Below, piece by piece: positions 1 to 64,000 of a stretch of DNA of 64,000 bases (positions are counted from its first letter, which is position 1; each line of letters opens with the position of its first letter). The translations under genes were made by a program, and so were the position numbers. The DNA is from Methylibium petroleiphilum PM1. GTDB lineage: Bacteria; Pseudomonadota; Gammaproteobacteria; Burkholderiales; Burkholderiaceae_C. Under the pieces are notes generated by a model that was not told the origin of the DNA, did no database searches, and worked only from the letters and a program-made list of their open reading frames with translations. The DNA lies in NCBI RefSeq assembly GCF_000015725.1, contig NC_008825.1:1364001-1428000 (forward strand). The letters are read 5' to 3'.

Positions 1-351
1 GCTCTTGGAGAACTTCAGGATCTTCACCACCCGCGGGCCGGCCTGGCGGTGTTCGTCCGGCGTCTTTTCCTTCGGCTCGACCGGGCGCCACAGCACCAGC
101 AGCTTGCCGATGTGCTGGACGGGCGCCGCGCCGAGCTGTTCGCACAGCGTGGCGAAGATCGTTTCGCGGGTCTCGCGTTCGTCGGAGAACACGCGTACCT
201 TGATCAGGCCGTGGGCCTTCAGCGCGGCGTCTGCCTCCTTGGTGACGGCGGGAGTCAGACCCTCGCCGCCGATCATCACGACCGGATCGAGGTGGTGCGC
301 ATCGGCACGGTGGGCCTTGCGCTCGGCAGGCGTGAGTTGAATGGCAGGCAT
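1..351 (-). CDS. yhbY: YhbY-family RNA-binding protein, 3' end cut by window edge
   Basis: Small CRM-domain RNA-binding protein that associates with pre-50S ribosomal particles in E. coli. Reading the minus strand from the ATG at 351 gives 117 codons with no stop, beginning [20 protein letters not shown], and containing the family's glycine-rich turn [13 protein letters not shown] (about residues 24-36) and the [10 protein letters not shown] strand. Full-length family members are about 95-120 residues, so only the C-terminal tail can be missing. It is divergent from rlmE with a 20-bp gap, the order normally seen beside rlmE-ftsH in proteobacteria. Plus-strand reading frames over this interval are shadows of this gene. 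Confidence 0.9.
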
Positions 352-371
352 CCCCGTATTATCGACGCGAC

Positions 372-1046
372 ATGAAAGTCAAAACCAAGAGCAAGAAGGT
401 CAACAAGGCGTGGCTCAACGATCACATCAACGATCCCTACGTCAAGCTGGCCCAGAAGGAGGGCTACCGGGCCCGTGCCGCCTACAAGCTCAAGGAGATC
501 GATGAGGCGCTGGGGCTGATCAAGCCGGGCCAGGTCGTCGTCGACCTCGGCGCGGCACCCGGCGCCTGGAGCCAGTACCTGCGCCGCAGGTTCGCACCCA
601 AAGAGGCCGGCACCGGCGGCGCCGCGGCCGGTGCACTGAACGGCCGCATCATTGCACTCGACCTCCTGGATTTCGAGCCGATCGAGGGCGTGCAGTTCAT
701 CCAGGGCGATTTCCACGATGAGGCGGTGCTTGCGGAATTGAGCGCCGCGATCGGCGGGCGCGGCGTCGACGTGGTCGTGTCGGACATGGCGCCGAACCTC
801 TCTGGCATCGCCTCCTCAGATTCCGCGCGCATCGCGCTGCTGGTGGAGCTGGCGGTCGAATTCGCCGAAACCCACCTCCATCCGCACGGCGCGCTGGTCT
901 GCAAGGTGTTCCACGGCAGCGGCCACAGCCAGCTGGTCGAGCTGTTCAAGAAGCGTTTCCGGGTCGTGAAACCGATCAAGCCCAAGGCATCTCGTGACAA
1001 GTCGTCGGAAACCTTTCTGGTCGGCATCGGTCTCAAATCGAGGTGA
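372..1046 (+). CDS. rlmE: 23S rRNA 2'-O-methyltransferase RlmE (FtsJ/RrmJ)
   Basis: Cytoplasmic SAM-dependent methyltransferase that 2'-O-methylates U2552 in the A-loop of 23S rRNA during late 50S assembly. 224 aa. The sequence shows the N-terminal basic segment with YKLKEID (catalytic Lys, about residues 38-44), the SAM-binding [13 protein letters not shown] (about 56-68), the catalytic Asp in [11 protein letters not shown], the LVCKVFHG strand with a second Lys, and SSETFLV near the C-terminus, so the K-D-K-E set is intact. A Gly/Ala-rich insertion near residue 77 lengthens it relative to the 209-aa E. coli enzyme. It lies directly upstream of ftsH, the usual order; the 177-bp gap holds a separate promoter candidate for ftsH. 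Confidence 0.96.
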
Positions 1047-1119
1047 AACCGGCGGAAATTCCCGCGAATCCAGGCCTTGACCTATCGCAGCCGATGACAA
1101 AGCCGATCGGCGTCCCGGG

Positions 1120-1147
1120 GTTGACTGGACTAAACTCGGCCCCATAT
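1120..1147 (+). promoter_or_regulatory. Candidate sigma-32 heat-shock promoter of ftsH
   Basis: GTTGACT at 1120-1126, 13 bp, then CCCCATAT at 1140-1147. The -10 part fits every informative position of the E. coli sigma-32 consensus CCCCATNT; the -35 part fits 4 of 7 positions of CTTGAAA. ftsH transcription is sigma-32 dependent in E. coli, where FtsH in turn degrades sigma-32. The 13-bp spacing is shared with the elements before clpP and lon in this window. The element was read by eye; no transcript data support it. Confidence 0.6.
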
Positions 1148-1223
1148 CCCGCGAGAGTGAGACATATCCCGTGCAGCAAGTGAGTGACGCCCATTTCGGG
1201 CAGGATTCGGTGAAGGAGCCGCG

Positions 1224-3146
1224 GTGAACAATCAATGGTTCTCGAAGGTCGCTGTCTGGCTGGTGATCGCCCTGGTGCTGTTCACCGTGTTCAAGCAGTT
1301 CGACCGCACGGCGGCCGCGGGCGGGCAGATCGGCTATTCCGACTTCCTCGAAGAGGTGCGCAGCAAGCGCATCTCGACCGTTACCCTGCAGGAGAGCGGC
1401 AACGGTGCGACGGAGATCCGGGCGGCCACCACCGATGGCAAGACGCTGCGCACCACCGCCACTTACCTTGATCGGGGGCTGGTCGGAGACCTGATCAACA
1501 ACGGCGTCAAGTTCGACGTCAAGCCGCGGGAGGAGCCGTCGATCCTGATGAGCATCCTGCTCAGCTGGGGCCCGATGTTGCTGCTGATCGGCGTGTGGAT
1601 CTATTTCATGCGACAGATGCAGGGCGGCGGCAAGGGCGGCGCCTTCAGTTTCGGCAAGTCCAAGGCGAGGATGCTGGACGAAGCCAACAACTCCACCACG
1701 TTTGCCGACGTTGCCGGCTGTGACGAAGCGAAAGAGGAAGTCAAGGAGTTGGTCGACTTCCTGAAGGACCCGCAGAAGTTCCAGAAGCTCGGTGGGCGCA
1801 TCCCGCGCGGCGTGTTGCTGGTCGGCCCGCCAGGCACCGGCAAGACCCTGCTCGCCAAGGCGATCGCCGGCGAGGCGAAGGTGCCGTTCTTCTCGATCTC
1901 GGGTTCCGACTTCGTCGAGATGTTCGTCGGTGTCGGCGCGGCGCGTGTGCGCGACATGTTCGAGCAGGCCAAGAAGAGCGCGCCCTGCATCATCTTCGTC
2001 GATGAAATCGACGCGGTCGGGCGCCACCGCGGCGCTGGCCTGGGCGGCGGCAACGACGAACGCGAGCAAACGCTGAATCAGATGTTGGTCGAGATGGACG
2101 GCTTCGAGACCAACCTCGGCGTCATCGTGATGGCGGCCACCAACCGGCCCGACATCCTGGATCCGGCTCTGCTGCGTCCGGGCCGTTTCGACCGCCAGGT
2201 CTACGTGACGCTGCCCGACGTGCGGGGCCGCGAGCAGATCCTGAACGTGCACATGCGCAAGGTGCCGATCGGCCAGGACATCCGCGCTGACATCCTGGCG
2301 CGCGGCACGCCGGGCTTCTCGGGCGCCGACCTGGCTAACCTGGTCAACGAAGCGGCGCTGTTCGCCGCGCGGCGCAGCGCCCGCGTCGTCGAGATGGCCG
2401 ACTTCGAGAAGGCCAAGGACAAGATCATGATGGGCCCCGAGCGCAAGTCCATGGTCATGCCCGAGGAGGAGCGCCGCAACACCGCCTACCACGAGGCTGG
2501 CCACGCACTGGTGGCGCGTCTGATGCCCAAGACCGACCCGGTGCACAAGGTCACCGTGATTCCGCGTGGTCGCGCGCTGGGCGTGACCATGCAGTTGCCG
2601 GAGACCGACCGCTACAGCATGGACAAGGAGCGCATGCTGAGCACGATCTCGGTGCTGTTCGGCGGCCGCATCGCCGAAGAGGTGTTCATGAACCAGATGA
2701 CCACCGGCGCCAGCAACGACTTCGAGCGCGCGACCCAGATCGCCCGCGACATGGTGATGCGCTACGGCATGACCGACGAACTGGGCCCGATGGTCTACTC
2801 CGAGAACGAAGGCGAGGTCTTCCTCGGTCGCTCGGTCACGAAGACGACCAACATGTCCGAAGAGACGATGCGCAAGGTCGACTCGGTGATCCGCCGCATC
2901 ATCGACGAGCAGTACACCACCGCCCGCAAGCTCATCGAGGACAACCAGGACAAGATGCACGCGATGGCGAAGGCGCTGCTGGAATGGGAAACCATCGACG
3001 CAGAGCAGATCGACGACATCATGGGCGGCAAGCCGCCGCGGCCGCCGAAGGACTGGACGCCCAGTAGCGCGGCCGGCGTGAACGGCGGCAGCGGTAACGG
3101 CGGCACGCCGGCCGTCAGCACCGACGGTGCTCCGGCCGCGGTCTGA
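1224..3146 (+). CDS. ftsH: ATP-dependent zinc metalloprotease FtsH
   Basis: Membrane-anchored AAA+ protease that degrades misfolded membrane proteins and short-lived regulators. 640 aa, close to the 644 of E. coli. Order: N-terminal transmembrane helix (about 8-24), periplasmic domain, second helix (about 107-128), AAA module with Walker A GPPGTGKT (201-208), Walker [12 protein letters not shown] and the second region of homology ([19 protein letters not shown]), then an M41 protease domain with zinc site HEAGH (423-427). The C-terminal tail is Gly/Ala-rich and probably disordered. The GTG start at 1224 is supported by GAAGGAG at 1212-1218 and by the hydrophobic N-terminus. A sigma-32-like promoter lies upstream and a hairpin terminator follows. 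Confidence 0.98.
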
Positions 3147-3171
3147 CGTTCCGCTCGTTTGTCGATCGCGC

Positions 3172-3197
3172 AACGGGGCTTCGGCCCCGTTTGCTTT
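3172..3197 (+). terminator. Rho-independent terminator candidate after ftsH
   Basis: Perfect 8-bp stem AACGGGGC/GCCCCGTT closed by a TTCG tetraloop (3172-3191), followed by the moderately T-rich TGCTTT. It sits 25 bp after the ftsH stop and before folP. The weak T-tract makes partial read-through plausible. Confidence 0.7.
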
Positions 3198-3228
3198 GAG
3201 CGGATCTCTTTTCCCCACTGACCCCACG

Positions 3229-4065
3229 ATGTTCTGGCAGACCACGCGATTCCGCATCGATCTCGTCGCCCCGCGCGTCATGGGCATCGTCAATGTCACG
3301 CCGGACTCCTTCTCCGATGGCGGGCTGCATGGGGGCGCCGCCGGGGCGCTGGCCCACTGCGAGCAGTTGCTGAAGGACGGCGCCGACATCCTCGACATTG
3401 GTGGCGAATCGACCCGCCCGGGCGCGGAGCCGGTGCCGCTGCAGGACGAACTGGCACGCGTGCTGCCGGTGCTGCGCGGCGCGATGGCGCTCGGCGTGCC
3501 TGTGTCGCTAGACAGCTACAAGCCCGAGGTGATGCGCGCCGCGCTCGACCTCGGTGTGGACATCGTCAACGACATCAAGGCGCTGCGCGAACCCGGGGCG
3601 CTGGACGTGGTGGCGGCGCACGCGAACTGCGGTGTCTGCCTGATGCACATGCGCGGCGACCAGCCGAAGACCATGCAGGACGGCGATCCGCAGTACGACG
3701 ACGTGGTGACCGAGGTGCGCTCCTTCCTGCGGGCGCGCGTCGAAGCGCTGCGAGCGCGGGGCGTCGACGACGCCCGGATCACGCTCGACCCGGGCATCGG
3801 CTTCGGCAAGCGCACCGAGCACAACGTGGCGCTGCTGGTCCGTCAGCAAGAGCTGCTGGGCCTGGGGCTGCCGCTGCTGGCGGGCTGGTCGCGCAAGGGC
3901 GTGCTGGGCCGGCTGACCGGCCGCGAGATCGGCGACCGCCTGGTGCCCAGCGTCGCGGCGGCGCTCGCCTCGGTGCAGCGCGGGGCGCGCATCGTGCGCG
4001 TGCACGACGTGGCCGCCACCGTCGATGCGTTGAAAGTGTGGCGGGCTGCCGGTCTTTGCCCGTGA
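3229..4065 (+). CDS. folP: Dihydropteroate synthase
   Basis: Condenses 6-hydroxymethyl-7,8-dihydropterin diphosphate with p-aminobenzoate to dihydropteroate in folate synthesis; target of sulfonamides. 278 aa. Diagnostic segments are [15 protein letters not shown] (about 18-32), [44 protein letters not shown] and the terminal IVRVHDV. The frame stays open upstream to 3127, inside the end of ftsH, but the ATG at 3229 matches the family N-terminus ([12 protein letters not shown]), and the upstream part contains the ftsH terminator. folP-glmM adjacency is conserved in many proteobacteria. Confidence 0.96.
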
Positions 4066-4108
4066 GCGCAGGATTCGCCTCGCCGGGCGCCCGGCACAAT
4101 GGCACCCC

Positions 4109-5482
4109 ATGAGCAGAACCTATTTCGGCACCGACGGCATCCGTGGCGCCGTCGGCCAAGCGCCGATCACGCCCGACTTCGTGTTGCGCCTCGGTCATGC
4201 GGTCGGTCGGGTGCTGAAATCGCAACAGACCTCCCCGGCGTCGCGGCCCACGGTGCTGATCGGCAAGGACACGCGCATCTCGGGCTACATGCTGGAGTCG
4301 GCCCTGGAGGCGGGCTTCGCCTCGGCGGGCGTGGACGTGCTGCTGACCGGCCCGCTGCCCACGCCCGGCGTCGCCTACCTCACGCGGGCGCTGCGACTCA
4401 GCCTGGGCGTCGTCATCAGCGCCTCGCACAACCCCTATGGCGACAACGGCATCAAGTTCTTCTCTGCCAAGGGCGAAAAGCTGCCCGACAGCTGGGAGCA
4501 GCAGGTCGAGGCGACCGTCGAGGAGGCGGCACAGTGGGTCGACTCCAGCGGTCTGGGCAAGGCACGCCGGCTCGACGATGCACAGGGCCGCTACATCGAG
4601 TTCTGCAAGAGCACGGTGGCCGGTGAACTGAGCTTGAAGGGCCTGAAGCTCGTGGTGGACGGCGCCCACGGCGCGGCCTACCAGGTGGCGCCCGCGGTGT
4701 TCCACGAACTCGGTGCCGAGGTGATCTCCATCGGTTGCAACCCGAACGGGCTCAACATCAACGACGGCTTCGGGGCCACCCATCCCGAGGCGCTGGTGAG
4801 CGCCGTGCAGGCCCATCAGGCCGACTACGGCATCGCGCTCGATGGCGATGCCGACCGACTGCAACTGGTCGATGCCACGGGCCGTCTCTACAACGGCGAC
4901 GAACTGCTGTACCTGATGACGCTCGACCGACTCGCGGCCGAGCCGTCGGAAGACGCTGCGCCGTCGCGCGTCGGCGTGCCCGGCGTGGTCGGGACGCTGA
5001 TGACCAATCTCGCGGTGGAGCAGGCCCTCGCGGCGCGTGGCGTCGCATTCGTGCGCGCCAAGGTCGGGGACCGCTACGTGCTCGAGGAATTGCTGGCGCG
5101 CGGCTGGCAGCTCGGCGGCGAGGGCTCGGGTCATCTGATCGCGCTGGACAAGCACACCACCGGCGACGGGCTCGTCAGCGCATTGCAGGTGCTGCAGGCG
5201 GTGGTGCGCAGCGGGCGCACCCTGGCGCAACTGCTGGAGGGGTTGACGCTGTTTCCGCAGGTGCTGCTCAACGTCCGGCTGCAGCCGGGTCAGGACTGGA
5301 AGGCCAGCGCCGCGCTCGCCGAGGCGCAGCGCGAGTCGCTGGCCGAACTGGGCGAGCGCGGCCGCATCCTGATCCGGCCGTCCGGCACCGAGCCGCTGCT
5401 GCGCGTGATGGTCGAGGCCAGCGACGCAGCCCTGGCGCAACGCTGCGCCCAGCGCATGGCCGACGCGGTGCGCCGAGCTTGA
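4109..5482 (+). CDS. glmM: Phosphoglucosamine mutase
   Basis: Interconverts glucosamine-6-phosphate and glucosamine-1-phosphate, feeding UDP-GlcNAc for peptidoglycan and LPS. 457 aa. The phosphoserine loop [12 protein letters not shown] carries the active serine at about residue 106; the metal-binding loop is DGDADR (about 245-250), the sugar-binding loop is GEGSGH, and [14 protein letters not shown] near the C-terminus binds phosphate. It starts 43 bp after folP, so the two are probably cotranscribed. A short insertion near residues 270-280 (rich in Glu, Asp and Ala) makes it about 12 aa longer than E. coli GlmM. Confidence 0.97.
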
Positions 5483-5525
5483 TCCGACGTGCGCGGGCCG
5501 CCTTGGCTCGGGCACGCCGCCCACG

Positions 5526-6011
5526 TCACTTCTTGACCGGCGGGATCAGCACCTTGTCGATCACATGCACCACGCCGTTGCTGGCGAGCACGTCGCTCTG
5601 GGTCACCAGCGCTTCATCGACCGTCACGAAGGTTCCGGCCTTTGCTACCGCCAGGTTGGCGCCTTGCGCGGTCTTCAGGTTGCCCGGTTGCACGTCGGCC
5701 GCCAGCACCTTGCCCGGGGCCACGTGGAACAGCAGCACCGCCTTGAGCTGTTCCTTGTCCTTGCTCAGGGCATCCAGGGTCTTGGCCGGCACGGCCTTGA
5801 AGGCGTCGTCGGTCGGTGCGAACACGGTGTAGGGGCCGGTGCCGTTCAGTGTCTCGGCGAGGCCCGCCTCGGCGATCAGCTTGTTCAGGGTCGACAGCGA
5901 CGGCGTTGCGGCGGCGGTGCCGGCGATCGTCTTCGGCGCTGGGGTCGAAGCGCAGCCGGCCAGGGCCAGCCAGGCGGCCGAGGTAGCAAGCAGCAGGGTG
6001 CGTTTGTTCAT
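5526..6011 (-). CDS. FAS1 (fasciclin) domain lipoprotein
   Basis: 161 aa. Lipoprotein signal MNKRTLLLATSAAWLALAGC ends in the lipobox LAGC, so the mature protein begins with an acylated Cys at residue 20. The rest is one FAS1 fold: STLNKLIAEAGLAETLNGTG, the H1-like box TVFAPTDDAFKAVP, and the H2-like segment NGVVHVIDKVLIPP at the end. FAS1 proteins act in adhesion or as small periplasmic or outer-membrane accessory factors; the substrate here is unknown. The ATG at 6011 has AGGAG just upstream; an in-frame ATG further out would disrupt the signal peptide. It is convergent with glmM and divergent from pstS, and Pho-box-like repeats facing this gene lie at 6090-6105, so phosphate control is possible. 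Confidence 0.88.
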   Translation of the reverse strand: MNKRTLLLATSAAWLALAGCASTPAPKTIAGTAAATPSLSTLNKLIAEAGLAETLNGTGPYTVFAPTDDAFKAVPAKTLDALSKDKEQLKAVLLFHVAPGKVLAADVQPGNLKTAQGANLAVAKAGTFVTVDEALVTQSDVLASNGVVHVIDKVLIPPVKK

Positions 6012-6088
6012 GGAAGCTCCTGTTTCTGTGAAGGGGCGGCGGAGGCTCAAGCCCACCAAGCCGATCGCCGCGGAGCATAGAAGTCGAT

Positions 6089-6106
6089 CGTGACACTCCG
6101 GTGACG
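6089..6106 (-). promoter_or_regulatory. Pho-box-like repeat facing the FAS1 gene
   Basis: Two GTGAC words (6090-6094 and 6101-6105), read on the minus strand as GTCAC direct repeats 11 bp apart, the helical-turn spacing of PhoB half-sites (7-bp repeats separated by 4 bp). They lie about 80 bp upstream of the FAS1 start. This is a match by eye to the E. coli consensus CTGTCAT-N4-CTGTCAC. Confidence 0.45.
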
Positions 6107-6120
6107 AATCGGCGAGGGCG

Positions 6121-6138
6121 CTGTCACGAAAAAGTCCA
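6121..6138 (+). promoter_or_regulatory. Upstream Pho box of pstS
   Basis: CTGTCAC, GAAA, AAGTCCA: two 7-bp repeats with a 4-bp A-rich spacer. The GTCAC and GTCCA cores start 11 bp apart (6123 and 6134). The first half matches PhoB consensus fully, the second partially. It probably assists the promoter-proximal box. Confidence 0.55.
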
Positions 6139-6158
6139 GGCCCGCCACTGTCGGCGGC

Positions 6159-6192
6159 GCGTCATGGCTCTGTCACAAAGCCCACCTAGAGT
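6159..6192 (+). promoter_or_regulatory. Promoter-proximal Pho box and -10 of pstS
   Basis: GCGTCAT (6159-6165), GGCT, CTGTCAC (6170-6176) form a 7-4-7 PhoB site. Ten bases later TAGAGT (6187-6192) is a plausible -10, the spacing seen when a Pho box replaces the -35. The pstS ATG is at 6231. PhoB, encoded in the same operon, is the expected activator under phosphate limitation. Confidence 0.7.
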
Positions 6193-6230
6193 GCGGCCCA
6201 TCGATCCACCAAGCTTCGAAAGGGCTGCTC

Positions 6231-7271
6231 ATGAACGTTTCTCTCCTCCGCTCCACCCTCGCGGCGGTCGCGCTGATCGCCGTGGCCGGCACTGCCTCGG
6301 CGCAGGACATCACCGGCGCCGGCGCCTCCTTCCCGGCCCCGGTCTATTCGAAGTGGGCCGATGCGTACAACAAGGCCACCGGCGCGCGCCTCAACTACCA
6401 GTCGATCGGTTCGGGCGGCGGGATCAAGCAGATCAAGGCCAAGACGGTCGATTTCGGTGCGTCCGATGCGCCGCTGAAGGACGAAGAGCTGGCCAAGGAC
6501 GGCATGGTGCAGTTCCCGACCGTGATCGGCGGCGTGGTCCCGGTCGTCAACATCAAGGGCATCGCCCCAGGCCAGATGAAGCTGACCGGCCAGGTGCTGG
6601 GTGACATCTATCTGGGGAAGATCACCAAGTGGAACGACCCCGCGATCGCCGCGCTCAACGCCGGCGTGACGCTGCCCGATGCCTCGATCGCCGCGGTGCG
6701 CCGCGCCGACGGTTCGGGCACCACCTTCCTGTTCACGAACTACCTGTCCAAGGTCAACGCGGAATGGAAGACCAAGGTCGGTGAAGGCACCGCGGTCAAC
6801 TGGCCGACCGGCGCTGGCGGCAAGGGCAACGAGGGCGTGTCGGCTTTCGTGCAGCGTCTGCCGAACTCGATCGGCTATGTCGAGTACGCGTACGCCAAGC
6901 AGAACAAGATGTCGCACGTGATGCTGAAGAACAGGGACGGCCAGTTCGTCGGTCCGGACGAAGACAACTTCAAGGCCGCCGCCGCCGGCGCGGAATGGGC
7001 GAAGAGCTTCTACCAGGTCCTGACCGAGCAGCCGGGCAAGGAAGCCTGGCCGATCACCGGCGCGACCTTCATCCTGATGCACAAGTCTCAGGACAAGCCC
7101 GAGAGTGCCTCCAACGCGCTGAAGTTCTTCGAGTGGGCCTACAGCAGCGGCGACAAGATGGCGGCCGACCTCGACTACGTTCCGATGCCCGACACCGTCA
7201 AGACGATGATCCGCAAGCTGTGGGCGGACAACATCAAGGACGCCTCCGGCAAGGCCGTCGCCTACAAGTGA
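6231..7271 (+). CDS. pstS: Phosphate ABC transporter, periplasmic binding protein
   Basis: High-affinity periplasmic phosphate-binding protein that delivers Pi to PstCA. 346 aa, the usual length. A Sec signal peptide covers about residues 1-25, with cleavage after ASA in GTASAQD. Phosphate-contacting segments are visible: [18 protein letters not shown] (about 29-46), [31 protein letters not shown] and [10 protein letters not shown]. First gene of pstSCAB-phoU-phoB-phoR, preceded by two Pho boxes. It is followed by two hairpins that could favour its accumulation over the membrane components. Confidence 0.97.
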
Positions 7272-7280
7272 CCTGCCACG

Positions 7281-7328
7281 CCGACCCTGGGAGGGGTCGG
7301 TTCGAGGGGAGGCGCGCATGCGCCTCCC
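7281..7328 (+). terminator. Two tandem hairpins between pstS and pstC
   Basis: First hairpin: CCGACCC/GGGTCGG with a 6-nt loop (7281-7300). Second: GGGAGGCG/CGCCTCCC (7307-7314 and 7321-7328), extendable to 9 bp. Neither has a U-tract, so complete termination is unlikely. Such hairpins after a binding-protein gene often protect the upstream message or attenuate the downstream genes, giving more PstS than PstC. Function is inferred. Confidence 0.55.
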
Positions 7329-7355
7329 TGTTGCTGCAACGAAGGAGGAGGCGAC

Positions 7356-8378
7356 GTGGCCGCTACACTGCCTGCAACCCCGTACCCCGATCAAGACAAG
7401 ATGGAACGATCCGACCCGCAGGATCGGCCGCCGGTCGTGCGCAAGGCGGCGCCCTGGGCCGACACCGTGTTCTCGGTGCTCGCGCACGCGGCCGCCATCC
7501 TGACCCTCGGCCTGCTGGTCGGCATCATCGTGTCGCTGATCATCGGCGCCGGACCGGCCATCCAGGAATACGGCCTGAGTTTCCTGTGGCGCAGCGAATG
7601 GGATCCCGTCCAGAACCAGTATGGCGGGCTGGTGATGATCTACGGCACCGTGATGACCTCGTTCATCGCGTTGCTGATCGGCGTGCCGGTGAGCTTCGGC
7701 ATCGCGCTGTTCCTGACCGAACTCTCGCCCGGCTGGCTGAAGCGGCCGCTGGGCGTGGCGATCGAACTGCTGGCCGCCGTGCCGTCGATCGTCTACGGCA
7801 TGTGGGGCCTGCTGGTGTTCGCCCCCATCCTGTCCACCTACGTGCAGCAGCCGCTGCAGGGCGCCTTCGATGGCGTGCCGGTGCTGGGCACGCTGTTCAG
7901 CGGCCCGCCGGTGGGCATCGGCATCCTGTCGGCCGGGATCATCCTGGCGATCATGATCATTCCCTTCATCGCCTCGGTGATGCGCGACGTGTTCGAGGTC
8001 ACGCCGCCGATGCTCAAGGAGTCGGCCTACGGTCTCGGCTCCACCACCTGGGAGGTGGTGTCGAAGGTCGTGCTGCCGTACACCAAGACCGGCGTCATCG
8101 GCGGGATCATGCTGGGGCTGGGCCGTGCGCTGGGCGAGACGATGGCGGTCACCTTCGTCATCGGCAACTTCAACCAGCTCAATTCGTTGTCGCTGTTTGA
8201 GGCGGCGAACAGCATCACCTCGGCCCTGGCCAACGAGTTCGCCGAGGCCGGCGAGGGCCTGCACCAGGCGTCGCTGATCTACCTGGGCCTGGTCCTGTTC
8301 TTCATCACCTTCGTGGTGCTGGCCTGTTCGAAGCTGCTGCTGGCGCAGCTCAAGAAGGGTGAAGGGAGCCGCTCATGA
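7356..8378 (+). CDS. pstC: Phosphate ABC transporter permease PstC
   Basis: One of the two integral membrane subunits forming the phosphate channel. 340 aa with six or more hydrophobic segments and a soluble N-terminal arm of about 35 residues. The cytoplasmic coupling loop reads [20 protein letters not shown] followed by a conserved [10 protein letters not shown], typical of PstC/PstA. The GTG start at 7356 is preceded by GAAGGAGGA at 7341-7349. A second possible start is the ATG at 7401. The stop overlaps the pstA start by 4 bp (ATGA), indicating translational coupling. Confidence 0.95.
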
Positions 8379-9259
8379 GCAGCATTGCAAGTCCTTCCGC
8401 TGCCGCGCTGCAGGCCTCGCGGCTGAACAAGCACGCCAGCCGCAAGCGCATCAACGCGATCGCGCTGGTGCTGTCGCTGGCCGCCATGTCCTTCGGCGTG
8501 TTCTGGCTGATCTGGATCCTGATCGAGACGGTGCGTCTGGGCGTCGGCGGTCTTGCGCTGTCGCTGTTCACGGAGATGACGCCGCCGCCGCAGGCCGAGT
8601 CCGGCGGCCTGGCCAACGCGATCTTCGGTTCTTTGCTGATGGTGTCCTTGGCCACGGCGGTCGGCACGCCGGTCGGCGTGCTGGCCGGGGTCTACCTGGC
8701 CGAGTACGGCCAGAAGACCTGGCTGGGCAGCGTCACGCGCTTTATCAATGACATCCTGCTGTCGGCGCCCTCGATCGTGATCGGCCTGTTCATCTACGCC
8801 GTCGTCGTGGCGCAGATGAAGACCTTTTCGGGCCTGGCCGGCGTCATGGCGCTCGCGCTGATCGTGATCCCGGTGGTGATCCGCACCACCGAGAACATGC
8901 TGAGCCTCATCCCGAACTCGCTGCGCGAGGCAGCGTATGCGCTGGGCACGCCGAAGTGGAAGGTCATCATGACCGTGACGTTGAAATCGGCTCGCGCTGG
9001 CGTGATGACGGGCGTGCTGCTCGCCATTGCCCGCATCGCCGGCGAAACCGCGCCGCTGCTGTTCACCGCGCTGTCCAATCAGTTCTGGACCACCGACCTG
9101 AACCAGCCGATGGCCAGCCTGCCGGTCACGATCTTCAAGTTCGCGCTGAGCCCGTACGAGAACTGGCAGAAGCTGGCGTGGGCCGGGGTCTTCCTGATCA
9201 CGATCGGCGTGCTGGTGCTCAACATCCTGGCCCGCGTGCTGTTCCGCAACAAACACTGA
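8375..9259 (+). CDS. pstA: Phosphate ABC transporter permease PstA
   Basis: Partner permease of PstC. 294 aa, six predicted transmembrane helices. It contains the PstA segments [36 protein letters not shown] and the coupling loop [16 protein letters not shown] followed by [14 protein letters not shown]. It begins inside the last codons of pstC (ATGA overlap) and ends 12 bp before pstB, so it is part of one polycistron. Confidence 0.95.
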
Positions 9260-9271
9260 AGGAATTTCGAC

Positions 9272-10057
9272 ATGGACGTCAAAGTCGAACTGCCCGTGAC
9301 CGAGAAGCCCAAGCTCGCGGTGCGCAACCTGAACTTCTACTACGGCCACTTCCATGCGCTGAAGAACATCCACCTCGACATTCCCGAGAACAAGGTCACG
9401 GCCTTCATCGGGCCGTCGGGCTGCGGCAAGTCGACGCTGCTGCGCACCTTCAACCGCATGTTCGAGCTCTATCCGGAGCAGCGCGCCGAAGGCCAGATCC
9501 TGCTCGACGGCGACAACATCCTGACCTCGAAGGACGATGTCTCGCTGATCCGCGCCAAGATCGGCATGGTGTTCCAGAAGCCCACGCCGTTCCCGATGTC
9601 GATCTACGACAACATCGCCTTCGGCGTGAAGCTGTTCGAGACCCTGCCGCGCGTGGAGATGGACGAGCGCGTCGAGTGGGCCTTGAAGAAGGCGGCGCTG
9701 TGGAACGAGGTCAAGGACAAGCTCGGCCAGAGCGGCTCCGGCCTGTCGGGCGGCCAGCAGCAGCGCCTGTGCATCGCGCGCGGCATCGCGATCAAGCCCG
9801 AGGTGCTGCTGCTCGACGAGCCCTGTTCGGCACTGGACCCGATCTCCACCGGCAAGATCGAGGAACTGATCCACGAACTGAAGTCGGATTACACCGTGGT
9901 GATCGTCACGCACAACATGCAGCAGGCTGCACGCTGTTCGGACTACACCGCCTACATGTACCTGGGCGACCTGATCGAGTTCGGCCCGACTTCGGAGCTC
10001 TTCATGAAGCCGAAGAAGAAGGACACCGAGGACTACATCACCGGCCGCTTCGGCTGA
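9272..10057 (+). CDS. pstB: Phosphate ABC transporter ATPase PstB
   Basis: Cytoplasmic ATPase that powers phosphate import. 261 aa. Walker [10 protein letters not shown] (47-55), Q-loop in [15 protein letters not shown] signature LSGGQQQR, Walker [14 protein letters not shown], and the switch His in [12 protein letters not shown] are all present. It starts 12 bp after pstA with AAGGAA upstream. Confidence 0.98.
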
Positions 10058-10073
10058 GCCAGGGGGAACGAAC

Positions 10074-10781
10074 ATGAGCGACAAGCATCTCTCGACGCAG
10101 TTCGACAGCGAACTCAGCGGCATCTCCACGCGCGTGCTCGAGATGGGCGGCCTGGTGGAGTCCCAGGTGGCGCAGGCGATGTACGCCTTGACCAACTTCA
10201 GCAGCGAGACGGCGAGCCAGGTGCTGCTGCAGGAGGAGAAGGTCAACCAGATGGAACTGGACATCGACCGCGATCTCTCCAGCATCATCGCGCGGCGCCA
10301 GCCGACCGCGCGCGACCTGCGCCTGCTCACCGCCGTGAGCAAGACCATCGGCAACCTCGAGCGTGTCGGCGACGAGGCGGCGCGCGTGGCACGCACCGTG
10401 CAACGGCTGGTCAACACGGGCGTGTCGAGCCGCCTGCGGCTGCCGGTCTCCGACGTGTCCTTCGAGGCCACGCTGGCGATCGCGCTGCTGCGCAAGTCGC
10501 TCGACGCCTTCGCGCGCCTCGACGTGGAGAAGGCGATCGAGGTGATCAAGCAGGACGACCAGATCGACCAGGAGTTCGAAGGCCTGATGCGTAAGCTGAT
10601 CACCTTCATGATGGAAGATCCGCGCACCATCTCGTCGAGCATCGACCTGGTGTTCGTGGCGAAGGCGATCGAGCGCGTGGGCGACCATGCCAAGAACCTC
10701 GCCGAGCAGATCATCTACATCGTCAAGGGCATGGACGTGCGCCACAACCCCGTCGAAACCGTGGAGTCGATGGTCAAGTGA
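10074..10781 (+). CDS. phoU: Phosphate signalling protein PhoU
   Basis: Peripheral regulator that links the Pst transporter to the PhoR kinase and keeps PhoB inactive when phosphate is abundant. 235 aa, the usual length. Two tandem PhoU helical repeats are visible, each with the E/DxxxD metal-binding pattern: EEKVNQMELDIDRDL in the first and DDQIDQEFEGLM in the second, along with RVGDEAARVART and RVGDHAKNLAEQ. It lies 16 bp after pstB and 19 bp before phoB. Confidence 0.96.
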   Translation: MSDKHLSTQFDSELSGISTRVLEMGGLVESQVAQAMYALTNFSSETASQVLLQEEKVNQMELDIDRDLSSIIARRQPTARDLRLLTAVSKTIGNLERVGDEAARVARTVQRLVNTGVSSRLRLPVSDVSFEATLAIALLRKSLDAFARLDVEKAIEVIKQDDQIDQEFEGLMRKLITFMMEDPRTISSSIDLVFVAKAIERVGDHAKNLAEQIIYIVKGMDVRHNPVETVESMVK

Positions 10782-10800
10782 CTCTCAAAAGGAGCGAACG

Positions 10801-11502
10801 ATGAGCCGAGTGCTGGTGGTGGAAGACGAGTCGGCGATCGCCGAACTGATTTCGATCAACCTGCGGCATGCCGGCTACGAAGTGACGATCGCGGCTACCG
10901 CCGACCAGGCGCAGCTCGCGATCGACAGCGTGCTGCCCGATCTGGTGATCCTGGACTGGATGCTGCCGGGCCAGTCGGGTCTGGCGCTCGCGAAGCGCTG
11001 GCGCGGCGAGAGCCGCACCAAGGAGCTGCCGGTCATCATGCTGACCGCGCGCGCGGAGGAGGGCGACAAGGTCGCCGGCCTCGACGCGGGCGCCGACGAC
11101 TACCTGACCAAGCCGTTCTCCACCCACGAGCTGATGGCGCGCATCCGTGCCGTGCTGCGCCGCAAGGCGCCGGAAGCGCTCGACAGCGCTGTCGAACTCG
11201 GCGTGCTGAGGCTCGACCCGTCGACGCGCCGTGTGGCACGCGGCGAGCAGGAGGTCAAGATCGGCCCCACCGAGTTCCGTCTGTTGCATTTCCTCATGAC
11301 GCACCCCGAGCGGGTGCACAGCCGTGCCCAGTTGCTCGACCGCGTGTGGGGCGACCATGTCTTCATCGAGGAGCGCACGGTCGACGTGCATGTGAAGCGC
11401 CTGCGTGAAGCGCTGGCGCCGGTGGCCTGCTCGACGATGATCGAGACGGTGCGAGGCGCCGGTTACCGCCTGACGCAGCAGATGGCGGCCGCCGCGGCCT
11501 GA
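10801..11502 (+). CDS. phoB: Phosphate regulon response regulator PhoB
   Basis: OmpR-class transcription factor that activates the Pho regulon. 233 aa. Receiver domain: acidic pocket VVEDE at the N-terminus, phospho-acceptor Asp at about residue 52 (VILDWMLPG), Lys in DDYLTKPFS. The C-terminal winged helix ends with the family's RTVDVHVKRLREAL and VRGAGYRL. The frame is open upstream into phoU, but the ATG at 10801 follows AAAGGAG and matches the family N-terminus. The Pho boxes upstream of pstS make the operon self-regulating. Confidence 0.97.
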   Translation: MSRVLVVEDESAIAELISINLRHAGYEVTIAATADQAQLAIDSVLPDLVILDWMLPGQSGLALAKRWRGESRTKELPVIMLTARAEEGDKVAGLDAGADDYLTKPFSTHELMARIRAVLRRKAPEALDSAVELGVLRLDPSTRRVARGEQEVKIGPTEFRLLHFLMTHPERVHSRAQLLDRVWGDHVFIEERTVDVHVKRLREALAPVACSTMIETVRGAGYRLTQQMAAAAA

Positions 11503-11531
11503 TCGGCCGGCCACCCGCGGGGTGAGTCCAC

Positions 11532-12914
11532 TTGACCTGGCTGTTTCCGCGCCTCTTCTCCTGCCTTGTCGCGCTGCTGCTGGGCGGGACGGTCGGCTAT
11601 GTGACCGGCGCAGCGGTGCGCGCGCCGATCCTGGGTGCCTTGCTGGGTGGCGCGCTGGCGATCGGCTTGATCGCCGCCGTGGACACCCTGCGCGGCGCGC
11701 GGCTGATCGCCTGGTTGCGCGGCTCGCAGGATACCGACGCGCCGCGTGACGCCGGCTTCTGGGGCGAGATCGCCTACCGCGTCGAGCGCGGCATCCGGGC
11801 GCGTGAGCGCAGCACGGTGCAGGAGAAGGCGCGGCTCGCACAGTTTCTCGACGCGATCGAGGCCTCGCCGAACGGCGTGTTGATGCTCGACGTCAACGGG
11901 CAGATCGACTGGTGCAATTCGGTGGCGGCCTCGCACTTCGGTCTCGACCCGCGGCGCGACCGGCTGCAGCGCATCACCAACCTCGTGCGCGCGCCGGCCT
12001 TCGTGGCCTACCTGCAGGCCGGCGTCTACCGGGAGGCGGTGGTCTTCCCCAGCCCGAACGGGCTGGGCACGCTGTCGGTCCTGGTGCGCGACTATGGTGA
12101 AGGCATGAAGCTGGTGCTGTCGCAGGACATCACCGAGCGCGAGCGGGCCGACGCCATGCGCCGTGATTTCGTGGCCAACGTGTCGCACGAGATCCGCACG
12201 CCGCTGACGGTGCTTTCGGGATTCATCGAGACCATGAGCACGCTGCCGCTGACCGAGGTGGAGTCGCGTCGCGTGCTCGTGTTGATGAGCCAGCAGGCTC
12301 AGCGCATGCAGACGCTGGTGAGCGACCTGCTGACGCTCGCGCAGCTCGAGGGCAGCCCGCGTCCGGCCGCCGACCGCTGGATCGCGGTGTCGCGGCTGCT
12401 GCAGCTGGTCGAGGCCGACGCCCGCACGCTGTCGCAGGGCCGGCACACGCTGACGCTGGCTGGCGACGACAGTGCACAGATCGCCGGAGCCGAAACGGAG
12501 CTGCTGAGCGCGCTCACCAACCTGGCGAACAACGCCGTGCGCTACACACCCGAAGGCGGACGCATCGACATCAGCTGGCGCCGGCTGGCCGACGGCAGCG
12601 GCGAGTTCGCCGTCAGGGATACCGGCCTGGGCATCGAGCGCGAGCACCTTCCGCGCTTGACCGAGCGCTTCTACCGGGTCGATGGCAGCCGCTCGCGCGA
12701 CACCGGCGGCACCGGCCTGGGACTGTCGATCGTGAAGCACGTCGCGCAGCGCCACGGCGGCGAACTCGACGTCCAGAGCGAGCCCGGCAAGGGCTCGACC
12801 TTCCGTCTCGTCTTTCCGGCCGCGCGCCTGCGCTGCGTGGCGGCGCCGACGACACCTCAGCCGGCCAGCGACCCGGGGGTCCCCGTGGGCGGCCTCACGG
12901 CCGACACGCGCTGA
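11532..12914 (+). CDS. phoR: Phosphate regulon sensor histidine kinase PhoR
   Basis: Membrane histidine kinase/phosphatase acting on PhoB. 460 aa. Two N-terminal hydrophobic segments (about residues 8-55), then a PAS domain (LDAIEASPNGVLMLD), HisKA with the phospho-acceptor His in NVSHEIRTPLTVLSGF, and a HATPase with N-box NLANNAVRYTPEGG, G1 DTGLGI and G2 GGTGLGLSIVKH. The best start is the TTG at 11532 with GGGGTGAG at 11518-11525; no ATG or GTG in this frame precedes the first membrane segment. Its last 58 bp overlap the oppositely oriented MATE gene. Confidence 0.95.
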   Translation: MTWLFPRLFSCLVALLLGGTVGYVTGAAVRAPILGALLGGALAIGLIAAVDTLRGARLIAWLRGSQDTDAPRDAGFWGEIAYRVERGIRARERSTVQEKARLAQFLDAIEASPNGVLMLDVNGQIDWCNSVAASHFGLDPRRDRLQRITNLVRAPAFVAYLQAGVYREAVVFPSPNGLGTLSVLVRDYGEGMKLVLSQDITERERADAMRRDFVANVSHEIRTPLTVLSGFIETMSTLPLTEVESRRVLVLMSQQAQRMQTLVSDLLTLAQLEGSPRPAADRWIAVSRLLQLVEADARTLSQGRHTLTLAGDDSAQIAGAETELLSALTNLANNAVRYTPEGGRIDISWRRLADGSGEFAVRDTGLGIEREHLPRLTERFYRVDGSRSRDTGGTGLGLSIVKHVAQRHGGELDVQSEPGKGSTFRLVFPAARLRCVAAPTTPQPASDPGVPVGGLTADTR

Positions 12915-14236
12915 AGCAGGGCCAGCAGCAGCGCGCTGACGCAGCCGAGCGCCACCACGTTGGCCAGCCAGAACGCGGCCGGGCCCGCCAGCGCGTTCGG
13001 CCAGACCGGTGGCGGGCTGAAGGCGAGCCAGGCCCCACCGGCCAGGCCGATGCCCCACAGCCCGATCGCATAGCTCAACGCCGGCAGCAGCGCGATGCGG
13101 TAGGCGCGCAGCGCGAAGGAGGCAATGCATTGAGTGGCGTCGGCGAGCTGGCTCGCGGCGACGAACAACAGCAGCTGGGTGGCCACGGCCTGCACGGCCG
13201 GGTCCGGGCTGTAGGCGCGCGCGAGCGGGCCGCGCAGCCCGGCCAGCAGTGCACCGAGCATCGCCACCAGCGCCAGCGCGAGCCACAGGCCCTGCCGCCA
13301 GATGCGCCGCGCCTGCGTGCGGTCGCCGGCGCCGAGGGCTTGCGCAGTCTGGGCGCCGGTGGCGATGCCGATCGACAAGGGCAGCATGTACAGCACCGCC
13401 GCCACGTTGGCGGCGATCTGGTGTCCCGCCAGCGGCGTGGTGCCCAGTCGGGCGATGAACACCGCCATCAGCGCGAAGCCGGTCACTTCGAAGAACAGGG
13501 CCGCCCCGCTGGGCAGGCCGAGCCGCAGCAGTTCGCGCTGCGCGTCCCAGCGCGGCCGTGACCAGCGGGCGAACAGCTGCAGTTCGCGATAGGCCGGATG
13601 ACGCATCAGCATCAGCGCGGCCACGCCGGCCAGCGTGCACTGCACGATCAGCGTGGCGATCGCGCATCCGGCCACACCGAGCGCCGGCACGCCGGCGCCT
13701 CCGAAGATCAGCCAGGCGTTGAGCGGCAGCTTGAGGCCCAGCGCCATCAGCTGGAGCAAGGTGACCAGCAGCGGCCGCGACAGGCCCTGGTTGAGGCCGC
13801 TGTAGACACGGAACAGCAGGCCCGCCGGCAGCGACCAGGCCAGCCAGCCGAGGTAGGACTGCACGCGCTCGAGCACCGCCGCATCCGTCCGGGCCCAGCT
13901 CAGCGCCAGGCCGGGGAAGAGCAGCACGGTCATGCCCGGCAGTGCGATCGCCAGCGCCAGCCACACGCCCTGCTGGAAACTGCGGCGGACGCCTTCGTGG
14001 TCGCCCGCACCGTGATGGTGGCCCACCACCGGGATCAGCGCCTGGAGCACGCCGGTCAGCGCGATGTAGACGCAGATGTAGACCGCTGCCCCGATCGACA
14101 GCGCGGCCAGATCGGTGCTGTCGTGACGACCGGTCATCACCGTGTCTGCCACGGTGTAGCCGATCACCGCCACCTGGCCGACCAGGATCGATGTGGCGTG
14201 GCGCGCGATGCGTCCGGTGGTCCCCGCGCCGCTCAC
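12857..14236 (-). CDS. MATE-family multidrug/Na+ antiporter
   Basis: Integral inner-membrane exporter of the MATE (NorM-like) family. 459 aa and about 12 hydrophobic segments in two similar halves; the N-half has GQVAVIGYTVADTVMTGRHD, a signature-like stretch, and the C-half GAALFFEVTGFALMAVFIARLG. The frame stays open far upstream, but the GTG at 14236 overlaps the stop of the preceding gene (GTGA) and matches the family start, so the longer frame is rejected. Substrate unknown. The 3' end overlaps phoR by 58 bp tail to tail. Confidence 0.88.
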   Translation of the reverse strand: MSGAGTTGRIARHATSILVGQVAVIGYTVADTVMTGRHDSTDLAALSIGAAVYICVYIALTGVLQALIPVVGHHHGAGDHEGVRRSFQQGVWLALAIALPGMTVLLFPGLALSWARTDAAVLERVQSYLGWLAWSLPAGLLFRVYSGLNQGLSRPLLVTLLQLMALGLKLPLNAWLIFGGAGVPALGVAGCAIATLIVQCTLAGVAALMLMRHPAYRELQLFARWSRPRWDAQRELLRLGLPSGAALFFEVTGFALMAVFIARLGTTPLAGHQIAANVAAVLYMLPLSIGIATGAQTAQALGAGDRTQARRIWRQGLWLALALVAMLGALLAGLRGPLARAYSPDPAVQAVATQLLLFVAASQLADATQCIASFALRAYRIALLPALSYAIGLWGIGLAGGAWLAFSPPPVWPNALAGPAAFWLANVVALGCVSALLLALLQRVSAVRPPTGTPGSLAG

Positions 14237-15900
14237 CGGCCGGCGCTCGCGAGATCGCGTCGGTAGACGACGGTCTGCTCGGCGCGATCGGTCGGTCGGC
14301 GCTCGCGCGCCAGCAGCTTCCAGCCGGGCCGCGCCAGCGTCTCGGTCACGGCGTTCGCGCGCGCCGTGGTCAGCAGGAACTCGCAGCCGGTCTGCGGCGG
14401 GACCGGGTGCGTCTCGACACGCCAGCCACCGTGGTACTCCAGCGCGGCCAGCTGGGCCCGTGGCAGGCCGACCGTGGCGATGCAGGCGTCGCTCGGCACA
14501 TGCTGGGCGATGCGCTCGACCAGCGGGCGGTCGCTGCGCGCGTAGTCCAGAACCGGCAGCAACAGTGTCATCGCCAGCAGCCAGCACAGGCTCAGGCCGC
14601 CGGCCGGCAGCACCAGGCTCTTCCAGAGCACGGGGCGATGGCGACCGGTGCGCCAGCGCACCAGCAGCAGCCACGCCAGGGTGCCGGCCACGGCCGCCAG
14701 CAGCGGGAACCACGCGAAGCTGCTCTGGTAGCCCGGCACCAGCCGGGCAACGTTGGAGGCGGTCTTGGCCGGCACCCCGGTCTGCAATGCGGCGTAGACG
14801 ACCCACACCGCGATGGCGGCGATGCTGAAGAACGCGACCGAGAACCAGTCGATCGCGGCCGACACGCTGCGCTGCAGGGTCGGCAAGGCGAACGCGGCCA
14901 GCGCGGCCAGCGGCGGGAGGGCCAGCATCAGCGCCCGGTCGGAGCCGCCCATGCCGATGCAGGCGAGCAGCGCGACGGCTGCCGCGGTGGCGGGCACCGC
15001 GATGTGCCGATGCATCAGGTGGCCCCGCCAGCGCCACAGCGTCCAGCCGGCCATCGCCCAGGCCGGCCAGGCGAACCAGGCCAGCAACTGCACCACCTGG
15101 CTGACGTCGGGCGTGCCGAGCCGCCAGCTCCAGGCGCCGATCGCCAGCGCGATGGTGGACGCCAGCGCGGCAGCCCCCACGATCCAGAGCGAGAACAGCC
15201 GGGCCAGCGGAAAGCTCGACCGCAGGCAGACGACAGCGCCGGCCAGCGCGTAGCCCAGTCCGATGGCCGGCGCGCCGCTGGCGGCCAGTACCGGCAGCGC
15301 CAGCAGCACGGCCCCGCGCGACGCCCAGCGGCGCGAGACACTCGCCGCCATGGCATAGAAGAACAGCGCTGCCGCGAACAACTGCATCAGCTCCGGCGTG
15401 GTTTCGTGCCCCAGCTGCAGCAGGCCGAGCGTGGCCATCAGGGCCAGCAGGGCGCCGTCGGCGATGGCCCGTGCGTAGTCGACCGGGCTGGCCTCGCCGC
15501 CGAAGGCGAACGGCAGCGGCTGGGCGTTGTCGGTCCTTGCCAGGTGGTAGGTGCCGTACCAGGTGAAGACCAGCACGCCGACCAGCAGCAGCGCGAATGG
15601 CAGGCGGGCCGCGAGCGCCGGATCGAGCAGACCGCCGAACAAGTGGATGCCCAATGCACCGAGCCAATACGGCAGCAGGGCGCCGTCTGCCGGCAGCCCG
15701 GCAATCGAGGGCGACAACAGGTCGGCCCCACCCTGCGCCAGGCTGAACATGTAGCCGAAGGCGGTGATGTCGGCATTGCGCCAGGGATCTCGGCCGAACA
15801 GGCCGGGCAGCACATAGGCGGCACAGAACAGCAGCAGCGCGCTGCGTGGCAGGCGCTCGACGGCACGCTGCGAGACGAGGGCGGGAGTGGGGGTGCTCAA
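14233..15900 (-). CDS. ArnT-like (GT83/PMT family) membrane glycosyltransferase
   Basis: About 555 aa with many hydrophobic segments. The first periplasmic loop has GLFGRDPWRNADI, matching the acidic R-D-W motif of lipid-A aminoarabinose transferases and protein mannosyltransferases. This family moves a sugar from a polyprenyl phosphate to an envelope acceptor; no arn synthesis genes are nearby, so the acceptor is unknown. The start is uncertain: TTG at 15900 gives a natural N-terminus (STPTPALVSQ) but has no good ribosome site, and another TTG at 15996 would add 32 residues. It is coupled to the MATE gene downstream by a GTGA overlap. Confidence 0.78.
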   Translation of the reverse strand: MSTPTPALVSQRAVERLPRSALLLFCAAYVLPGLFGRDPWRNADITAFGYMFSLAQGGADLLSPSIAGLPADGALLPYWLGALGIHLFGGLLDPALAARLPFALLLVGVLVFTWYGTYHLARTDNAQPLPFAFGGEASPVDYARAIADGALLALMATLGLLQLGHETTPELMQLFAAALFFYAMAASVSRRWASRGAVLLALPVLAASGAPAIGLGYALAGAVVCLRSSFPLARLFSLWIVGAAALASTIALAIGAWSWRLGTPDVSQVVQLLAWFAWPAWAMAGWTLWRWRGHLMHRHIAVPATAAAVALLACIGMGGSDRALMLALPPLAALAAFALPTLQRSVSAAIDWFSVAFFSIAAIAVWVVYAALQTGVPAKTASNVARLVPGYQSSFAWFPLLAAVAGTLAWLLLVRWRTGRHRPVLWKSLVLPAGGLSLCWLLAMTLLLPVLDYARSDRPLVERIAQHVPSDACIATVGLPRAQLAALEYHGGWRVETHPVPPQTGCEFLLTTARANAVTETLARPGWKLLARERRPTDRAEQTVVYRRDLASAGR

Positions 15901-16021
15901 GACAGGAGGGGCGGTGGCGGCGACGCGGCATCTTGCAGCAAAAGCCGCGACCGCGAACGTAAAGCAGGCGCACCGAACGTGGCGGTGCCCCGGCAAGTCC
16001 CGGCCCCGGGGCCCGAGTCGG

Positions 16022-16050
16022 CAACAAAAAAGGCAGCCGAGGCTGCCTTT
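16022..16050 (-). terminator. Rho-independent terminator of rpmE2
   Basis: On the minus strand, AAAGGCAGC/GCTGCCTTT with a CTCG loop (16029-16050) followed by a run of T (complement of the A-run ending at 16026). It begins 20 bp after the rpmE2 stop. Strong intrinsic terminator. Confidence 0.88.
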
Positions 16051-16069
16051 GCACGTGTGCGAACCGCCG

Positions 16070-16330
16070 TCACTTCTTGGCGCCGAGGTGCGCGAACTTG
16101 TTGCGGAACTTCTCGACGCGACCGCCCAGGGAGTCGACGCTCTTCTGGGTGCCGGTGTAGAACGGATGCGATTCGCTGGTGGTCTCGAGCTTGAACAGCG
16201 GCAGTTCGCGGCCGTCGTCCATCTTGACGGTTTCGCGGGTCTGGGCGCACGAACGCGTCACGAACTTGAAACCGTTGGAGAGGTCCACGAAGCACACGTC
16301 GCGGTAGCTGGGGTGAATGCCGTCTTTCAT
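16070..16330 (-). CDS. rpmE2: Ribosomal protein bL31, zinc-independent type B
   Basis: 86-aa 50S subunit protein. The sequence ([20 protein letters not shown]..., ending [11 protein letters not shown]) matches type B L31: longer than the about 70-aa zinc form and lacking its CxxC zinc ribbon. Only isolated Cys residues remain, at about 13 and 28. In many bacteria type B replaces the zinc form under zinc limitation; here, beside rho, it may be the only L31, which this window cannot show. The ATG at 16330 is chosen over a longer frame because it matches the family N-terminus. Confidence 0.93.
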
Positions 16331-16454
16331 CTCGAATCCTCGCAGGGTCTGGGTGCGGGAGCCACGCTGAGTCGCCACTGCGGCCATACAACGCACTTTC
16401 CGCCATGGCGAAAGCCTGAAATTATGCCATGCATCAACGACTTAGGCCAGGGGC

Positions 16455-17717
<1,263 letters not shown>

Positions 17718-17953
17718 GAAGCGCACCTCGGGGGCAAGCGTGACCACCCGGAAACGGGCGCCACCGGAGTCGGGCGATCGCAGGCTCTGGATAGGGCCCG
17801 GACCGCTCGCGGTCGGTGCCGATCGACATGCGATCGACGGTAGGACAGGTGTTCTGGGAGGGGGTGCCGGCTCCACGCGCTGGATGCAGCGTGGCGGCAA
17901 TCTCGCTGGTGCTCGGGGCAGGCGGGTGGCCTCGCCCCGGCACGTTTGCAGCG

Positions 17954-17984
17954 ATTATAGGTGGCCGTCGAGGAATGCGGTCAA
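17954..17984 (-). promoter_or_regulatory. Candidate rho promoter at the trxA stop
   Basis: On the minus strand, TTGACC (17979-17984), 19 bp, then a perfect TATAAT (17954-17959) whose TAA is the trxA stop codon. It would give a rho leader of roughly 230 nt with no credible gene. The 19-bp spacer is long for sigma-70, so the -35 may be weak. A long leader fits the known autoregulation of rho, but that is inference. Confidence 0.5.
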
Positions 17985-18284
17985 CTGCGACTTGTTCAGG
18001 GCGCCGACCTTGGTGGCGGCCAGTTGCCCGCCCTTGAACAGCATCAGCGTCGGAATGCCGCGGATACCGAACTTCGCCGGCACGTCGCGGTTCTCGTCGA
18101 CGTTCATCTTCGCGATCTGCAGCTTGCTGCCGTAATCCTTGGCGACTTCGTCGAGGATCGGGGCAATCATCTTGCACGGGCCGCACCACTCGGCCCAGTA
18201 ATCGACCAGCACGGGAGTACCGGACTTGAGCACGTCGTCGTCGAACGACGCATCGGAGACGTGTTTGATCAGTTCGCTGGCCAT
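17955..18284 (-). CDS. trxA: Thioredoxin 1
   Basis: Cytosolic dithiol-disulfide oxidoreductase. 109 aa. The active site WCGPC is at residues 33-37, with [15 protein letters not shown] carrying the cis-Pro loop. Two adjacent ATG codons (18287 and 18284) could start it; the second has better spacing from AAGGA and matches E. coli-type length. It is divergent from the addB-like gene and sits upstream of rho, as in many proteobacteria. Confidence 0.97.
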
Positions 18285-18308
18285 CATGGGTCCTTCAACT
18301 GCCGCCTG

Positions 18309-18327
18309 TCGTGCGCAGTTCGCACGA
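18309..18327. repeat. 7-bp inverted repeat between divergent trxA and addB-like gene
   Basis: TCGTGCG, 5-bp spacer CAGTT, CGCACGA: a perfect dyad 25 bp upstream of trxA. Either an operator or a 5'-UTR hairpin of trxA. It does not match the E. coli LexA box CTGT-N8-ACAG. No regulator can be named. Confidence 0.4.
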
Positions 18328-18454
18328 GCTTCCAGGGCACAATGATTTTGACACAAGGCCCCCTGGCGCGCCGCGCGGCGCCGGCCCTGCACGCTATGGG
18401 GACGATAGAAGGATCCCGCCCCTGAATCCGACACCGGACCCTGCCGCCAAGGAC

Positions 18455-21058
18455 ATGCCACCCGAGGCCGACCTGGCGGTCGCCGCATGCTGGACGCGCC
18501 TAGTGCGCGAGATCGCGGCGTTTTCGCGCCGCGAGGCCCTTGCATCGCGGGATGTCGTCGTGCTGCTGCCCTTTGCTCAGCATCTTTCGTTGGCGCGGGC
18601 CGCCTGGCTGGCGCTCGACCACGCGCCCTGGATACCGCGTTTCGAGACGACGCAGACCTTGCAGCGTTCGCTCGGTCCACCGCTGCCGGCCGCACCAGGC
18701 GAACTGGCTTTCGATCCGGTGGCCGATCCGCTGCAGGCCGCACAACTGCTGCGCGAGCAGGTTCCGGATTGGCCGCATCGCGACCCGCGCGGCTTCGCGC
18801 TCGCCGTCGCGCGCCTGAACGAGACGGCGCAGGTGCTGGCGCGCGCCAGGCTGGCGCTGCCGCCGGCCCAGCGCGCGGCTTGGCTCGAGAAGGCCCGTTC
18901 GCTGCTGTCCGGCCCCACCGGGCCGGGCCAGCAGGAGCGCGCGCTGGCGCGGCTCGCGCTCGAGTGGTCGAACACGGCGGCCACGATGGGCGCCGATGCG
19001 CTCTACGCCCTGAGGCCGGCGGCCTGGGTCGCACTGCGGGTCGGCGCCTCCGATCCGCTGGTCGAGTCCTTGTTGGCCGCATCGTCGGAACCGGTGCTGT
19101 GGCTCGATGCCGATCTGCGTGCCCCCGGCCTTCGCAGTGTTCCCGGTGCAGTGCAGGTGAGCGAGTGCGACGATTTCGAGGACGAGGCGCAGCGGGCGGC
19201 GGCGCAGGTGCTGGCTCATCTGGCGCAGGGCGAGCAGCCGGTGGCCCTGGTGGCCCTTGACCGCGTGCTGGTGCGTCGCGTGCGAGCGCTGCTCGAGCGG
19301 CAGCAGGTTCCGGTGAGCGATGAGACGGGCTGGAAGCTGTCGACCACCCGTGCAGGCGCCACGGTGATGGGCCTGCTGCGCGCGGTGCATCCCCGCGCAG
19401 CGACCGACGACCTGCTCGACTGGCTGGCCTCGGCGCCAGCCCCGGTGGATGGCCGTGCGGCGCTCGATGCCGCGTGGCGACGCGACGGCATCACCGCGTT
19501 GCGGCAGGTCGACGAGGCCCGCCTCGAGCCTGCTGCGCTCGCCCTTTGGCAGCAGTGGCTCGCGATCGGCGAGCCCTTGAGCGCAACCCGCCGCCTGGCG
19601 CTGGGCGAATGGCTGTCCCGCCTGCGCGAGGCGCTGCTGCGCGCCGGGCTGTGGGAGTCGCTGCTGGGCGACGCGGCCGGTCGGCAAGTCATCGATGCGC
19701 TGCGGTGCCGCGCCGAGCCACCGGCCGGCAGCGCCTGGGGGCAGCAGGCGGCGCGCGTGCGCTTCGATGCCGACGGCTTGCGCGACTGGGTCGACGGCGT
19801 GCTGGAGGCGGTTTCATTCGAGCCGCCGTCGCCCGACCTCGGCGGTGCGGCGCCGGTGATCCTCACGCCGCTGGCGCGCGCGATGCTGCGTCCGTTCGCA
19901 GCGGTCGTGTGTCCGGGTGCGGATGCGGCGCATCTCGGCGCGCTGCCGAAGCCGCAGGCCTTGCTGGGCGACGCACTGGCGGCCGCGCTCGGCCTGCCGT
20001 CGAGCGCGCAGCGTCGCGAGCACGAGCGACGGGCCTTCGCGCAGTTGCTGCGGGTGCCGCAGCTCACGCTGCTGCACCGCCGGCGCGACGGGGCCGAGCC
20101 GCTGCAGGCCAGCCCGCTGTTGCTGCAACTGCAGTTCGACGCACGCGAAGCCGTCAGGTCGGGCGGTGAGCCGCGGACGCCCGTCGCCGTCGTGCCGCGC
20201 CCGCTCGCGCACCCCTTGCCGGTCGCGCCGGCGCTGTTGCCCGACTCGCTCAACGCCACGGCCTACGAAGCGCTGCGCGCCTGTCCCTATCGCTTCTTCG
20301 CGCAGCGCCTGCTGGGCCTGGCCGAAGCCGAGGAACTCGACGACGCCGTCGACAAGCGCGACTACGGCACGTGGCTGCATGCGGTGCTGCAGGACTTCCA
20401 CCGCCAGCGGCAGCCCGGTGCGCCGCAGGACGATGCCGCCTTGCTGCTGCGCATTGCCCGCGCGCGGCAGGCGCTGCTGGCGCGAGACGATGCCGATTTC
20501 CTGCCGTTCGCCGTGTGGTTCGAGGACCTGCTGCCGCGCTACCTCGCCTGGTGGCATGCCGAAGAGGCGCTGGGCGCGAACGTGATCGATACCGAACTCG
20601 AACTGCTAGCACAGCCGCCAGCGCTGGCGGCCGCCGGCCTGCGCCTGCGCGGCACGCTGGACCGCATCGATGCCGTGCCGGGCAAGGGGGGCCACGGTGC
20701 GCACCGCATCCTCGACTACAAGACCTCCAGCGAGACCACCCTGCGCGAGCGCCTGCGGCAGCCGCTCGAGGACACCCAGCTGCCGTTCTACGCCGCGCTG
20801 CTGGACGCGTCGCGCGGCGTCCCGCCAGGCGACGTGCAGGCCGCCTACCTGTCGCTCGACGGGCGCGAGGGCGTGAAGCTGCTGGCGCATCCCGACGTGG
20901 CCGCCAGCGCCGCGACGCTGCTCGAAGGCATCGCGGCCGACTTCACGCGCCTGCAGGCCGGCGCGCCGATGCCGGCGCTGGGCGAGGGCAGCGCCTGCGA
21001 GCACTGCAGCGCACGCGGCCTGTGCCGGCGCGACCACTGGCGCGAGGACCGGGCATGA
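18455..21058 (+). CDS. AddB-like PD-(D/E)XK nuclease with Fe-S cysteines
   Basis: About 867 aa. The N-terminal two thirds resemble an inactivated UvrD-type helicase ([18 protein letters not shown] replaces a Walker A). The C-terminal third is a RecB-type nuclease: [27 protein letters not shown] and QLPFYAALL give the H, D, DYK and QxxxY set. It is bracketed by Cys at about residue 610 (ACPYRFF) and C848-x2-C-x5-C857, the pattern that binds a 4Fe-4S cluster in AddB. With the next gene it should form an end-processing nuclease-helicase for double-strand break repair. Start uncertain: the ATG at 18455 is the first strong candidate after the divergent region. Stop overlaps the next start (ATGA). 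Confidence 0.85.
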
Positions 21059-24000
21059 CGTCGGCGGCGTTCGCCTACCGCATCGATGGCGCGCTGGTGG
21101 CGCCGGCGGCGTTCTACCGCGTGGCCTGCGACCCGCGCCGCAGCGTCGTCGTCGAAGCCTGTGCCGGCGCCGGCAAGACGTGGATGCTGGTGTCGCGCAT
21201 CCTGCGTGCGCTGCTCGATGGCGCGGCGCCGCAGGAGATCCTGGCCATCACCTTCACCCGCAAGGCTGCGGGCGAGATGCGCGAGCGCCTGCAGGGCTGG
21301 CTGCACGAGTTCGCGCTGTGCGACGACGCGCAGCGCGAGCAGGCGCTGGTCGATCGCGGCTGCACGCGGCAGGAGGCCGGCGTGCTCGTGCCCCGGCTGG
21401 CCGCGCTGTACTCAGAGTTGCTGTCCGGCGGACGGCTGGTCGAGATACGCACCTTCCATGGCTGGTTCAGCCAGTTGTTGCGCGCCGCGCCGCTGGCGCT
21501 GCTGGAGCCGCTGGGCCTGCAGTCCGAGGTCGACCTGCTCGAGGACCGCAGCGACCTGCAGCCGCACTACTGGCGGCGTTTCCTGTCGGCCGTATCGGCC
21601 GATGCCGCCCTGCGCGAGGACTTCGCGGCACTCGTGCACGATCGCGGGCGCCACGTGGCGCAGCAGTGGCTCGAGGCTGCGCTCGACCAGCGCGTCGAGA
21701 TCGAACGGACCGATGCCGCCGGCGTGCTGGAAACCAGCGTGCCAGCGGCCGCAGCGCTGTGGCCGCAGTTCGACGGACTGGCCCATCCCGCCGACTGGCT
21801 GGCGCAGCCGGACATCCGGAGCGCGCTGTCGACTCTGGCGGTGGCGCTGGGGGCGGCCGGGGGCAAGAAGTCGCGAGATGCGGGCAGCGCACTCGAGCAG
21901 GCGCTGGCCGGCATCGAAGCCGATCCGTCGGCGGCCTTCGACGCCGCCTGGCAGGCCTTGTTCACCAAGACCGGCGAACTGCGCAAGCAGATCGACGCAC
22001 CGGGCCTGAACGAGGCGGCCGACGTGCTGCGGCGCATTGCCGAGGCCATGGACCAGCAGGCGGCGCACCGTGCGCATGCGCGCATGGTCCGGCTGTCTCG
22101 CGTATTGCTCGCCAGCTACCGCCAGCTCAAGCGCGACCGCGGCCTCGCCGACATGGCCGACCTCGAGGCCTGCGCCGAGCACCTGCTGGCCGATGCCGAA
22201 CTGTCGGGCTGGGTTCAGGAGCGGCTGGATGCGCGCGTGCGTCACCTGCTGATCGACGAGTTCCAGGACACCAGCCCGCTGCAGTGGCGCACGCTCGACG
22301 CCTGGCTCAGCGGCTACGCCGGGGCCGGCGGCGGCAGCAGCGGACAGCGGCCCCTGTCGGTCTTCATCGTCGGCGATCCGAAGCAGAGCATCTACCGCTT
22401 CCGTCGGGCCGACCCGCGCGTCTTTGCGCAGGCGCGCGACTTCGTCGTCACCGCGCTGGACGGTGCCCACCTGGCCTGCGACCACACGCGCCGCAACGCG
22501 CCCCGGGTGCTGGCCGTACTGAATGCGGTGTTCGCGCACGCGCAGGCTGGTGGCCGGTTCGACGACTTCCGCCCGCACACCACCGACGTGAGCGAGCCGC
22601 CCGGTGCGGTGTGGTTGCTGCCGGCGGTGCCCCGGCCGGAGAAGGGCGGCCCGGTGGTTGCCGCCGGCGGTTGGCGCGACAGCCTCACCACACCGCGCAC
22701 CGAGCCTGAAGAGGTGCTGCGGCGGATCGAGGCGGAGCAGGTTGCGGTCGGCATCACCGCCCTGCTGGCCGAAGGGGGGCTGGCCCCGGGCGACATCCAG
22801 GTGCTGTGTCGCAAGCGGGCCCCGTTGGCACTGGTGGCCCAGGCGCTGCGTGAACGTGGCGTTCCCCACGCCACGCCCGAGCAGCGCGAGCTGATGGCGG
22901 CGCCCGAAGTGCGCGACCTGGTCGCGCTGCTCGATGCGCTGGCGTCACCGTCGCACGACCTGTCGTTCGCGCAGGCCCTGAAGAGTCCGGTGTTCGGCGC
23001 GAGCGATGACGACCTGGTGGCGCTCGCACGGGCGGCGCGGGCTGAGCGGCTTGCCTGGAGCGAGGTGCTGCTGCGTGGCGCAGGCGCGGGCAGGGCGGCC
23101 CTCGATCGGGCCCGCGCGCTGTGGCCCGGCTGGCTGGCGGCCGCCGCGGCACTGCCGCCGCACGATCTGCTCGATCGCATCGTCGACGAGGGCGAGGTGC
23201 GCGAGCGCTATGCCGCTGTGGTACCGCCTGCGGGGCGCTTGCTGGCGCTTGCGGCCATCGATGCGCTGCTGGCGCAGTCGCTGCTGCTCGACGGTGCGCG
23301 CCATGCCACGCCCTACAACTTCGTGCGTGCGCTCCGGCGCCGGCGCGTGCTGCTGCCGCCGCAGAGCGCGGCCGACGCGGTGCAGTTGCTGACCATCCAT
23401 GGCGCCAAGGGCCTGGAGGCGCGCGCGGTGTTCGTGATCGACACCATGCCGGAGGCGCCGAAGGCGGAGACCGCGACCCTGCTGATCGACTGGCCGGCCG
23501 ATGCGGCGCACCCCCATTGCTGCGCCTTCGTCGCCAGTGAGTCGCGTTGCCCGCCGTCGCTGCGCGCCCTGATGGCGGCCGAGCAGGAAGGGCGGGCGCG
23601 CGAGGAGCTCAATGCGCTCTACGTGGCGATGACCCGGGCCCGAGAGCGGCTCGTCTTCAGCGCGACAACCCCGCACCGCGCGGCGCCAGGGCCGAGCGCG
23701 TGGCAGCGACTCGCTGAAGCGGGGGCGGATGCCGTCCCACCGTCAGCCGATGCCGGTGGCACGGCAGGGTCCGCCGGGTCGGCCGAGAGCCCGGTGGTGC
23801 TGCTTGCGCTGCCGCGCGTCCGTCTCGCCGCCGAGCCCTCCGACCCGGTGGCGGCCGACGCCGACACCGAAGCTGCGCAACTCGGCCGTGCGGTGCATCG
23901 CGTGCTCGAATGGCTGCCGGCCGACGCCGCGCTCGATGCGGCCGCAGCGGCGGCGGCCATCGAGTTCGCGTTGCCGCCCGACGCCGCGCCTCGCGTGGCC

Positions 24001-24315
24001 GCGCTGGTGCGGGCGGTGCTGGGCAGTGCGGCCTGTGCACGCTTCTTCGACCCGGAGGCGCTGCACTGGTCGGGCAACGAGGTGGCGATCGCATGGCGCG
24101 GCGCCGCGTTGCGCATCGATCGGCTGGTGGCATTGCACACGCCCGCAGGCCCGGAGTGGTGGGTGCTCGACTACAAGCTGCAGCACGCACCGCAGGCGAT
24201 CGAGGCCTACCGGGAACAACTGGCCGGCTACCGCGAGGCCGTGCAGTCTCTGCAGGGGGGCGAGAGCGTGCGTGCGGCCTTCATCACCGCGGCCGGCGAG
24301 GTGATCGAACTCTAG
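21055..24315 (+). CDS. AddA-like UvrD/RecB-family helicase-nuclease
   Basis: 1086 aa. Superfamily 1A helicase motifs in order: Q-like VVVEACAGAGKTWML (Walker A Lys about 41), ITFTRKAAGEM (Ia), LLIDEFQDTSPLQW (II), VGDPKQSIYRFRRAD (III), LTIHGAKGLEARAVF (V), LNALYVAMTRARERL (VI). The C-terminus holds a second nuclease domain with AVHRVLEWL, LRIDRLVA, WVLDYKL and QLAGYREAV, so its catalytic residues look intact. The true start is the ATG at 21055, overlapping the addB-like stop by 4 bp; the frame is open further upstream but that is shadow. It ends overlapping the convergent hpnE by 4 bp. Confidence 0.9.
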   Translation: MTSAAFAYRIDGALVAPAAFYRVACDPRRSVVVEACAGAGKTWMLVSRILRALLDGAAPQEILAITFTRKAAGEMRERLQGWLHEFALCDDAQREQALVDRGCTRQEAGVLVPRLAALYSELLSGGRLVEIRTFHGWFSQLLRAAPLALLEPLGLQSEVDLLEDRSDLQPHYWRRFLSAVSADAALREDFAALVHDRGRHVAQQWLEAALDQRVEIERTDAAGVLETSVPAAAALWPQFDGLAHPADWLAQPDIRSALSTLAVALGAAGGKKSRDAGSALEQALAGIEADPSAAFDAAWQALFTKTGELRKQIDAPGLNEAADVLRRIAEAMDQQAAHRAHARMVRLSRVLLASYRQLKRDRGLADMADLEACAEHLLADAELSGWVQERLDARVRHLLIDEFQDTSPLQWRTLDAWLSGYAGAGGGSSGQRPLSVFIVGDPKQSIYRFRRADPRVFAQARDFVVTALDGAHLACDHTRRNAPRVLAVLNAVFAHAQAGGRFDDFRPHTTDVSEPPGAVWLLPAVPRPEKGGPVVAAGGWRDSLTTPRTEPEEVLRRIEAEQVAVGITALLAEGGLAPGDIQVLCRKRAPLALVAQALRERGVPHATPEQRELMAAPEVRDLVALLDALASPSHDLSFAQALKSPVFGASDDDLVALARAARAERLAWSEVLLRGAGAGRAALDRARALWPGWLAAAAALPPHDLLDRIVDEGEVRERYAAVVPPAGRLLALAAIDALLAQSLLLDGARHATPYNFVRALRRRRVLLPPQSAADAVQLLTIHGAKGLEARAVFVIDTMPEAPKAETATLLIDWPADAAHPHCCAFVASESRCPPSLRALMAAEQEGRAREELNALYVAMTRARERLVFSATTPHRAAPGPSAWQRLAEAGADAVPPSADAGGTAGSAGSAESPVVLLALPRVRLAAEPSDPVAADADTEAAQLGRAVHRVLEWLPADAALDAAAAAAAIEFALPPDAAPRVAALVRAVLGSAACARFFDPEALHWSGNEVAIAWRGAALRIDRLVALHTPAGPEWWVLDYKLQHAPQAIEAYREQLAGYREAVQSLQGGESVRAAFITAAGEVIEL

Positions 24316-25658
24316 GGCCCGCTGCGCGAGGCTGGTGGCTCGTGCGGAAGCTTCGTTGGCGGGAGTGCCTGTGCTGCGGCCTGGCCGGCGCGCATTGCGC
24401 CCTCGAGCGTGGCGGGGTAGGGCCCATCGATGTAATCACCCGCGGCGAGCAATCCCGGCGCGATGCTGCCGCCCGGGCGCCGCAGACCGGGCGTGCAGAG
24501 GAAGGTGGCGCGCTTCTCGCTGAGCACCCGCAGCAGCCGGGGCTCGCTCGGCAGGCAGCGGCCGAGCTGCGCTGTGGCCTGCAGGCGCACCGCCTCGGCC
24601 GTGGCGTCGAGCCCGCGCACGACGGCGTCGGCCGCGCCGCTGATGACGAAGGCCAGCGTGCCGGTTGCGCCCGGTTCGCGTGCCGGGTCACGCAGCTGGC
24701 CGAGATCGAACACGTATTGCGCCGGCGACACGGCGTCGCGCGCGTCCAGGGCGAGCATCGGCGCCGGGAGCCGGGCTCCGGATGCGTGCAGCAGCACGGT
24801 GACGATCGGTTCGTAGCGCAGCGCGGCGGCCAGCTCGGCCCAGGCCGGCGCATGCGGCGCGGCGAGGCGGGCGGCCTCGACGGCGCTGCAGGCCAGCACC
24901 ACGCGGTCGAATCGCTCGCCATCGACCTGCCAGCCGCCGGTGTCGGGGGCGATCGCGTTCACGCGCCGTCCGGTGTGCAGCACCGCGTCGCGGGTGCGCA
25001 GCCACGTTGCGGCGGCGTCGGGCCACAGCGCGCCGAGGTCCACGCGCGGCAGCAGCAGGTCCGAGGCGCCGGGGCCGGCGAACAGTGCGTCCCGCAGCAC
25101 GCGCAGGAACACCTGCGCGCTCGCCTGCTGCGCCGGCGTGTTGAGCGCGGCGACGCACAGCGGTTCGATCAGGGCTCGGCGCAGCGTGGCGGGCAACGAG
25201 GCCGTGAGGTCCGCGACCGTCAGGCGTTCGTCGCAACGGAAGCCGCGCAGCAGCCATCCGCCGGTCGTGCACAGCAGCGCCATCCGCTCGCGCAGCGACC
25301 AGCCCCGGGCAGACAGCACGCCGCGCACGAAGCCGGGCAGCGCCGGCCCGCGCGGCAGGGACAGGCCATGTCCTTGCGCATCGATCAGGGTGAGGGGTCT
25401 GCGCTGCAAGACCGTGCGCTCATCGACCCCGACCGTCCGCAGCAGCGACAGCGTCGCGCTGTATGCGCCGATCAGGATGTGCTGGCCGTTGTCGAGCGCC
25501 AGGCCGTCGACCGACGCGGGCAGGCGCCGCGCGCGACCGCCCAGCGACGGCGCCATCTCGGCCAGCGTGACCTGGTGGCCGAGCGCGCTCGCCTCGACCG
25601 CTGCGGCCAGCCCGGCCCATCCGCCCCCGACGATCGCAACCCGCAGCGCCGACGTCAT
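24312..25658 (-). CDS. hpnE: Hydroxysqualene dehydroxylase HpnE
   Basis: FAD-dependent amine-oxidase-fold enzyme that reduces hydroxysqualene to squalene, last step of the HpnC-HpnD-HpnE route. 448 aa. The FAD-binding Rossmann motif VAIVGGGWAGLAAAVEA (about 7-23) is followed by SLGGRARRLP and the family's DNGQHILIGAY segment; the C-terminus carries LLAAGDYIDGPYPATLEGA, the second FAD contact. It is the last gene of the hpnCDE run and its stop overlaps the addA-like gene on the other strand. Confidence 0.92.
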   Translation of the reverse strand: MTSALRVAIVGGGWAGLAAAVEASALGHQVTLAEMAPSLGGRARRLPASVDGLALDNGQHILIGAYSATLSLLRTVGVDERTVLQRRPLTLIDAQGHGLSLPRGPALPGFVRGVLSARGWSLRERMALLCTTGGWLLRGFRCDERLTVADLTASLPATLRRALIEPLCVAALNTPAQQASAQVFLRVLRDALFAGPGASDLLLPRVDLGALWPDAAATWLRTRDAVLHTGRRVNAIAPDTGGWQVDGERFDRVVLACSAVEAARLAAPHAPAWAELAAALRYEPIVTVLLHASGARLPAPMLALDARDAVSPAQYVFDLGQLRDPAREPGATGTLAFVISGAADAVVRGLDATAEAVRLQATAQLGRCLPSEPRLLRVLSEKRATFLCTPGLRRPGGSIAPGLLAAGDYIDGPYPATLEGAMRAGQAAAQALPPTKLPHEPPASRSGP

Positions 25659-25734
25659 GCGAACACTTCGGTGATGGGGTCTAACCAGCCACCCTCAGGA
25701 GGAAAACCGAGGCCATCGCGCAGACGCCGCGGAT

Positions 25735-25787
25735 CCGGCTTCGCCGGTCCGCCAGCGTCGCCCCCTGGGGGGGAGCGGCGCAGCCGC
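25735..25787. repeat. GC-rich triple stem-loop between hpnE and hpnD
   Basis: Three adjacent palindromes: CCGGC-TTC-GCCGG (25735-25747), a CCCCC/GGGGG pair around one T (25761-25771), and GCGGC-GCA-GCCGC (25775-25787). It lies in the 138-bp hpnD-hpnE gap and could attenuate hpnE or be a dispersed REP-like element of the kind common in Burkholderiales genomes. Only one copy is seen here, so dispersion cannot be shown. Confidence 0.45.
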
Positions 25788-25796
25788 AACGGGGGG

Positions 25797-26660
25797 TCAC
25801 CTTTCACGCCAGTTGGTTTTCCACGCCAGCCACAGCTTGCGCAGCGGGGTCAGCGCGGTGCGCTGGTGCAGCACCTGGAAGCCGGTGGCCTCGATCTCGC
25901 GCAGCAGCGTGCGGTAGATCTCCGCCATCATCAGGCCTGGCCGCTGTGCACGGCGCTCGTCGGCGGGCAGCGCCGCGAACGCCTCGTCGTAGGACCGGTG
26001 CGCGCGCTCGGCCTGGAACTTCATCAGCGAGGTGAAGCGCTCGCTGTAGCCCCAGGGCGCCTCGCGCTTGAGCAGCTCGTGCGCCTTCACGTCGAAGCGC
26101 TGCAACTCGCTCACCGGCAGGTAGATGCGGCCGCGGCGCGCATCGTCGCCGACGTCGCGGATGATGTTGGTGAGCTGGAAGGCGCGGCCCAGGGTGTGGG
26201 CATAGCGTCGCGTGCCCTCGCTCAGCGGGCGCCCGGGCTCGCAGCCGAAGATGCTGGCAGCGACCTCGCCGACCACGCCGGCCACCAGGTGGCAGTAGCG
26301 TCGCAGCGTCACGTCGTCGAGGTAGCGCGTCTGGGTGAGGTCCATCTCGCAGCCGTCGATCACGGCGCTCAGGTGCTCGGCACGGATGCCGTAGTCGGCC
26401 ACGTGCGGCATCAGGGCCTGCAGGACCGGGTGGTGCGCCTGACCGGCGAAGGCCTCGGCCACCTCCTTGCGCCACCAGGCCAGCTTGGTGGCCGCGACGC
26501 CGGGGTCGGAGACTTCGTCGACGACATCGTCGACCTCGCGGCAGAACGCGTAGAACGCGGTGATGGCGGCGCGGCGCGGCGGTGGCAGGAACAGGAAGGC
26601 GTAGTAGAAGCTCGACCCGCTCGCAGCGGCCTTGTCCTGCACGTACTGTTGGGGCGTCAT
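25797..26660 (-). CDS. hpnD: Presqualene diphosphate synthase HpnD
   Basis: Joins two farnesyl diphosphates into presqualene diphosphate. 287 aa, class I prenyltransferase fold. First Asp-rich motif REVDDVVDEV (about 41-50) and second motif IRDVGDDARRGRIYLP (about 164-179) bind Mg-diphosphate; SSFYYAFLFLPPPRR at the N-terminus is typical of HpnD. It follows hpnC by 78 bp in the same direction. Confidence 0.94.
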   Translation of the reverse strand: MTPQQYVQDKAAASGSSFYYAFLFLPPPRRAAITAFYAFCREVDDVVDEVSDPGVAATKLAWWRKEVAEAFAGQAHHPVLQALMPHVADYGIRAEHLSAVIDGCEMDLTQTRYLDDVTLRRYCHLVAGVVGEVAASIFGCEPGRPLSEGTRRYAHTLGRAFQLTNIIRDVGDDARRGRIYLPVSELQRFDVKAHELLKREAPWGYSERFTSLMKFQAERAHRSYDEAFAALPADERRAQRPGLMMAEIYRTLLREIEATGFQVLHQRTALTPLRKLWLAWKTNWRER

Positions 26661-26738
26661 GGGGCGAGGGCGGGGCGGGCGAGTCGGTGCGGTGATTCAG
26701 GAGATTGTCACATCGGCCGCGGGCCGCACCGTGCTCCG

Positions 26739-27569
26739 TCAGGCGCGTGCACGCATGCGGCAGGCACGCCAGGCGATCAGCGGTCCGTCCAGCGCCCGCA
26801 GCCGCGGCCGCCGGCGCAGCGTGGCGAACTGCAGGGCCTCGATCTTGTCGACGATGCGCAGGCCGCCCTGCACCACGCCGCGCAGTTCCCAGCCGGCCCG
26901 GCCCGGCAGCCGGTGGACCAGCGGCGCGCCGCTCAGCATCAGCCCGCGCGTCCAGGCGCATTGCGCCTGCACCAATGCCCGGCTGGCGACGCTGTCGTGC
27001 TGCAGGAACAGCGCGGCCTCGTCGACGCCGTGGGCAGCGCACTGGTCGAGCGGAATGTAGAGCCGGCCGCGCGGCAGGTCGATGCTCAGGTCCTGCCAGA
27101 AATTGATGAGCTGCAGCGCGCTGCAGATCGCATCGGAGCGCTGCAGGCTGTCGGCGTCCTGCACGCCGTACAGGTGCAGCAGCAGCCGTCCCACTGGATT
27201 GGCCGAGCGGCGGCAGTAGTCCAGCAGTTCGGCGCGGTCGGAATAGCGGGTCTGGACCACGTCCTGCACGAAGGCGTCGAGCAGGTCCTCCAGCAGCGGC
27301 AGCGGCAACGCGTGCTTCGCGATCGCGACGGACAGCGGCTCGAACACGGCGGCCCAGCGTTGCGAGACCGCCGCGCCGGCGGCGACGGCATGCAGGTCGG
27401 CGCGGTAAGCCGCCAGGTCGGAGAGCCGCTGCGCGGCGGGCGCATCGCCCTCGTCGGCCAGATCGTCCGCCGTGCGGGCGTAGTGGTAGACCGCCGTCAC
27501 GGCCGGCCGCAGGGCCGGTGGGCAGAGCAGCGAGGCGACAGGAAAGTTCTCGTAGTGATCGACGCTCAT
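26739..27569 (-). CDS. hpnC: Hydroxysqualene synthase HpnC
   Basis: Converts presqualene diphosphate to hydroxysqualene. 276 aa. N-terminal HYENFPVASLLCP and RTADDLADEGD (first Asp motif, about 33-43) are characteristic of HpnC; the second motif is NFWQDLSIDLPRGRLYIP. The ATG at 27569 matches family N-termini; the frame remains open to 27689 across the divergent RND promoter, which argues against a longer protein. First gene of hpnCDE. No squalene-hopene cyclase is in this window. Confidence 0.93.
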   Translation of the reverse strand: MSVDHYENFPVASLLCPPALRPAVTAVYHYARTADDLADEGDAPAAQRLSDLAAYRADLHAVAAGAAVSQRWAAVFEPLSVAIAKHALPLPLLEDLLDAFVQDVVQTRYSDRAELLDYCRRSANPVGRLLLHLYGVQDADSLQRSDAICSALQLINFWQDLSIDLPRGRLYIPLDQCAAHGVDEAALFLQHDSVASRALVQAQCAWTRGLMLSGAPLVHRLPGRAGWELRGVVQGGLRIVDKIEALQFATLRRRPRLRALDGPLIAWRACRMRARA

Positions 27570-27642
27570 CGGGGCCTGCATGCTGGCGTGCGGCCGCATT
27601 GTCCACGCCGGCGGCGCGCAGCGAGCCGGGACGGACGCCGCG

Positions 27643-27686
27643 TTGACAGGCCCTGCGACCGACCCGTATATTACTGACCAGTCAGT
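27643..27686 (+). promoter_or_regulatory. RND-pump promoter with TetR-type operator
   Basis: TTGACA (27643-27648), 18 bp, TATATT (27667-27672), immediately followed by the dyad ACTGAC-CA-GTCAGT (27673-27686), which would cover the transcription start. Dyads of this sequence type (TGACNNGTCA) are typical operators of TetR repressors controlling efflux pumps. No tetR gene lies on either side, so the repressor would be encoded elsewhere. The pump start codon is 80 bp downstream. Confidence 0.68.
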
Positions 27687-27765
27687 CATTAAATCTTCCG
27701 GAGCTCCGTTCCACTGCGCCGGGAGTCCATTCCCGTCCCGTCCACCTGACGTTCAAGGGTTCGAC

Positions 27766-28902
27766 ATGCGCCTGCCGTTCTCTCGCCGCGTCCGCCTCGC
27801 CGTGATGCCGCTGTGTGCCCTGTTCCTGCTGGCCTGTTCGAGGCACGAGCCGGCGCCCGAGCCGGTGCGAGCCGTCCGCACGCTCACCGCTGCGGGCGAC
27901 GTGGCCGGCGGTCGCTACGAGTTCGCCGCCGAGGTGAAGGCGCGCATCGAGTCGCGGCTCGGCTTTCGTGTCGGTGGCAAGATCCTGCGGCGCGATGTCG
28001 ATCTGGGCGACAGCGTCAAGGCCGGCCAGGTGCTCGCTCGGCTCGATCCCCGCGATCTGCGGCTCGGCGAAGACAGTGCGCGGGCGGCCCTGTCGTCGGC
28101 CCAGGCCAGCCATGACCTCGCCGCAGCCGACCACCGGCGCTACCAGGAACTGCTGGCCCAGGGCTTCATCAGTGCAGCCGAGCTCGAGCGTCGCGACGCC
28201 ACGCTGAAGGCGGCGCGCGCCGCGCTCGACCAGGCCCGTGCCCAGTTGGCCGTGCAGGGCAACCAGGCCGACTATGCGGTGCTGCGGGCCGATGCGGCGG
28301 GCGTCATCACGGCGGTGGAGGCCGAGCCCGGCCAGGTGATGGCGGCTGGGGCGGCCGTGCTGCGACTGGCCCAGGACGGGCCACGCGACGCGGTGTTCTC
28401 GATCCCCGAGGACAAGCTGGCGCTGGTGCGGGCGCTGGTAGGCAAGCCCGGCGCGGTGAAGGTTCAGCTCTGGGGTTCGTCGGAGTTGCTGCCGGCGACC
28501 GTGCGCGAGATCGCCGCGGCCACCGATGCCGCCACGCGCACCTTCTTGGTCAAGGCGGACGTGGGGCGTGCCGAGGTCAAGCTCGGACAGACGGCGGCGG
28601 TGATGATCGAGACGCCTCGGATCGCCGGCGTCATCAAGCTGCCGCTCAGCGCGCTGGTGGAATTGCAGGGCAAGACCTCGGTATGGCTGCTCGATGCGCA
28701 GAGCATGACGGTGCGGGCCCAGCCGGTGCAGGCCAGCGGCGCCGAGGGCAATGCGGTCATCGTGACGGCCGGCCTGGTGCCGGGCCAGGAGGTGGTGACT
28801 GCCGGCGTCCACCTGCTGACTCCGGGCCAGAAGGTCAAGCGCTACGCCGAGCCGGGCGCGGCAGCCGCCGCCGCGTCGGCCGTGACCGCGGTGACTCACT
28901 GA
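27766..28902 (+). CDS. RND efflux periplasmic adaptor (membrane fusion lipoprotein)
   Basis: 378 aa. Lipoprotein signal ending LFLLACSR with lipobox Cys at about residue 24. The barrel-sandwich halves flank a coiled-coil hairpin: FRVGGKILRRDVDLGDSVKAG before, and GVITAVEAEPGQVMAAG after. The adaptor links the inner-membrane pump to a TolC-like channel. It sits 13 bp before the permease, the same operon. The frame is open upstream to 27580, but the ATG at 27766 starts the signal peptide. Confidence 0.93.
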   Translation: MRLPFSRRVRLAVMPLCALFLLACSRHEPAPEPVRAVRTLTAAGDVAGGRYEFAAEVKARIESRLGFRVGGKILRRDVDLGDSVKAGQVLARLDPRDLRLGEDSARAALSSAQASHDLAAADHRRYQELLAQGFISAAELERRDATLKAARAALDQARAQLAVQGNQADYAVLRADAAGVITAVEAEPGQVMAAGAAVLRLAQDGPRDAVFSIPEDKLALVRALVGKPGAVKVQLWGSSELLPATVREIAAATDAATRTFLVKADVGRAEVKLGQTAAVMIETPRIAGVIKLPLSALVELQGKTSVWLLDAQSMTVRAQPVQASGAEGNAVIVTAGLVPGQEVVTAGVHLLTPGQKVKRYAEPGAAAAAASAVTAVTH

Positions 28903-28915
28903 GTCCGAGGCCGTG

Positions 28916-31900
28916 ATGGACGCACCCGCTGCCGATCGCTTCAATGTCTCGCGCTGGGCACTCGAGCACGCCGCGCTGACGCGCTACCTGATGGTGGTGC
29001 TGATGGTGCTGGGCTTCGTGGCCTACTTTCAGCTGGGGCAGGACGAGGATCCTCCATTCACCTTCCGCGTGATGGTGGTGCAGGCCTTCTGGCCCGGTGC
29101 GACCGCGCAGCAGATGGCCGAGCAGGTGACCGACAAGATCGAGCGCACGCTGCAGGAAGTGCCCTATGCCGACAAGATTCGCAGCTACACCAAGCCCGGC
29201 GAGTCGCTGACGCTGCTGCAGATCAAGGACTCGTCGCCAGCGCGCGAGGTACCCAACGTCTGGTACCAGGCGCGCAAGAAGCTGGGCGACGCGCGGGGCC
29301 AGTTGCCCTCCGGCGTGCAGGGCCCGTTCTTCAACGACGAGTTCGGGGACGTCTATGGCTCGATCTACGCGCTGTCGGCCGATGGCTTCAGCGACGAGGA
29401 GCTGCGCCAGCATGCCGAGTCGCTGCGCACACGGCTGCTGCGGGTGCCCGACGTGGCGAAGGTCGAGCTGTTCGGCGTGCAGGCCGAGAAGGTGTACGTC
29501 GAGATCCCGCAGAAGCGGCTGGTGCAACTGGGCATCGACCTGAACGCGGTACTGGCCCAGCTGGGCGCGCAGAACGCGGTGGAGGGCGCGGGCGCCTTCC
29601 ACGTCGCCGGGCAGACGGTGCAGGTGCGCATCGGCGGTCAGTTCAACTCGATCGACGAACTGCGCGCCTTCCCGATCCGCGCGGTCAATGCGAGCACCGG
29701 CGCGGCCAGCAGCCTGCGGCTCGGCGACATCGCGACCATCCAGCGCGCCTACGTGGACCCGCCGAGCATCAAGGTTCGCCACCAGGGACGCCCGGTGATC
29801 GCGCTGGGCATCTCGATGTCGCGCGGTGGCGACATCATCGAGCTCGGCAAGAACCTGCAAGCGGCCACCGCGAAGATCCAGGCCGACCTGCCGATGGGTG
29901 TGGAGCTGTCTCAGATCCAGGACCAGCCGCAGGCGGTGTCGCGTTCGGTGGGCGAGTTCGTGCGGGTGCTGATCGAGGCGGTGGTGGTCGTGTTGGCGGT
30001 GAGCTTCATCGCGCTGGGCCTGCACTCCAGGCCGCTGCGCATCGACGTGCGACCCGGGCTGGTGGTGGCCATCACGATTCCGCTCGTTCTGGCGATCACC
30101 TTCATCACGATGTACTACTGGAGCGTGGGCCTGCACAAAATCTCGCTCGGCGCGCTGATCATCGCGCTGGGCCTGCTGGTCGACGACGCCATCATCGCCG
30201 TCGAGATGATGGTGAGGAAGCTCGAGGAGGGCTACGACAAGGTCCGCGCCGCCACCTTCGCCTACGAACTGACCGCGAAGCCGATGCTGACCGGCACGCT
30301 CATCACCGCCGCCGGCTTCCTGCCGATCGGGCTGGCGAAGTCGGTGACGGGCGAGTACACGTTCGCGATCTTCGCCGTGACCACGGCAGCGCTGCTGATT
30401 TCCTGGGCGGTGTCGGTGTACTTCGTGCCCTACCTCGGACTGCTGCTGCTCAAGGCCAGGCCGCACACGGCGGGCGAGGCCGCGCACGAGCTGTTCGACA
30501 CACCGTTCTACACGCGCTTTCGGGCGCTCCTCAACTGGTGCGTGGCGCACCGCTGGCTGACCATCGGCGTGACGCTGCTGGTGTTCGCGCTCGGCATCGT
30601 CGGCATGGGGCGGGTGCAGCAGCAGTTCTTCCCCGACTCGAGCCGCCCGGAGATCCTGGTCGACCTGTGGCTGCCGGAGGGCGCCTCCTATGCGGCCAGC
30701 GAGGACGTTGCCAGGCGCTTCGAGGCCCGCCTGATGCGCGAGCCCGGGGTCGAAGCCGTGACCACCTGGGTCGGTTCGGGTGTGCCGCGCTTCTACCTGC
30801 CGCTCGACTTCGTGTTTCCGCAGACCAATGTGTCGCAGTTCATCCTGCTGCCCAAGGACCTGGCGGTGCGCGAGACGCTGCGCCAGAAGCTACCGGCGCT
30901 GCTGGCCGAAGAATTCCCTGAGGTGCGCGGGCGGGTCAAGTTGCTGCCCAACGGGCCGCCGGTGCCCTATCCGGTGCAGTTCCGGGTGATCGGCGACGAC
31001 GTCCAGGCGGTGCGGCAGTGGGCCGACGAGGCCAAGGCCATCCTGCGCGGCAACGCCAGCATGCGCGGCGTCAACGACAACTGGAACGAGTCGGTGAAGG
31101 TGCTGCACCTCGAGGTGGACCAGGACAAGGCCCGCGCGCTCGGCGTCACCAGCCAGGCCATCGCCCAGGCCTCGCGCACGGTGCTGACCGGCAGCACGGT
31201 GGGCCAGTACCGCGAGGGCGACCGGCTGATCGACATCGTGCTGCGCCAGCCGGCCGACGAGCGCAACGCGCTCACCGACCTGGCCAATGGCTACGTCCCG
31301 ACCACTAGTGGCCGCTCGATCCCCCTGGTCCAGATCGCCAAGGTCGGTTTCACCTGGGAGCCGGGCGTGCTGTGGCGAGAGGGGCGGCATTACGCCGTCA
31401 CCGTGCAGGGCGACGTGGCCGAAGGCCTGCAGGGCGCCACCGTGACGGCGCAGCTGTGGCCACAGCTCGAACAGCTGAGCCGGCGCATGCCGCCGGGCTA
31501 CACGATCGAGATCGCCGGCGCGGTGGAAGAGAGCAGCAAGGGCCAGGGGTCGATCGCCGCCGGGGCGCCGCTGATGCTGTTCATCATGTTCACGCTGCTG
31601 ATGCTGCAGCTGCACAGCTTCAGCCGCGCGGTGCTCGTGTTCCTGACCGGTCCGCTGGGCATCGCCGGGGTGGCGGCCGCGCTGCTGCTGCTGGGGCGGC
31701 CGTTCGGCTTCGTCGCATTGCTGGGTGTGATCGCGCTGAGCGGCATGATCATGCGCAACTCGGTGATCCTGATCGACCAGATCGAGCAGGATCGCGCCCG
31801 TGGCATCCCGGCCTGGACGGCCATCGTGGAGTCGGCCGTGCGGCGCTTCCGACCGATCGTGCTGACGGCCGCCGCCGCGGTGCTGGCGATGATCCCGCTG

Positions 31901-32041
31901 ACCCGCAGCGTGTTCTGGGGGCCGATGGCGGTGGCGATCATGGGCGGGCTGATCGTCGCCACCGCACTGACGTTGCTGGCCCTGCCGGCGATGTATGCGG
32001 CGTGGTTCAGGGTCCGGCGCCCCGAACTGGAAGCCGGCTAA
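28916..32041 (+). CDS. RND efflux pump permease (HAE1-like, TriC-type)
   Basis: 1041 aa proton-driven exporter with the usual 12 hydrophobic helices and two large periplasmic loops. The proton-relay pair of AcrB (two Asp in TM4) is present in LGLLVDDAIIAVEMMV. The N-terminal loop AYFQLGQDEDPPFTFRVMVV is close to the TriC branch of HAE1 pumps. Substrate unknown. The ATG at 28916 is preferred to the adjacent GTG at 28913 for spacing. No outer-membrane channel gene follows; a hairpin terminator and a tRNA do. Confidence 0.94.
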   Translation: MDAPAADRFNVSRWALEHAALTRYLMVVLMVLGFVAYFQLGQDEDPPFTFRVMVVQAFWPGATAQQMAEQVTDKIERTLQEVPYADKIRSYTKPGESLTLLQIKDSSPAREVPNVWYQARKKLGDARGQLPSGVQGPFFNDEFGDVYGSIYALSADGFSDEELRQHAESLRTRLLRVPDVAKVELFGVQAEKVYVEIPQKRLVQLGIDLNAVLAQLGAQNAVEGAGAFHVAGQTVQVRIGGQFNSIDELRAFPIRAVNASTGAASSLRLGDIATIQRAYVDPPSIKVRHQGRPVIALGISMSRGGDIIELGKNLQAATAKIQADLPMGVELSQIQDQPQAVSRSVGEFVRVLIEAVVVVLAVSFIALGLHSRPLRIDVRPGLVVAITIPLVLAITFITMYYWSVGLHKISLGALIIALGLLVDDAIIAVEMMVRKLEEGYDKVRAATFAYELTAKPMLTGTLITAAGFLPIGLAKSVTGEYTFAIFAVTTAALLISWAVSVYFVPYLGLLLLKARPHTAGEAAHELFDTPFYTRFRALLNWCVAHRWLTIGVTLLVFALGIVGMGRVQQQFFPDSSRPEILVDLWLPEGASYAASEDVARRFEARLMREPGVEAVTTWVGSGVPRFYLPLDFVFPQTNVSQFILLPKDLAVRETLRQKLPALLAEEFPEVRGRVKLLPNGPPVPYPVQFRVIGDDVQAVRQWADEAKAILRGNASMRGVNDNWNESVKVLHLEVDQDKARALGVTSQAIAQASRTVLTGSTVGQYREGDRLIDIVLRQPADERNALTDLANGYVPTTSGRSIPLVQIAKVGFTWEPGVLWREGRHYAVTVQGDVAEGLQGATVTAQLWPQLEQLSRRMPPGYTIEIAGAVEESSKGQGSIAAGAPLMLFIMFTLLMLQLHSFSRAVLVFLTGPLGIAGVAAALLLLGRPFGFVALLGVIALSGMIMRNSVILIDQIEQDRARGIPAWTAIVESAVRRFRPIVLTAAAAVLAMIPLTRSVFWGPMAVAIMGGLIVATALTLLALPAMYAAWFRVRRPELEAG

Positions 32042-32106
32042 AATCGCCGGTCGTCCGAATCGGGGCCCCGGCGAAGCGGTGCACCGAACTCGACCGAACT
32101 CGACGA

Positions 32107-32132
32107 CAAGGGCCGGCGGGCCCTTGTTCAAT
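32107..32132 (+). terminator. Terminator after the RND operon
   Basis: CAAGGGCC/GGCCCTTG, 8-bp perfect stem with a GGCG loop (32107-32126), followed by TTCAATTT. It separates the pump operon from tRNA-Leu(UAG), which begins 12 bp later. Confidence 0.7.
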
Positions 32133-32137
32133 TTCCA

Positions 32138-32224
32138 GCGCGGGTGGCGAAATTGGTAGACGCACCAGGTTTAGGTCCTGACGCCCGCAAGGGTGTGCGG
32201 GTTCGAGTCCCGCCCCGCGCACCA
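32138..32224 (+). tRNA. tRNA-Leu(UAG)
   Basis: 87-nt class II tRNA with encoded CCA. Acceptor stem GCGCGGG/CCCGCGC, D-arm GGCGAAATTGGTAGACGC typical of leucine tRNAs, anticodon loop TTTAGGT (anticodon TAG, reading CUA/CUN), long variable arm CGCCCGCAAGGGTG, T-loop TTCGAGT. It ends 35 bp before tig. Confidence 0.96.
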
Positions 32225-32259
32225 CACGCATCCTTCAGTCCAGCGAGAGAGTACAGATC

Positions 32260-33564
32260 ATGGCTGTCACCGTCGAAACCCTCGAGAAGCTCGAGCGCCG
32301 CATCACCCTCATCCTGTCGGCCGACACGATCAAGAACGAGGTCGAAATGCGCCTGAAGCGCCTGGCCAAGACGGTCAAGGCCGACGGCTTCCGCCCCGGC
32401 AAGGTGCCGATGAGCGTGGTGGCGCAACGCTATGGCTACTCGGTCCAGTACGAGGTGATGAACGACAAAGTCGGCGAGGCCTTCAGCAAGGCCGCCAACG
32501 AGGCGCAGCTGCGCGTCGCCGGCGCGCCGCGTATCTCCGAGAAGGAAGGTGCACCCGAAGGCGAGCTGGCCTTCGACGCGACCTTCGAGGTCTATCCGGA
32601 CGTGAAGATCGGCGACCTGTCGGCCACCGAGATCGACCGCGTGAGCACCGAGGTGACCGATGCCGCGATCGACAAGACGCTGGACATCCTGCGCAAGCAG
32701 CGCCGCACCTTCGCGCAGCGCGCGGCGAGCGAAGGCGCGGTCGACGGCGATCGCGTGACGATCGACTTCGAGGGCAAGATCGACGGGGTGCCGTTCGACG
32801 GTGGCAAGGCCGAGGGGTTCCAGTTCATCCTTGGCGAAGGCCGCATGCTGGAGGCCTTCGAGAAGGCGGTGCGCGGTATGAAGACCGGCGAGTCCAAGAC
32901 CTTCCCGCTGCAGTTCCCCGACGACTACCAGGGCAAGGAAGTGGCCGGCAAGGAGGCTGACTTCCTGGTGACGCTGACCAAGATCGAGGCACAGCACCTG
33001 CCGGAGGTCGACGAGGCGTTCGCGCAGTCGTTGGGGATCCAGGACCCGACCCTCGAAGGCCTGCGCGCCGACATCCGCAAGAACCTCGAGCGCGAGGTCA
33101 AGAACCGCCTGATCGCCCGCAACAAGTCGGCGGTGATGGAGGCCCTGATCAAGGTGGCCGACCTCGACCTGCCGAAGGCGCTGGTGCAGAACGAGACCGA
33201 TCGCATGATCGAGGGCGCCCGCGCCGACCTGAAGCAGCGTGGCATCAAGGACGCCGACAAGGCGCCGATCCCCGCCGAGATCTTCCACGAACAGGCCGAG
33301 CGGCGAGTGCGCCTGGGCCTGGTGGTGGCGGAGCTGGTGCGCACGAACCAACTGCAGGCCAAGGGCGAGCAGATCGGGGCGCACATCGAGGAGATGGCGC
33401 TGAGCTACGAGAAGCCCGAGGAGGTCCGCCGTTGGTACTTCGGCGACCGGCAGCGCCTGGCCGAGGTCGAGGCCCTGGTGGTCGAGAACAACGTCACCGA
33501 GTTCGTGCTGTCGAAGGCCAAGGTCAGCGACAAGCAGCTGCCGTTCGACGAGTTGATGGTCTGA
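32260..33564 (+). CDS. tig: Trigger factor
   Basis: Ribosome-bound chaperone and peptidyl-prolyl isomerase. 434 aa (E. coli 432). N-terminal ribosome-binding domain with the signature region GFRPGKVPMSVVAQRYG (about 45-61), FKBP-like PPIase domain beginning DGDRVTIDFEGKIDG, then the C-terminal helical domain. The ATG at 32260 is 35 bp after the tRNA, so it may share its transcript. It heads the conserved tig-clpP-clpX-lon series. Confidence 0.98.
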   Translation: MAVTVETLEKLERRITLILSADTIKNEVEMRLKRLAKTVKADGFRPGKVPMSVVAQRYGYSVQYEVMNDKVGEAFSKAANEAQLRVAGAPRISEKEGAPEGELAFDATFEVYPDVKIGDLSATEIDRVSTEVTDAAIDKTLDILRKQRRTFAQRAASEGAVDGDRVTIDFEGKIDGVPFDGGKAEGFQFILGEGRMLEAFEKAVRGMKTGESKTFPLQFPDDYQGKEVAGKEADFLVTLTKIEAQHLPEVDEAFAQSLGIQDPTLEGLRADIRKNLEREVKNRLIARNKSAVMEALIKVADLDLPKALVQNETDRMIEGARADLKQRGIKDADKAPIPAEIFHEQAERRVRLGLVVAELVRTNQLQAKGEQIGAHIEEMALSYEKPEEVRRWYFGDRQRLAEVEALVVENNVTEFVLSKAKVSDKQLPFDELMV

Positions 33565-33582
33565 CCCGGCAACGCTGTCTCC

Positions 33583-33617
33583 GAAGGCGCCGTGCCGCGA
33601 GGCCGGCGCCTTCTTGC
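33583..33617 (+). terminator. Terminator-like hairpin after tig
   Basis: GAAGGCGCCG/CGGCGCCTTC, 10-bp perfect stem (33583-33592 and 33604-33613) with an 11-nt loop, followed by TTGCC. The T-tract is short, so it may be a partial terminator placed before the clpP promoter. Confidence 0.6.
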
Positions 33618-33635
33618 CATCTCTCGAGGCTTGCT

Positions 33636-33663
33636 CTTGACGCGACATAATCAAGCCGCATCT
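33636..33663 (+). promoter_or_regulatory. Candidate sigma-32 promoter of clpP
   Basis: CTTGACG (33636-33642), 13 bp, CCGCATCT (33656-33663). It matches 5 of 7 positions of CTTGAAA and 6 of 7 informative positions of CCCCATNT, with spacing identical to the ftsH and lon elements. The clpP ATG is 29 nt downstream. clpP is heat-shock controlled in E. coli. Confidence 0.62.
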
Positions 33664-33691
33664 GAAGCAGGTCGTCGAATCAAGGAGTGCC

Positions 33692-34300
33692 ATGAGCGCG
33701 CTGGAAACACAGAATCTGGGCATGGTGCCCGTCGTCATCGAGCAGTCGGGCCGCGGCGAACGCGCCTACGACATCTACAGCCGTCTGCTGCGCGAGCGCG
33801 TGATCTTCCTGGTCGGTCCAGTCAACGACCAGACCGCCAATCTGGTGGTGGCGCAGCTGCTGTTCCTGGAGAGCGAGAACCCCGACAAGGACATCTCGCT
33901 GTACATCAACTCCCCGGGCGGCTCGGTCAGCGCCGGTCTGTCGATCTTCGACACCATGCAGTTCATCAAGCCCGACGTGTCGACGCTGTGCATGGGCATC
34001 GCGGCGAGCATGGGGGCTTTCCTGCTGGCCGCCGGCGCCAAGGGCAAGCGCTTCGCGCTGCCGAACTCGCGCGTGATGATCCACCAGCCCTCGGGCGGGG
34101 CCCAGGGCCAGGCGACCGACATCGAGATCCAGGCGCGCGAGATCCTGAAGCTGCGCGAGAGTCTCAACGGCATCCTGGCCGAGCGCACCGGCCAGCCCCT
34201 GGAGAAGATCCGCGCGGACTCGGAGCGCGACTACTTCATGTCGGCCGAGGAAGCCACCGGCTACGGCCTGATCGACAAGGTGATTGCGCAGCGCGCCTGA
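33692..34300 (+). CDS. clpP: ATP-dependent Clp protease proteolytic subunit
   Basis: Tetradecameric serine peptidase that works with ClpX or ClpA. 202 aa. The catalytic Ser is in GIAASMGAF (S106), the His in MIHQPSGG (H131), and the Asp near residue 180 ([10 protein letters not shown] follows the expected helix). The N-terminus [20 protein letters not shown] is typical. Separated from tig by a hairpin and a sigma-32-like promoter, and from clpX by a strong terminator. Confidence 0.98.
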
Positions 34301-34327
34301 CCCGACTGGCCGGGTAACTGGGTGGGC

Positions 34328-34370
34328 AACGGGGCCTTTTTCGACACCAAGGCCCCGTTTTCTTTTCCCT
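34328..34370 (+). terminator. Rho-independent terminator between clpP and clpX
   Basis: AACGGGGCCTT/AAGGCCCCGTT, an 11-bp perfect stem (34328-34338 and 34349-34359) with a 10-nt loop, then TTCTTTTCCCTT. This is the strongest intrinsic terminator in the window and implies that clpX needs read-through or its own promoter in the 45 bp that remain. Confidence 0.9.
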
Positions 34371-34404
34371 TATCATTCTTGTCACTCCCCAGACGGCTCG
34401 TCCC

Positions 34405-35676
34405 ATGCCCGAGAAAAAAGGCTCCTCCAGCGAAAAAGTGCTGTATTGCTCGTTCTGCGGGAAGAGTCAGCACGAGGTGAAGAAGCTCATCGCCGGCCCG
34501 TCGGTGTTCATCTGCGACGAGTGCATCGAACTCTGCAACGACATCATCCGTGACGAAGTGCCCGCGGAAAGCGGGGACGCGAAGGCAGCCAAGAGCGATC
34601 TGCCGGTACCCGGCGAGATCAAGGCCAGTCTGGATCAGTACGTGATCGGACAGGAGCCGGCCAAGCGCACGCTGGCCGTCGCGGTCTACAACCACTACAA
34701 GCGCCTCAAGCATGTGCAGGGCGTGGGCAAGAAGGAGGACGTGGAGCTCGCCAAGAGCAACATCCTGCTGATCGGCCCCACCGGTTCCGGCAAGACACTG
34801 CTGGCGCAGACGCTGGCGCGGCTGCTCAACGTGCCGTTCGTGATTGCCGATGCCACCACGCTGACCGAGGCCGGATACGTGGGCGAGGATGTCGAGAACA
34901 TCATCCAGAAGCTGCTGCAGAACTGCAACTACGAGGTCGAGCGCGCGCAGCGCGGCATTGTCTATATCGACGAGATCGACAAGATCTCGCGCAAGGCCGA
35001 CAACCCCTCCATCACGCGTGACGTGTCGGGCGAGGGTGTGCAGCAGGCGTTGCTCAAGCTCGTCGAGGGCACGATGGCCAGCGTGCCGCCGCAGGGCGGC
35101 CGCAAGCACCCGAACCAGGACTTCCTGCAGATCGACACCACCAACATCCTGTTCATCTGCGGCGGCGCCTTCGACGGCCTCGAGAAGGTGATCCAGAACC
35201 GCTCCGAGAAGTCGGGGATCGGCTTCGGCGCCAGCGTGCAGAGCAAGACCGAACGCAAGGTCAGCGAAGTGTTCCGCGAAGTCGAGCCCGAGGACCTGAT
35301 CAAGTTCGGTTTGATCCCTGAGCTGGTCGGCCGCCTGCCGGTGGTCGCCACGCTGGGCGAGCTGACCGAGGACGCGATGGTGCAGATCCTCACCGAGCCG
35401 AAGAACGCGCTGGTCAAGCAGTACCAGAAGCTGTTCGCGATGGACGGCGTCGAGCTCGAGATCCGGCCGTCGGCGCTGACCGCCATCGCCCAGAAGGCGC
35501 TGGCCCGCAAGACCGGAGCGCGCGGGCTGCGCTCGATCATGGAGCACTCGCTGATGGACACCATGTTCGATCTGCCCACCATGGATGGCGTCCAGAAGGT
35601 CGTGCTCGACGAGCACACGATCGAAGAACACACCAAGCCGCTGCTGGTCTACCGCGAACAGAAGGCCAGCGCCTGA
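34405..35676 (+). CDS. clpX: ATP-dependent Clp protease unfoldase ClpX
   Basis: AAA+ unfoldase that feeds tagged proteins to ClpP. 423 aa (E. coli 424). N-terminal C4 zinc domain with Cys 15, 18, 37 and 40 (YCSFCGK and FICDEC). Walker [16 protein letters not shown] (about 121-135), Walker [11 protein letters not shown], pore loop GYVGEDVE, ClpP-contact IGFGA, sensor motifs and the C-terminal small domain ([15 protein letters not shown]). It lies 104 bp after clpP. Confidence 0.98.
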
Positions 35677-35748
35677 GGCCGTAGGCGCATCCGAGGCTGG
35701 CCCGTCACCGCTCCGCCTGCCACCGTCGCCGCCACCCCAGGCTCCCTT

Positions 35749-35776
35749 CTTGCAATTCCCCGCTCGGGCTCCATCT
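35749..35776 (+). promoter_or_regulatory. Candidate sigma-32 promoter of lon
   Basis: CTTGCAA (35749-35755), 13 bp, CTCCATCT (35769-35776). It matches 6 of 7 positions of CTTGAAA and 6 of 7 informative positions of CCCCATNT, and shares its spacing with the ftsH and clpP elements. The lon ATG is 24 nt downstream. lon is a classical sigma-32 target in E. coli. Confidence 0.65.
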
Positions 35777-35799
35777 GAGCCTGAGAAAGAGAGGCCTCC

Positions 35800-38217
<2,418 letters not shown>

Positions 38218-38238
38218 GCCGGCGGGGCGGTGGCGTGC

Positions 38239-38268
38239 TTGCGTCACCGCCACTGCTTCGGCTATACT
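38239..38268 (+). promoter_or_regulatory. Candidate promoter of the tRNA-Gly/Cys/Leu cluster
   Basis: TTGCGT (38239-38244), 18 bp, TATACT (38263-38268), about 50 bp before tRNA-Gly. A dyad GGCGGTG/CACCGCC (38226-38232 and 38245-38251) overlaps the -35 and could end the lon transcript. Good -10, fair -35. Confidence 0.55.
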
Positions 38269-38318
38269 GCGAGGCTCGCAACGAAGCGATTCCTTGCGAG
38301 ACGGTCAGTGAAAAGTGT

Positions 38319-38394
38319 GCGGGAATAGCTCAGTTGGTAGAGCGCAACCTTGCCAAGGTTGAGGTCGCGAGTTCGAGCCTCGTTTCCCGCTCCA
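38319..38394 (+). tRNA. tRNA-Gly(GCC)
   Basis: 76-nt tRNA with encoded CCA. Acceptor GCGGGAA/TTCCCGC, D-arm AGCTCAGTTGGTAGAGC, anticodon stem-loop CAACC-TTGCCAA-GGTTG (anticodon GCC), T-arm GCGAG-TTCGAGC-CTCGT. First tRNA after lon. Confidence 0.97.
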
Positions 38395-38405
38395 GTCTTG
38401 TGATG

Positions 38406-38431
38406 AAAGGGAAGCTCATGCTTCCCTTTTT
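38406..38431 (+). terminator. Terminator after tRNA-Gly
   Basis: AAAGGGAAGC/GCTTCCCTTT with a TCAT loop (38406-38429), T-run continuing to 38431. Compact intrinsic terminator placed between tRNA-Gly and tRNA-Cys. Confidence 0.8.
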
Positions 38432-38479
38432 CGTCAGCGGTTTGTTGTCAGGATCGCTGGTGTGGTCGTGCGACTCCAG

Positions 38480-38553
38480 GGCGCGGTAGCAAAGCGGTTA
38501 TGCAGCGGATTGCAAATCCGTCCAGGGCGGTTCGACTCCGCCCCGCGCCTCCA
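38480..38553 (+). tRNA. tRNA-Cys(GCA)
   Basis: 74-nt tRNA with encoded CCA. Acceptor GGCGCGG/CCGCGCC, discriminator T, anticodon stem-loop CGGAT-TGCAA-ATCCG read as loop TTGCAAA (anticodon GCA), T-loop TTCGACT. The U73 discriminator is the cysteine identity base. Confidence 0.97.
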
Positions 38554-38579
38554 GTCTCCGTACGGTTGTGCTTCCTCAT

Positions 38580-38609
38580 CGCCTCGCGCCAGCGAGGCGT
38601 TTTTGTTTC
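38580..38609 (+). terminator. Terminator after tRNA-Cys
   Basis: CGCCTCGC/GCGAGGCG with a GCCA loop (38580-38599) followed by TTTTTGTTT. Strong intrinsic terminator; the intron-bearing tRNA-Leu begins 33 bp later, so it may need its own promoter or read-through. Confidence 0.85.
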
Positions 38610-38641
38610 CGGCCTCCTGTGCGGCGCTACCATCCGCTCGG

Positions 38642-38973
38642 GCCTCGATGGCGAAATTGGCAGACGCAGCGGACTTGAAATCAATTTGAGCGCCCGCGCG
38701 GAAACGCGCGGGATGAATCCCGTCAAATTCGGAGAACCCCCTGCGGTGCGTTACGCATCGCGAGGCAACGCCGAGCCAAGCCGCAGCCGGGCCGGGGCGG
38801 AAGGTGTAGAGAGCGGACGGCGGGCACCTAAGGCGCAAGCGATGGTGAAGGCGCGCTCCAGACCCCGAACGCGTACAGCGCTGGCTGCGCGCGGCGGCGA
38901 AAGCCGTAGCAGGTAAGAAAATCCGCCGGACCCTGACCGGTCCATCCCGGTTCGATCCCGGGTCGAGGCACCA
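38642..38973 (+). tRNA. tRNA-Leu(UAA) interrupted by a group I intron
   Basis: Exons 38642-38676 and 38918-38973 total 91 nt and fold as a class II leucine tRNA: acceptor GCCTCGA/TCGAGGC, leucine-type D-arm GGCGAAATTGGCAGACGC, long variable arm CCGGACCCTGACCGG, T-arm CCCGG-TTCGATC-CCGGG, encoded CCA. Joined after 38676, the anticodon arm reads GCGGA-CTTAAAA-TCCGC, anticodon TAA. The unspliced DNA shows CTTGAAA, which mimics a Ser(UGA) anticodon but lacks the 3' stem strand next to it. The intron sits between anticodon bases 34 and 35, the position used in cyanobacterial tRNA-Leu(UAA). This gene supplies the UUA/UUG decoder only if splicing works. Confidence 0.93.
38677..38917 (+). ncRNA. Group I self-splicing intron (IC3-like), 241 nt, no homing-endonuclease ORF
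   Basis: The 5' exon ends in T and the intron ends in G, as group I chemistry requires; the guide GAG (38688-38690) can pair with exon CTT, giving the G-U pair at the splice site (P1). P2: CCCGCGCG-GAAA-CGCGCGGG (38693-38712). P3: CCCGTC 38719-38724 with GGCGGG 38819-38824. P4: TTCGG 38728-38732 with CCGAG 38771-38775. P5: GCGGTGCG-TTA-CGCATCGC, about 38743-38761. P7: GAGCG 38811-38815 with CGCTC 38854-38858. P9: CGGC-GAAA-GCCG 38895-38906. Unpaired core words such as GTCAAATTCGG and GAAGGTGTAGAGA resemble, from memory, the Azoarcus tRNA-Ile intron, while P3 and P7 differ by compensating changes. The longest reading frames here are shadows. Confidence 0.93.
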
Positions 38974-39038
38974 CCGAGCCCCCTGCGGGCGGCTTTGCCG
39001 TCCGCCGTGCGGCGTTTCGCGCACGCGTGTGCCTCGCC

Positions 39039-39869
39039 TCAGACCGCCGGGAGTTGTCGCGTCTCGACCTCGAAGTCCAGCCACCGGCCTGCGACCAGTG
39101 TCAGCGTCGCCAGGTCGCCGGTGGTCCACAGCCGGGCGGGCCGGGCGGCGGCCTGTACGTCGGCGGACCGCAGGCCGACGATGAGCTGCTGCACGCGTCG
39201 CGCCACGGCGTCGGCCGTGTCCACCAGCTGAACCCCAGCGCCGAGCGCCCGCTGGATGTGCTGCGCCACGAACGGATAGTGCGTGCAGCCCAGTACCACG
39301 GTGTCGACCGCCGCCTCGCGCAGTGGGGCTGTGTACCGGTCCACCAGGGCCAGCACCTCAGCGCTGTTGGCATCGCCGGCCTCGATCGCGTGCGCGAGAC
39401 CGGCGCAGGCCTGCAGATGGAGCTGGGCCCCCTGCGCATGCGAACTGACGAGCCGACGGAACTTGTCGCTGGCCAGCGTGCCGCGCGTCGCCATCACGCC
39501 GATGCGGCCGCTGCGGCTCAGTGCGATAGCGGGCTTGATGCCGGGTTCGACCCCGACGAACTGCACGTCGGCATGCTCTTCGCGCAGCGCGCGGACCGCC
39601 GCGGCAGTGGCGGTGTTGCAGGCCACCACGATGAGCTGAGCGCCTTCGCGCAGCAGGTGGGTGGTCAGCACGCGCGAGCGCTCGACCACGTAGCCTTCGT
39701 CGCGCTCCCCGTACGGAGCGAACCCCGAGTCCGCGACGTACAGCAGGCGCGAGTGCGGCAGGTGGCGGTGCAGTGCGCGCAACACCGACAGCCCGCCGAC
39801 GCCGGAATCGAACACGCCGATGCAGGCGGCAGAGGGGCGGTCGTCCAGCGGCGCGGCGGTGTTCGTCAT
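39039..39869 (-). CDS. murI: Glutamate racemase
   Basis: Supplies D-glutamate for peptidoglycan. 276 aa. The two catalytic cysteines are in VVACNTAT (C84) and VLGCTHYPF (C195); the N-terminal [14 protein letters not shown] and [11 protein letters not shown] loops complete the active site. It is convergent with the tRNA-Leu gene and divergent from etfB across a 203-bp gap. Confidence 0.96.
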
Positions 39870-40072
39870 GGGCGCGGGAGTCTAGCAAGTGGCCGGATCG
39901 CGCAGTTCGGCGCCCTTCATTGACGCCATCGGACATGTCTGGCCGGTGTGGCGATCGGTATCATTCCGCCGGAACCGAACGATCGTGCTTTTTTGCGGGG
40001 CGCCGTCCGGGTCGGGCAGGTGGGCTCCATAGAATCGCAGCGCAGGTTTGCATCAATTCCGGAGAAGATCGA

Positions 40073-40822
40073 ATGAAGGCACTGGTCGCCGTGAAGCGCG
40101 TGGTGGACTACAACGTGAAGGTTCGCGTGAAGAGCGACGGCACGGGAGTGGACACCGCGAACGTCAAGATGAGCATGAACCCGTTCGACGAGATTGCCGT
40201 CGAAGAAGCGGTCCGGCTCAAGGAGAAGGGTGCGGTCAGCGAGGTCATCGCCGTCTCCTGCGGCGTCACCCAGTGCCAGGAGACCCTGCGCACCGCGATG
40301 GCCATCGGCGCCGACCGCGCCATCCTCGTCGAGTGCACCGAAGAGCTCCAGCCACTGGCGGTGGCCAAGCTCCTGAAGGCCCTGGCCGACAAGGAACAGC
40401 CTCAGCTCGTCATCCTCGGCAAGCAGGCCATCGACGACGACTGCAACCAGACCGGCCAGATGCTCGCCGCGCTCGCCGGCTGGCCCCAGGCCACCTTCGC
40501 CAGCAAGGTCGAGATCCTCGACGGCCGGGCGCAAGTCACCCGCGAGGTCGACGGCGGCCTGGAGACCGTCTCGGTCGCGCTGCCGGCGGTGGTCACGACC
40601 GACCTGCGCCTGAACGAGCCGCGCTACGTCACCCTGCCCAACATCATGAAGGCCAAGAAGAAGACCCTCGAGGTCCTCAAGCCGGCCGACCTGGGCATCG
40701 ACGTCACTCCGCGCCTCAAGACCCTCAAGGTCAGCGAGCCGCCCAAGCGCGGCGCCGGCATCAAGGTGCCCGACGTCGCCACCCTCGTGGCCAAGCTCAA
40801 GACCGAAGCCAAGGTGATCTGA
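40073..40822 (+). CDS. etfB: Electron transfer flavoprotein beta subunit
   Basis: AMP-binding subunit of the soluble ETF that takes electrons from acyl-CoA dehydrogenases to ETF-ubiquinone oxidoreductase. 249 aa. N-terminus [19 protein letters not shown], the [16 protein letters not shown] signature and [19 protein letters not shown] are typical. The ATG at 40073 follows GGAGAAG. A TAGAAT -10 candidate lies at 40030-40035 without a clear -35. etfA starts 2 bp after its stop. Confidence 0.97.
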
Positions 40823-40824
40823 TC

Positions 40825-41754
40825 ATGACCACTCTCGTCATCGCCGAACACGACCATGGCAGCCTCAAGGGCGCCACCCTGAACACCGTCACCGCCGCGC
40901 TGCAATGCGGCGGCGAGATCCACGTGCTGGTCGCCGGCCACCAGGCCGCCGCGGCGGCGCAGGCGGCCGCGCAGATCGCCGGCGTGACCAAGGTGCTGCA
41001 CGCCGACGCGCCCCAGCTCGCCGAGCAACTCGCCGAGACCGTGGCGGCGCAGGTGCTGGCCCTGGCCGGCGCCTACAGCCACCTGCTGTTCCCGGCCACG
41101 GCCCACGGCAAGAACGTCGCGCCGCGCGTCGCAGCGCTGCTCGATGTCGCGCAGGTCAGCGACGTCACCCGCGTCGACAGCCCCGACACCTTCGAACGGC
41201 CCATCTACGCCGGCAACGCGATCGCCGTGGTGCAGAGCAGCGACAAGGTGAAGGTCCTGACCGTGCGCACCACCGGCTTCGACGCCGCGGGCACGGGTGG
41301 TAGCGCGCCGGTGGAGAGCGTGGCGCCGGTGGCCGACGGCGGCAGCAGCCGCTTCGTCGGCCGCGAAGTCACCAAGAGCGACCGGCCCGAACTCACCGCG
41401 GCCAAGATCATCGTCAGCGGCGGCCGGGCGCTGGGCAGCAGCGACAAGTTCAACGAGGTGCTCACGCCGCTGGCCGACAAGCTCGGCGCGGCGTTGGGGG
41501 CCAGCCGTGCGGCGGTCGATGCCGGCTACGCGCCCAACGATTGGCAGGTCGGGCAGACCGGCAAGATCGTCGCGCCCAGCCTGTACATCGCCGCCGGCAT
41601 CTCCGGGGCCATCCAGCACCTCGCGGGCATGAAGGACTCCAAGGTGATCGTCGCGATCAACAAGGACCCCGAGGCCCCGATCTTCAGCGTCGCCGACTAC
41701 GGCCTCGAGGCCGATCTGTTCGAGGCCGTGCCGGAACTGGTCCGGCAGCTCTGA
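40825..41754 (+). CDS. etfA: Electron transfer flavoprotein alpha subunit
   Basis: FAD-carrying subunit of ETF. 309 aa. The C-terminal FAD domain has [34 protein letters not shown] and the signature [19 protein letters not shown], then [16 protein letters not shown]. The ATG at 40825 follows etfB directly, so the subunits are made from one message. An acyl-CoA dehydrogenase gene comes 97 bp later. Confidence 0.97.
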
Positions 41755-41851
41755 GCTCGACCGCATTCCCCACCCCGGCATCCGAACGCGACGGACCGCG
41801 CCCGGGTGCCTCATCGAACCGACAGAAGCTCGGCCTTCCAGGAGACACGTC

Positions 41852-43642
41852 ATGAGCTACCAGGCCCCCGTCAAGGACATGCTGTTCTGCATGCAGGAAC
41901 TCGCGGCGCTCGAGGAAGTGGCCAGGTTGCCTGGCTTCGAGGACGCCGGCATCGACACGGCCCAGGCCGTGCTCGAGGAGTGCGCCAAGTTCAACGAGGG
42001 GGTGGTGGCGCCGCTCAACTGGGAAGGGGACAAGCAGCCCTCGTCCTGGAAGGACGGTCGTGTCACCACGACGCCGGGCTTCAAGGAGGCCTTCCGCGGG
42101 TTCGTCGAGGGTGGCTGGCAGGGGCTGCAGCATTCGGTCGACTTCGGCGGGCAGGGTCTGCCCAAGACCATTGGCTCGGCCTGCGGCGAGATGCTCAACA
42201 GCGCCAACCTCAGCTTCGCGCTGTGTCCCTTGCTGACCGACGGCTGCATCGAGGCGCTGCTGACCGCCGGCTCCGAGGCGCAGCAGCAGACCTACATCCC
42301 GAAGATGATCTCCGGCCAGTGGACCGGTACGATGAACCTGACCGAGCCGCAGGCCGGCTCCGACCTCGCGCTGGTGCGCACGCGCGCCGAGCCGCAGCCT
42401 GATGGCAGCTTCAAGCTGTTCGGTACCAAGATCTTCATCACCTACGGTGAGCACGACATGGCCGAGAACATCGTCCATCTGGTGCTGGCCCGCGTCAGCG
42501 GCGCGCCGGAGGGCGTGAAGGGCATCTCGCTGTTCATCGTGCCCAAGTTCCTCGTCAAGGCCGATGGTTCGCTTGGCGAGCGCAACGACGTGCACTGCGT
42601 CAGCATCGAGCACAAGCTGGGCATCAAGGCCAGCCCGACCGCGGTGCTGCAGTACGGCGACCACGGTGGCGCGGTGGGCTACCTGGTCGGCCAGGAGAAC
42701 CGCGGCCTCGAGTACATGTTCATCATGATGAACGCGGCCCGCTATGCCGTCGGAGTGCAGGGCATCGCGGTCGCCGAGCGCGCCTACCAGAAGGCCGTCG
42801 CCTATGCGAAGGACCGCGTGCAGAGCCGCCCGGTCGACGGCTCGGTGCGCGGCAGCGCACCGATCATCCACCACCCCGACGTGCGCCGCATGCTGATGAC
42901 GATGCGGTCGCACACCGAAGGCTGCCGCGCGATGGCGATCGTCGCTGCCGCCGCCTACGACGCGGCGCATGCCCACCCCGATGCCGAGGTGCGGGCGCAG
43001 AACGAGGCCTTCTACGAATTCATGGTGCCGCTGGTCAAGGGTTACAGCACCGAGATGAGCGTCGAGGTTGCGAGCCTGGGCGTGCAGGTGCATGGCGGCA
43101 TGGGCTACATCGAGGAGACCGGCGCGGCGCAGTACTACCGCGACGCCAAGATCCTCACCATCTACGAAGGCACCACCGCGATCCAGGCCAACGACCTGGT
43201 GGGCCGCAAGACCGCGCGCGATGGCGGCGGCACGGCCAAGGCGATCGCGGCCCAGATCGCGCGCACCGAGGCCGAGCTCGCGGCGCGCGACAGCGTTGCG
43301 GCCCGCGCGGTGCTCAAGCGCCTGACGGCCGCGCGCACCGCCTTCGAGCAGGTGGTCGATTTCATCGCCGGCCAGACCAAGGCCAGCCCGAACGCGGTGT
43401 TCGCCGGCAGCGTGCCCTACCTGCTGCTGGCCGGCAGCCTGATGGCCGGCTGGCAGCTCGCCCGGGCGCTGCTGGTGGCCGAGACGCGCGCCGCGGCCGG
43501 CGATGACGTGGCCTTCATGAACGCCAAGGTGGCCACGGCGCGCTTCTACGCCGAGCACCAGCTGAGCAAGCTGCCCGGCCTGCGCGACAGCATCGTCGAG
43601 GGGGCCGATTCGGTCACCGCGTTGGCGCTGGACGCGTTCTGA
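41852..43642 (+). CDS. Acyl-CoA dehydrogenase (long, C-terminal-domain type)
   Basis: FAD enzyme that introduces the alpha-beta double bond into acyl-CoA and passes electrons to ETF. 596 aa, about 200 longer than the classical enzyme because of an extra C-terminal helical domain. Motifs: [61 protein letters not shown] and [16 protein letters not shown]. The N-terminal [17 protein letters not shown] is typical of this branch, which includes long-chain enzymes. ATG at 41852 with AGGAGA upstream. Chain-length preference cannot be read from sequence. Confidence 0.94.
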
Positions 43643-43656
43643 GCGGCGGGTCTTCG

Positions 43657-44622
43657 ATGCCGCTGCCGCCGATCCTGCAGAAGCTGCCGCTGCCGATCAT
43701 CGGCGCGCCGCTGTTCATCATCAGCAACCCCAGGCTCGTGATCGAGCAGTGCAAGGCCGGTGTCGTCGGCTCGATGCCGGCACTCAATGCGCGCCCGGCC
43801 GCGCAACTCGACGACTGGCTGGCGGAGATCACCGAGGCACTGGCCGCCCACGACCGGGCGCATCCGGAGCGACCGGCCGCCCCGTTCGCGATCAACCAGA
43901 TCGTGCACCGGAGCAACGACCGCCTCGAGCACGACATGGCGGTATGCGCGAAGTACAGGGTGCCGATCGTGATCACCTCGCTCGGCGCGCGCACCGACAT
44001 CAACGATGCGGTGCACGCCTGGGGTGGCGTGGTGCTGCACGACGTGATCAACAACACCTTCGCCCGCAAAGCCATCGAGAAGGGCGCCGACGGCCTGATC
44101 GCGGTGGCGGCCGGTGCCGGCGGTCACGCGGGCGTGAAGAGTCCGTTCGCGCTGGTGCAGGAGATCCGCCAGTGGTTCGACGGCCCGGTGGCGCTCAGTG
44201 GCGCCATCGCGCATGGCGGTGCGGTGCTCGCGGCGCGTGCGATGGGTGCCGACTTCGCCTACGTCGGCTCGGCCTTCATCGCCACCGAGGAGGCGCACGC
44301 GGTCGACGGCTACAAGCAGGCCATCGTCGAAGGCAGCTCGGACGACATCGTCTACAGCAACCTTTTCACCGGCGTGCACGGCAACTACCTGAAGGGATCG
44401 ATCCGCAGCGCCGGCCTCGATCCCGATGCGCTGCCCGAGAGCGACCCGAGCGCGATGAACTTCGGCGCGGCGCTGAACGACAGCGGACCGAAAAAGGCCT
44501 GGAAGGACATCTGGGGCTGCGGGCAGGGCATCGGCGCGGTGCAGCAGGTCGTGCCGGCCCGCTTGCTGGTCGAGCGACTGGCGCGCGAGTACCGCGACGC
44601 AGTGTCGCGCGTCGCATCCTGA
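43657..44622 (+). CDS. Nitronate monooxygenase-like FMN oxidoreductase
   Basis: 321 aa TIM-barrel flavoprotein of the nitronate monooxygenase / 2-nitropropane dioxygenase family. FMN-binding parts: IIGAPLFIISNPRLV at the N-terminus, GADGLIAVAAGAGGHAG with the catalytic-type His, VALSGAIAHGGAVLAA and GADFAYVGSAFIATEEA. Such proteins may oxidise nitronates or act as enoyl reductases; the location 15 bp after an acyl-CoA dehydrogenase suggests a role in acyl metabolism, which is inference. ATG at 43657. Confidence 0.88.
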   Translation: MPLPPILQKLPLPIIGAPLFIISNPRLVIEQCKAGVVGSMPALNARPAAQLDDWLAEITEALAAHDRAHPERPAAPFAINQIVHRSNDRLEHDMAVCAKYRVPIVITSLGARTDINDAVHAWGGVVLHDVINNTFARKAIEKGADGLIAVAAGAGGHAGVKSPFALVQEIRQWFDGPVALSGAIAHGGAVLAARAMGADFAYVGSAFIATEEAHAVDGYKQAIVEGSSDDIVYSNLFTGVHGNYLKGSIRSAGLDPDALPESDPSAMNFGAALNDSGPKKAWKDIWGCGQGIGAVQQVVPARLLVERLAREYRDAVSRVAS

Positions 44623-44635
44623 ACCCTCGGCGCAC

Positions 44636-45094
44636 TCAGCGCGCGGTCAGTCCCAGCAGCTCGACCTCGAACACCAACGTGGCATTCGGCGGGATCAGGC
44701 CGCCGCCCGCGCCTCTGGGGCCGTAGGCGATGTCTGAGGGGCAGGTCAGCTTGGCGCGGCCGCCGACCTTCATGCGCTGCACGCCCTCGGTCCAGCAGGG
44801 GATCACGCGGTTGAGCGGGAACTCGATCGGCTCGCCGCGCTTGTAGGAGCTGTCGAACTCGCGACCGTCGGTGAGCTTGCCGCTGTAATGCACCTTCACC
44901 ACGTCGGTCGGTCGCGGGCTGCCGCCGCTGCCGTCCTTCAGCGAGAGGTACACCAAACCGCTGGGCGTGACCACCGCGCCGGCCTCCTTGGCGGCGCCGG
45001 CCAGCGCATCCGGCTGTGCCCGGGCCGCCATGCTGCCGAGTGCCAGCAGGCCGCCGATCAGCAGCACAGGGAGGTTCGAGGTCGGTTTCGTCAC
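44636..45094 (-). CDS. FKBP-type peptidyl-prolyl isomerase, exported
   Basis: 152 aa. N-terminal signal peptide with cleavage near AARAQ (about residue 26). The FKBP domain has VKVHYSGKLTDGREFDSS, FPLNRVIPCWTEGVQ, LTCPSDIAYGPRG and IPPNATLVFEVELLGL, with most of the drug-site aromatic residues kept. It probably assists periplasmic protein folding. Convergent with the nitronate monooxygenase-like gene (13-bp gap). Confidence 0.92.
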   Translation of the reverse strand: MTKPTSNLPVLLIGGLLALGSMAARAQPDALAGAAKEAGAVVTPSGLVYLSLKDGSGGSPRPTDVVKVHYSGKLTDGREFDSSYKRGEPIEFPLNRVIPCWTEGVQRMKVGGRAKLTCPSDIAYGPRGAGGGLIPPNATLVFEVELLGLTAR

Positions 45095-45425
45095 GGGCAG
45101 CTCCGGCGGGCAAGGGGATGAGGCGGCGGATCATGCCCGCGTCGCCGCGCCGGTGCAAACACTTGCGCTTCCGCGACATCGATCTCGGGGGCCGGCTGTC
45201 GCCGGCCGCCACGCCGGTTCACACCCCGGCGACCGCGCCGAGGCGTGCAGCAGGGGCATGGCCGCGGGGGCGCAGGGTGGCAACCGGCACGCGCGTCGGC
45301 GCGTTTCCTACAGACGCAGCAGTCCGCGGCCGACCCCCGGCTTGGGTGGTGAGCTACGGCGCCGGCACCGCCTTGCATCTAAGCTGTACACATCGTCGCT
45401 GCCATTGCAGATGGGAGTCCGCATC
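45095..45425. other. 331-bp divergent intergenic region, no gene seen
   Basis: Lies between the divergent FKBP and 73-aa genes, so it must hold both promoters. No reading frame here has convincing composition, and no clear -35/-10 pair, RNA fold or repeat was recognised. GGGAG at 45414-45418 is the ribosome site of the downstream small gene. Confidence 0.6.
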
Positions 45426-45647
45426 ATGAGCACCGCCTCGTCACTTGCCGCTGCCGACGCCAGCTATGAGCTGCGCTTCGACTCCATGTTCGTCGCCGGA
45501 CGGGGTCTGTCCTTTCCCTGCGACGCCCACGGGTGCGTCGACCTCGATCGGCTGAGCGAGCGCGCGCGTCACAACTACCTGTACGCAAGGGCCGTCGTGG
45601 GCCGCGAATTCCTCACGCCCTCGGTCTGCTGCTGCGCCCTGCACTGA
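45426..45647 (+). CDS. Conserved-looking small protein, 73 aa, function unknown
   Basis: 73 aa with a good ribosome site (GGGAG) and an ATG at 45426. Sequence traits: YELRFDSMFVAGRGLSFPCD, a Cys-rich stretch (CDAHGC), a basic helix DRLSERARHNYLYARAVVG, and an unusual tail TPSVCCCALH with three adjacent Cys. I recall similar short hypothetical proteins in Burkholderiales, but this is not checked. Cys clusters could bind metal or be redox-active. No membrane segment or signal peptide. Confidence 0.7.
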   Translation: MSTASSLAAADASYELRFDSMFVAGRGLSFPCDAHGCVDLDRLSERARHNYLYARAVVGREFLTPSVCCCALH

Positions 45648-45739
45648 GCCGCCGATCGCGCCCGGCCCCGGCCGCCGGGCTATTGGCCTATCACAAAGTG
45701 CGGACCGCATGGTGATCGCCGCGGCCGCTGACAGAAGAT

Positions 45740-45754
45740 CGGGAAGTTTTCCCG
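45740..45754. repeat. Short dyad upstream of the YVTN propeller gene
   Basis: CGGGAA-GTT-TTCCCG, a perfect 6-bp dyad about 110 bp before the propeller gene, inside the 215-bp gap 45648-45862. It could be an operator or hairpin. A GAGGAGA ribosome site precedes the ATG at 45863. Nothing else was recognised in this gap. Confidence 0.4.
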
Positions 45755-45862
45755 GGTGTCGAATTTGCGGCTTGAGGGAAACTCTCCCGCTCGTCACGCA
45801 TCCCACGCAGGCGTGGCCGGCCCCTAGCCGCGTTTCGAACGACAACCGAGGAGACCTTTCGC

Positions 45863-46957
45863 ATGAAATTCCATTGCCCGCGTGGCGTCACGCTGCTGCC
45901 TGCCTTCGCGATCTCGCTGGTTGTCGGGCTCCAGGCAGCGCCGGCCCAGGCAGCCGGCGAAGCCGGCCTGGCTTACGTCAGCAACCAGAACGGCGAACTG
46001 TCGGTGATCGACCTCGCCACGATGGAAGTCACCAAGGAGTTCAGCAGTCCGGGCAAGGAACCGCGCGGCCTCGGCGTCACCGCCGACGGCAAGCTGCTGG
46101 TCACCGCGAATCGCGCCGATGGCAACATCTCGGTGATCGACCGCGAGACCGGCAAGCTGCTGAGCACCGTCGTGATCGGCAAGAACCCCGAGTTCGTGCG
46201 GACCCGCGGCCACATGGCCTTCGTGTCCTTCGAACCGGCCTCCGACGGCAAACCGCCGCCGAAGCCGGGCTCGCCGGAGGCGATGGCTGCGGAGAAGGCC
46301 AAGGATGACGACGATGAGAGCCCTGCTTACGTCGCCGTGGTGGATCTGAAGGCCGGGAAGGTGCTGCGGCGCATCCGCGGGGGGCTCGAGACCGAGGGCA
46401 TCGAGTTCTCTGCCGACGGCAAGCACATCCTCGTGACCAACGAGGAAGATGACAACATCACGGTCCACAATATCGCGACCGGGAAGAAGGTCAAGACCGT
46501 CGATGTCAAGCCGTATGGCGATCGGCCGCGCGGCATCAAGCGCGCGCCGGACGGCAAGTCCTATGTGGCCACCATCGAGCACGGCAACACGCTGGTGGTG
46601 ATGGACGACAAGTACAAGGTCGTCAAGTCGGTCCCGACCGGCGACACGCCGTACGGGCTCGCCTTCGACCGTAGCGGCGAGCGCCTGTTCGTGGCCAATG
46701 CGAAGAGCAAGACGCTGCAGGTCTACAACGCCAAGACCTACGAGACCATCAAGACCATTCCGACCGGTGAGCGCTGCTGGCATTTCACCTTCACCCCGGA
46801 CGACAAGCAGATCCTGATCGCCTGCGGCCGCTCGCACGAGGTGGTGGTGATCGATGCCACGACGCTGGAGCCCACCAAGCGCATCGCCGACAAGAAGCTG
46901 CCTTGGGGCATAGTCACGTATCCCAAGTCGGTCGGCAGCCTCGACTGGCCGGAGTGA
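45863..46957 (+). CDS. Periplasmic YVTN-type beta-propeller protein (PQQ-catabolism-associated type)
   Basis: 364 aa with a Sec signal peptide (about 1-30, cleavage near AQAAGE). At least six propeller blades repeat the pattern of D-G-K/R, L-V-T/V-A-N and V-I-D, for example LLVTANRADGNISVIDRETG and ILVTNEEDDNITVHNIATG. An acidic linker AEKAKDDDDESPAY (about 145-158) interrupts the blades. The arrangement resembles the beta-propeller found beside PQQ-alcohol dehydrogenases, but no PQQ gene is near. Probable scaffold or binding protein. Confidence 0.82.
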   Translation: MKFHCPRGVTLLPAFAISLVVGLQAAPAQAAGEAGLAYVSNQNGELSVIDLATMEVTKEFSSPGKEPRGLGVTADGKLLVTANRADGNISVIDRETGKLLSTVVIGKNPEFVRTRGHMAFVSFEPASDGKPPPKPGSPEAMAAEKAKDDDDESPAYVAVVDLKAGKVLRRIRGGLETEGIEFSADGKHILVTNEEDDNITVHNIATGKKVKTVDVKPYGDRPRGIKRAPDGKSYVATIEHGNTLVVMDDKYKVVKSVPTGDTPYGLAFDRSGERLFVANAKSKTLQVYNAKTYETIKTIPTGERCWHFTFTPDDKQILIACGRSHEVVVIDATTLEPTKRIADKKLPWGIVTYPKSVGSLDWPE

Positions 46958-47011
46958 ACGGCGTCTGCGGGTTCGGGTCGCCGTGTGCGACCTGACCCGC
47001 GGAGGTGAACC

Positions 47012-47626
47012 ATGCTCGGAGTGGCCGATTACGGCGCGTTCGTCGTCACGGTGATCGTTTTCCTGGCGATCCCGGGCCCGGGCAATCTGGCGCTGATCAC
47101 CTCCACCGGCAAGGGCGGGCTGCGCGGCGGCTTCGCTGCGACGCTGGGCGTCATCGCCGGCGACCAGTTGCTGATGTGGCTGGCGGTGGCCGGTGTGGCC
47201 GCGCTGTTGCAGGCCGCCCCGGTGGTGTTCGGCGCGGTGCAGTGGGTGGGCGCCGCCTACCTGGCCTACATCGGCTGGCGGCTGATCACCAGCCGGCCCG
47301 GTGATGCACCGGTGCTGCAGATCCTGCCGCGGCACTACTTCCGCCAAGCCTGCATGATCACCCTGCTCAACCCCAAGGCCATCGTGTTCTACATGGCGTT
47401 CTTCCCGCTGTTCGTCGACCCGGCGCGTCACCAGGGCCTGCCGACCTTCGGCCTGATGGCGGCCACGATTGCCGTGCTGACCTTTCTCTACGGTGCCATC
47501 GTGGTCCTGCTGACGCACCGGCTGGCCGACAGGCTGCGCGCCAGCCCGCGCATCACCAAGGCGCTGGAGCGGCTGGCGGGCGCGCTGCTGATCGGTTTCG
47601 GCGTGAAGCTGGTGCTGAGCCGGTAG
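47012..47626 (+). CDS. LysE/RhtB-family amino acid exporter
   Basis: 204 aa, six hydrophobic segments, the standard length. It has the family start FVVTVIVFLAIPGPGNLALIT (PGP motif, residues about 22-27), GVIAGDQLLMW and LNPKAIVFYMAFFPLFV. It exports amino acids or homoserine-type compounds; the substrate is not predictable. ATG at 47012 with GGAGG upstream. Confidence 0.9.
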   Translation: MLGVADYGAFVVTVIVFLAIPGPGNLALITSTGKGGLRGGFAATLGVIAGDQLLMWLAVAGVAALLQAAPVVFGAVQWVGAAYLAYIGWRLITSRPGDAPVLQILPRHYFRQACMITLLNPKAIVFYMAFFPLFVDPARHQGLPTFGLMAATIAVLTFLYGAIVVLLTHRLADRLRASPRITKALERLAGALLIGFGVKLVLSR

Positions 47627-47745
47627 CGGCCGGGCCGGCTGCCCCAGGCCGGGCGCAGCCCTGCCGAAGAAGCCTATTGCGTCTGCGGTGCAACGGCGGT
47701 ATCAATGCAGTATTCCGACGGCTCGCCAACCACCGAGGAGACTGC

Positions 47746-48435
47746 ATGGCCACCAAGACCGGGATCGACCAGGACGCGCTGATCACGATGTTCTCTCAGG
47801 CCAGCGCCAAGCAGGGTGAGGCGCTGCGGCAGGCCGTCGCCGAAACCACGCTGCGCGCCCTGCAGGGCCGCGAGCTGACGCTGAAGAACATCCGCAGCGT
47901 GCTGAAGACCGTGGCCGAAGCCGCTTCCAACGGCGCGGCCCAGCACGGCGGCAAGCCTGCCGAGGTGGAGGCGCTGCTCGGCTCGGCGATCGATGGCATG
48001 GACGCGGCGCTGCTGCAGGCCGTCGAGGCCAATCGCCGGGCGCTGCAGCAATTCCTCGACCAGGGTGCCGACCTTCAGAAGGGCGGTATCAAGAGCGCAT
48101 TGAGCGACCTCGAGAAGCTGGAGGACACCTTCTTCAGCAGCGTCAGCAAGGCGGCCCAGACGGCCGGCGCGCCGCTTCAGGGACCGTGGGCGCAGGTCCT
48201 GGACTCGATGAAGCTCAAAGGCACCGACAGCGGCGCCCAGGCGGCGCAGACGGTCGAGCAACTGCTCTCGCAGACGCAGACGGCGATGCGCGACGGCCGG
48301 GCCATGAGCCTGCGCGCTGGCAAGGCGCTGATGGACAGCTATGCCGCCCTGGTGAGCGGCGTGCTGATCGGCATGTCCGAAGGCCTGCAGCGCGGGGGCA
48401 AGGATGCCGGTGCGCCGTCCTCGCGCAAGCGTTGA
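47746..48435 (+). CDS. Phasin-like helical protein, function unknown
   Basis: 229 aa, almost entirely alpha-helical, without signal peptide. Long amphipathic helices rich in Ala, Gln, Leu and Glu ([40 protein letters not shown]) resemble phasins and apolipoprotein-like proteins that coat polyhydroxyalkanoate granules; it may belong to a Betaproteobacteria domain-of-unknown-function family. The tail SSRKR is basic. It lies 20 bp upstream of a dodecin gene, so it may share that transcript. Confidence 0.72.
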
Positions 48436-48455
48436 GCCGACCCGGGAGCGACGCC

Positions 48456-48662
48456 ATGACCGACCATGTCTACAAGACCATCGAGCTGACCGGCTCGTCG
48501 AAGAAGGGCATCGAGCCCGCGGTGCAGAACGCCATCGCGAAGGCGCACGAGACCGTGCGCAACATCCAGTGGTTCGAGGTCACCGAGACGCGCGGTCACG
48601 TCGTCAAGGGCAAGGTGGCGCACTGGCAGGTGTCGCTGAAGGTGGGCTTCACGCTCGATTAG
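48456..48662 (+). CDS. Dodecin, flavin-storing protein
   Basis: 68 aa. Matches dodecin: [20 protein letters not shown], then [19 protein letters not shown] with the flavin-stacking Trp at about residue 39, and [17 protein letters not shown] at the C-terminus. Dodecins form hollow dodecamers that bind riboflavin or FMN in stacked pairs. ATG at 48456 after GGGAG. Confidence 0.93.
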
Positions 48663-48688
48663 CTGGCAGGTCCGGTGGGGTGGGCAGT

Positions 48689-48994
48689 ATGGAAATGGCG
48701 TTGATCGATGGGGTCCTGGCGGGCATCGCGCTCGCCGTGTGCGTCGTGCTGCTGCTGCGTCTGGTGGCCGGTGCGCGGCGCCGCGACCGATTCGACGCCG
48801 CCGCGCGGCGCACTTGGCGGGCCGGTCGTCAGCGCGCTGTGGCGCTGTGGCGCTGGCCGGGCCAACGCCGGGCGGCGGCCCGCGCGGCCGACGAGATCAT
48901 CCGTCGCGCCGCCCGCCGCGACGCCGACCAGGACGGCAATGTGATCCGCCCCAAGGCCTTCCACGAAGGCCGCGGCCCGCGCAAGCCGCACTGA
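48689..48994 (+). CDS. Small single-pass membrane protein, function unknown
   Basis: 101 aa. One N-terminal hydrophobic helix (about 5-25: LIDGVLAGIALAVCVVLLLR) followed by a strongly basic, Arg-rich cytoplasmic segment with several RR pairs. The stop codon lies in a 27-bp tandem repeat, so the C-terminus KPH is within duplicated DNA. Proposed only from ORF quality, position 26 bp after dodecin and a plausible membrane topology. Confidence 0.55.
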   Translation: MEMALIDGVLAGIALAVCVVLLLRLVAGARRRDRFDAAARRTWRAGRQRAVALWRWPGQRRAAARAADEIIRRAARRDADQDGNVIRPKAFHEGRGPRKPH

Positions 48995-49035
48995 CGGCGC
49001 GGCCCGCGCAAGCCGCACTGACGGCGCGGCCCGCG
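48971..49035 (+). repeat. 27-bp tandem direct repeat over a stop codon
   Basis: Two 27-bp copies (48971-48997 and 48998-49024) starting CGCGGCCCGCGCAAGC, then an 11-bp partial third copy (49025-49035). The stop codon of the small membrane gene is in copy 1, and copy 2 carries a second TGA, so slippage would add or remove nine codons. Confidence 0.8.
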
Positions 49036-49137
49036 GGGGCGCGGTCGCCGGCCGGGACGGCCGGTGGCAACATGGCGTCCGCTGCGACCGGCGCTCCCCG
49101 CCGTTGCCCCCTGGCTACCGACGGAGACTTCTCGACG

Positions 49138-50610
49138 ATGCGACAGTACTTCCTGCCCCTGCTGCTGGCTACCGGCCTGCTGGCTTCGTGCGCCACGGTG
49201 GTGAACCCTGTCACCGGCCGCGAGGAGCGCTCGGTGATGAGCGAGGAGGCCGAGATCGCCGAGGGCAAGAAGGCCCACCAGCAGGTGCTGGCCGAGTACG
49301 GCGTCTACGGCGACGCCAAGGTCCAGTCCTACGTCGACGACCTGGGCCAGCGTCTCGCGAAGCAATCGCACCGTGCCCACCTGCAGTGGACCTTCACGGT
49401 GCTCGACAGCCCCGAGATCAACGCCTTCGCGCTGCCGGGCGGCTACGTCTATGTGACGCGCGGGATCATGGCCTACATGGAGAGCGAGGCCGACCTGGCG
49501 GGCGTGATCGGCCACGAGATTGGCCACGTGACGGCGCGCCACGGCGCGCAGCGGGCCACCCGCCAGCAGACTGCCGGCATCGGCGTGCTGGCGGCGAGCG
49601 TGCTGGGCGCAGTGCTGGGCGTGGGCGACGTGGCGAGCCAGGTCTCGCAGAGCGTGGCCGCCGGCTACGTGGCGTCGTACAGCCGAGAGCAGGAGCTGCA
49701 GGCCGACCAACTGGGCGCCGAGTACCTGTCGCGCAACCGCTACGACCCGCAGAACATGGTCGACGTGATCCGGGTGCTCAAGCGCCAGGAGCAGTTCGCC
49801 GCCGACCAGGCCAAGGCCGAAGGTCGCACGCCGCGTCAGGGCGGCGACTGGCTGGCCTCGCACCCGAGCAATGAGCAGCGCCTGCAGCAGATCACGCAGA
49901 TCGCCGCCGGCTACAAGGGCAGCGGCTACGTCGACGACGGACGCGCGCGCTACCTGCAGGCCGTCAACGGCCTGCCGTTCGGCGACAGCCGCGAGCAGGG
50001 CGTGACGCGCGGGCGCAATTTCTATCACGAGCCGCTGGGCATCGCGCTCACCGCGCCGCAGGGCTGGAAGATCCAGAACGCGCAGGACGCCGTGACGGTG
50101 GTCAACGCCACTGGAGACGCCGGGCTCATCATGCAGACCGTGCCCGACAAGGCCGGCAGGAGCCACGAAGAGATCATCCGCAACCTCATCAAGCCGACCC
50201 AGGGGCGCACCGAGCCGCTGTCGCTGAACGGCCTGAGCGCCACGCATTTCGTCGGTGCGCGCCAGAACCAGCAGGGCCAGACGCAGAACGTCGAGGCCAC
50301 GCTGGTGACCGGTCCGGGTGCCAAGAACTATGCGCTGCTGTATGCGGCCAAGAACGCCACCGCGCTGCAGAACGCCCGTCCGCAGCTGCGCGAGACCGAA
50401 GGCTCGTTCCGCGCGCTCACCGCGGCGGACCGCAGCGCGGCCCGGCCGTGGGTGCTGAAGTCCGTGGCCTATCCGCGGGGCGGTTTCGCCGAGCTGGCCC
50501 GCCGCTCGCCGCTCGGCGGCAACGCGGAGCAGCAGCTGCGCCTGATCAATGGCCTCTACGGCGCGACCGACGAGCCCAAGGCCGGCCAGCTGGTGAAGGT
50601 GGTGGAGTAG
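49138..50610 (+). CDS. M48-family metalloprotease lipoprotein
   Basis: 490 aa. Lipoprotein signal LLATGLLASC with Cys at about residue 17. Zinc site HEIGH (about residue 125) and the downstream ligand in ELQADQLGAEYL; GGYVYVTRGIMAYM precedes the site as in BepA/YfgC-type proteases. The C-terminal 200 residues form a separate domain (PQGWKIQNAQDAVTVVNATG) without recognised repeats. Likely outer-membrane-associated quality control in the periplasm. ATG at 49138, the start that gives the lipobox. Confidence 0.88.
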   Translation: MRQYFLPLLLATGLLASCATVVNPVTGREERSVMSEEAEIAEGKKAHQQVLAEYGVYGDAKVQSYVDDLGQRLAKQSHRAHLQWTFTVLDSPEINAFALPGGYVYVTRGIMAYMESEADLAGVIGHEIGHVTARHGAQRATRQQTAGIGVLAASVLGAVLGVGDVASQVSQSVAAGYVASYSREQELQADQLGAEYLSRNRYDPQNMVDVIRVLKRQEQFAADQAKAEGRTPRQGGDWLASHPSNEQRLQQITQIAAGYKGSGYVDDGRARYLQAVNGLPFGDSREQGVTRGRNFYHEPLGIALTAPQGWKIQNAQDAVTVVNATGDAGLIMQTVPDKAGRSHEEIIRNLIKPTQGRTEPLSLNGLSATHFVGARQNQQGQTQNVEATLVTGPGAKNYALLYAAKNATALQNARPQLRETEGSFRALTAADRSAARPWVLKSVAYPRGGFAELARRSPLGGNAEQQLRLINGLYGATDEPKAGQLVKVVE

Positions 50611-50621
50611 GTCAGGGTGCT

Positions 50622-50915
50622 TCAGCCCGCCGCGTCGACCGTCCCCGCGGCGCGCCGCTCGGCATGCTCGCGCACCCCGGCGGGCAGGCGCTTGAGCATG
50701 AAACGGATGGCCAGCGGCACCAGCACCAGGTCGTCGACCACGCCGAAGAAGGGCACGACGTCGGGGATCAGGTCCAGCGGCGAGAACAGGTAGAGCACCA
50801 CCATCGCCGTCCCCGCCTTCAACCACAGCGGCGCGGCCGGGTGGCGCAGCGCGTACCAGAGCTGGCGCGCGTCACCGCGCACTGCGAGCCACAGCACCGA
50901 CAGACGTTTCCACAT
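50622..50915 (-). CDS. YkvA-like DUF1232 membrane protein
   Basis: 97 aa. The DUF1232 core VVLYLFSPLDLIPDVVPFFG continues into VVDDLVLVPLAIRFML, giving two hydrophobic helices around a conserved Pro/Asp turn. Function unknown; the family is widespread in bacteria. ATG at 50915, convergent with the M48 gene. Confidence 0.85.
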   Translation of the reverse strand: MWKRLSVLWLAVRGDARQLWYALRHPAAPLWLKAGTAMVVLYLFSPLDLIPDVVPFFGVVDDLVLVPLAIRFMLKRLPAGVREHAERRAAGTVDAAG

Positions 50916-51062
50916 TGCAGGACCTCCGTGCCATCCGCGCCGCTCGGCGAGCGACGACGCTGGCAGTTGCGGCCCGCGGCGCCGAAACTCAAGGGGCCGC
51001 CGCCAGAATGTCGACCGATTCTCCCGCGGGGAACCCTGGGGCCTCTCGCGCATCAGACACCG

Positions 51063-51407
51063 ATGACCATGACGAACGACTGGATCGAAGCCCTGAACCG
51101 CAGCCTGCGTGGGGCCGTTTCCCTGGTGCTGAAAATGGCGCTGACCCTCGCGGGCCTGGTGTTCATGCTCGGCGTGGTGGTCCTCGGCCTGACCCTCGGC
51201 GCGGTGCTGGTGGTGTGGGCGCTCCTGCAAGGCAAGCGGCCCCGGGCCGTGCGCTTCGGCCGTCACCCTGGCGCCGACTGGAATCGCTTTCGTGCGGCCG
51301 CCGCGGCGCGGCGCTCGCCAGGGGCTCGCCCCGACGTGCCGTCGCGCGGCGACGTCGTCGACGTGGAAGTGCGCGAGATCGCCGACCCGCGGCCGCGCGG
51401 CGACTGA
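51063..51407 (+). CDS. Small membrane protein, function unknown
   Basis: 114 aa. N-terminal amphipathic stretch (MTMTNDWIEALNRSLRGAVS), then a long hydrophobic region about 22-56 that can span the membrane twice, and a basic tail with RFRAAAAARRS. Alternative start two codons later (ATG at 51069). It lies 148 bp from the divergent DUF1232 gene and 69 bp before the aldo/keto reductase. No family recognised. Confidence 0.55.
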   Translation: MTMTNDWIEALNRSLRGAVSLVLKMALTLAGLVFMLGVVVLGLTLGAVLVVWALLQGKRPRAVRFGRHPGADWNRFRAAAAARRSPGARPDVPSRGDVVDVEVREIADPRPRGD

Positions 51408-51475
51408 CGGACGGCCCGCACCCGGCCCCCGACGGCCTCGGCGCCGCGAACCGTCCAGTCCGGAGGCACAGCACG

Positions 51476-52408
51476 ATGGACCGCAGAGCCTTGCTGGCCC
51501 GGGCTGCTGCGGGAGCCTTGGTGGCGACTGGGCTGTCGCCCGTCGCGGCCACTGCGGCGCAAGCCGGTCTTCCTGTGCTCACCCGACCCATCGCCCGCAG
51601 CGGCGAGAGGGTGCCGGTGGTGGGCATGGGCACCTGGCTCAGCTTCGACGTGTCGCCCGGCGATGCCGAGGCGCTGGCGCGGCGCAGCCAGGTGCTGGCG
51701 CGTTTCTTCGCCGGTGGCGGGCGCCTGATCGACTCCTCGCCGATGTACGGCCACGCCGAGGCGGTGCTGGGTGCGTTGCTTCCGACGCTGCCGCAGCCGA
51801 CAGCACTGTTCAGTGCCACCAAGGTGTGGACGCCGATCGGCAGCTACGGCCCCACGCAGATGCAGCGCTCGCTCGACCTGTGGGGGCTGTCGCGTTGCGA
51901 CCTGATGCAGGTGCACAACCTGCTGAACTGGCCGGCCCACCTGCCGACGCTGCGTCGCTGGCGCGCCGAAGGCCGGGTGCGCCACCTTGGCCTGACCACC
52001 TCGCACGGCAACAAGCACGACACGGTGCGCGAGCTGCTCGACAGCGAGCGCGACCTCGACACACTGCAGATCACCTACAACCCCGCCGACCGGCGCGCCG
52101 AGCCGCTGATGCGGCAGGCGGCCGCCCGCGGCATGGCCGTGGTGCTGAACCGGCCGTTCGACGGCGGCAGCGTGCCGCGCCGGCTGCGCAACGAGCCGAT
52201 GCCGACGTTCGCCGCCGAACTGGGCTGCAGCGCCTGGGCGCCGCTGGTGCTGAAGTGGGAGCTGGCGCACCCGGCGGTGAGCTGCGTGATCCCGGCCACC
52301 ACCGACCCGGATCACATGGCGCAGAACCTCGAGGCGCTGCGCGGTCCGATGCCGGATGATCGCCAGCATGCCGCGCTGACGGCCGTGTTCGACCGCGTGT
52401 TCGGCTAG
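51476..52408 (+). CDS. Aldo/keto reductase with Tat signal
   Basis: 310 aa TIM-barrel oxidoreductase. The N-terminus MDRRALLARAAAGALVATG has a twin-arginine pattern and Ala-rich segment ending near ATAAQA, so export through Tat is likely. The catalytic tetrad is D/Y in DSSPMYGHAE, K in SATKVW and H in VHNLLNWP. A periplasmic NADPH-dependent enzyme is unusual. ATG at 51476 after CGGAGG. Confidence 0.85.
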   Translation: MDRRALLARAAAGALVATGLSPVAATAAQAGLPVLTRPIARSGERVPVVGMGTWLSFDVSPGDAEALARRSQVLARFFAGGGRLIDSSPMYGHAEAVLGALLPTLPQPTALFSATKVWTPIGSYGPTQMQRSLDLWGLSRCDLMQVHNLLNWPAHLPTLRRWRAEGRVRHLGLTTSHGNKHDTVRELLDSERDLDTLQITYNPADRRAEPLMRQAAARGMAVVLNRPFDGGSVPRRLRNEPMPTFAAELGCSAWAPLVLKWELAHPAVSCVIPATTDPDHMAQNLEALRGPMPDDRQHAALTAVFDRVFG

Positions 52409-52420
52409 GCCCGTCGGACG

Positions 52421-52729
52421 CTAGCCGGGCGTCGAGGCGTCGCCGTCCTCGCCGCCGTGCGCCAGTGCCTGGCGAGCCAGTTCCTCCTCGCTGAGTTCGG
52501 GCGCCGCCTCCAGTGCGGCCAGCTCCTCCAGCATCTCGGGCGTGGCTTCGGCGTTGCCGAGCAGCACGTCCTCGAGCGTGGGGTGAGCGACCGCGATCTC
52601 CTCGTGATCCTCGGGCGAGGGGTGCACGACGGCCGGGTCGAGCGCCGGCAGGCGGGCCGCGGCGAGTTCGAGCTGCTGGTCGATCAGCTTGGAGAAGTTG
52701 CCGTCGTCGGGCAGGGTGGTGGTGCTCAT
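52421..52729 (-). CDS. Acidic protein of unknown function, 102 aa
   Basis: 102 aa, very rich in Glu, Asp, Ala and Leu (HPSPEDHEEIAVAHPTLEDV, EELAALEAAPELSEEELAR), predicted mostly helical, no signal peptide. ATG at 52729 after AGGAGG. Convergent with the aldo/keto reductase gene. No family recognised. Confidence 0.6.
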   Translation of the reverse strand: MSTTTLPDDGNFSKLIDQQLELAAARLPALDPAVVHPSPEDHEEIAVAHPTLEDVLLGNAEATPEMLEELAALEAAPELSEEELARQALAHGGEDGDASTPG

Positions 52730-52852
52730 AGCGGGCCTCCTTGCGGTCGGGTCGACAGGCGGATCATGCACTGCGCGGCCGGTGCTTGCCAGGCCCCGGC
52801 GGCCACGCAATCCGACCTACGATCCGAACCGCGCAGCCGCCGTTGGAAGCCG

Positions 52853-53506
52853 ATGAAACTCTACGCCCACCCGTTCTCGTCCTATTGCCAGAAGGTCCTG
52901 ATCGCCTTGTACGAGAACGACACGCCCTTCGAGTGGGGGCTGCTCTCCCCAGACAACAAAACCCAGCTCGCCGAACACGCGGCGCTGTGGCCGCTGCGGC
53001 GCATGCCGGTGCTCGTCGATGCCGATCGCACCGTGATCGAGGCCAGCCTCATCGTCGAGCATCTGGACCTGTACCACCCCGGGCCGGTGCGTCTGCTGCC
53101 GACGGACGCGCGCGACGCACTCGCGGTGCGCAGCCTGGATCGCTGCTTCGACAACTACGTCATGACGCCGATGCAGAAGATCGTGCTCGACGTGCTGCGC
53201 CCCGCCGAACATCGAGATCCCTATGGCGTGGCGGAGGCGAGGCGCCTGCTCGACGCCAGCTATGCCTGGCTCGACGGCCGGTTGGCCGGGCGCACCTGGG
53301 CAGCCGGCGACGCCTTCGGCCTGGCCGACTGCGCCGCGGCGCCCTCGTTGTTCTATGCCGACTGGGTGCAGCCGATCGGCGCCCGGCATCGCGAATTGCG
53401 AGCCTACCGGCAGCGGCTGCTGGCACGGCCCTCGTTCGCGCGTGCAGTCGACGAGGCGCGGCCCTACCGCACGTTCTTTCCTCCGGGCGCGCCCGACCGG
53501 GACTAG
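52853..53506 (+). CDS. Glutathione S-transferase-like protein
   Basis: 217 aa, two-domain GST. The thioredoxin-fold N-terminus MKLYAHPFSSYCQKVLIALY contains a catalytic-type Ser/Cys near residues 9-12; the glutathione-site loops are RRMPVLVDADRTVIEASLIV and the helical domain follows (AAGDAFGLADCAAAPSLFYA). The MFS-like gene begins 2 bp after its stop, suggesting an operon. Confidence 0.88.
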   Translation: MKLYAHPFSSYCQKVLIALYENDTPFEWGLLSPDNKTQLAEHAALWPLRRMPVLVDADRTVIEASLIVEHLDLYHPGPVRLLPTDARDALAVRSLDRCFDNYVMTPMQKIVLDVLRPAEHRDPYGVAEARRLLDASYAWLDGRLAGRTWAAGDAFGLADCAAAPSLFYADWVQPIGARHRELRAYRQRLLARPSFARAVDEARPYRTFFPPGAPDRD

Positions 53507-53508
53507 CA

Positions 53509-54714
53509 ATGACCGGCCCCTCGGTCTCGGCTGGTGCCGCGCTCTACATCGCGGTGATTCAGTTCCTGTTCGTCACCACCTGGACGGTCTACGCGATCTA
53601 TCTGCCCCAGCTGCTGGAGACCACCGGTCTGCCCAGGGCCTGGGCGCCATGGATCCTGTTGTTCGACCAGCTGGTGTTCCTGGTGGCCGACATCGCCACC
53701 GGCGTCTTCGCCGACCGCGTGCAGCGCACGCTCGGGCGCATCGGCCCGTGGATCGTCGGCGCGACGGCGCTGTCCTGCCTCGCCTTTTTGCTGCTGCCAC
53801 TGGCGGCTCGTTCGGGCAGCGCCGCGTCAGGGTGGTTGCTCGCGCTGACGCTGGTCTGGACGCTCAGCTCGTCGGCGCTGCGCGCGCCGCCCTGGGTGCT
53901 GCTCGGCCGCCACGCTGCACGCCCGGCGCTGCCGTGGCTGAACGCGCTGACGCTGCTCGGCCTAGCGGCCGGCGGTGCGGTCGCGCCCTACCTGGGTGTG
54001 CTGCTGAAGGGGGTCGATCCGCGGCTGCCGTTTGCCCTGTCCAGTCTCACGCTGCTCGCCACGACCGCCGGCCTGGTGCAGGTCGAACGCGCGCTGGCGC
54101 GGTGGCGATCGGCGCCGCTGCCGGCAGAGACCACGCAAATCCCGCACGTCGGTGGTGCCGGCCATGCGGCGTGGATGCTCGGCGTGCTGCTGCTGGCGAC
54201 GGCATACCAGGCCCAGGTGTTCGTCAATGCCGTGCCGCACTACCTGCGTTTCGCTGCGCCGTCGGCGCTGGAATGGCTGCTGCCGCTGTTCTGGGTGGGC
54301 TTCGGCGTGGCGATGCTGCCCGGCGCTGCGCTGTGCCGTGCGTTCGGCGCCCTGCCGACCCTGGCCGCGTCCGCGCTGTGCGGTGCCGCGGCGGCACTGG
54401 CCAGCGCGGTGGCGGCGTCGCTGCCGTGGCTGGTGGCGGCCCAGCTCGGGGCCGGCGCGGCCTGGGGCGGCATGCTGCTCGCCATGTTCGCGTCGGCCGC
54501 CGAGCGGGGCCGCAGCGGGCGCGAGGGGCTGGTGCTCGGCACGATGTTCGCGATGCTGGCGCTGGCAACGCTGCTGCGCATCGGCGCGGTACTGGCCGGC
54601 GTGCAGGCCGATGCCGCGCGGGCCGCTGCGCTGGCCTGGATGCCCGCCGCGCTGTGGGGCATCGGAGGCGTGCTCGTTGCGCTGCTCGCGCGCCGCAGCG
54701 CGCGGCCGGACTGA
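53509..54714 (+). CDS. MFS-like membrane transporter
   Basis: 401 aa with about 12 hydrophobic helices. The loop after TM2 reads TGVFADRVQRTLGRIGP, matching the MFS motif A (G-x-x-x-D-R/K). No substrate can be assigned. It is 2 bp after the GST gene and convergent with glnS (5-bp gap). Confidence 0.82.
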   Translation: MTGPSVSAGAALYIAVIQFLFVTTWTVYAIYLPQLLETTGLPRAWAPWILLFDQLVFLVADIATGVFADRVQRTLGRIGPWIVGATALSCLAFLLLPLAARSGSAASGWLLALTLVWTLSSSALRAPPWVLLGRHAARPALPWLNALTLLGLAAGGAVAPYLGVLLKGVDPRLPFALSSLTLLATTAGLVQVERALARWRSAPLPAETTQIPHVGGAGHAAWMLGVLLLATAYQAQVFVNAVPHYLRFAAPSALEWLLPLFWVGFGVAMLPGAALCRAFGALPTLAASALCGAAAALASAVAASLPWLVAAQLGAGAAWGGMLLAMFASAAERGRSGREGLVLGTMFAMLALATLLRIGAVLAGVQADAARAAALAWMPAALWGIGGVLVALLARRSARPD

Positions 54715-54719
54715 GTGGC

Positions 54720-56549
54720 CTATTTGCCCCAGGAGTCCTTCAGGCCAGTGATGCGGTTGAAGACGGGTTGGCCCGTCCGGTGGGCCTTCGAGTCGGCGAC
54801 GAAGTAGCCGTGTCGCTCGAACTGCAGACGTGACTCGGGCATCACCCGACCGACCGATGCCTCGACGTAGCCGGCCGCCACGCGCCGGCTGTCCGGATTC
54901 AGCACCGTCAGGAAGTCGCGCCCGCCGGCGTCGGGTTGCGCCTCGGTGAACAGGCGGTCGTAGAGCCGCAGCTCGGCCGGCACCGCCTCGTGCACGCCCA
55001 CCCAGGTGATCGTGCCCTTGACCTTCACCGCGTCGGCGCCGGGCGTGCCGCTCTTGGTGTCCGGCACCACCGTGGCGAGCACCGCGACGATGCGGCCGTC
55101 GGCGTCCTTCTCGCAACCGGAGCACTCCACCACCACGCCGTACTTCAGCCGCACCTTGTTGCCGGGGAATAGGCGGAAGAATCCCTTCGGCGGCTGCTCG
55201 GCGAAGTCGTCGCGCTCGATCCAGACCTCGGGGCCGAGCGTGAACTCGCGCGAGCCCAGCTCGGGCAGGTGAGGGTGGGCCGGCGCGTGGCAGGGCTCCA
55301 GGTGGTCGGCGCTGCCGAACACCTCGGCCCAGTTCGTGAGCTTGAGCTTCAACGGATCGAGGACAGCCATCGCGCGCGGCGCCTTGCCTTCCAGGTCGTC
55401 GCGCAGTGCGGCGTCGAGCGTGGCGTAGTCGATCCAGCTGTAGTCCTTGCTGACGCCGATGCGCTCGCAGAACAGCTGAATGCTATCGGGCGTGTAGCCG
55501 CGCCGGCGCAGTCCGACGAGGGTGGGCATGCGCGGGTCGTCCCAGCCGTCAACGTGGCCCTCGTCCACCAGTTGCTTGAGCTTGCGCTTGCTGGTGACCA
55601 CGTAGGTCAGGTTGAGCCGCGCGAATTCGTGCTGGTGCGGTCGCGGCTGCGCCAGCAGGCCCAGCGTGCACAGCGTGTCGAGCAGCCAGTCGTAGAACGG
55701 GCGCTGGTCCTCGAACTCCAGTGTGCAGATGCTGTGGGTGATGCCCTCCAGCGCGTCCTCGATCGGGTGCGCGTACGTGTACATCGGGTAGATGCACCAG
55801 GTGTCGCCGGTGTTATGGTGCGTCGCGCGCTTGATGCGGTAGATGGCCGGGTCGCGCAGGTTGATGTTGGGCGAGGCCATGTCGATGCGCGCGCGCAGCA
55901 CCGCGGCGCCGTCGGCGAGCTGGCCGTCGCGCATGGCCCGAAAGCGCGCCAGGTTCTCGGCCGGCGTTCGGCTGCGGAACGGGCTGTCGGTGCCGGGCGT
56001 GTTGAAGTCGCCGCGCGTGGCGCGCATCTGCTCCGCGCTCTGCTCGTCCACGTAGGCGAAGCCCGCGGTGACCAGGGCCTCGGCGGCGCGGTACATGAAG
56101 TCGAAATAGTCGCTGGCGTAGTACAGGTGCTCCACCGGCGTCTCGGGGTGGGCGGGATCGCGCCCCTGCCAGTCGAAGCCGAGCCACTTGACGGCGTCGA
56201 CGATGGCGTCGACGTACTCCTGCTCTTCCTTCTCGGGATTGGTGTCGTCGAAACGCAGGTGGCACACACCGCCGTAATCGCGCGCCAGCCCGAAATTCAG
56301 GCAGATGCTCTTCGCGTGGCCCACGTGCAGGTAACCGTTGGGCTCGGGCGGGAAACGGGTACGGATCTTCGCGGCGTCGAGCGGTGCGCCGGCGTGGTGG
56401 GCGGCGTCGCCGGGCGATCCGGCGTGGCGGCGACCGGCGTAGGTGCCGGCTTCCAGGTCGCGCTCGATGATGCCGCGCAGGAAATTGCCGGGGCGGTGCG
56501 GCTCGGCGGAGGCGTCGCCCGGGCCGGGCTTCTTGGGAGCGTGGTTCAT
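54720..56549 (-). CDS. glnS: Glutaminyl-tRNA synthetase
   Basis: Charges tRNA-Gln. 609 aa, longer than the 554 of E. coli mainly from an N-terminal Gly/Ala/His-rich insertion (about residues 36-58). HIGH-type motif PNGYLHVGHAKS (about 69-80), KMSKS-type VTSKRKLKQLV, and the anticodon-domain segments typical of GlnRS (IYPMYTYAHPIEDALEGITH, FPGNKVRLKYG). ATG at 56549. Confidence 0.97.
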   Translation of the reverse strand: MNHAPKKPGPGDASAEPHRPGNFLRGIIERDLEAGTYAGRRHAGSPGDAAHHAGAPLDAAKIRTRFPPEPNGYLHVGHAKSICLNFGLARDYGGVCHLRFDDTNPEKEEQEYVDAIVDAVKWLGFDWQGRDPAHPETPVEHLYYASDYFDFMYRAAEALVTAGFAYVDEQSAEQMRATRGDFNTPGTDSPFRSRTPAENLARFRAMRDGQLADGAAVLRARIDMASPNINLRDPAIYRIKRATHHNTGDTWCIYPMYTYAHPIEDALEGITHSICTLEFEDQRPFYDWLLDTLCTLGLLAQPRPHQHEFARLNLTYVVTSKRKLKQLVDEGHVDGWDDPRMPTLVGLRRRGYTPDSIQLFCERIGVSKDYSWIDYATLDAALRDDLEGKAPRAMAVLDPLKLKLTNWAEVFGSADHLEPCHAPAHPHLPELGSREFTLGPEVWIERDDFAEQPPKGFFRLFPGNKVRLKYGVVVECSGCEKDADGRIVAVLATVVPDTKSGTPGADAVKVKGTITWVGVHEAVPAELRLYDRLFTEAQPDAGGRDFLTVLNPDSRRVAAGYVEASVGRVMPESRLQFERHGYFVADSKAHRTGQPVFNRITGLKDSWGK

Positions 56550-56742
56550 GGCGGGCGGGAAAGGGAAGCGGTCATTCTAAGGAGCGCCCTCGTGCCGGCG
56601 CCGGGGCGTTGCATTCACAAAACTTCACCCGTTTTCTTGCATCTGGATACGGATCGCTGTGAACCTGACCAGGGGCTGACCCGTTCTTAGCAGCAAGGAC
56701 ATGAAAACCTTCCCCTTGGAAGCGTCCTGACAAGGAGACCGT

Positions 56743-57123
56743 ATGAAGCAAGCGATCCGCAAGACCCTGGCCGTCGCCGCACTCGGCCTCGCCGGGCTGG
56801 CCGCCACCGGTGCGGCGCATGCCGGCGGCGTGAACTGGCACATCGGCATCAACCTGCCGGGCATCTTCTATCCGGCGCCGCCGGTGGTCTACGCACCGCC
56901 ACCGGTCGTCTACGCGCCGCCTCCGGTGGTCTACGCCCCGCCGCCGCCGGTGTACTACCGCCCGGCGCCCATCGTCTACCAGCCGGCACCGGTCTATGTG
57001 CAACCGGCACCGCGCGGCTACTGGCGTGAGGGCCGCTGGCACGACCACGGTCGTCGAGACGGCTACCGCGATGGCTATCGCGATCGCAACGGCGACGGAC
57101 GGCCCGACCGCTACCGCTACTGA
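56743..57123 (+). CDS. Exported Pro/Tyr-repeat protein
   Basis: 126 aa. Sec signal peptide about 1-27 (ending GAAHAGG). The mature part has APPPVVY repeats (three 21-bp DNA units, 56893-56955), further P/Y/V stretches (VYYRPAPIVYQPAPVYVQ), and a charged tail RDGYRDGYRDRNGDGRP that resembles a calcium-binding or metal-binding motif. Cell-surface or periplasmic structural protein of unknown role. ATG at 56743 after AAGGAG. A perfect hairpin terminator follows. Confidence 0.8.
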   Translation: MKQAIRKTLAVAALGLAGLAATGAAHAGGVNWHIGINLPGIFYPAPPVVYAPPPVVYAPPPVVYAPPPPVYYRPAPIVYQPAPVYVQPAPRGYWREGRWHDHGRRDGYRDGYRDRNGDGRPDRYRY

Positions 57124-57124
57124 G

Positions 57125-57151
57125 CGACCGACCGGCCCAGCCGGTCGGTCG
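57125..57151 (+). terminator. Hairpin after the Pro/Tyr-repeat gene
   Basis: CGACCGACCGGC/GCCGGTCGGTCG, a 12-bp perfect stem with a CCA loop, 2 bp after the stop. No T-tract, so it may act as a stabiliser or a partial terminator before the aryl-polyene-type operon. TAGAAT at 57164-57169 is a possible -10 for that operon. Confidence 0.65.
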
Positions 57152-57204
57152 AGCGGCCTCCCTTAGAATTCGGGCCCATCGAGATCGTGCCATCAGGGAG
57201 TCGC

Positions 57205-57510
57205 GTGCCGTCCGTCCAAGTCACCCCGTCCGCTGCCGGCGCAACGCTGGAACAGTCCGCATCGGAACATGAACTGGCGGTGCTGCTGGTCGAAGCGTTG
57301 AACCTGGAGGTCGCACCGGCCGACATCGATCCGAACGCGCCGCTGTACGGCGAAGGCCTCGGCCTCGATTCGATCGACATCCTCGAAGTCGCGCTCGAGG
57401 TCTCCCGGCGCTACGGCTTCCAGTTGCGATCCGACGACGAGAACAACCAGCTGATCTTCCAGTCCCTGCGCAGTCTTGCGACGCATGTCGCGAAACACCG
57501 CAGCACCTGA
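57205..57510 (+). CDS. Acyl carrier protein of an aryl-polyene-type cluster
   Basis: 101 aa. The phosphopantetheine attachment Ser56 is in GLGLDSIDILEV, the ACP motif. Acidic helical protein with a C-terminus LIFQSLRSLATHVAK. The GTG at 57205 has CAGGGAG at 57193-57199; an in-frame GTG at 57187 would add six residues. First gene seen of a cluster whose products resemble ApeE/ApeF; ape-type clusters usually have two ACP genes, and only one is seen here. Confidence 0.85.
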   Translation: MPSVQVTPSAAGATLEQSASEHELAVLLVEALNLEVAPADIDPNAPLYGEGLGLDSIDILEVALEVSRRYGFQLRSDDENNQLIFQSLRSLATHVAKHRST

Positions 57511-57526
57511 GAGCCAGAGCGTCCCC

Positions 57527-58177
57527 ATGCCGAACGGGCGCCTCAGTCTCGGGCTGCTGGCGGCAGCGGCCTACGCAGTCCTTTCCCACTGGCTGATGGT
57601 GCATGCGGCCAATCGGCCGTGGGCCATCGCGGCGCTGTTCGGTCCGCTGCTGCTGGCGGCGCTGGGCTTCGCGCTGCGGCAGCGCAACGGGCCGCTGCTC
57701 GCGGGGCTCGCGTTCGCGCTGCTGGGGCTCTATGGCATCGTCGAGCGCGGCGGCGTCGGCGACGTGAACCGGTTGTACGTGCTGCAGCACGCCGGCATCC
57801 ATTTCGCGTTGTTCGTCAGCTTTGCGGCCTCGCTACGGCCTGGGCGGCTGTCACTGATCGGCGGCGTGGCGCAGCGCGTGCATGGTGGATCGCCGCTGTC
57901 GCCCGAGATGGTGCGCTACACCGGCAAGGTCACGCGCCTGTGGGCCGGTTACTTCCTCGCGATGACGTTGGCCTCGCTGTGCGTCTATGTGCTGGCACCG
58001 TGGAGCGTCTGGTCGCTGCTGGCCAACCTGGTCACGCCGGTGCTGATCGCCGCATTGTTCGTCGGTGAACACCTGCTGCGCTACCGCCTGCACCCCGAAT
58101 TCGAACGCGCCACGCTGGCCGCGGCCGTGCGCGCCTACAGCCACAAGCCGGTGAACGGCGACGCCGCGGGGCGATGA
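57527..58177 (+). CDS. Aryl-polyene cluster membrane protein (COG4648-like)
   Basis: 216 aa, six or so hydrophobic segments (LSLGLLAAAAYAVLSHWLMV, LLLAALGFALRQRNG, LFVSFAASLRPG, YFLAMTLASLCVYVLAP). The loop QRVHGGSPLSPEMVRYTGKV is conserved in cluster members I recall. An alternative start at ATG 57485 would overlap the ACP gene. Function unknown; always found in this cluster type. The next gene begins inside its stop (ATGA). Confidence 0.75.
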   Translation: MPNGRLSLGLLAAAAYAVLSHWLMVHAANRPWAIAALFGPLLLAALGFALRQRNGPLLAGLAFALLGLYGIVERGGVGDVNRLYVLQHAGIHFALFVSFAASLRPGRLSLIGGVAQRVHGGSPLSPEMVRYTGKVTRLWAGYFLAMTLASLCVYVLAPWSVWSLLANLVTPVLIAALFVGEHLLRYRLHPEFERATLAAAVRAYSHKPVNGDAAGR

Positions 58178-59574
58178 GCGAGGTGGTCGCCTTGAGCACT
58201 GCCGGGCCCGCGTTGCTGCCGCTGATCGAACGCGCCGACCTCGACGCGCCGCTGGCCTGGCGCGCGGGTGTCGCTGTCAGCGCGCGCCGGTTCCTGGCCG
58301 ACGTGGCGGCGCAGGCCGCATGCTTGCCGGCCGCCGGCCCGCTGGTCAACCTGTGCGGCGACCGCTATCGCTTCGCGGTCGGCCTGGGCGCAGCGCTGCT
58401 GCGCGGTCGGACCAGCCTGTTGCCGCCGAACGCGCTGCCCGACACGCTGGCGCGCCTGCGCGGGTCCTGGCCAGCGCTCGAAGCCTTGACCGACGATGAA
58501 GCGCTGGAAGTCGACGGCGTGCCGCTGCTGCGGGCGTTGACCGATACGGAGAAGCCGGGTTCGGCAACGGTGCCGCGCATCGCGGCCGACCTGGAAGCCG
58601 CCTGCCTGCTGACCTCGGGGTCCACCGGCGAGCCGCAGCCGCACGCGAAATCCTGGGGTGCAGTGGTCGCCAACATCCGGGCCGCGTCGCTGCGCCTCGC
58701 CGAGGTGCTGGAGCGCCCGTCGCTGGCCGGCCTGAACCTCGTGGCCACGGTGCCGGCGCAGCACAGCTACGGCTTCGAGTCGAGCGTGCTGCTGGCCCTG
58801 CTGGGTGGTGCGGCCTTGGACAGCGGGCGGCCGTTCTACCCGGCCGACATCGTTCAGGCGCTGGCGCGTCTGCCGCGCCCGCGCGCGCTGGTCACCACGC
58901 CGTTTCACTTGAAGACGCTGCTGCTGTCCGGCGTCGCGCTGCCGCCGACCGACCTGCTGCTGTGCGCGACCGCGCCGCTGTCGCCGCAGCTCGCGCTGCA
59001 GGCCGAGCGCGCCTTCGGCGGGCCGCTGGTCGAGATCTATGGTTGCACCGAGGCCGGGCAGGTGGCGACGCGCCGCACGGTGCATGGCGAGTCGTGGCAG
59101 ACCTTCGGCGCGCTGCGCGTGCACAGCGAAGGCGAGGGCGAGTCCGAGCGCTTCATCGTCGACGGCGGCCACGTGCTGCAGCCGACGCCGCTCGCCGACG
59201 TGCTGGAGCTCGAAGGCGCGCAGCGCTTCCGGCTGCTCGGGCGCGCCAACGACCTGATCCACGTGGCCGGCAAGCGCAGTTCGCTGGCGCATCTGAACTA
59301 CCACCTCAACAGCATCGAGGGTGTGGTCGACGGCGCCTTCTGGCTGCCCGAGGACGTGGCCGACGGCGTGGTCCGGCCGGTGGCCTTCGTCGTGGCGCCG
59401 GGACTGAGCAGCGCGCGGATCATCGCGGCCCTGCGTGCACGGCTCGAGGCGGTGTTCGTGCCGCGCCGCGTGCTGCACGTCGATGCGCTGCCGCGCGAGG
59501 CGACCGGCAAGCTCACCAGCGGTGCGCTGGCGCAGTTCGCGCGGGCACGGCTCGACCGGCAGGCCGCACCGTGA
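58174..59574 (+). CDS. Acyl-AMP ligase / acyl-ACP synthetase of the aryl-polyene-type cluster
   Basis: 466 aa ANL-superfamily enzyme. Adenylate P-loop LLTSGSTGEPQPHAKSW; later motifs GGPLVEIYGCTEAGQVATRR and GRANDLIHVAGKRSSL; C-terminal subdomain with the ligase Lys in PREATGKLTSG. It should load the aromatic starter, such as 4-hydroxybenzoate, on the ACP, as ApeH does; the specific acid is not readable. ATG at 58174 overlaps the upstream stop. Confidence 0.87.
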   Translation: MSEVVALSTAGPALLPLIERADLDAPLAWRAGVAVSARRFLADVAAQAACLPAAGPLVNLCGDRYRFAVGLGAALLRGRTSLLPPNALPDTLARLRGSWPALEALTDDEALEVDGVPLLRALTDTEKPGSATVPRIAADLEAACLLTSGSTGEPQPHAKSWGAVVANIRAASLRLAEVLERPSLAGLNLVATVPAQHSYGFESSVLLALLGGAALDSGRPFYPADIVQALARLPRPRALVTTPFHLKTLLLSGVALPPTDLLLCATAPLSPQLALQAERAFGGPLVEIYGCTEAGQVATRRTVHGESWQTFGALRVHSEGEGESERFIVDGGHVLQPTPLADVLELEGAQRFRLLGRANDLIHVAGKRSSLAHLNYHLNSIEGVVDGAFWLPEDVADGVVRPVAFVVAPGLSSARIIAALRARLEAVFVPRRVLHVDALPREATGKLTSGALAQFARARLDRQAAP

Positions 59575-59891
59575 ACGAACCGGCCGTGCACCTCACGCGC
59601 CGCGTGGCGCCCGACCATCCGGCGTTCGCCGGGCATTTCCCGGGGCAGCCGCTGTGGCCCGGCGTGCTGCTGCTGGCCGAAGTGATGGAGGCGTTGCAGG
59701 CCGCGCCGGCACTGGCGGCGCGCCTGGGCGAGCGGCCGACGCTGGCGCAGGCGAAGTTCCTCGCACCGGTAGGCCCGGGCGACACGCTGGTCGTGTTGCT
59801 GTACGACGAGCCGCGCGGCCTGCGCTTCGAGCTGCGGCGCGGTGAGGTGCTGGCGGCCAGCGGCCTGCTGTTGCCGGAGGCCGCGGCATGA
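59571..59891 (+). CDS. Small hotdog 3-hydroxyacyl-ACP dehydratase (ApeI-like)
   Basis: 106 aa. The hotdog segment HPAFAGHFPGQPLWPGVLLL matches FabA/FabZ-like dehydratases, with the active His in AGHFPG. Expected to remove water from the growing polyene chain. GTG start overlaps the ligase stop (GTGA), and the stop overlaps the next ATG. Confidence 0.83.
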   Translation: MNEPAVHLTRRVAPDHPAFAGHFPGQPLWPGVLLLAEVMEALQAAPALAARLGERPTLAQAKFLAPVGPGDTLVVLLYDEPRGLRFELRRGEVLAASGLLLPEAAA

Positions 59892-60853
59892 GCGCGGGCT
59901 CGCACACCAGCCGCCACGGCGATGCCGTCCCGGCCGACTGGACCCGCGAACCCGAGCGCAGCAACGCGACCGCGCTGCGCGTGATGAGCTGGATCGCGCT
60001 GCACTGCGGGCGACGCGTCGCACGCTGGGTGCTGCACCCCATCACGCTGTACTTCCTGCTGTTCGCGGCTGGCCCTCGGCGCCACTCGCGCCGCTACCTG
60101 GGCCGCGCCCTGGGGCGTCCCGCCCGACTGGCCGATGCCTATCGGCAGGTGCATGCCTTCGCGTCGACGATCCTCGATCGCGTCTACTTCCTCAGCGGGC
60201 GCATGGACCTGTTCGATGTGCAGGTGCACGGCGAATCGCTGATCGACGCCACGCTGGCCGACGGCCGAGGTGCTTTCCTGGTGGGGGCGCACCTGGGCAG
60301 CTTCGAGGCGCTGCACGTGGTGGGCCGCACGCGCCCGGCGCTACGCATCGCGATGGTGATGTACCCCGACAACGCCCGCCTCATCAACAGCGCGCTGGCC
60401 GCGGTGGCGCCCGACTTCCGAGCCGACATCATCGCGCTCGGCCGCATGGACTCGATGCTGGCGATCCGCGACTGGCTGGACGCCGGCGGGTTGGCCGGCA
60501 TGCTGGCCGACCGCTCGCTGCCCGAAGGCAGCTCGACCCGATCGAGCAGCGTCAGCCTGCCGTTTCTCGGGCAGCCTGCGGAATTCAACGACGGCCCGTT
60601 CCGGCTCGCCGCGCTGCTGCGACGGCGCGTCGTCTTCATGACCGGGCTCTACCTGGGCGGCAACCGCTACGAGGTCCGCTTCGCGCCGCTGGCCGATTTC
60701 AGCGAGCGTGCCGGTGACCCGGCCGAGCGCGAGCGGCAGATCCGCGCGGCGCTGCAGGCCTATGCCGATCGGCTCGAGGCACTGTGCCGTGAACACCCCT
60801 ACAACTGGTTCAATTTCCATGACTTCTGGCGCGAGGATGCACCCCGTCGTTGA
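59888..60853 (+). CDS. LpxL-type acyltransferase of the aryl-polyene-type cluster
   Basis: 321 aa. Lipid A acyltransferase-like: a hydrophobic segment near residues 45-65 and the catalytic H-x4-E in AFLVGAHLGSFEALHVVGR. Later, GLAGMLADRSLPEGS is typical of the family. It would acylate or attach the polyene lipid. In many clusters this domain is fused to a glycosyltransferase; here it stands alone. ATGA overlap upstream. Confidence 0.85.
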   Translation: MSAGSHTSRHGDAVPADWTREPERSNATALRVMSWIALHCGRRVARWVLHPITLYFLLFAAGPRRHSRRYLGRALGRPARLADAYRQVHAFASTILDRVYFLSGRMDLFDVQVHGESLIDATLADGRGAFLVGAHLGSFEALHVVGRTRPALRIAMVMYPDNARLINSALAAVAPDFRADIIALGRMDSMLAIRDWLDAGGLAGMLADRSLPEGSSTRSSSVSLPFLGQPAEFNDGPFRLAALLRRRVVFMTGLYLGGNRYEVRFAPLADFSERAGDPAERERQIRAALQAYADRLEALCREHPYNWFNFHDFWREDAPRR

Positions 60854-61475
60854 ACGACGCCGCTGCCTGCATCGCCTCGTGCAGGTGGGGGCCTGGCTGG
60901 CGCTGGGAGCGCCCGGCGTGGCGTCGGCCGCGGGGCCGGTCTTCGAGTTGCCGGAGCTGATGGCGCTGCTGGCCCGCCAACGCAGCGGCGAAGCCCGCTT
61001 CACCGAACTGCGCCATGTGCAGGGCCTGGATCAGCCGCTGGAAGCCAGCGGCACGCTCAGCTTCGCGGCGCCGGACCGCTTCTCGCGGCAGACGCTGAAG
61101 CCGCGCCCCGAATCGATGGTGGTGGAGGGCAACACGCTCACCATCCAGCGCAGCGGCCGCAGCCGCAGCTTCGCGCTCGACGCGACGCCCGAACTGGTGG
61201 CGCTGGTGGAGGCGGTGCGCGGCACGCTGACCGGCAACGCGCAGACGCTGACGCGCTATTTCCGCACCACGCTCGCTGGCAGTGCGGACAAGTGGACGCT
61301 CGACCTCGTGCCGGCCGACAGCCGGCTGGCGGGCCAGGTGCGCAGCGTGCGCATCGCCGGCCAGCAGGGCGCGCTGTACAGCATCGAGATGCTGCTGGTG
61401 GGCGGTGACCGCTCCGTGATGAGCATCGAACCGCTGCCCGCCAGCGCGTCGGCCTCGGCCCCGGTGCGGCCCTGA
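60837..61475 (+). CDS. LolA-like outer-membrane lipoprotein carrier
   Basis: 212 aa with a signal-peptide-like N-terminus (CLHRLVQVGAWLALGAPGVA) and a LolA-type beta-barrel part (EASGTLSFAAPDRFSRQTLK, DKWTLDLVPADS). Probable periplasmic shuttle for the polyene lipid. ATG at 60837 with GCGAGG upstream; an ATG at 60819 is an alternative. The gene overlaps its upstream neighbour by 17 bp and the stop overlaps the exporter start (TGATG). Confidence 0.82.
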   Translation: MHPVVERRRCLHRLVQVGAWLALGAPGVASAAGPVFELPELMALLARQRSGEARFTELRHVQGLDQPLEASGTLSFAAPDRFSRQTLKPRPESMVVEGNTLTIQRSGRSRSFALDATPELVALVEAVRGTLTGNAQTLTRYFRTTLAGSADKWTLDLVPADSRLAGQVRSVRIAGQQGALYSIEMLLVGGDRSVMSIEPLPASASASAPVRP

Positions 61476-63883
61476 TGCGTCCCGCCACGCCGTGGCCGCA
61501 TCGGCGCGCCTGGATCGTGCTGACGCTGTGGCTCGCCGGCATGCTGGCGGGGGGCGCGCTGATTGCCCGCACCGGCTTCAGCACCGACCTGTCGGCCTTC
61601 CTTCCGGCGCGCCCCGATGCGAGGCAGCGCGTGCTGATCGAGCAATTGCAGAACGGCGTGGCGGCCCGCACGCTGCTGGTCGGCATCGACGGTGGCGATG
61701 CCGCGCAGCGGGCCCAGGCCTCGCGCACGCTGGCCGCGGCCCTGAGTGACAGCGGCCGTTTCGACCAGGTACAGAACGGCGATCGCAGCCCGGGCTCCGG
61801 CGAATGGGCCGCCGCCGGCACGTGGCTGGTCGAGCATCGCTACCAGCTCAGCCCGGCAGTGACGCCGGAGCGGTTCAGCGTCTCTGGGCTGCGCGACGCG
61901 ATCGACGAGACGCTGTCGCTTCTGGGCACGCCGGCCGGCAACGCGGTCAAGCCGCTGCTCGAGCGCGATCCGACCGGCGAGATGCAGCGCATCGCCGAAT
62001 CGCTGATCCCGGCCAGCGCGCCGCGCAGCGAGGAGGGCGTCTGGGTCGCCCGCACCGCGCCGCGCGCCTTGCTGCTGCTCACCACGCACGCCGCCGGCGC
62101 CGATCTCGACGGCCAGGCCGACACGGTGGCGCAGGTGGAGCGGGCCTTCGCGCCGCTGGCCGCGCAGGGGCTGACGCTTCAGCTCAGCGGCGCGCCGGTG
62201 TTCGCGGTGCACAGCCGTGCGCAGATCGAGCAGGAGGCCATCCAGCTGGCCCTCGTCGGCAGCCTGGTGATGGGCGGCCTGCTGCTGCTGGCGTTCGCCT
62301 CGCTGCCTGCACTGGCGGTGGCGCTGCTGCCGGTGGCGACCGGCATCGTCGCCGGCATCGCGGCGGTGAGTGTCGGCTTCGGCACGGTGCACGGTTTCAC
62401 GCTGGCCTTCGGCAGCACGCTGATCGGCGAGGCGGTCGACTACGCGATCTACTACCTGATCCAGGCGCGCGGGGCCGCGGCACCCGGCGGCGGCTGGCAG
62501 CGCTGGTTGAAGGACAACTGGCCCACGGTGCGGCTGGGCCTGCTCACGTCGGTGTGCGGCTTCGCGGCACTGGCGTTCTCGGGCTTTCCGGGTCTGGCGC
62601 AGCTGGGGGTGTTCTCGATGGCCGGGCTCACCGGTGCCGCACTGGCGACTCGCTTCGTGCTGCCGGTGCTGGTGCCCGACGGCGCGGCCGGGCGAGGGCT
62701 GCGTCAGTCGATGGGTCGCTGGGCCGGCGCCGTGCTGCGGCGGTTGCCGCGGCTGCGCGTGGCCTTCTTCCTGCTCGGCGCCGCGGCGTTGCTGTTGCTT
62801 GCGACGCGCAGCGAGCCGCTGTGGCGCGGCAGCCTCTCTTCGCTCAGCCCGGTGCCGCCGGCGGCGCTGGCGCTGGCCGAGCAGCTGCGGGCCGATCTCG
62901 GTGCCGACACGGCGCGCACGCTGGTGGTCGCCACCGGCGCCGATCCGCAGGCTGCCCTGCGGGCCGCCGAGGCGGCCGGCCAGCGGCTCGATGCGCTGGT
63001 GGCGCAGGGCCTGCTGGCCGGCTACGAATCGCCGGCCCGGCTGCTGCCGAGCGTGGCGACCCAGCGCGCACGCCAGGCCGCCTTGCCCGAGGCGGCCGAG
63101 TTGCGCGAACGGCTGCTGCAGGCCACCGCCGGCGGGCCGCTGAAACCGGCGCGGCTGGAGCCCTTCATTGCCGAGGTGCAGCAGGCCCGCGGCATGACGC
63201 CCGTCGAGCGCGCGGCGCTGGACGGCAACCCTCTGGCGTCGGCGGTCGACGCGCTGATGCTGCCGCGCCGCGACGGCGGCTGGTCGGCCCTGATCGCGCT
63301 GCAGCCGGGCCCGACCGAACTGGGCGCCGAGCGCCTGCGTGCCGCCTTGGAGGGGCTGGGCGGGCTCGAGGTGGTCGACATCGGGCTCGAGCTGAACAGC
63401 CTTTACGGCAGCTACCTGCAGGAGGCCTTCCTGCAGGCGTTGCTGGGTGCGGCTGCGGTGTTGCTGCTGCTGGCCCTCTCGCTGCGCTCGCTCCCGCGGC
63501 TGTTTGCGGTGTGCCTGCCACTCGCGCTGGCGGTGCTGCTCACGCTGGCCGGCCTGGCGCTGCTCGACGTGGCTCTGGGCATCCTGCACCTGGTCGGCCT
63601 GCTGCTGGTGGTGGCGGTGGGCTCGAACTACGCGCTGTTCTTCGACCAGATCCAGAACACTCCGGCGCACGATGCCGCGGCCGTGCCGGCGCTGGTCAGC
63701 GATGACACGCTGGCCTCGCTGCTGCTGGCCAACCTGACCACGGTGGCGTCGTTCGGGCTGATCGCGCTGTCGGACATCCCGGCGCTGTCGGCGATCGGCC
63801 GGGTGGTGGCGCCGGGGGCCCTGCTGGCCCTGTTGCTGGCGGCCGCCTGCTCACGGCCGCTGCGCCTGGAGCGTGCTGCCTGA
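61475..63883 (+). CDS. MMPL/RND-like exporter of the aryl-polyene-type cluster
   Basis: 802 aa predicted exporter (MMPL domain, COG4258 type), two membrane halves each with about six helices around large periplasmic loops (DLSAFLPARPDARQRVL). Diagnostic membrane segments are STLIGEAVDYAIYYLIQARG in the first half and VAVGSNYALFFDQIQN in the second, with the Asp residues expected for proton coupling. It likely moves the aryl-polyene lipid across the inner membrane. ATG at 61475, sharing the TGA-ATG overlap with the carrier gene. Confidence 0.88.
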   Translation: MRPATPWPHRRAWIVLTLWLAGMLAGGALIARTGFSTDLSAFLPARPDARQRVLIEQLQNGVAARTLLVGIDGGDAAQRAQASRTLAAALSDSGRFDQVQNGDRSPGSGEWAAAGTWLVEHRYQLSPAVTPERFSVSGLRDAIDETLSLLGTPAGNAVKPLLERDPTGEMQRIAESLIPASAPRSEEGVWVARTAPRALLLLTTHAAGADLDGQADTVAQVERAFAPLAAQGLTLQLSGAPVFAVHSRAQIEQEAIQLALVGSLVMGGLLLLAFASLPALAVALLPVATGIVAGIAAVSVGFGTVHGFTLAFGSTLIGEAVDYAIYYLIQARGAAAPGGGWQRWLKDNWPTVRLGLLTSVCGFAALAFSGFPGLAQLGVFSMAGLTGAALATRFVLPVLVPDGAAGRGLRQSMGRWAGAVLRRLPRLRVAFFLLGAAALLLLATRSEPLWRGSLSSLSPVPPAALALAEQLRADLGADTARTLVVATGADPQAALRAAEAAGQRLDALVAQGLLAGYESPARLLPSVATQRARQAALPEAAELRERLLQATAGGPLKPARLEPFIAEVQQARGMTPVERAALDGNPLASAVDALMLPRRDGGWSALIALQPGPTELGAERLRAALEGLGGLEVVDIGLELNSLYGSYLQEAFLQALLGAAAVLLLLALSLRSLPRLFAVCLPLALAVLLTLAGLALLDVALGILHLVGLLLVVAVGSNYALFFDQIQNTPAHDAAAVPALVSDDTLASLLLANLTTVASFGLIALSDIPALSAIGRVVAPGALLALLLAAACSRPLRLERAA

Positions 63884-63978
63884 GCGCGGGTCCGGCGCGG
63901 CATTCCGGTCAGCCTGCTGTGGGAAAATTGACGCTTGCAGTAACCCGCCAGCGCCCCGCCACCGCGGCGGCTTTCCCC

Positions 63979-64000
63979 ATGTCCCACGCCTCCTCCTCGA
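63979..64000 (+). CDS. Possible start of the next cluster gene, cut by window edge
   Basis: An ATG at 63979 begins MSHASSS in an open frame to the edge, 95 bp after the exporter. There is no obvious ribosome site in the CTTTCCCC just before it, so the start is tentative. Product not determinable. Confidence 0.25.

Follow-up and report, generated by a model that had tools for sequence, protein, structure and literature searches.

A group I intron in the anticodon loop of the resident tRNA-Leu(UAA) gene of Methylibium, and its possible relation to integrative elements that carry split tRNA-Leu genes

The resident tRNA-Leu(UAA) gene of Methylibium petroleiphilum PM1 almost certainly (probability about 0.95) carries a self-splicing group I intron between U34 and A35. 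The gene lies in the window analysed in this study, a stretch of 64,000 nucleotides that covers positions 1364001-1428000 of a 4,044,195-base contig; the second contig of the genome has 599,444 bases. The boundaries of the intron, its covarying structure, its homology to an intron recognised by the curated model RF00028, and its inheritance in the genus are established by computation. It is a further member of an intron kind that is already known.

The 241-nt intron starts with GAAAT, finishes with GTAAG, and is inserted between CTT and AAAA of the loop (Table 1). With introns allowed, ARAGORN reported tRNA-Leu(taa) i(36,241) in the window, and the joined exons (91 nt) were folded into a complete cloverleaf with a long variable arm, the loop CTTAAAA, and an encoded CCA. 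This agrees with an earlier reading of the sequence only, in which removal of 38677-38917 was said to leave a full tRNA-Leu with the anticodon TAA in that same loop. The default tRNA scan of the window listed Leu(UAG), Gly, Cys, and Pro and missed the split tRNA-Leu(UAA). The spliced exons were also aligned with 11 tRNA-Leu(UAA) genes of relatives that have no intron, and all of these lack the 241 nt. The order Gly, Cys, Leu of the tRNA cluster is retained in two intron-less relatives (L016 and L018), and extra Gly genes are found inside the cluster in other relatives (e.g. L020 and L024). Apart from this cluster, a 92-nt tRNA-Pro(ggg) was called by ARAGORN at window positions 60871-60962, where RF00005 has no match; another tRNA-Pro(ggg) lies at C1:2015503, and the call in the window is probably false.

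Table 1. Window coordinates of the split tRNA-Leu(UAA) gene, of the two tRNA genes clustered with it, and of the intron helices.
Feature	Position	Strand	Evidence
tRNA-Gly(GCC), gene 1 of the Gly-Cys-Leu tRNA cluster	38319-38394	+	tRNA scan
tRNA-Cys(GCA), gene 2 of the Gly-Cys-Leu tRNA cluster	38480-38553	+	tRNA scan
tRNA-Leu(UAA) 5' exon, last base U34 (first anticodon base)	38642-38676	+	
Group I intron, 241 nt, terminal G at 38917	38677-38917	+	ARAGORN; models R1 and R2
tRNA-Leu(UAA) 3' exon, AAAA first, CCA encoded	38918-38973	+	
P1: exon C38674-U38676 with G38688-G38690; inside the intron 38677-38679 with 38685-38687	38674-38690	+	
P1 splice-site pair	U38676.G38688	+	U.G in 50/50 rows
P2 hairpin, GAAA loop; outermost pair unshared	38693-38712	+	
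P3 5' strand, partner 38819-38824	38719-38724	+	100% paired, 5/6 pairs double-changed
P4 5' strand, partner 38770-38774	38729-38733	+	Window pairs and 50-row counts
P5 plus extension (extension unconserved)	38739-38765	+	Pairs of the window sequence
P6 plus loop	38781-38800	+	Window pairs and 50-row counts
P7 5' strand, partner 38854-38858	38811-38815	+	100% paired, 3/5 pairs double-changed
P8: 38825-38828 with 38844-38847	38825-38847	+	100% paired, 3/4 pairs double-changed
P9.0: 38862-38864 with 38912-38914, around the P9 hairpin	38862-38914	+	Window pairs and 50-row counts
P9 hairpin, GAAA loop, enclosed by P9.0	38895-38906	+	

The structural features of a group I intron are found: a core of P3, P4, P6, P7, and P8 with the P3/P7 pseudoknot, the U.G pair in P1, and the terminal G38917. 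The class is presumably IC3-like, of the bacterial tRNA type, and G38811-C38858 in P7 is taken to be the guanosine-binding pair. The helices named in the sequence-only reading (P2, P3, P4, P5, P7, and P9) are all present in the window sequence; so are the U before the intron, the terminal G, and the P1 guide with its G-U pair, which is seen in all fifty introns compared. P3 of the window is CCCGTC/GGCGGG and P7 is GAGCG/CGCTC. The outer P1 pair is A.C, and the fifth pair of P4 is A.G, where 48 of 50 rows have a standard pair.

For the structure count, the group I helices were written with the P3/P7 pseudoknot over 50 diverse introns (alignment A1), leaving out as unshared the P5 extension, the inner part of P8, and the first P2 pair. 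Pairing was observed in 95.9% of 2341 cells, as compared with 83.1% in shuffles and 27-44% in slid versions; both sides were changed in 278 cells against 76.9 in shuffles, and none of the 500 shuffles reached the observed value on any measure. P3, P7, P8, and P9 are paired in all 50 rows, and the many double changes bear out the covariation that had been claimed for P3 and P7. P7 indeed varies among the introns, with types including GACTA/TAGTC and GAGCG/CGCTC. Since the relatives were retrieved by a pattern containing the 5' exon and GAGCCAAGCC, conservation on the 5' side of P1 and the 3' side of P4 is partly by construction; P3, P7, P8, and P9 are outside the pattern and thus free of that selection. 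The G before AAAA in 130/130 extracted introns is the extraction rule itself and therefore no evidence. The folding energy of the single sequence is ordinary for its composition (z -0.86).

After transcription, the intron would fold into its P3-P9 core, and an exogenous guanosine bound in P7 would attack after U34, which the U.G pair of P1 would hold in place. The freed exon end would then attack behind G38917, the last base of the intron, and the ligated tRNA of 91 nt would be matured. Splicing in vivo may well proceed without help.

A match to RF00028 had been suggested as a check on the intron, and it failed: there was none in the window at the gathering score, none on 441 nt around the intron up to E=10, and none in the whole genome. 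This failure is outweighed by the other evidence. On 20 loci with related introns, only the tRNA-Leu intron of Sphingobium cupriresistens (L074) was matched by RF00028 (62.8 bits, cut-off 50) and the other 19 were missed; therefore, the miss of the window reflects the reach of the model, and the threshold of a curated model is no defining feature of the RNA itself. The window intron can be aligned with the S. cupriresistens intron over its full length (alignment A1). Model R1, which includes the window, gave it 181.5 bits. Model R2 was made from 35 introns (alignment A2) without the window and without rows known as betaproteobacterial, four of its rows being MAGs titled merely Proteobacteria or proteobacterium. 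The 15 of 50 A1 rows dropped for A2 are the window, the betaproteobacterial L007, L009, L010, L011, L014, and L126, the window-like L120, and seven others picked unsystematically. With hits allowed to E=10, R2 matched the window once only, at 38667-38927 (156.1 bits, E=1.2e-50), so that the homology to other tRNA-Leu introns holds with the window left out of the model. Overall, the ARAGORN call, the structure counts over 50 introns, and the R2 score uphold the identification of a group I intron in the anticodon of tRNA-Leu(UAA).

Intron-bearing tRNA-Leu(UAA) genes are present in all six Methylibium genomes, that of strain PM1 included. R1 matched 49 of 300 genomes of the order and 42 of 398 Pseudomonadota genomes, with the own genome and other tRNAs counted in both surveys. 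Among 30 loci fetched from the survey of the order, 16 were tRNA-Leu(UAA), one Leu(CAA), one Arg(CCU), and one Pro; ten were without the motif used for reading the anticodon, and L212, which had been read as Phe, is actually a Leu(UAA) gene. An exact-pattern scan of named genomes gave at least 120 loci, and among the matches listed about 110 belong by title to Proteobacteria, seven to Acidobacteria, and three to Bdellovibrionota. The earlier statement that the known tRNA introns of proteobacteria are in tRNA-Ile and tRNA-Arg is thereby corrected. A careful tree was built from 150 introns, of which 139 are different; as its bootstrap did not converge, the support values are rough. Some of the nine Methylibium rows represent one genome taken from two collections; together the nine make up a clade (98/94) nested in a 28-row clade (100/99) that includes four tRNA-Leu(CAA) introns. 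Judged from these sequences, the intron is inherited within the genus.

Group I introns of bacterial tRNAs include those of Azoarcus tRNA-Ile and Agrobacterium tRNA-Arg, which differ from the present one in the tRNA that is split. A tRNA-Leu(UAA) intron was reportedly described by Vepritskiy in 2002 from a deep-subsurface gammaproteobacterium; it is presumably in the same gene and host phylum as the window intron. The core motifs of the window intron are likewise taken to be like those of the cyanobacterial tRNA-Leu(UAA) intron. According to passages of PMC2729099, the cyanobacterial intron occupies the same tRNA and the UAA anticodon region, has a similar size (250 nt in Anabaena), and was shown to self-splice. 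The window intron differs from it in host lineage and in its GC-rich sequence.

Several related sequences were noted on the side. A related group I intron splits a tRNA-Arg(CCU) in a genome of the window's family (G025, L032:1462-1766, read by eye). A Burkholderiales MAG (L126:3-1734) has, in a row, an integrase of the family A described below (cut off by the end of the locus), a split tRNA-Leu(UAA), part of an integrase, and a split tRNA-Leu(CAA); the introns of the two tRNA genes are in different parts of the tree. In the phage collection, a single phage (two records) had a weak match: Gordonia phage Daredevil (NC_048021.1:41848-42108) matches positions 25-288 of the 332-nt split gene at 67%, with no annotated feature there, and perhaps has a phage tRNA with a related intron. 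On plasmid pCTX-M3 (L001:3995-4292), an entire tRNA-Leu(UAA) split by a group I intron of 213 nt lies near aac(3)-IId and is without an annotated feature among the 25 rows listed. At least 80% of this sequence is found in 1257 of 72,556 plasmid records, 1273 of 1280 matching plasmid records are at 99% or more, and its upstream flank resembles, by eye, the one in the rhizobial element L067.

The genome of strain PM1 has 58 tRNA matches to RF00005. As read by ARAGORN at these stretches, the other Leu anticodons are UAG, CAA, CAG, and GAG, of which the last three occur twice; the second copies sit in a 27-gene array on the 599-kb second contig (L185, 243.4-248.1 kb), which is without tRNA-Leu(UAA). 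The check for another tRNA-Leu(UAA) elsewhere in the genome was run with ARAGORN at the RF00005 stretches, a degenerate pattern, and R1, and none was found: the degenerate pattern gave one Leu(CAA) gene and the split tRNA-Leu(UAA) only, and R1 gave one match over the whole genome, the window intron. Therefore, the reading of UUA should depend on splicing, and this part of the suggested dependence of the cell stands; its extent is small, however, since UUA is very rare. There were none among 17,195 codons in 41 window ORFs, which were picked by high GC3, a choice that disfavours UUA, and 19 among 115,535 codons in 280 ORFs from 464 kb (window included), some of them near ORF starts possibly set too early. 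It seems from these counts that splicing would be needed by the cell, though for few codons. Dependence of much translation on the split tRNA-Leu is ruled out, as UUA is too rare. A 30-nt copy of the 3' end of the tRNA-Leu, 97% identical, was also seen at C1:2073455-2073484 (L200:156-185) and is possibly an old attachment remnant.

For the presence of the intron at this site, two explanations appear to have weight. The first, with roughly even odds, is that of a neutral intron, either immobile or moving by reverse splicing, which favours anticodon loops by chance and is inherited vertically in Methylibium, with the elements as occasional passengers only. It fits the small size of the intron, as 241 nt would not hold a homing endonuclease gene, and the listed ORFs across the intron extend through the neighbouring tRNA genes. 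The clade structure matches the genus, most copies are without mobile context in the available DNA, and tRNA-Arg(CCU) and tRNA-Leu(CAA) genes were found to have introns of this kind as well. However, this explanation leaves the exact coincidence of the intron site with the attachment core of nine elements, served by two integrase families, unexplained.

The second explanation, put tentatively at somewhat under even odds, is that the intron was kept or introduced owing to its position, which splits the 7-bp crossover site that integrative elements use in the anticodon loop: introns of the same family would mask the replacement tRNA-Leu genes carried by elements, and the resident gene of Methylibium would become a non-target. 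Its basis is a set of 123 intron-bearing tRNA-Leu(UAA) genes at 121 loci (the 120 matches listed and the plasmid locus L002). Upstream on the same strand, 15 of these genes have an intron-less tRNA-Leu(UAA) 5' half broken off in the anticodon loop; a member or remnant of a tyrosine-recombinase family (family A) lies upstream of 19, and nine have both. The gap between the end of the integrase A and the tRNA is 3.6 kb in L101 and 16-191 nt in the other 18. The remaining 108 genes, which count against masking, have no broken half within the available DNA, but the loci are of 8 kb or less and the absence of a broken half or an integrase therefore means little. Together with L212, L312, and L313, there are 18 distinct loci in which a broken intron-less 5' half is followed downstream by an intron-bearing tRNA-Leu.

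The matching 3' half was found for seven loci of the sample. With the broken 5' half, its acceptor strand forms 7/7 base pairs and its anticodon strand 5/5, and the anticodon strand misfits the carried tRNA (e.g. AGGGA/TCCCT versus GCAGA in the carried gene). For L074 and L109 the 3' halves are on other contigs, with two candidates for L074, and likely pair with their attL. CTTAAAA is common to attL and attR of all seven elements, and exactly these 7 nt are shared in four. When two elements from the survey described below (genome G694) are added, all nine share the whole CTTAAAA or CTCAAAA, five of them exactly 7 nt. Spans of the intron-carrying elements are 35-67 kb, e.g. about 34.6 kb in AGun1 and 40.8 kb in Methylocapsa, with both ends on one contig, and, by coordinates, about 58 kb in Enterovirga and about 50 and 59 kb in two acidobacteria.

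The two integrase families are distinct. Family A members from Sphingobium and an acidobacterium are 52% identical, only 2 of 12 members reach the Pfam Phage_integrase cut-off, and of four relatives found on plasmids, three have an annotation as integrase; NCBIfam gave nothing for two family A integrases, and a search for solved structures of the family found none. Integrase B in four rhizobial elements lies about 180-250 nt from attR, at the far end from the tRNA; that of AGun1 scores 70.5 bits with Phage_integrase and is 22% identical to A over 122 residues. Genes for ArdC and for ParB-like and VirB4/TrbE-like proteins are among the cargo of AGun1 (10 of 22 listed ORFs scanned). Tahibacter (L092) has what resembles a late stage of such an element, with a decayed integrase lying between tRNA genes in the order Gly-Cys-Gly and a tRNA-Leu(UAA) split by an intron.

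The integrases were also surveyed in 398 Pseudomonadota genomes selected irrespective of introns. Integrase B (E 1e-80) was found in five genomes as eight copies, two of which adjoin tRNA-Leu 3' halves, one UAA and one CAA. Both are in G694, a genome of the window's own family that has exactly two introns, at the far ends of these two elements. At the first site, a resident Gly-Cys-Leu cluster is cut in the loop of tRNA-Leu(UAA), followed by an intron-bearing tRNA-Leu(UAA); at the second, the broken gene is a tRNA-Leu(CAA), and an intron-bearing tRNA-Leu(CAA) comes after it. The cores are CTTAAAATC and CTCAAAA, and the spans 51.6 and 66.9 kb. Both introns fall in the 28-row clade of the window (100/99), which favours masking. 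A distant copy (L305, 40% identical) adjoins an apparent tRNA-Met half cut in the anticodon loop (by eye), and for the other five no tRNA half was found by the patterns used.

Integrase A (E 1e-60) was found in six genomes as nine copies. One is beside an intron-bearing tRNA-Leu(UAA) (L280) and one beside an intron-less tRNA-Leu(UAG) (L276). G586 has tandem integrase-A genes with an intron-less replacement tRNA-Leu(CAA) (L279) and a broken Leu(CAA) half (L272). Four copies are next to a tRNA-Met, which is before and never after the integrase, and copy L277 has no tRNA neighbour. These intron-less and tRNA-Met sites argue against masking, since they indicate that the intron is not required by integrases A and B. 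Searched for introns, the 11 genomes with these integrases gave two in G694, one each in G586, G686, and G376, and none in the other seven. Other points against masking are that the element label shows no clustering on the careful tree, where 101 of 500 shuffles were as low, and only a mild one on a quick tree (17 of 500), and that the genome of strain PM1 has no match to integrase A and none to integrase B at E 1e-80. Archaeal tRNA genes with introns, moreover, serve as integration sites and are not always closed to integration by the intron (Krupovic 2019, via passages of PMC8371274).

A recent arrival of the window gene on an element was also considered and is ruled out. Its 5' exon is native-like (32/35 identical to an intron-less relative and 25/35 to an element-borne tRNA), 88 nt separate it from tRNA-Cys, and neither a broken tRNA-Leu half nor an integrase was found beside it.

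If masking is true, insertion of the element into the 7-bp anticodon loop would destroy the tRNA of the host, for which the element would bring a complete, intron-split substitute. As stated in excerpts of PMC8371274, the 7-bp anticodon loop corresponds to the overlap region of tyrosine recombinases. Since the intron splits this loop and the RNA is repaired by splicing, the target should vanish: the spliced RNA would work, and neither the integrase of the element nor those of rival elements would find a target in the DNA any longer. The element architecture is shown by the sequences themselves, and masking is inferred. It is conceivable, with the balance slightly against it, that group I introns in proteobacterial tRNA-Leu(UAA) and tRNA-Leu(CAA) are masks of attachment sites and that the Methylibium intron is an inherited protection against such elements.

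Similar arrangements are known in part. In the tRNA-borne islands of Islander, as far as excerpts of PMC4383910 describe them, a tyrosine integrase and anticodon-loop attachment sites are used as here, but the attP tRNA fragment restores the gene, whereas the elements described here leave their target broken and substitute a whole intron-split tRNA for it. Passages of Sugahara 2012 (PMC3293823) describe a mobile element that delivers an intron-bearing archaeal tRNA-Thr, for which intron delivery and protection were proposed; there, too, an intron reaches a tRNA attachment site by an element, but that is an archaeal intron inside attP, and in the present elements the group I intron is part of a whole additional tRNA gene. 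Protection from integration was proposed for archaeal tRNA introns by Randau and Soll, as told in a part of PMC4390854. In the literature searched, with subscription journals largely outside, no description of intron-bearing tRNA genes on bacterial islands was found, and no report proposing protection or delivery for bacterial group I introns. Split replacement tRNA-Leu genes on elements whose attachment core contains the intron-split loop were likewise not found in print in these searches.

An archaeal-type intron is ruled out by 241 nt with a group I core, and a decayed intron in a pseudogene, with UUA unread, is very improbable: the rarity of UUA and the A.C in P1 and A.G in P4 would suit it, but the cloverleaf is intact, the core pairs are complete, the intron is in 6/6 genomes of the genus, and the family covaries.

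The self-splicing group I intron in the resident tRNA-Leu(UAA) of Methylibium is a betaproteobacterial case that extends over the genus, and the one decoder of UUA that was found would have to be spliced. Its intron family was matched in about one in ten Pseudomonadota genomes, other tRNAs included, and most members tried are overlooked by RF00028 (1/20 loci recognised) and default tRNA scans. Islands of the kind described here should likewise evade finders that seek a restored tRNA gene and one fragment, as may be gathered from excerpts of PMC4383910. If masking is true, there would be a selective reason for tRNA introns in anticodon loops, bacteria would have their own form of the protection put forward for tRNA introns of archaea, and the archaeal idea would become testable with two bacterial integrase families. 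The lasting interest is in the site and the clade that the window intron and the element-borne copies have in common.
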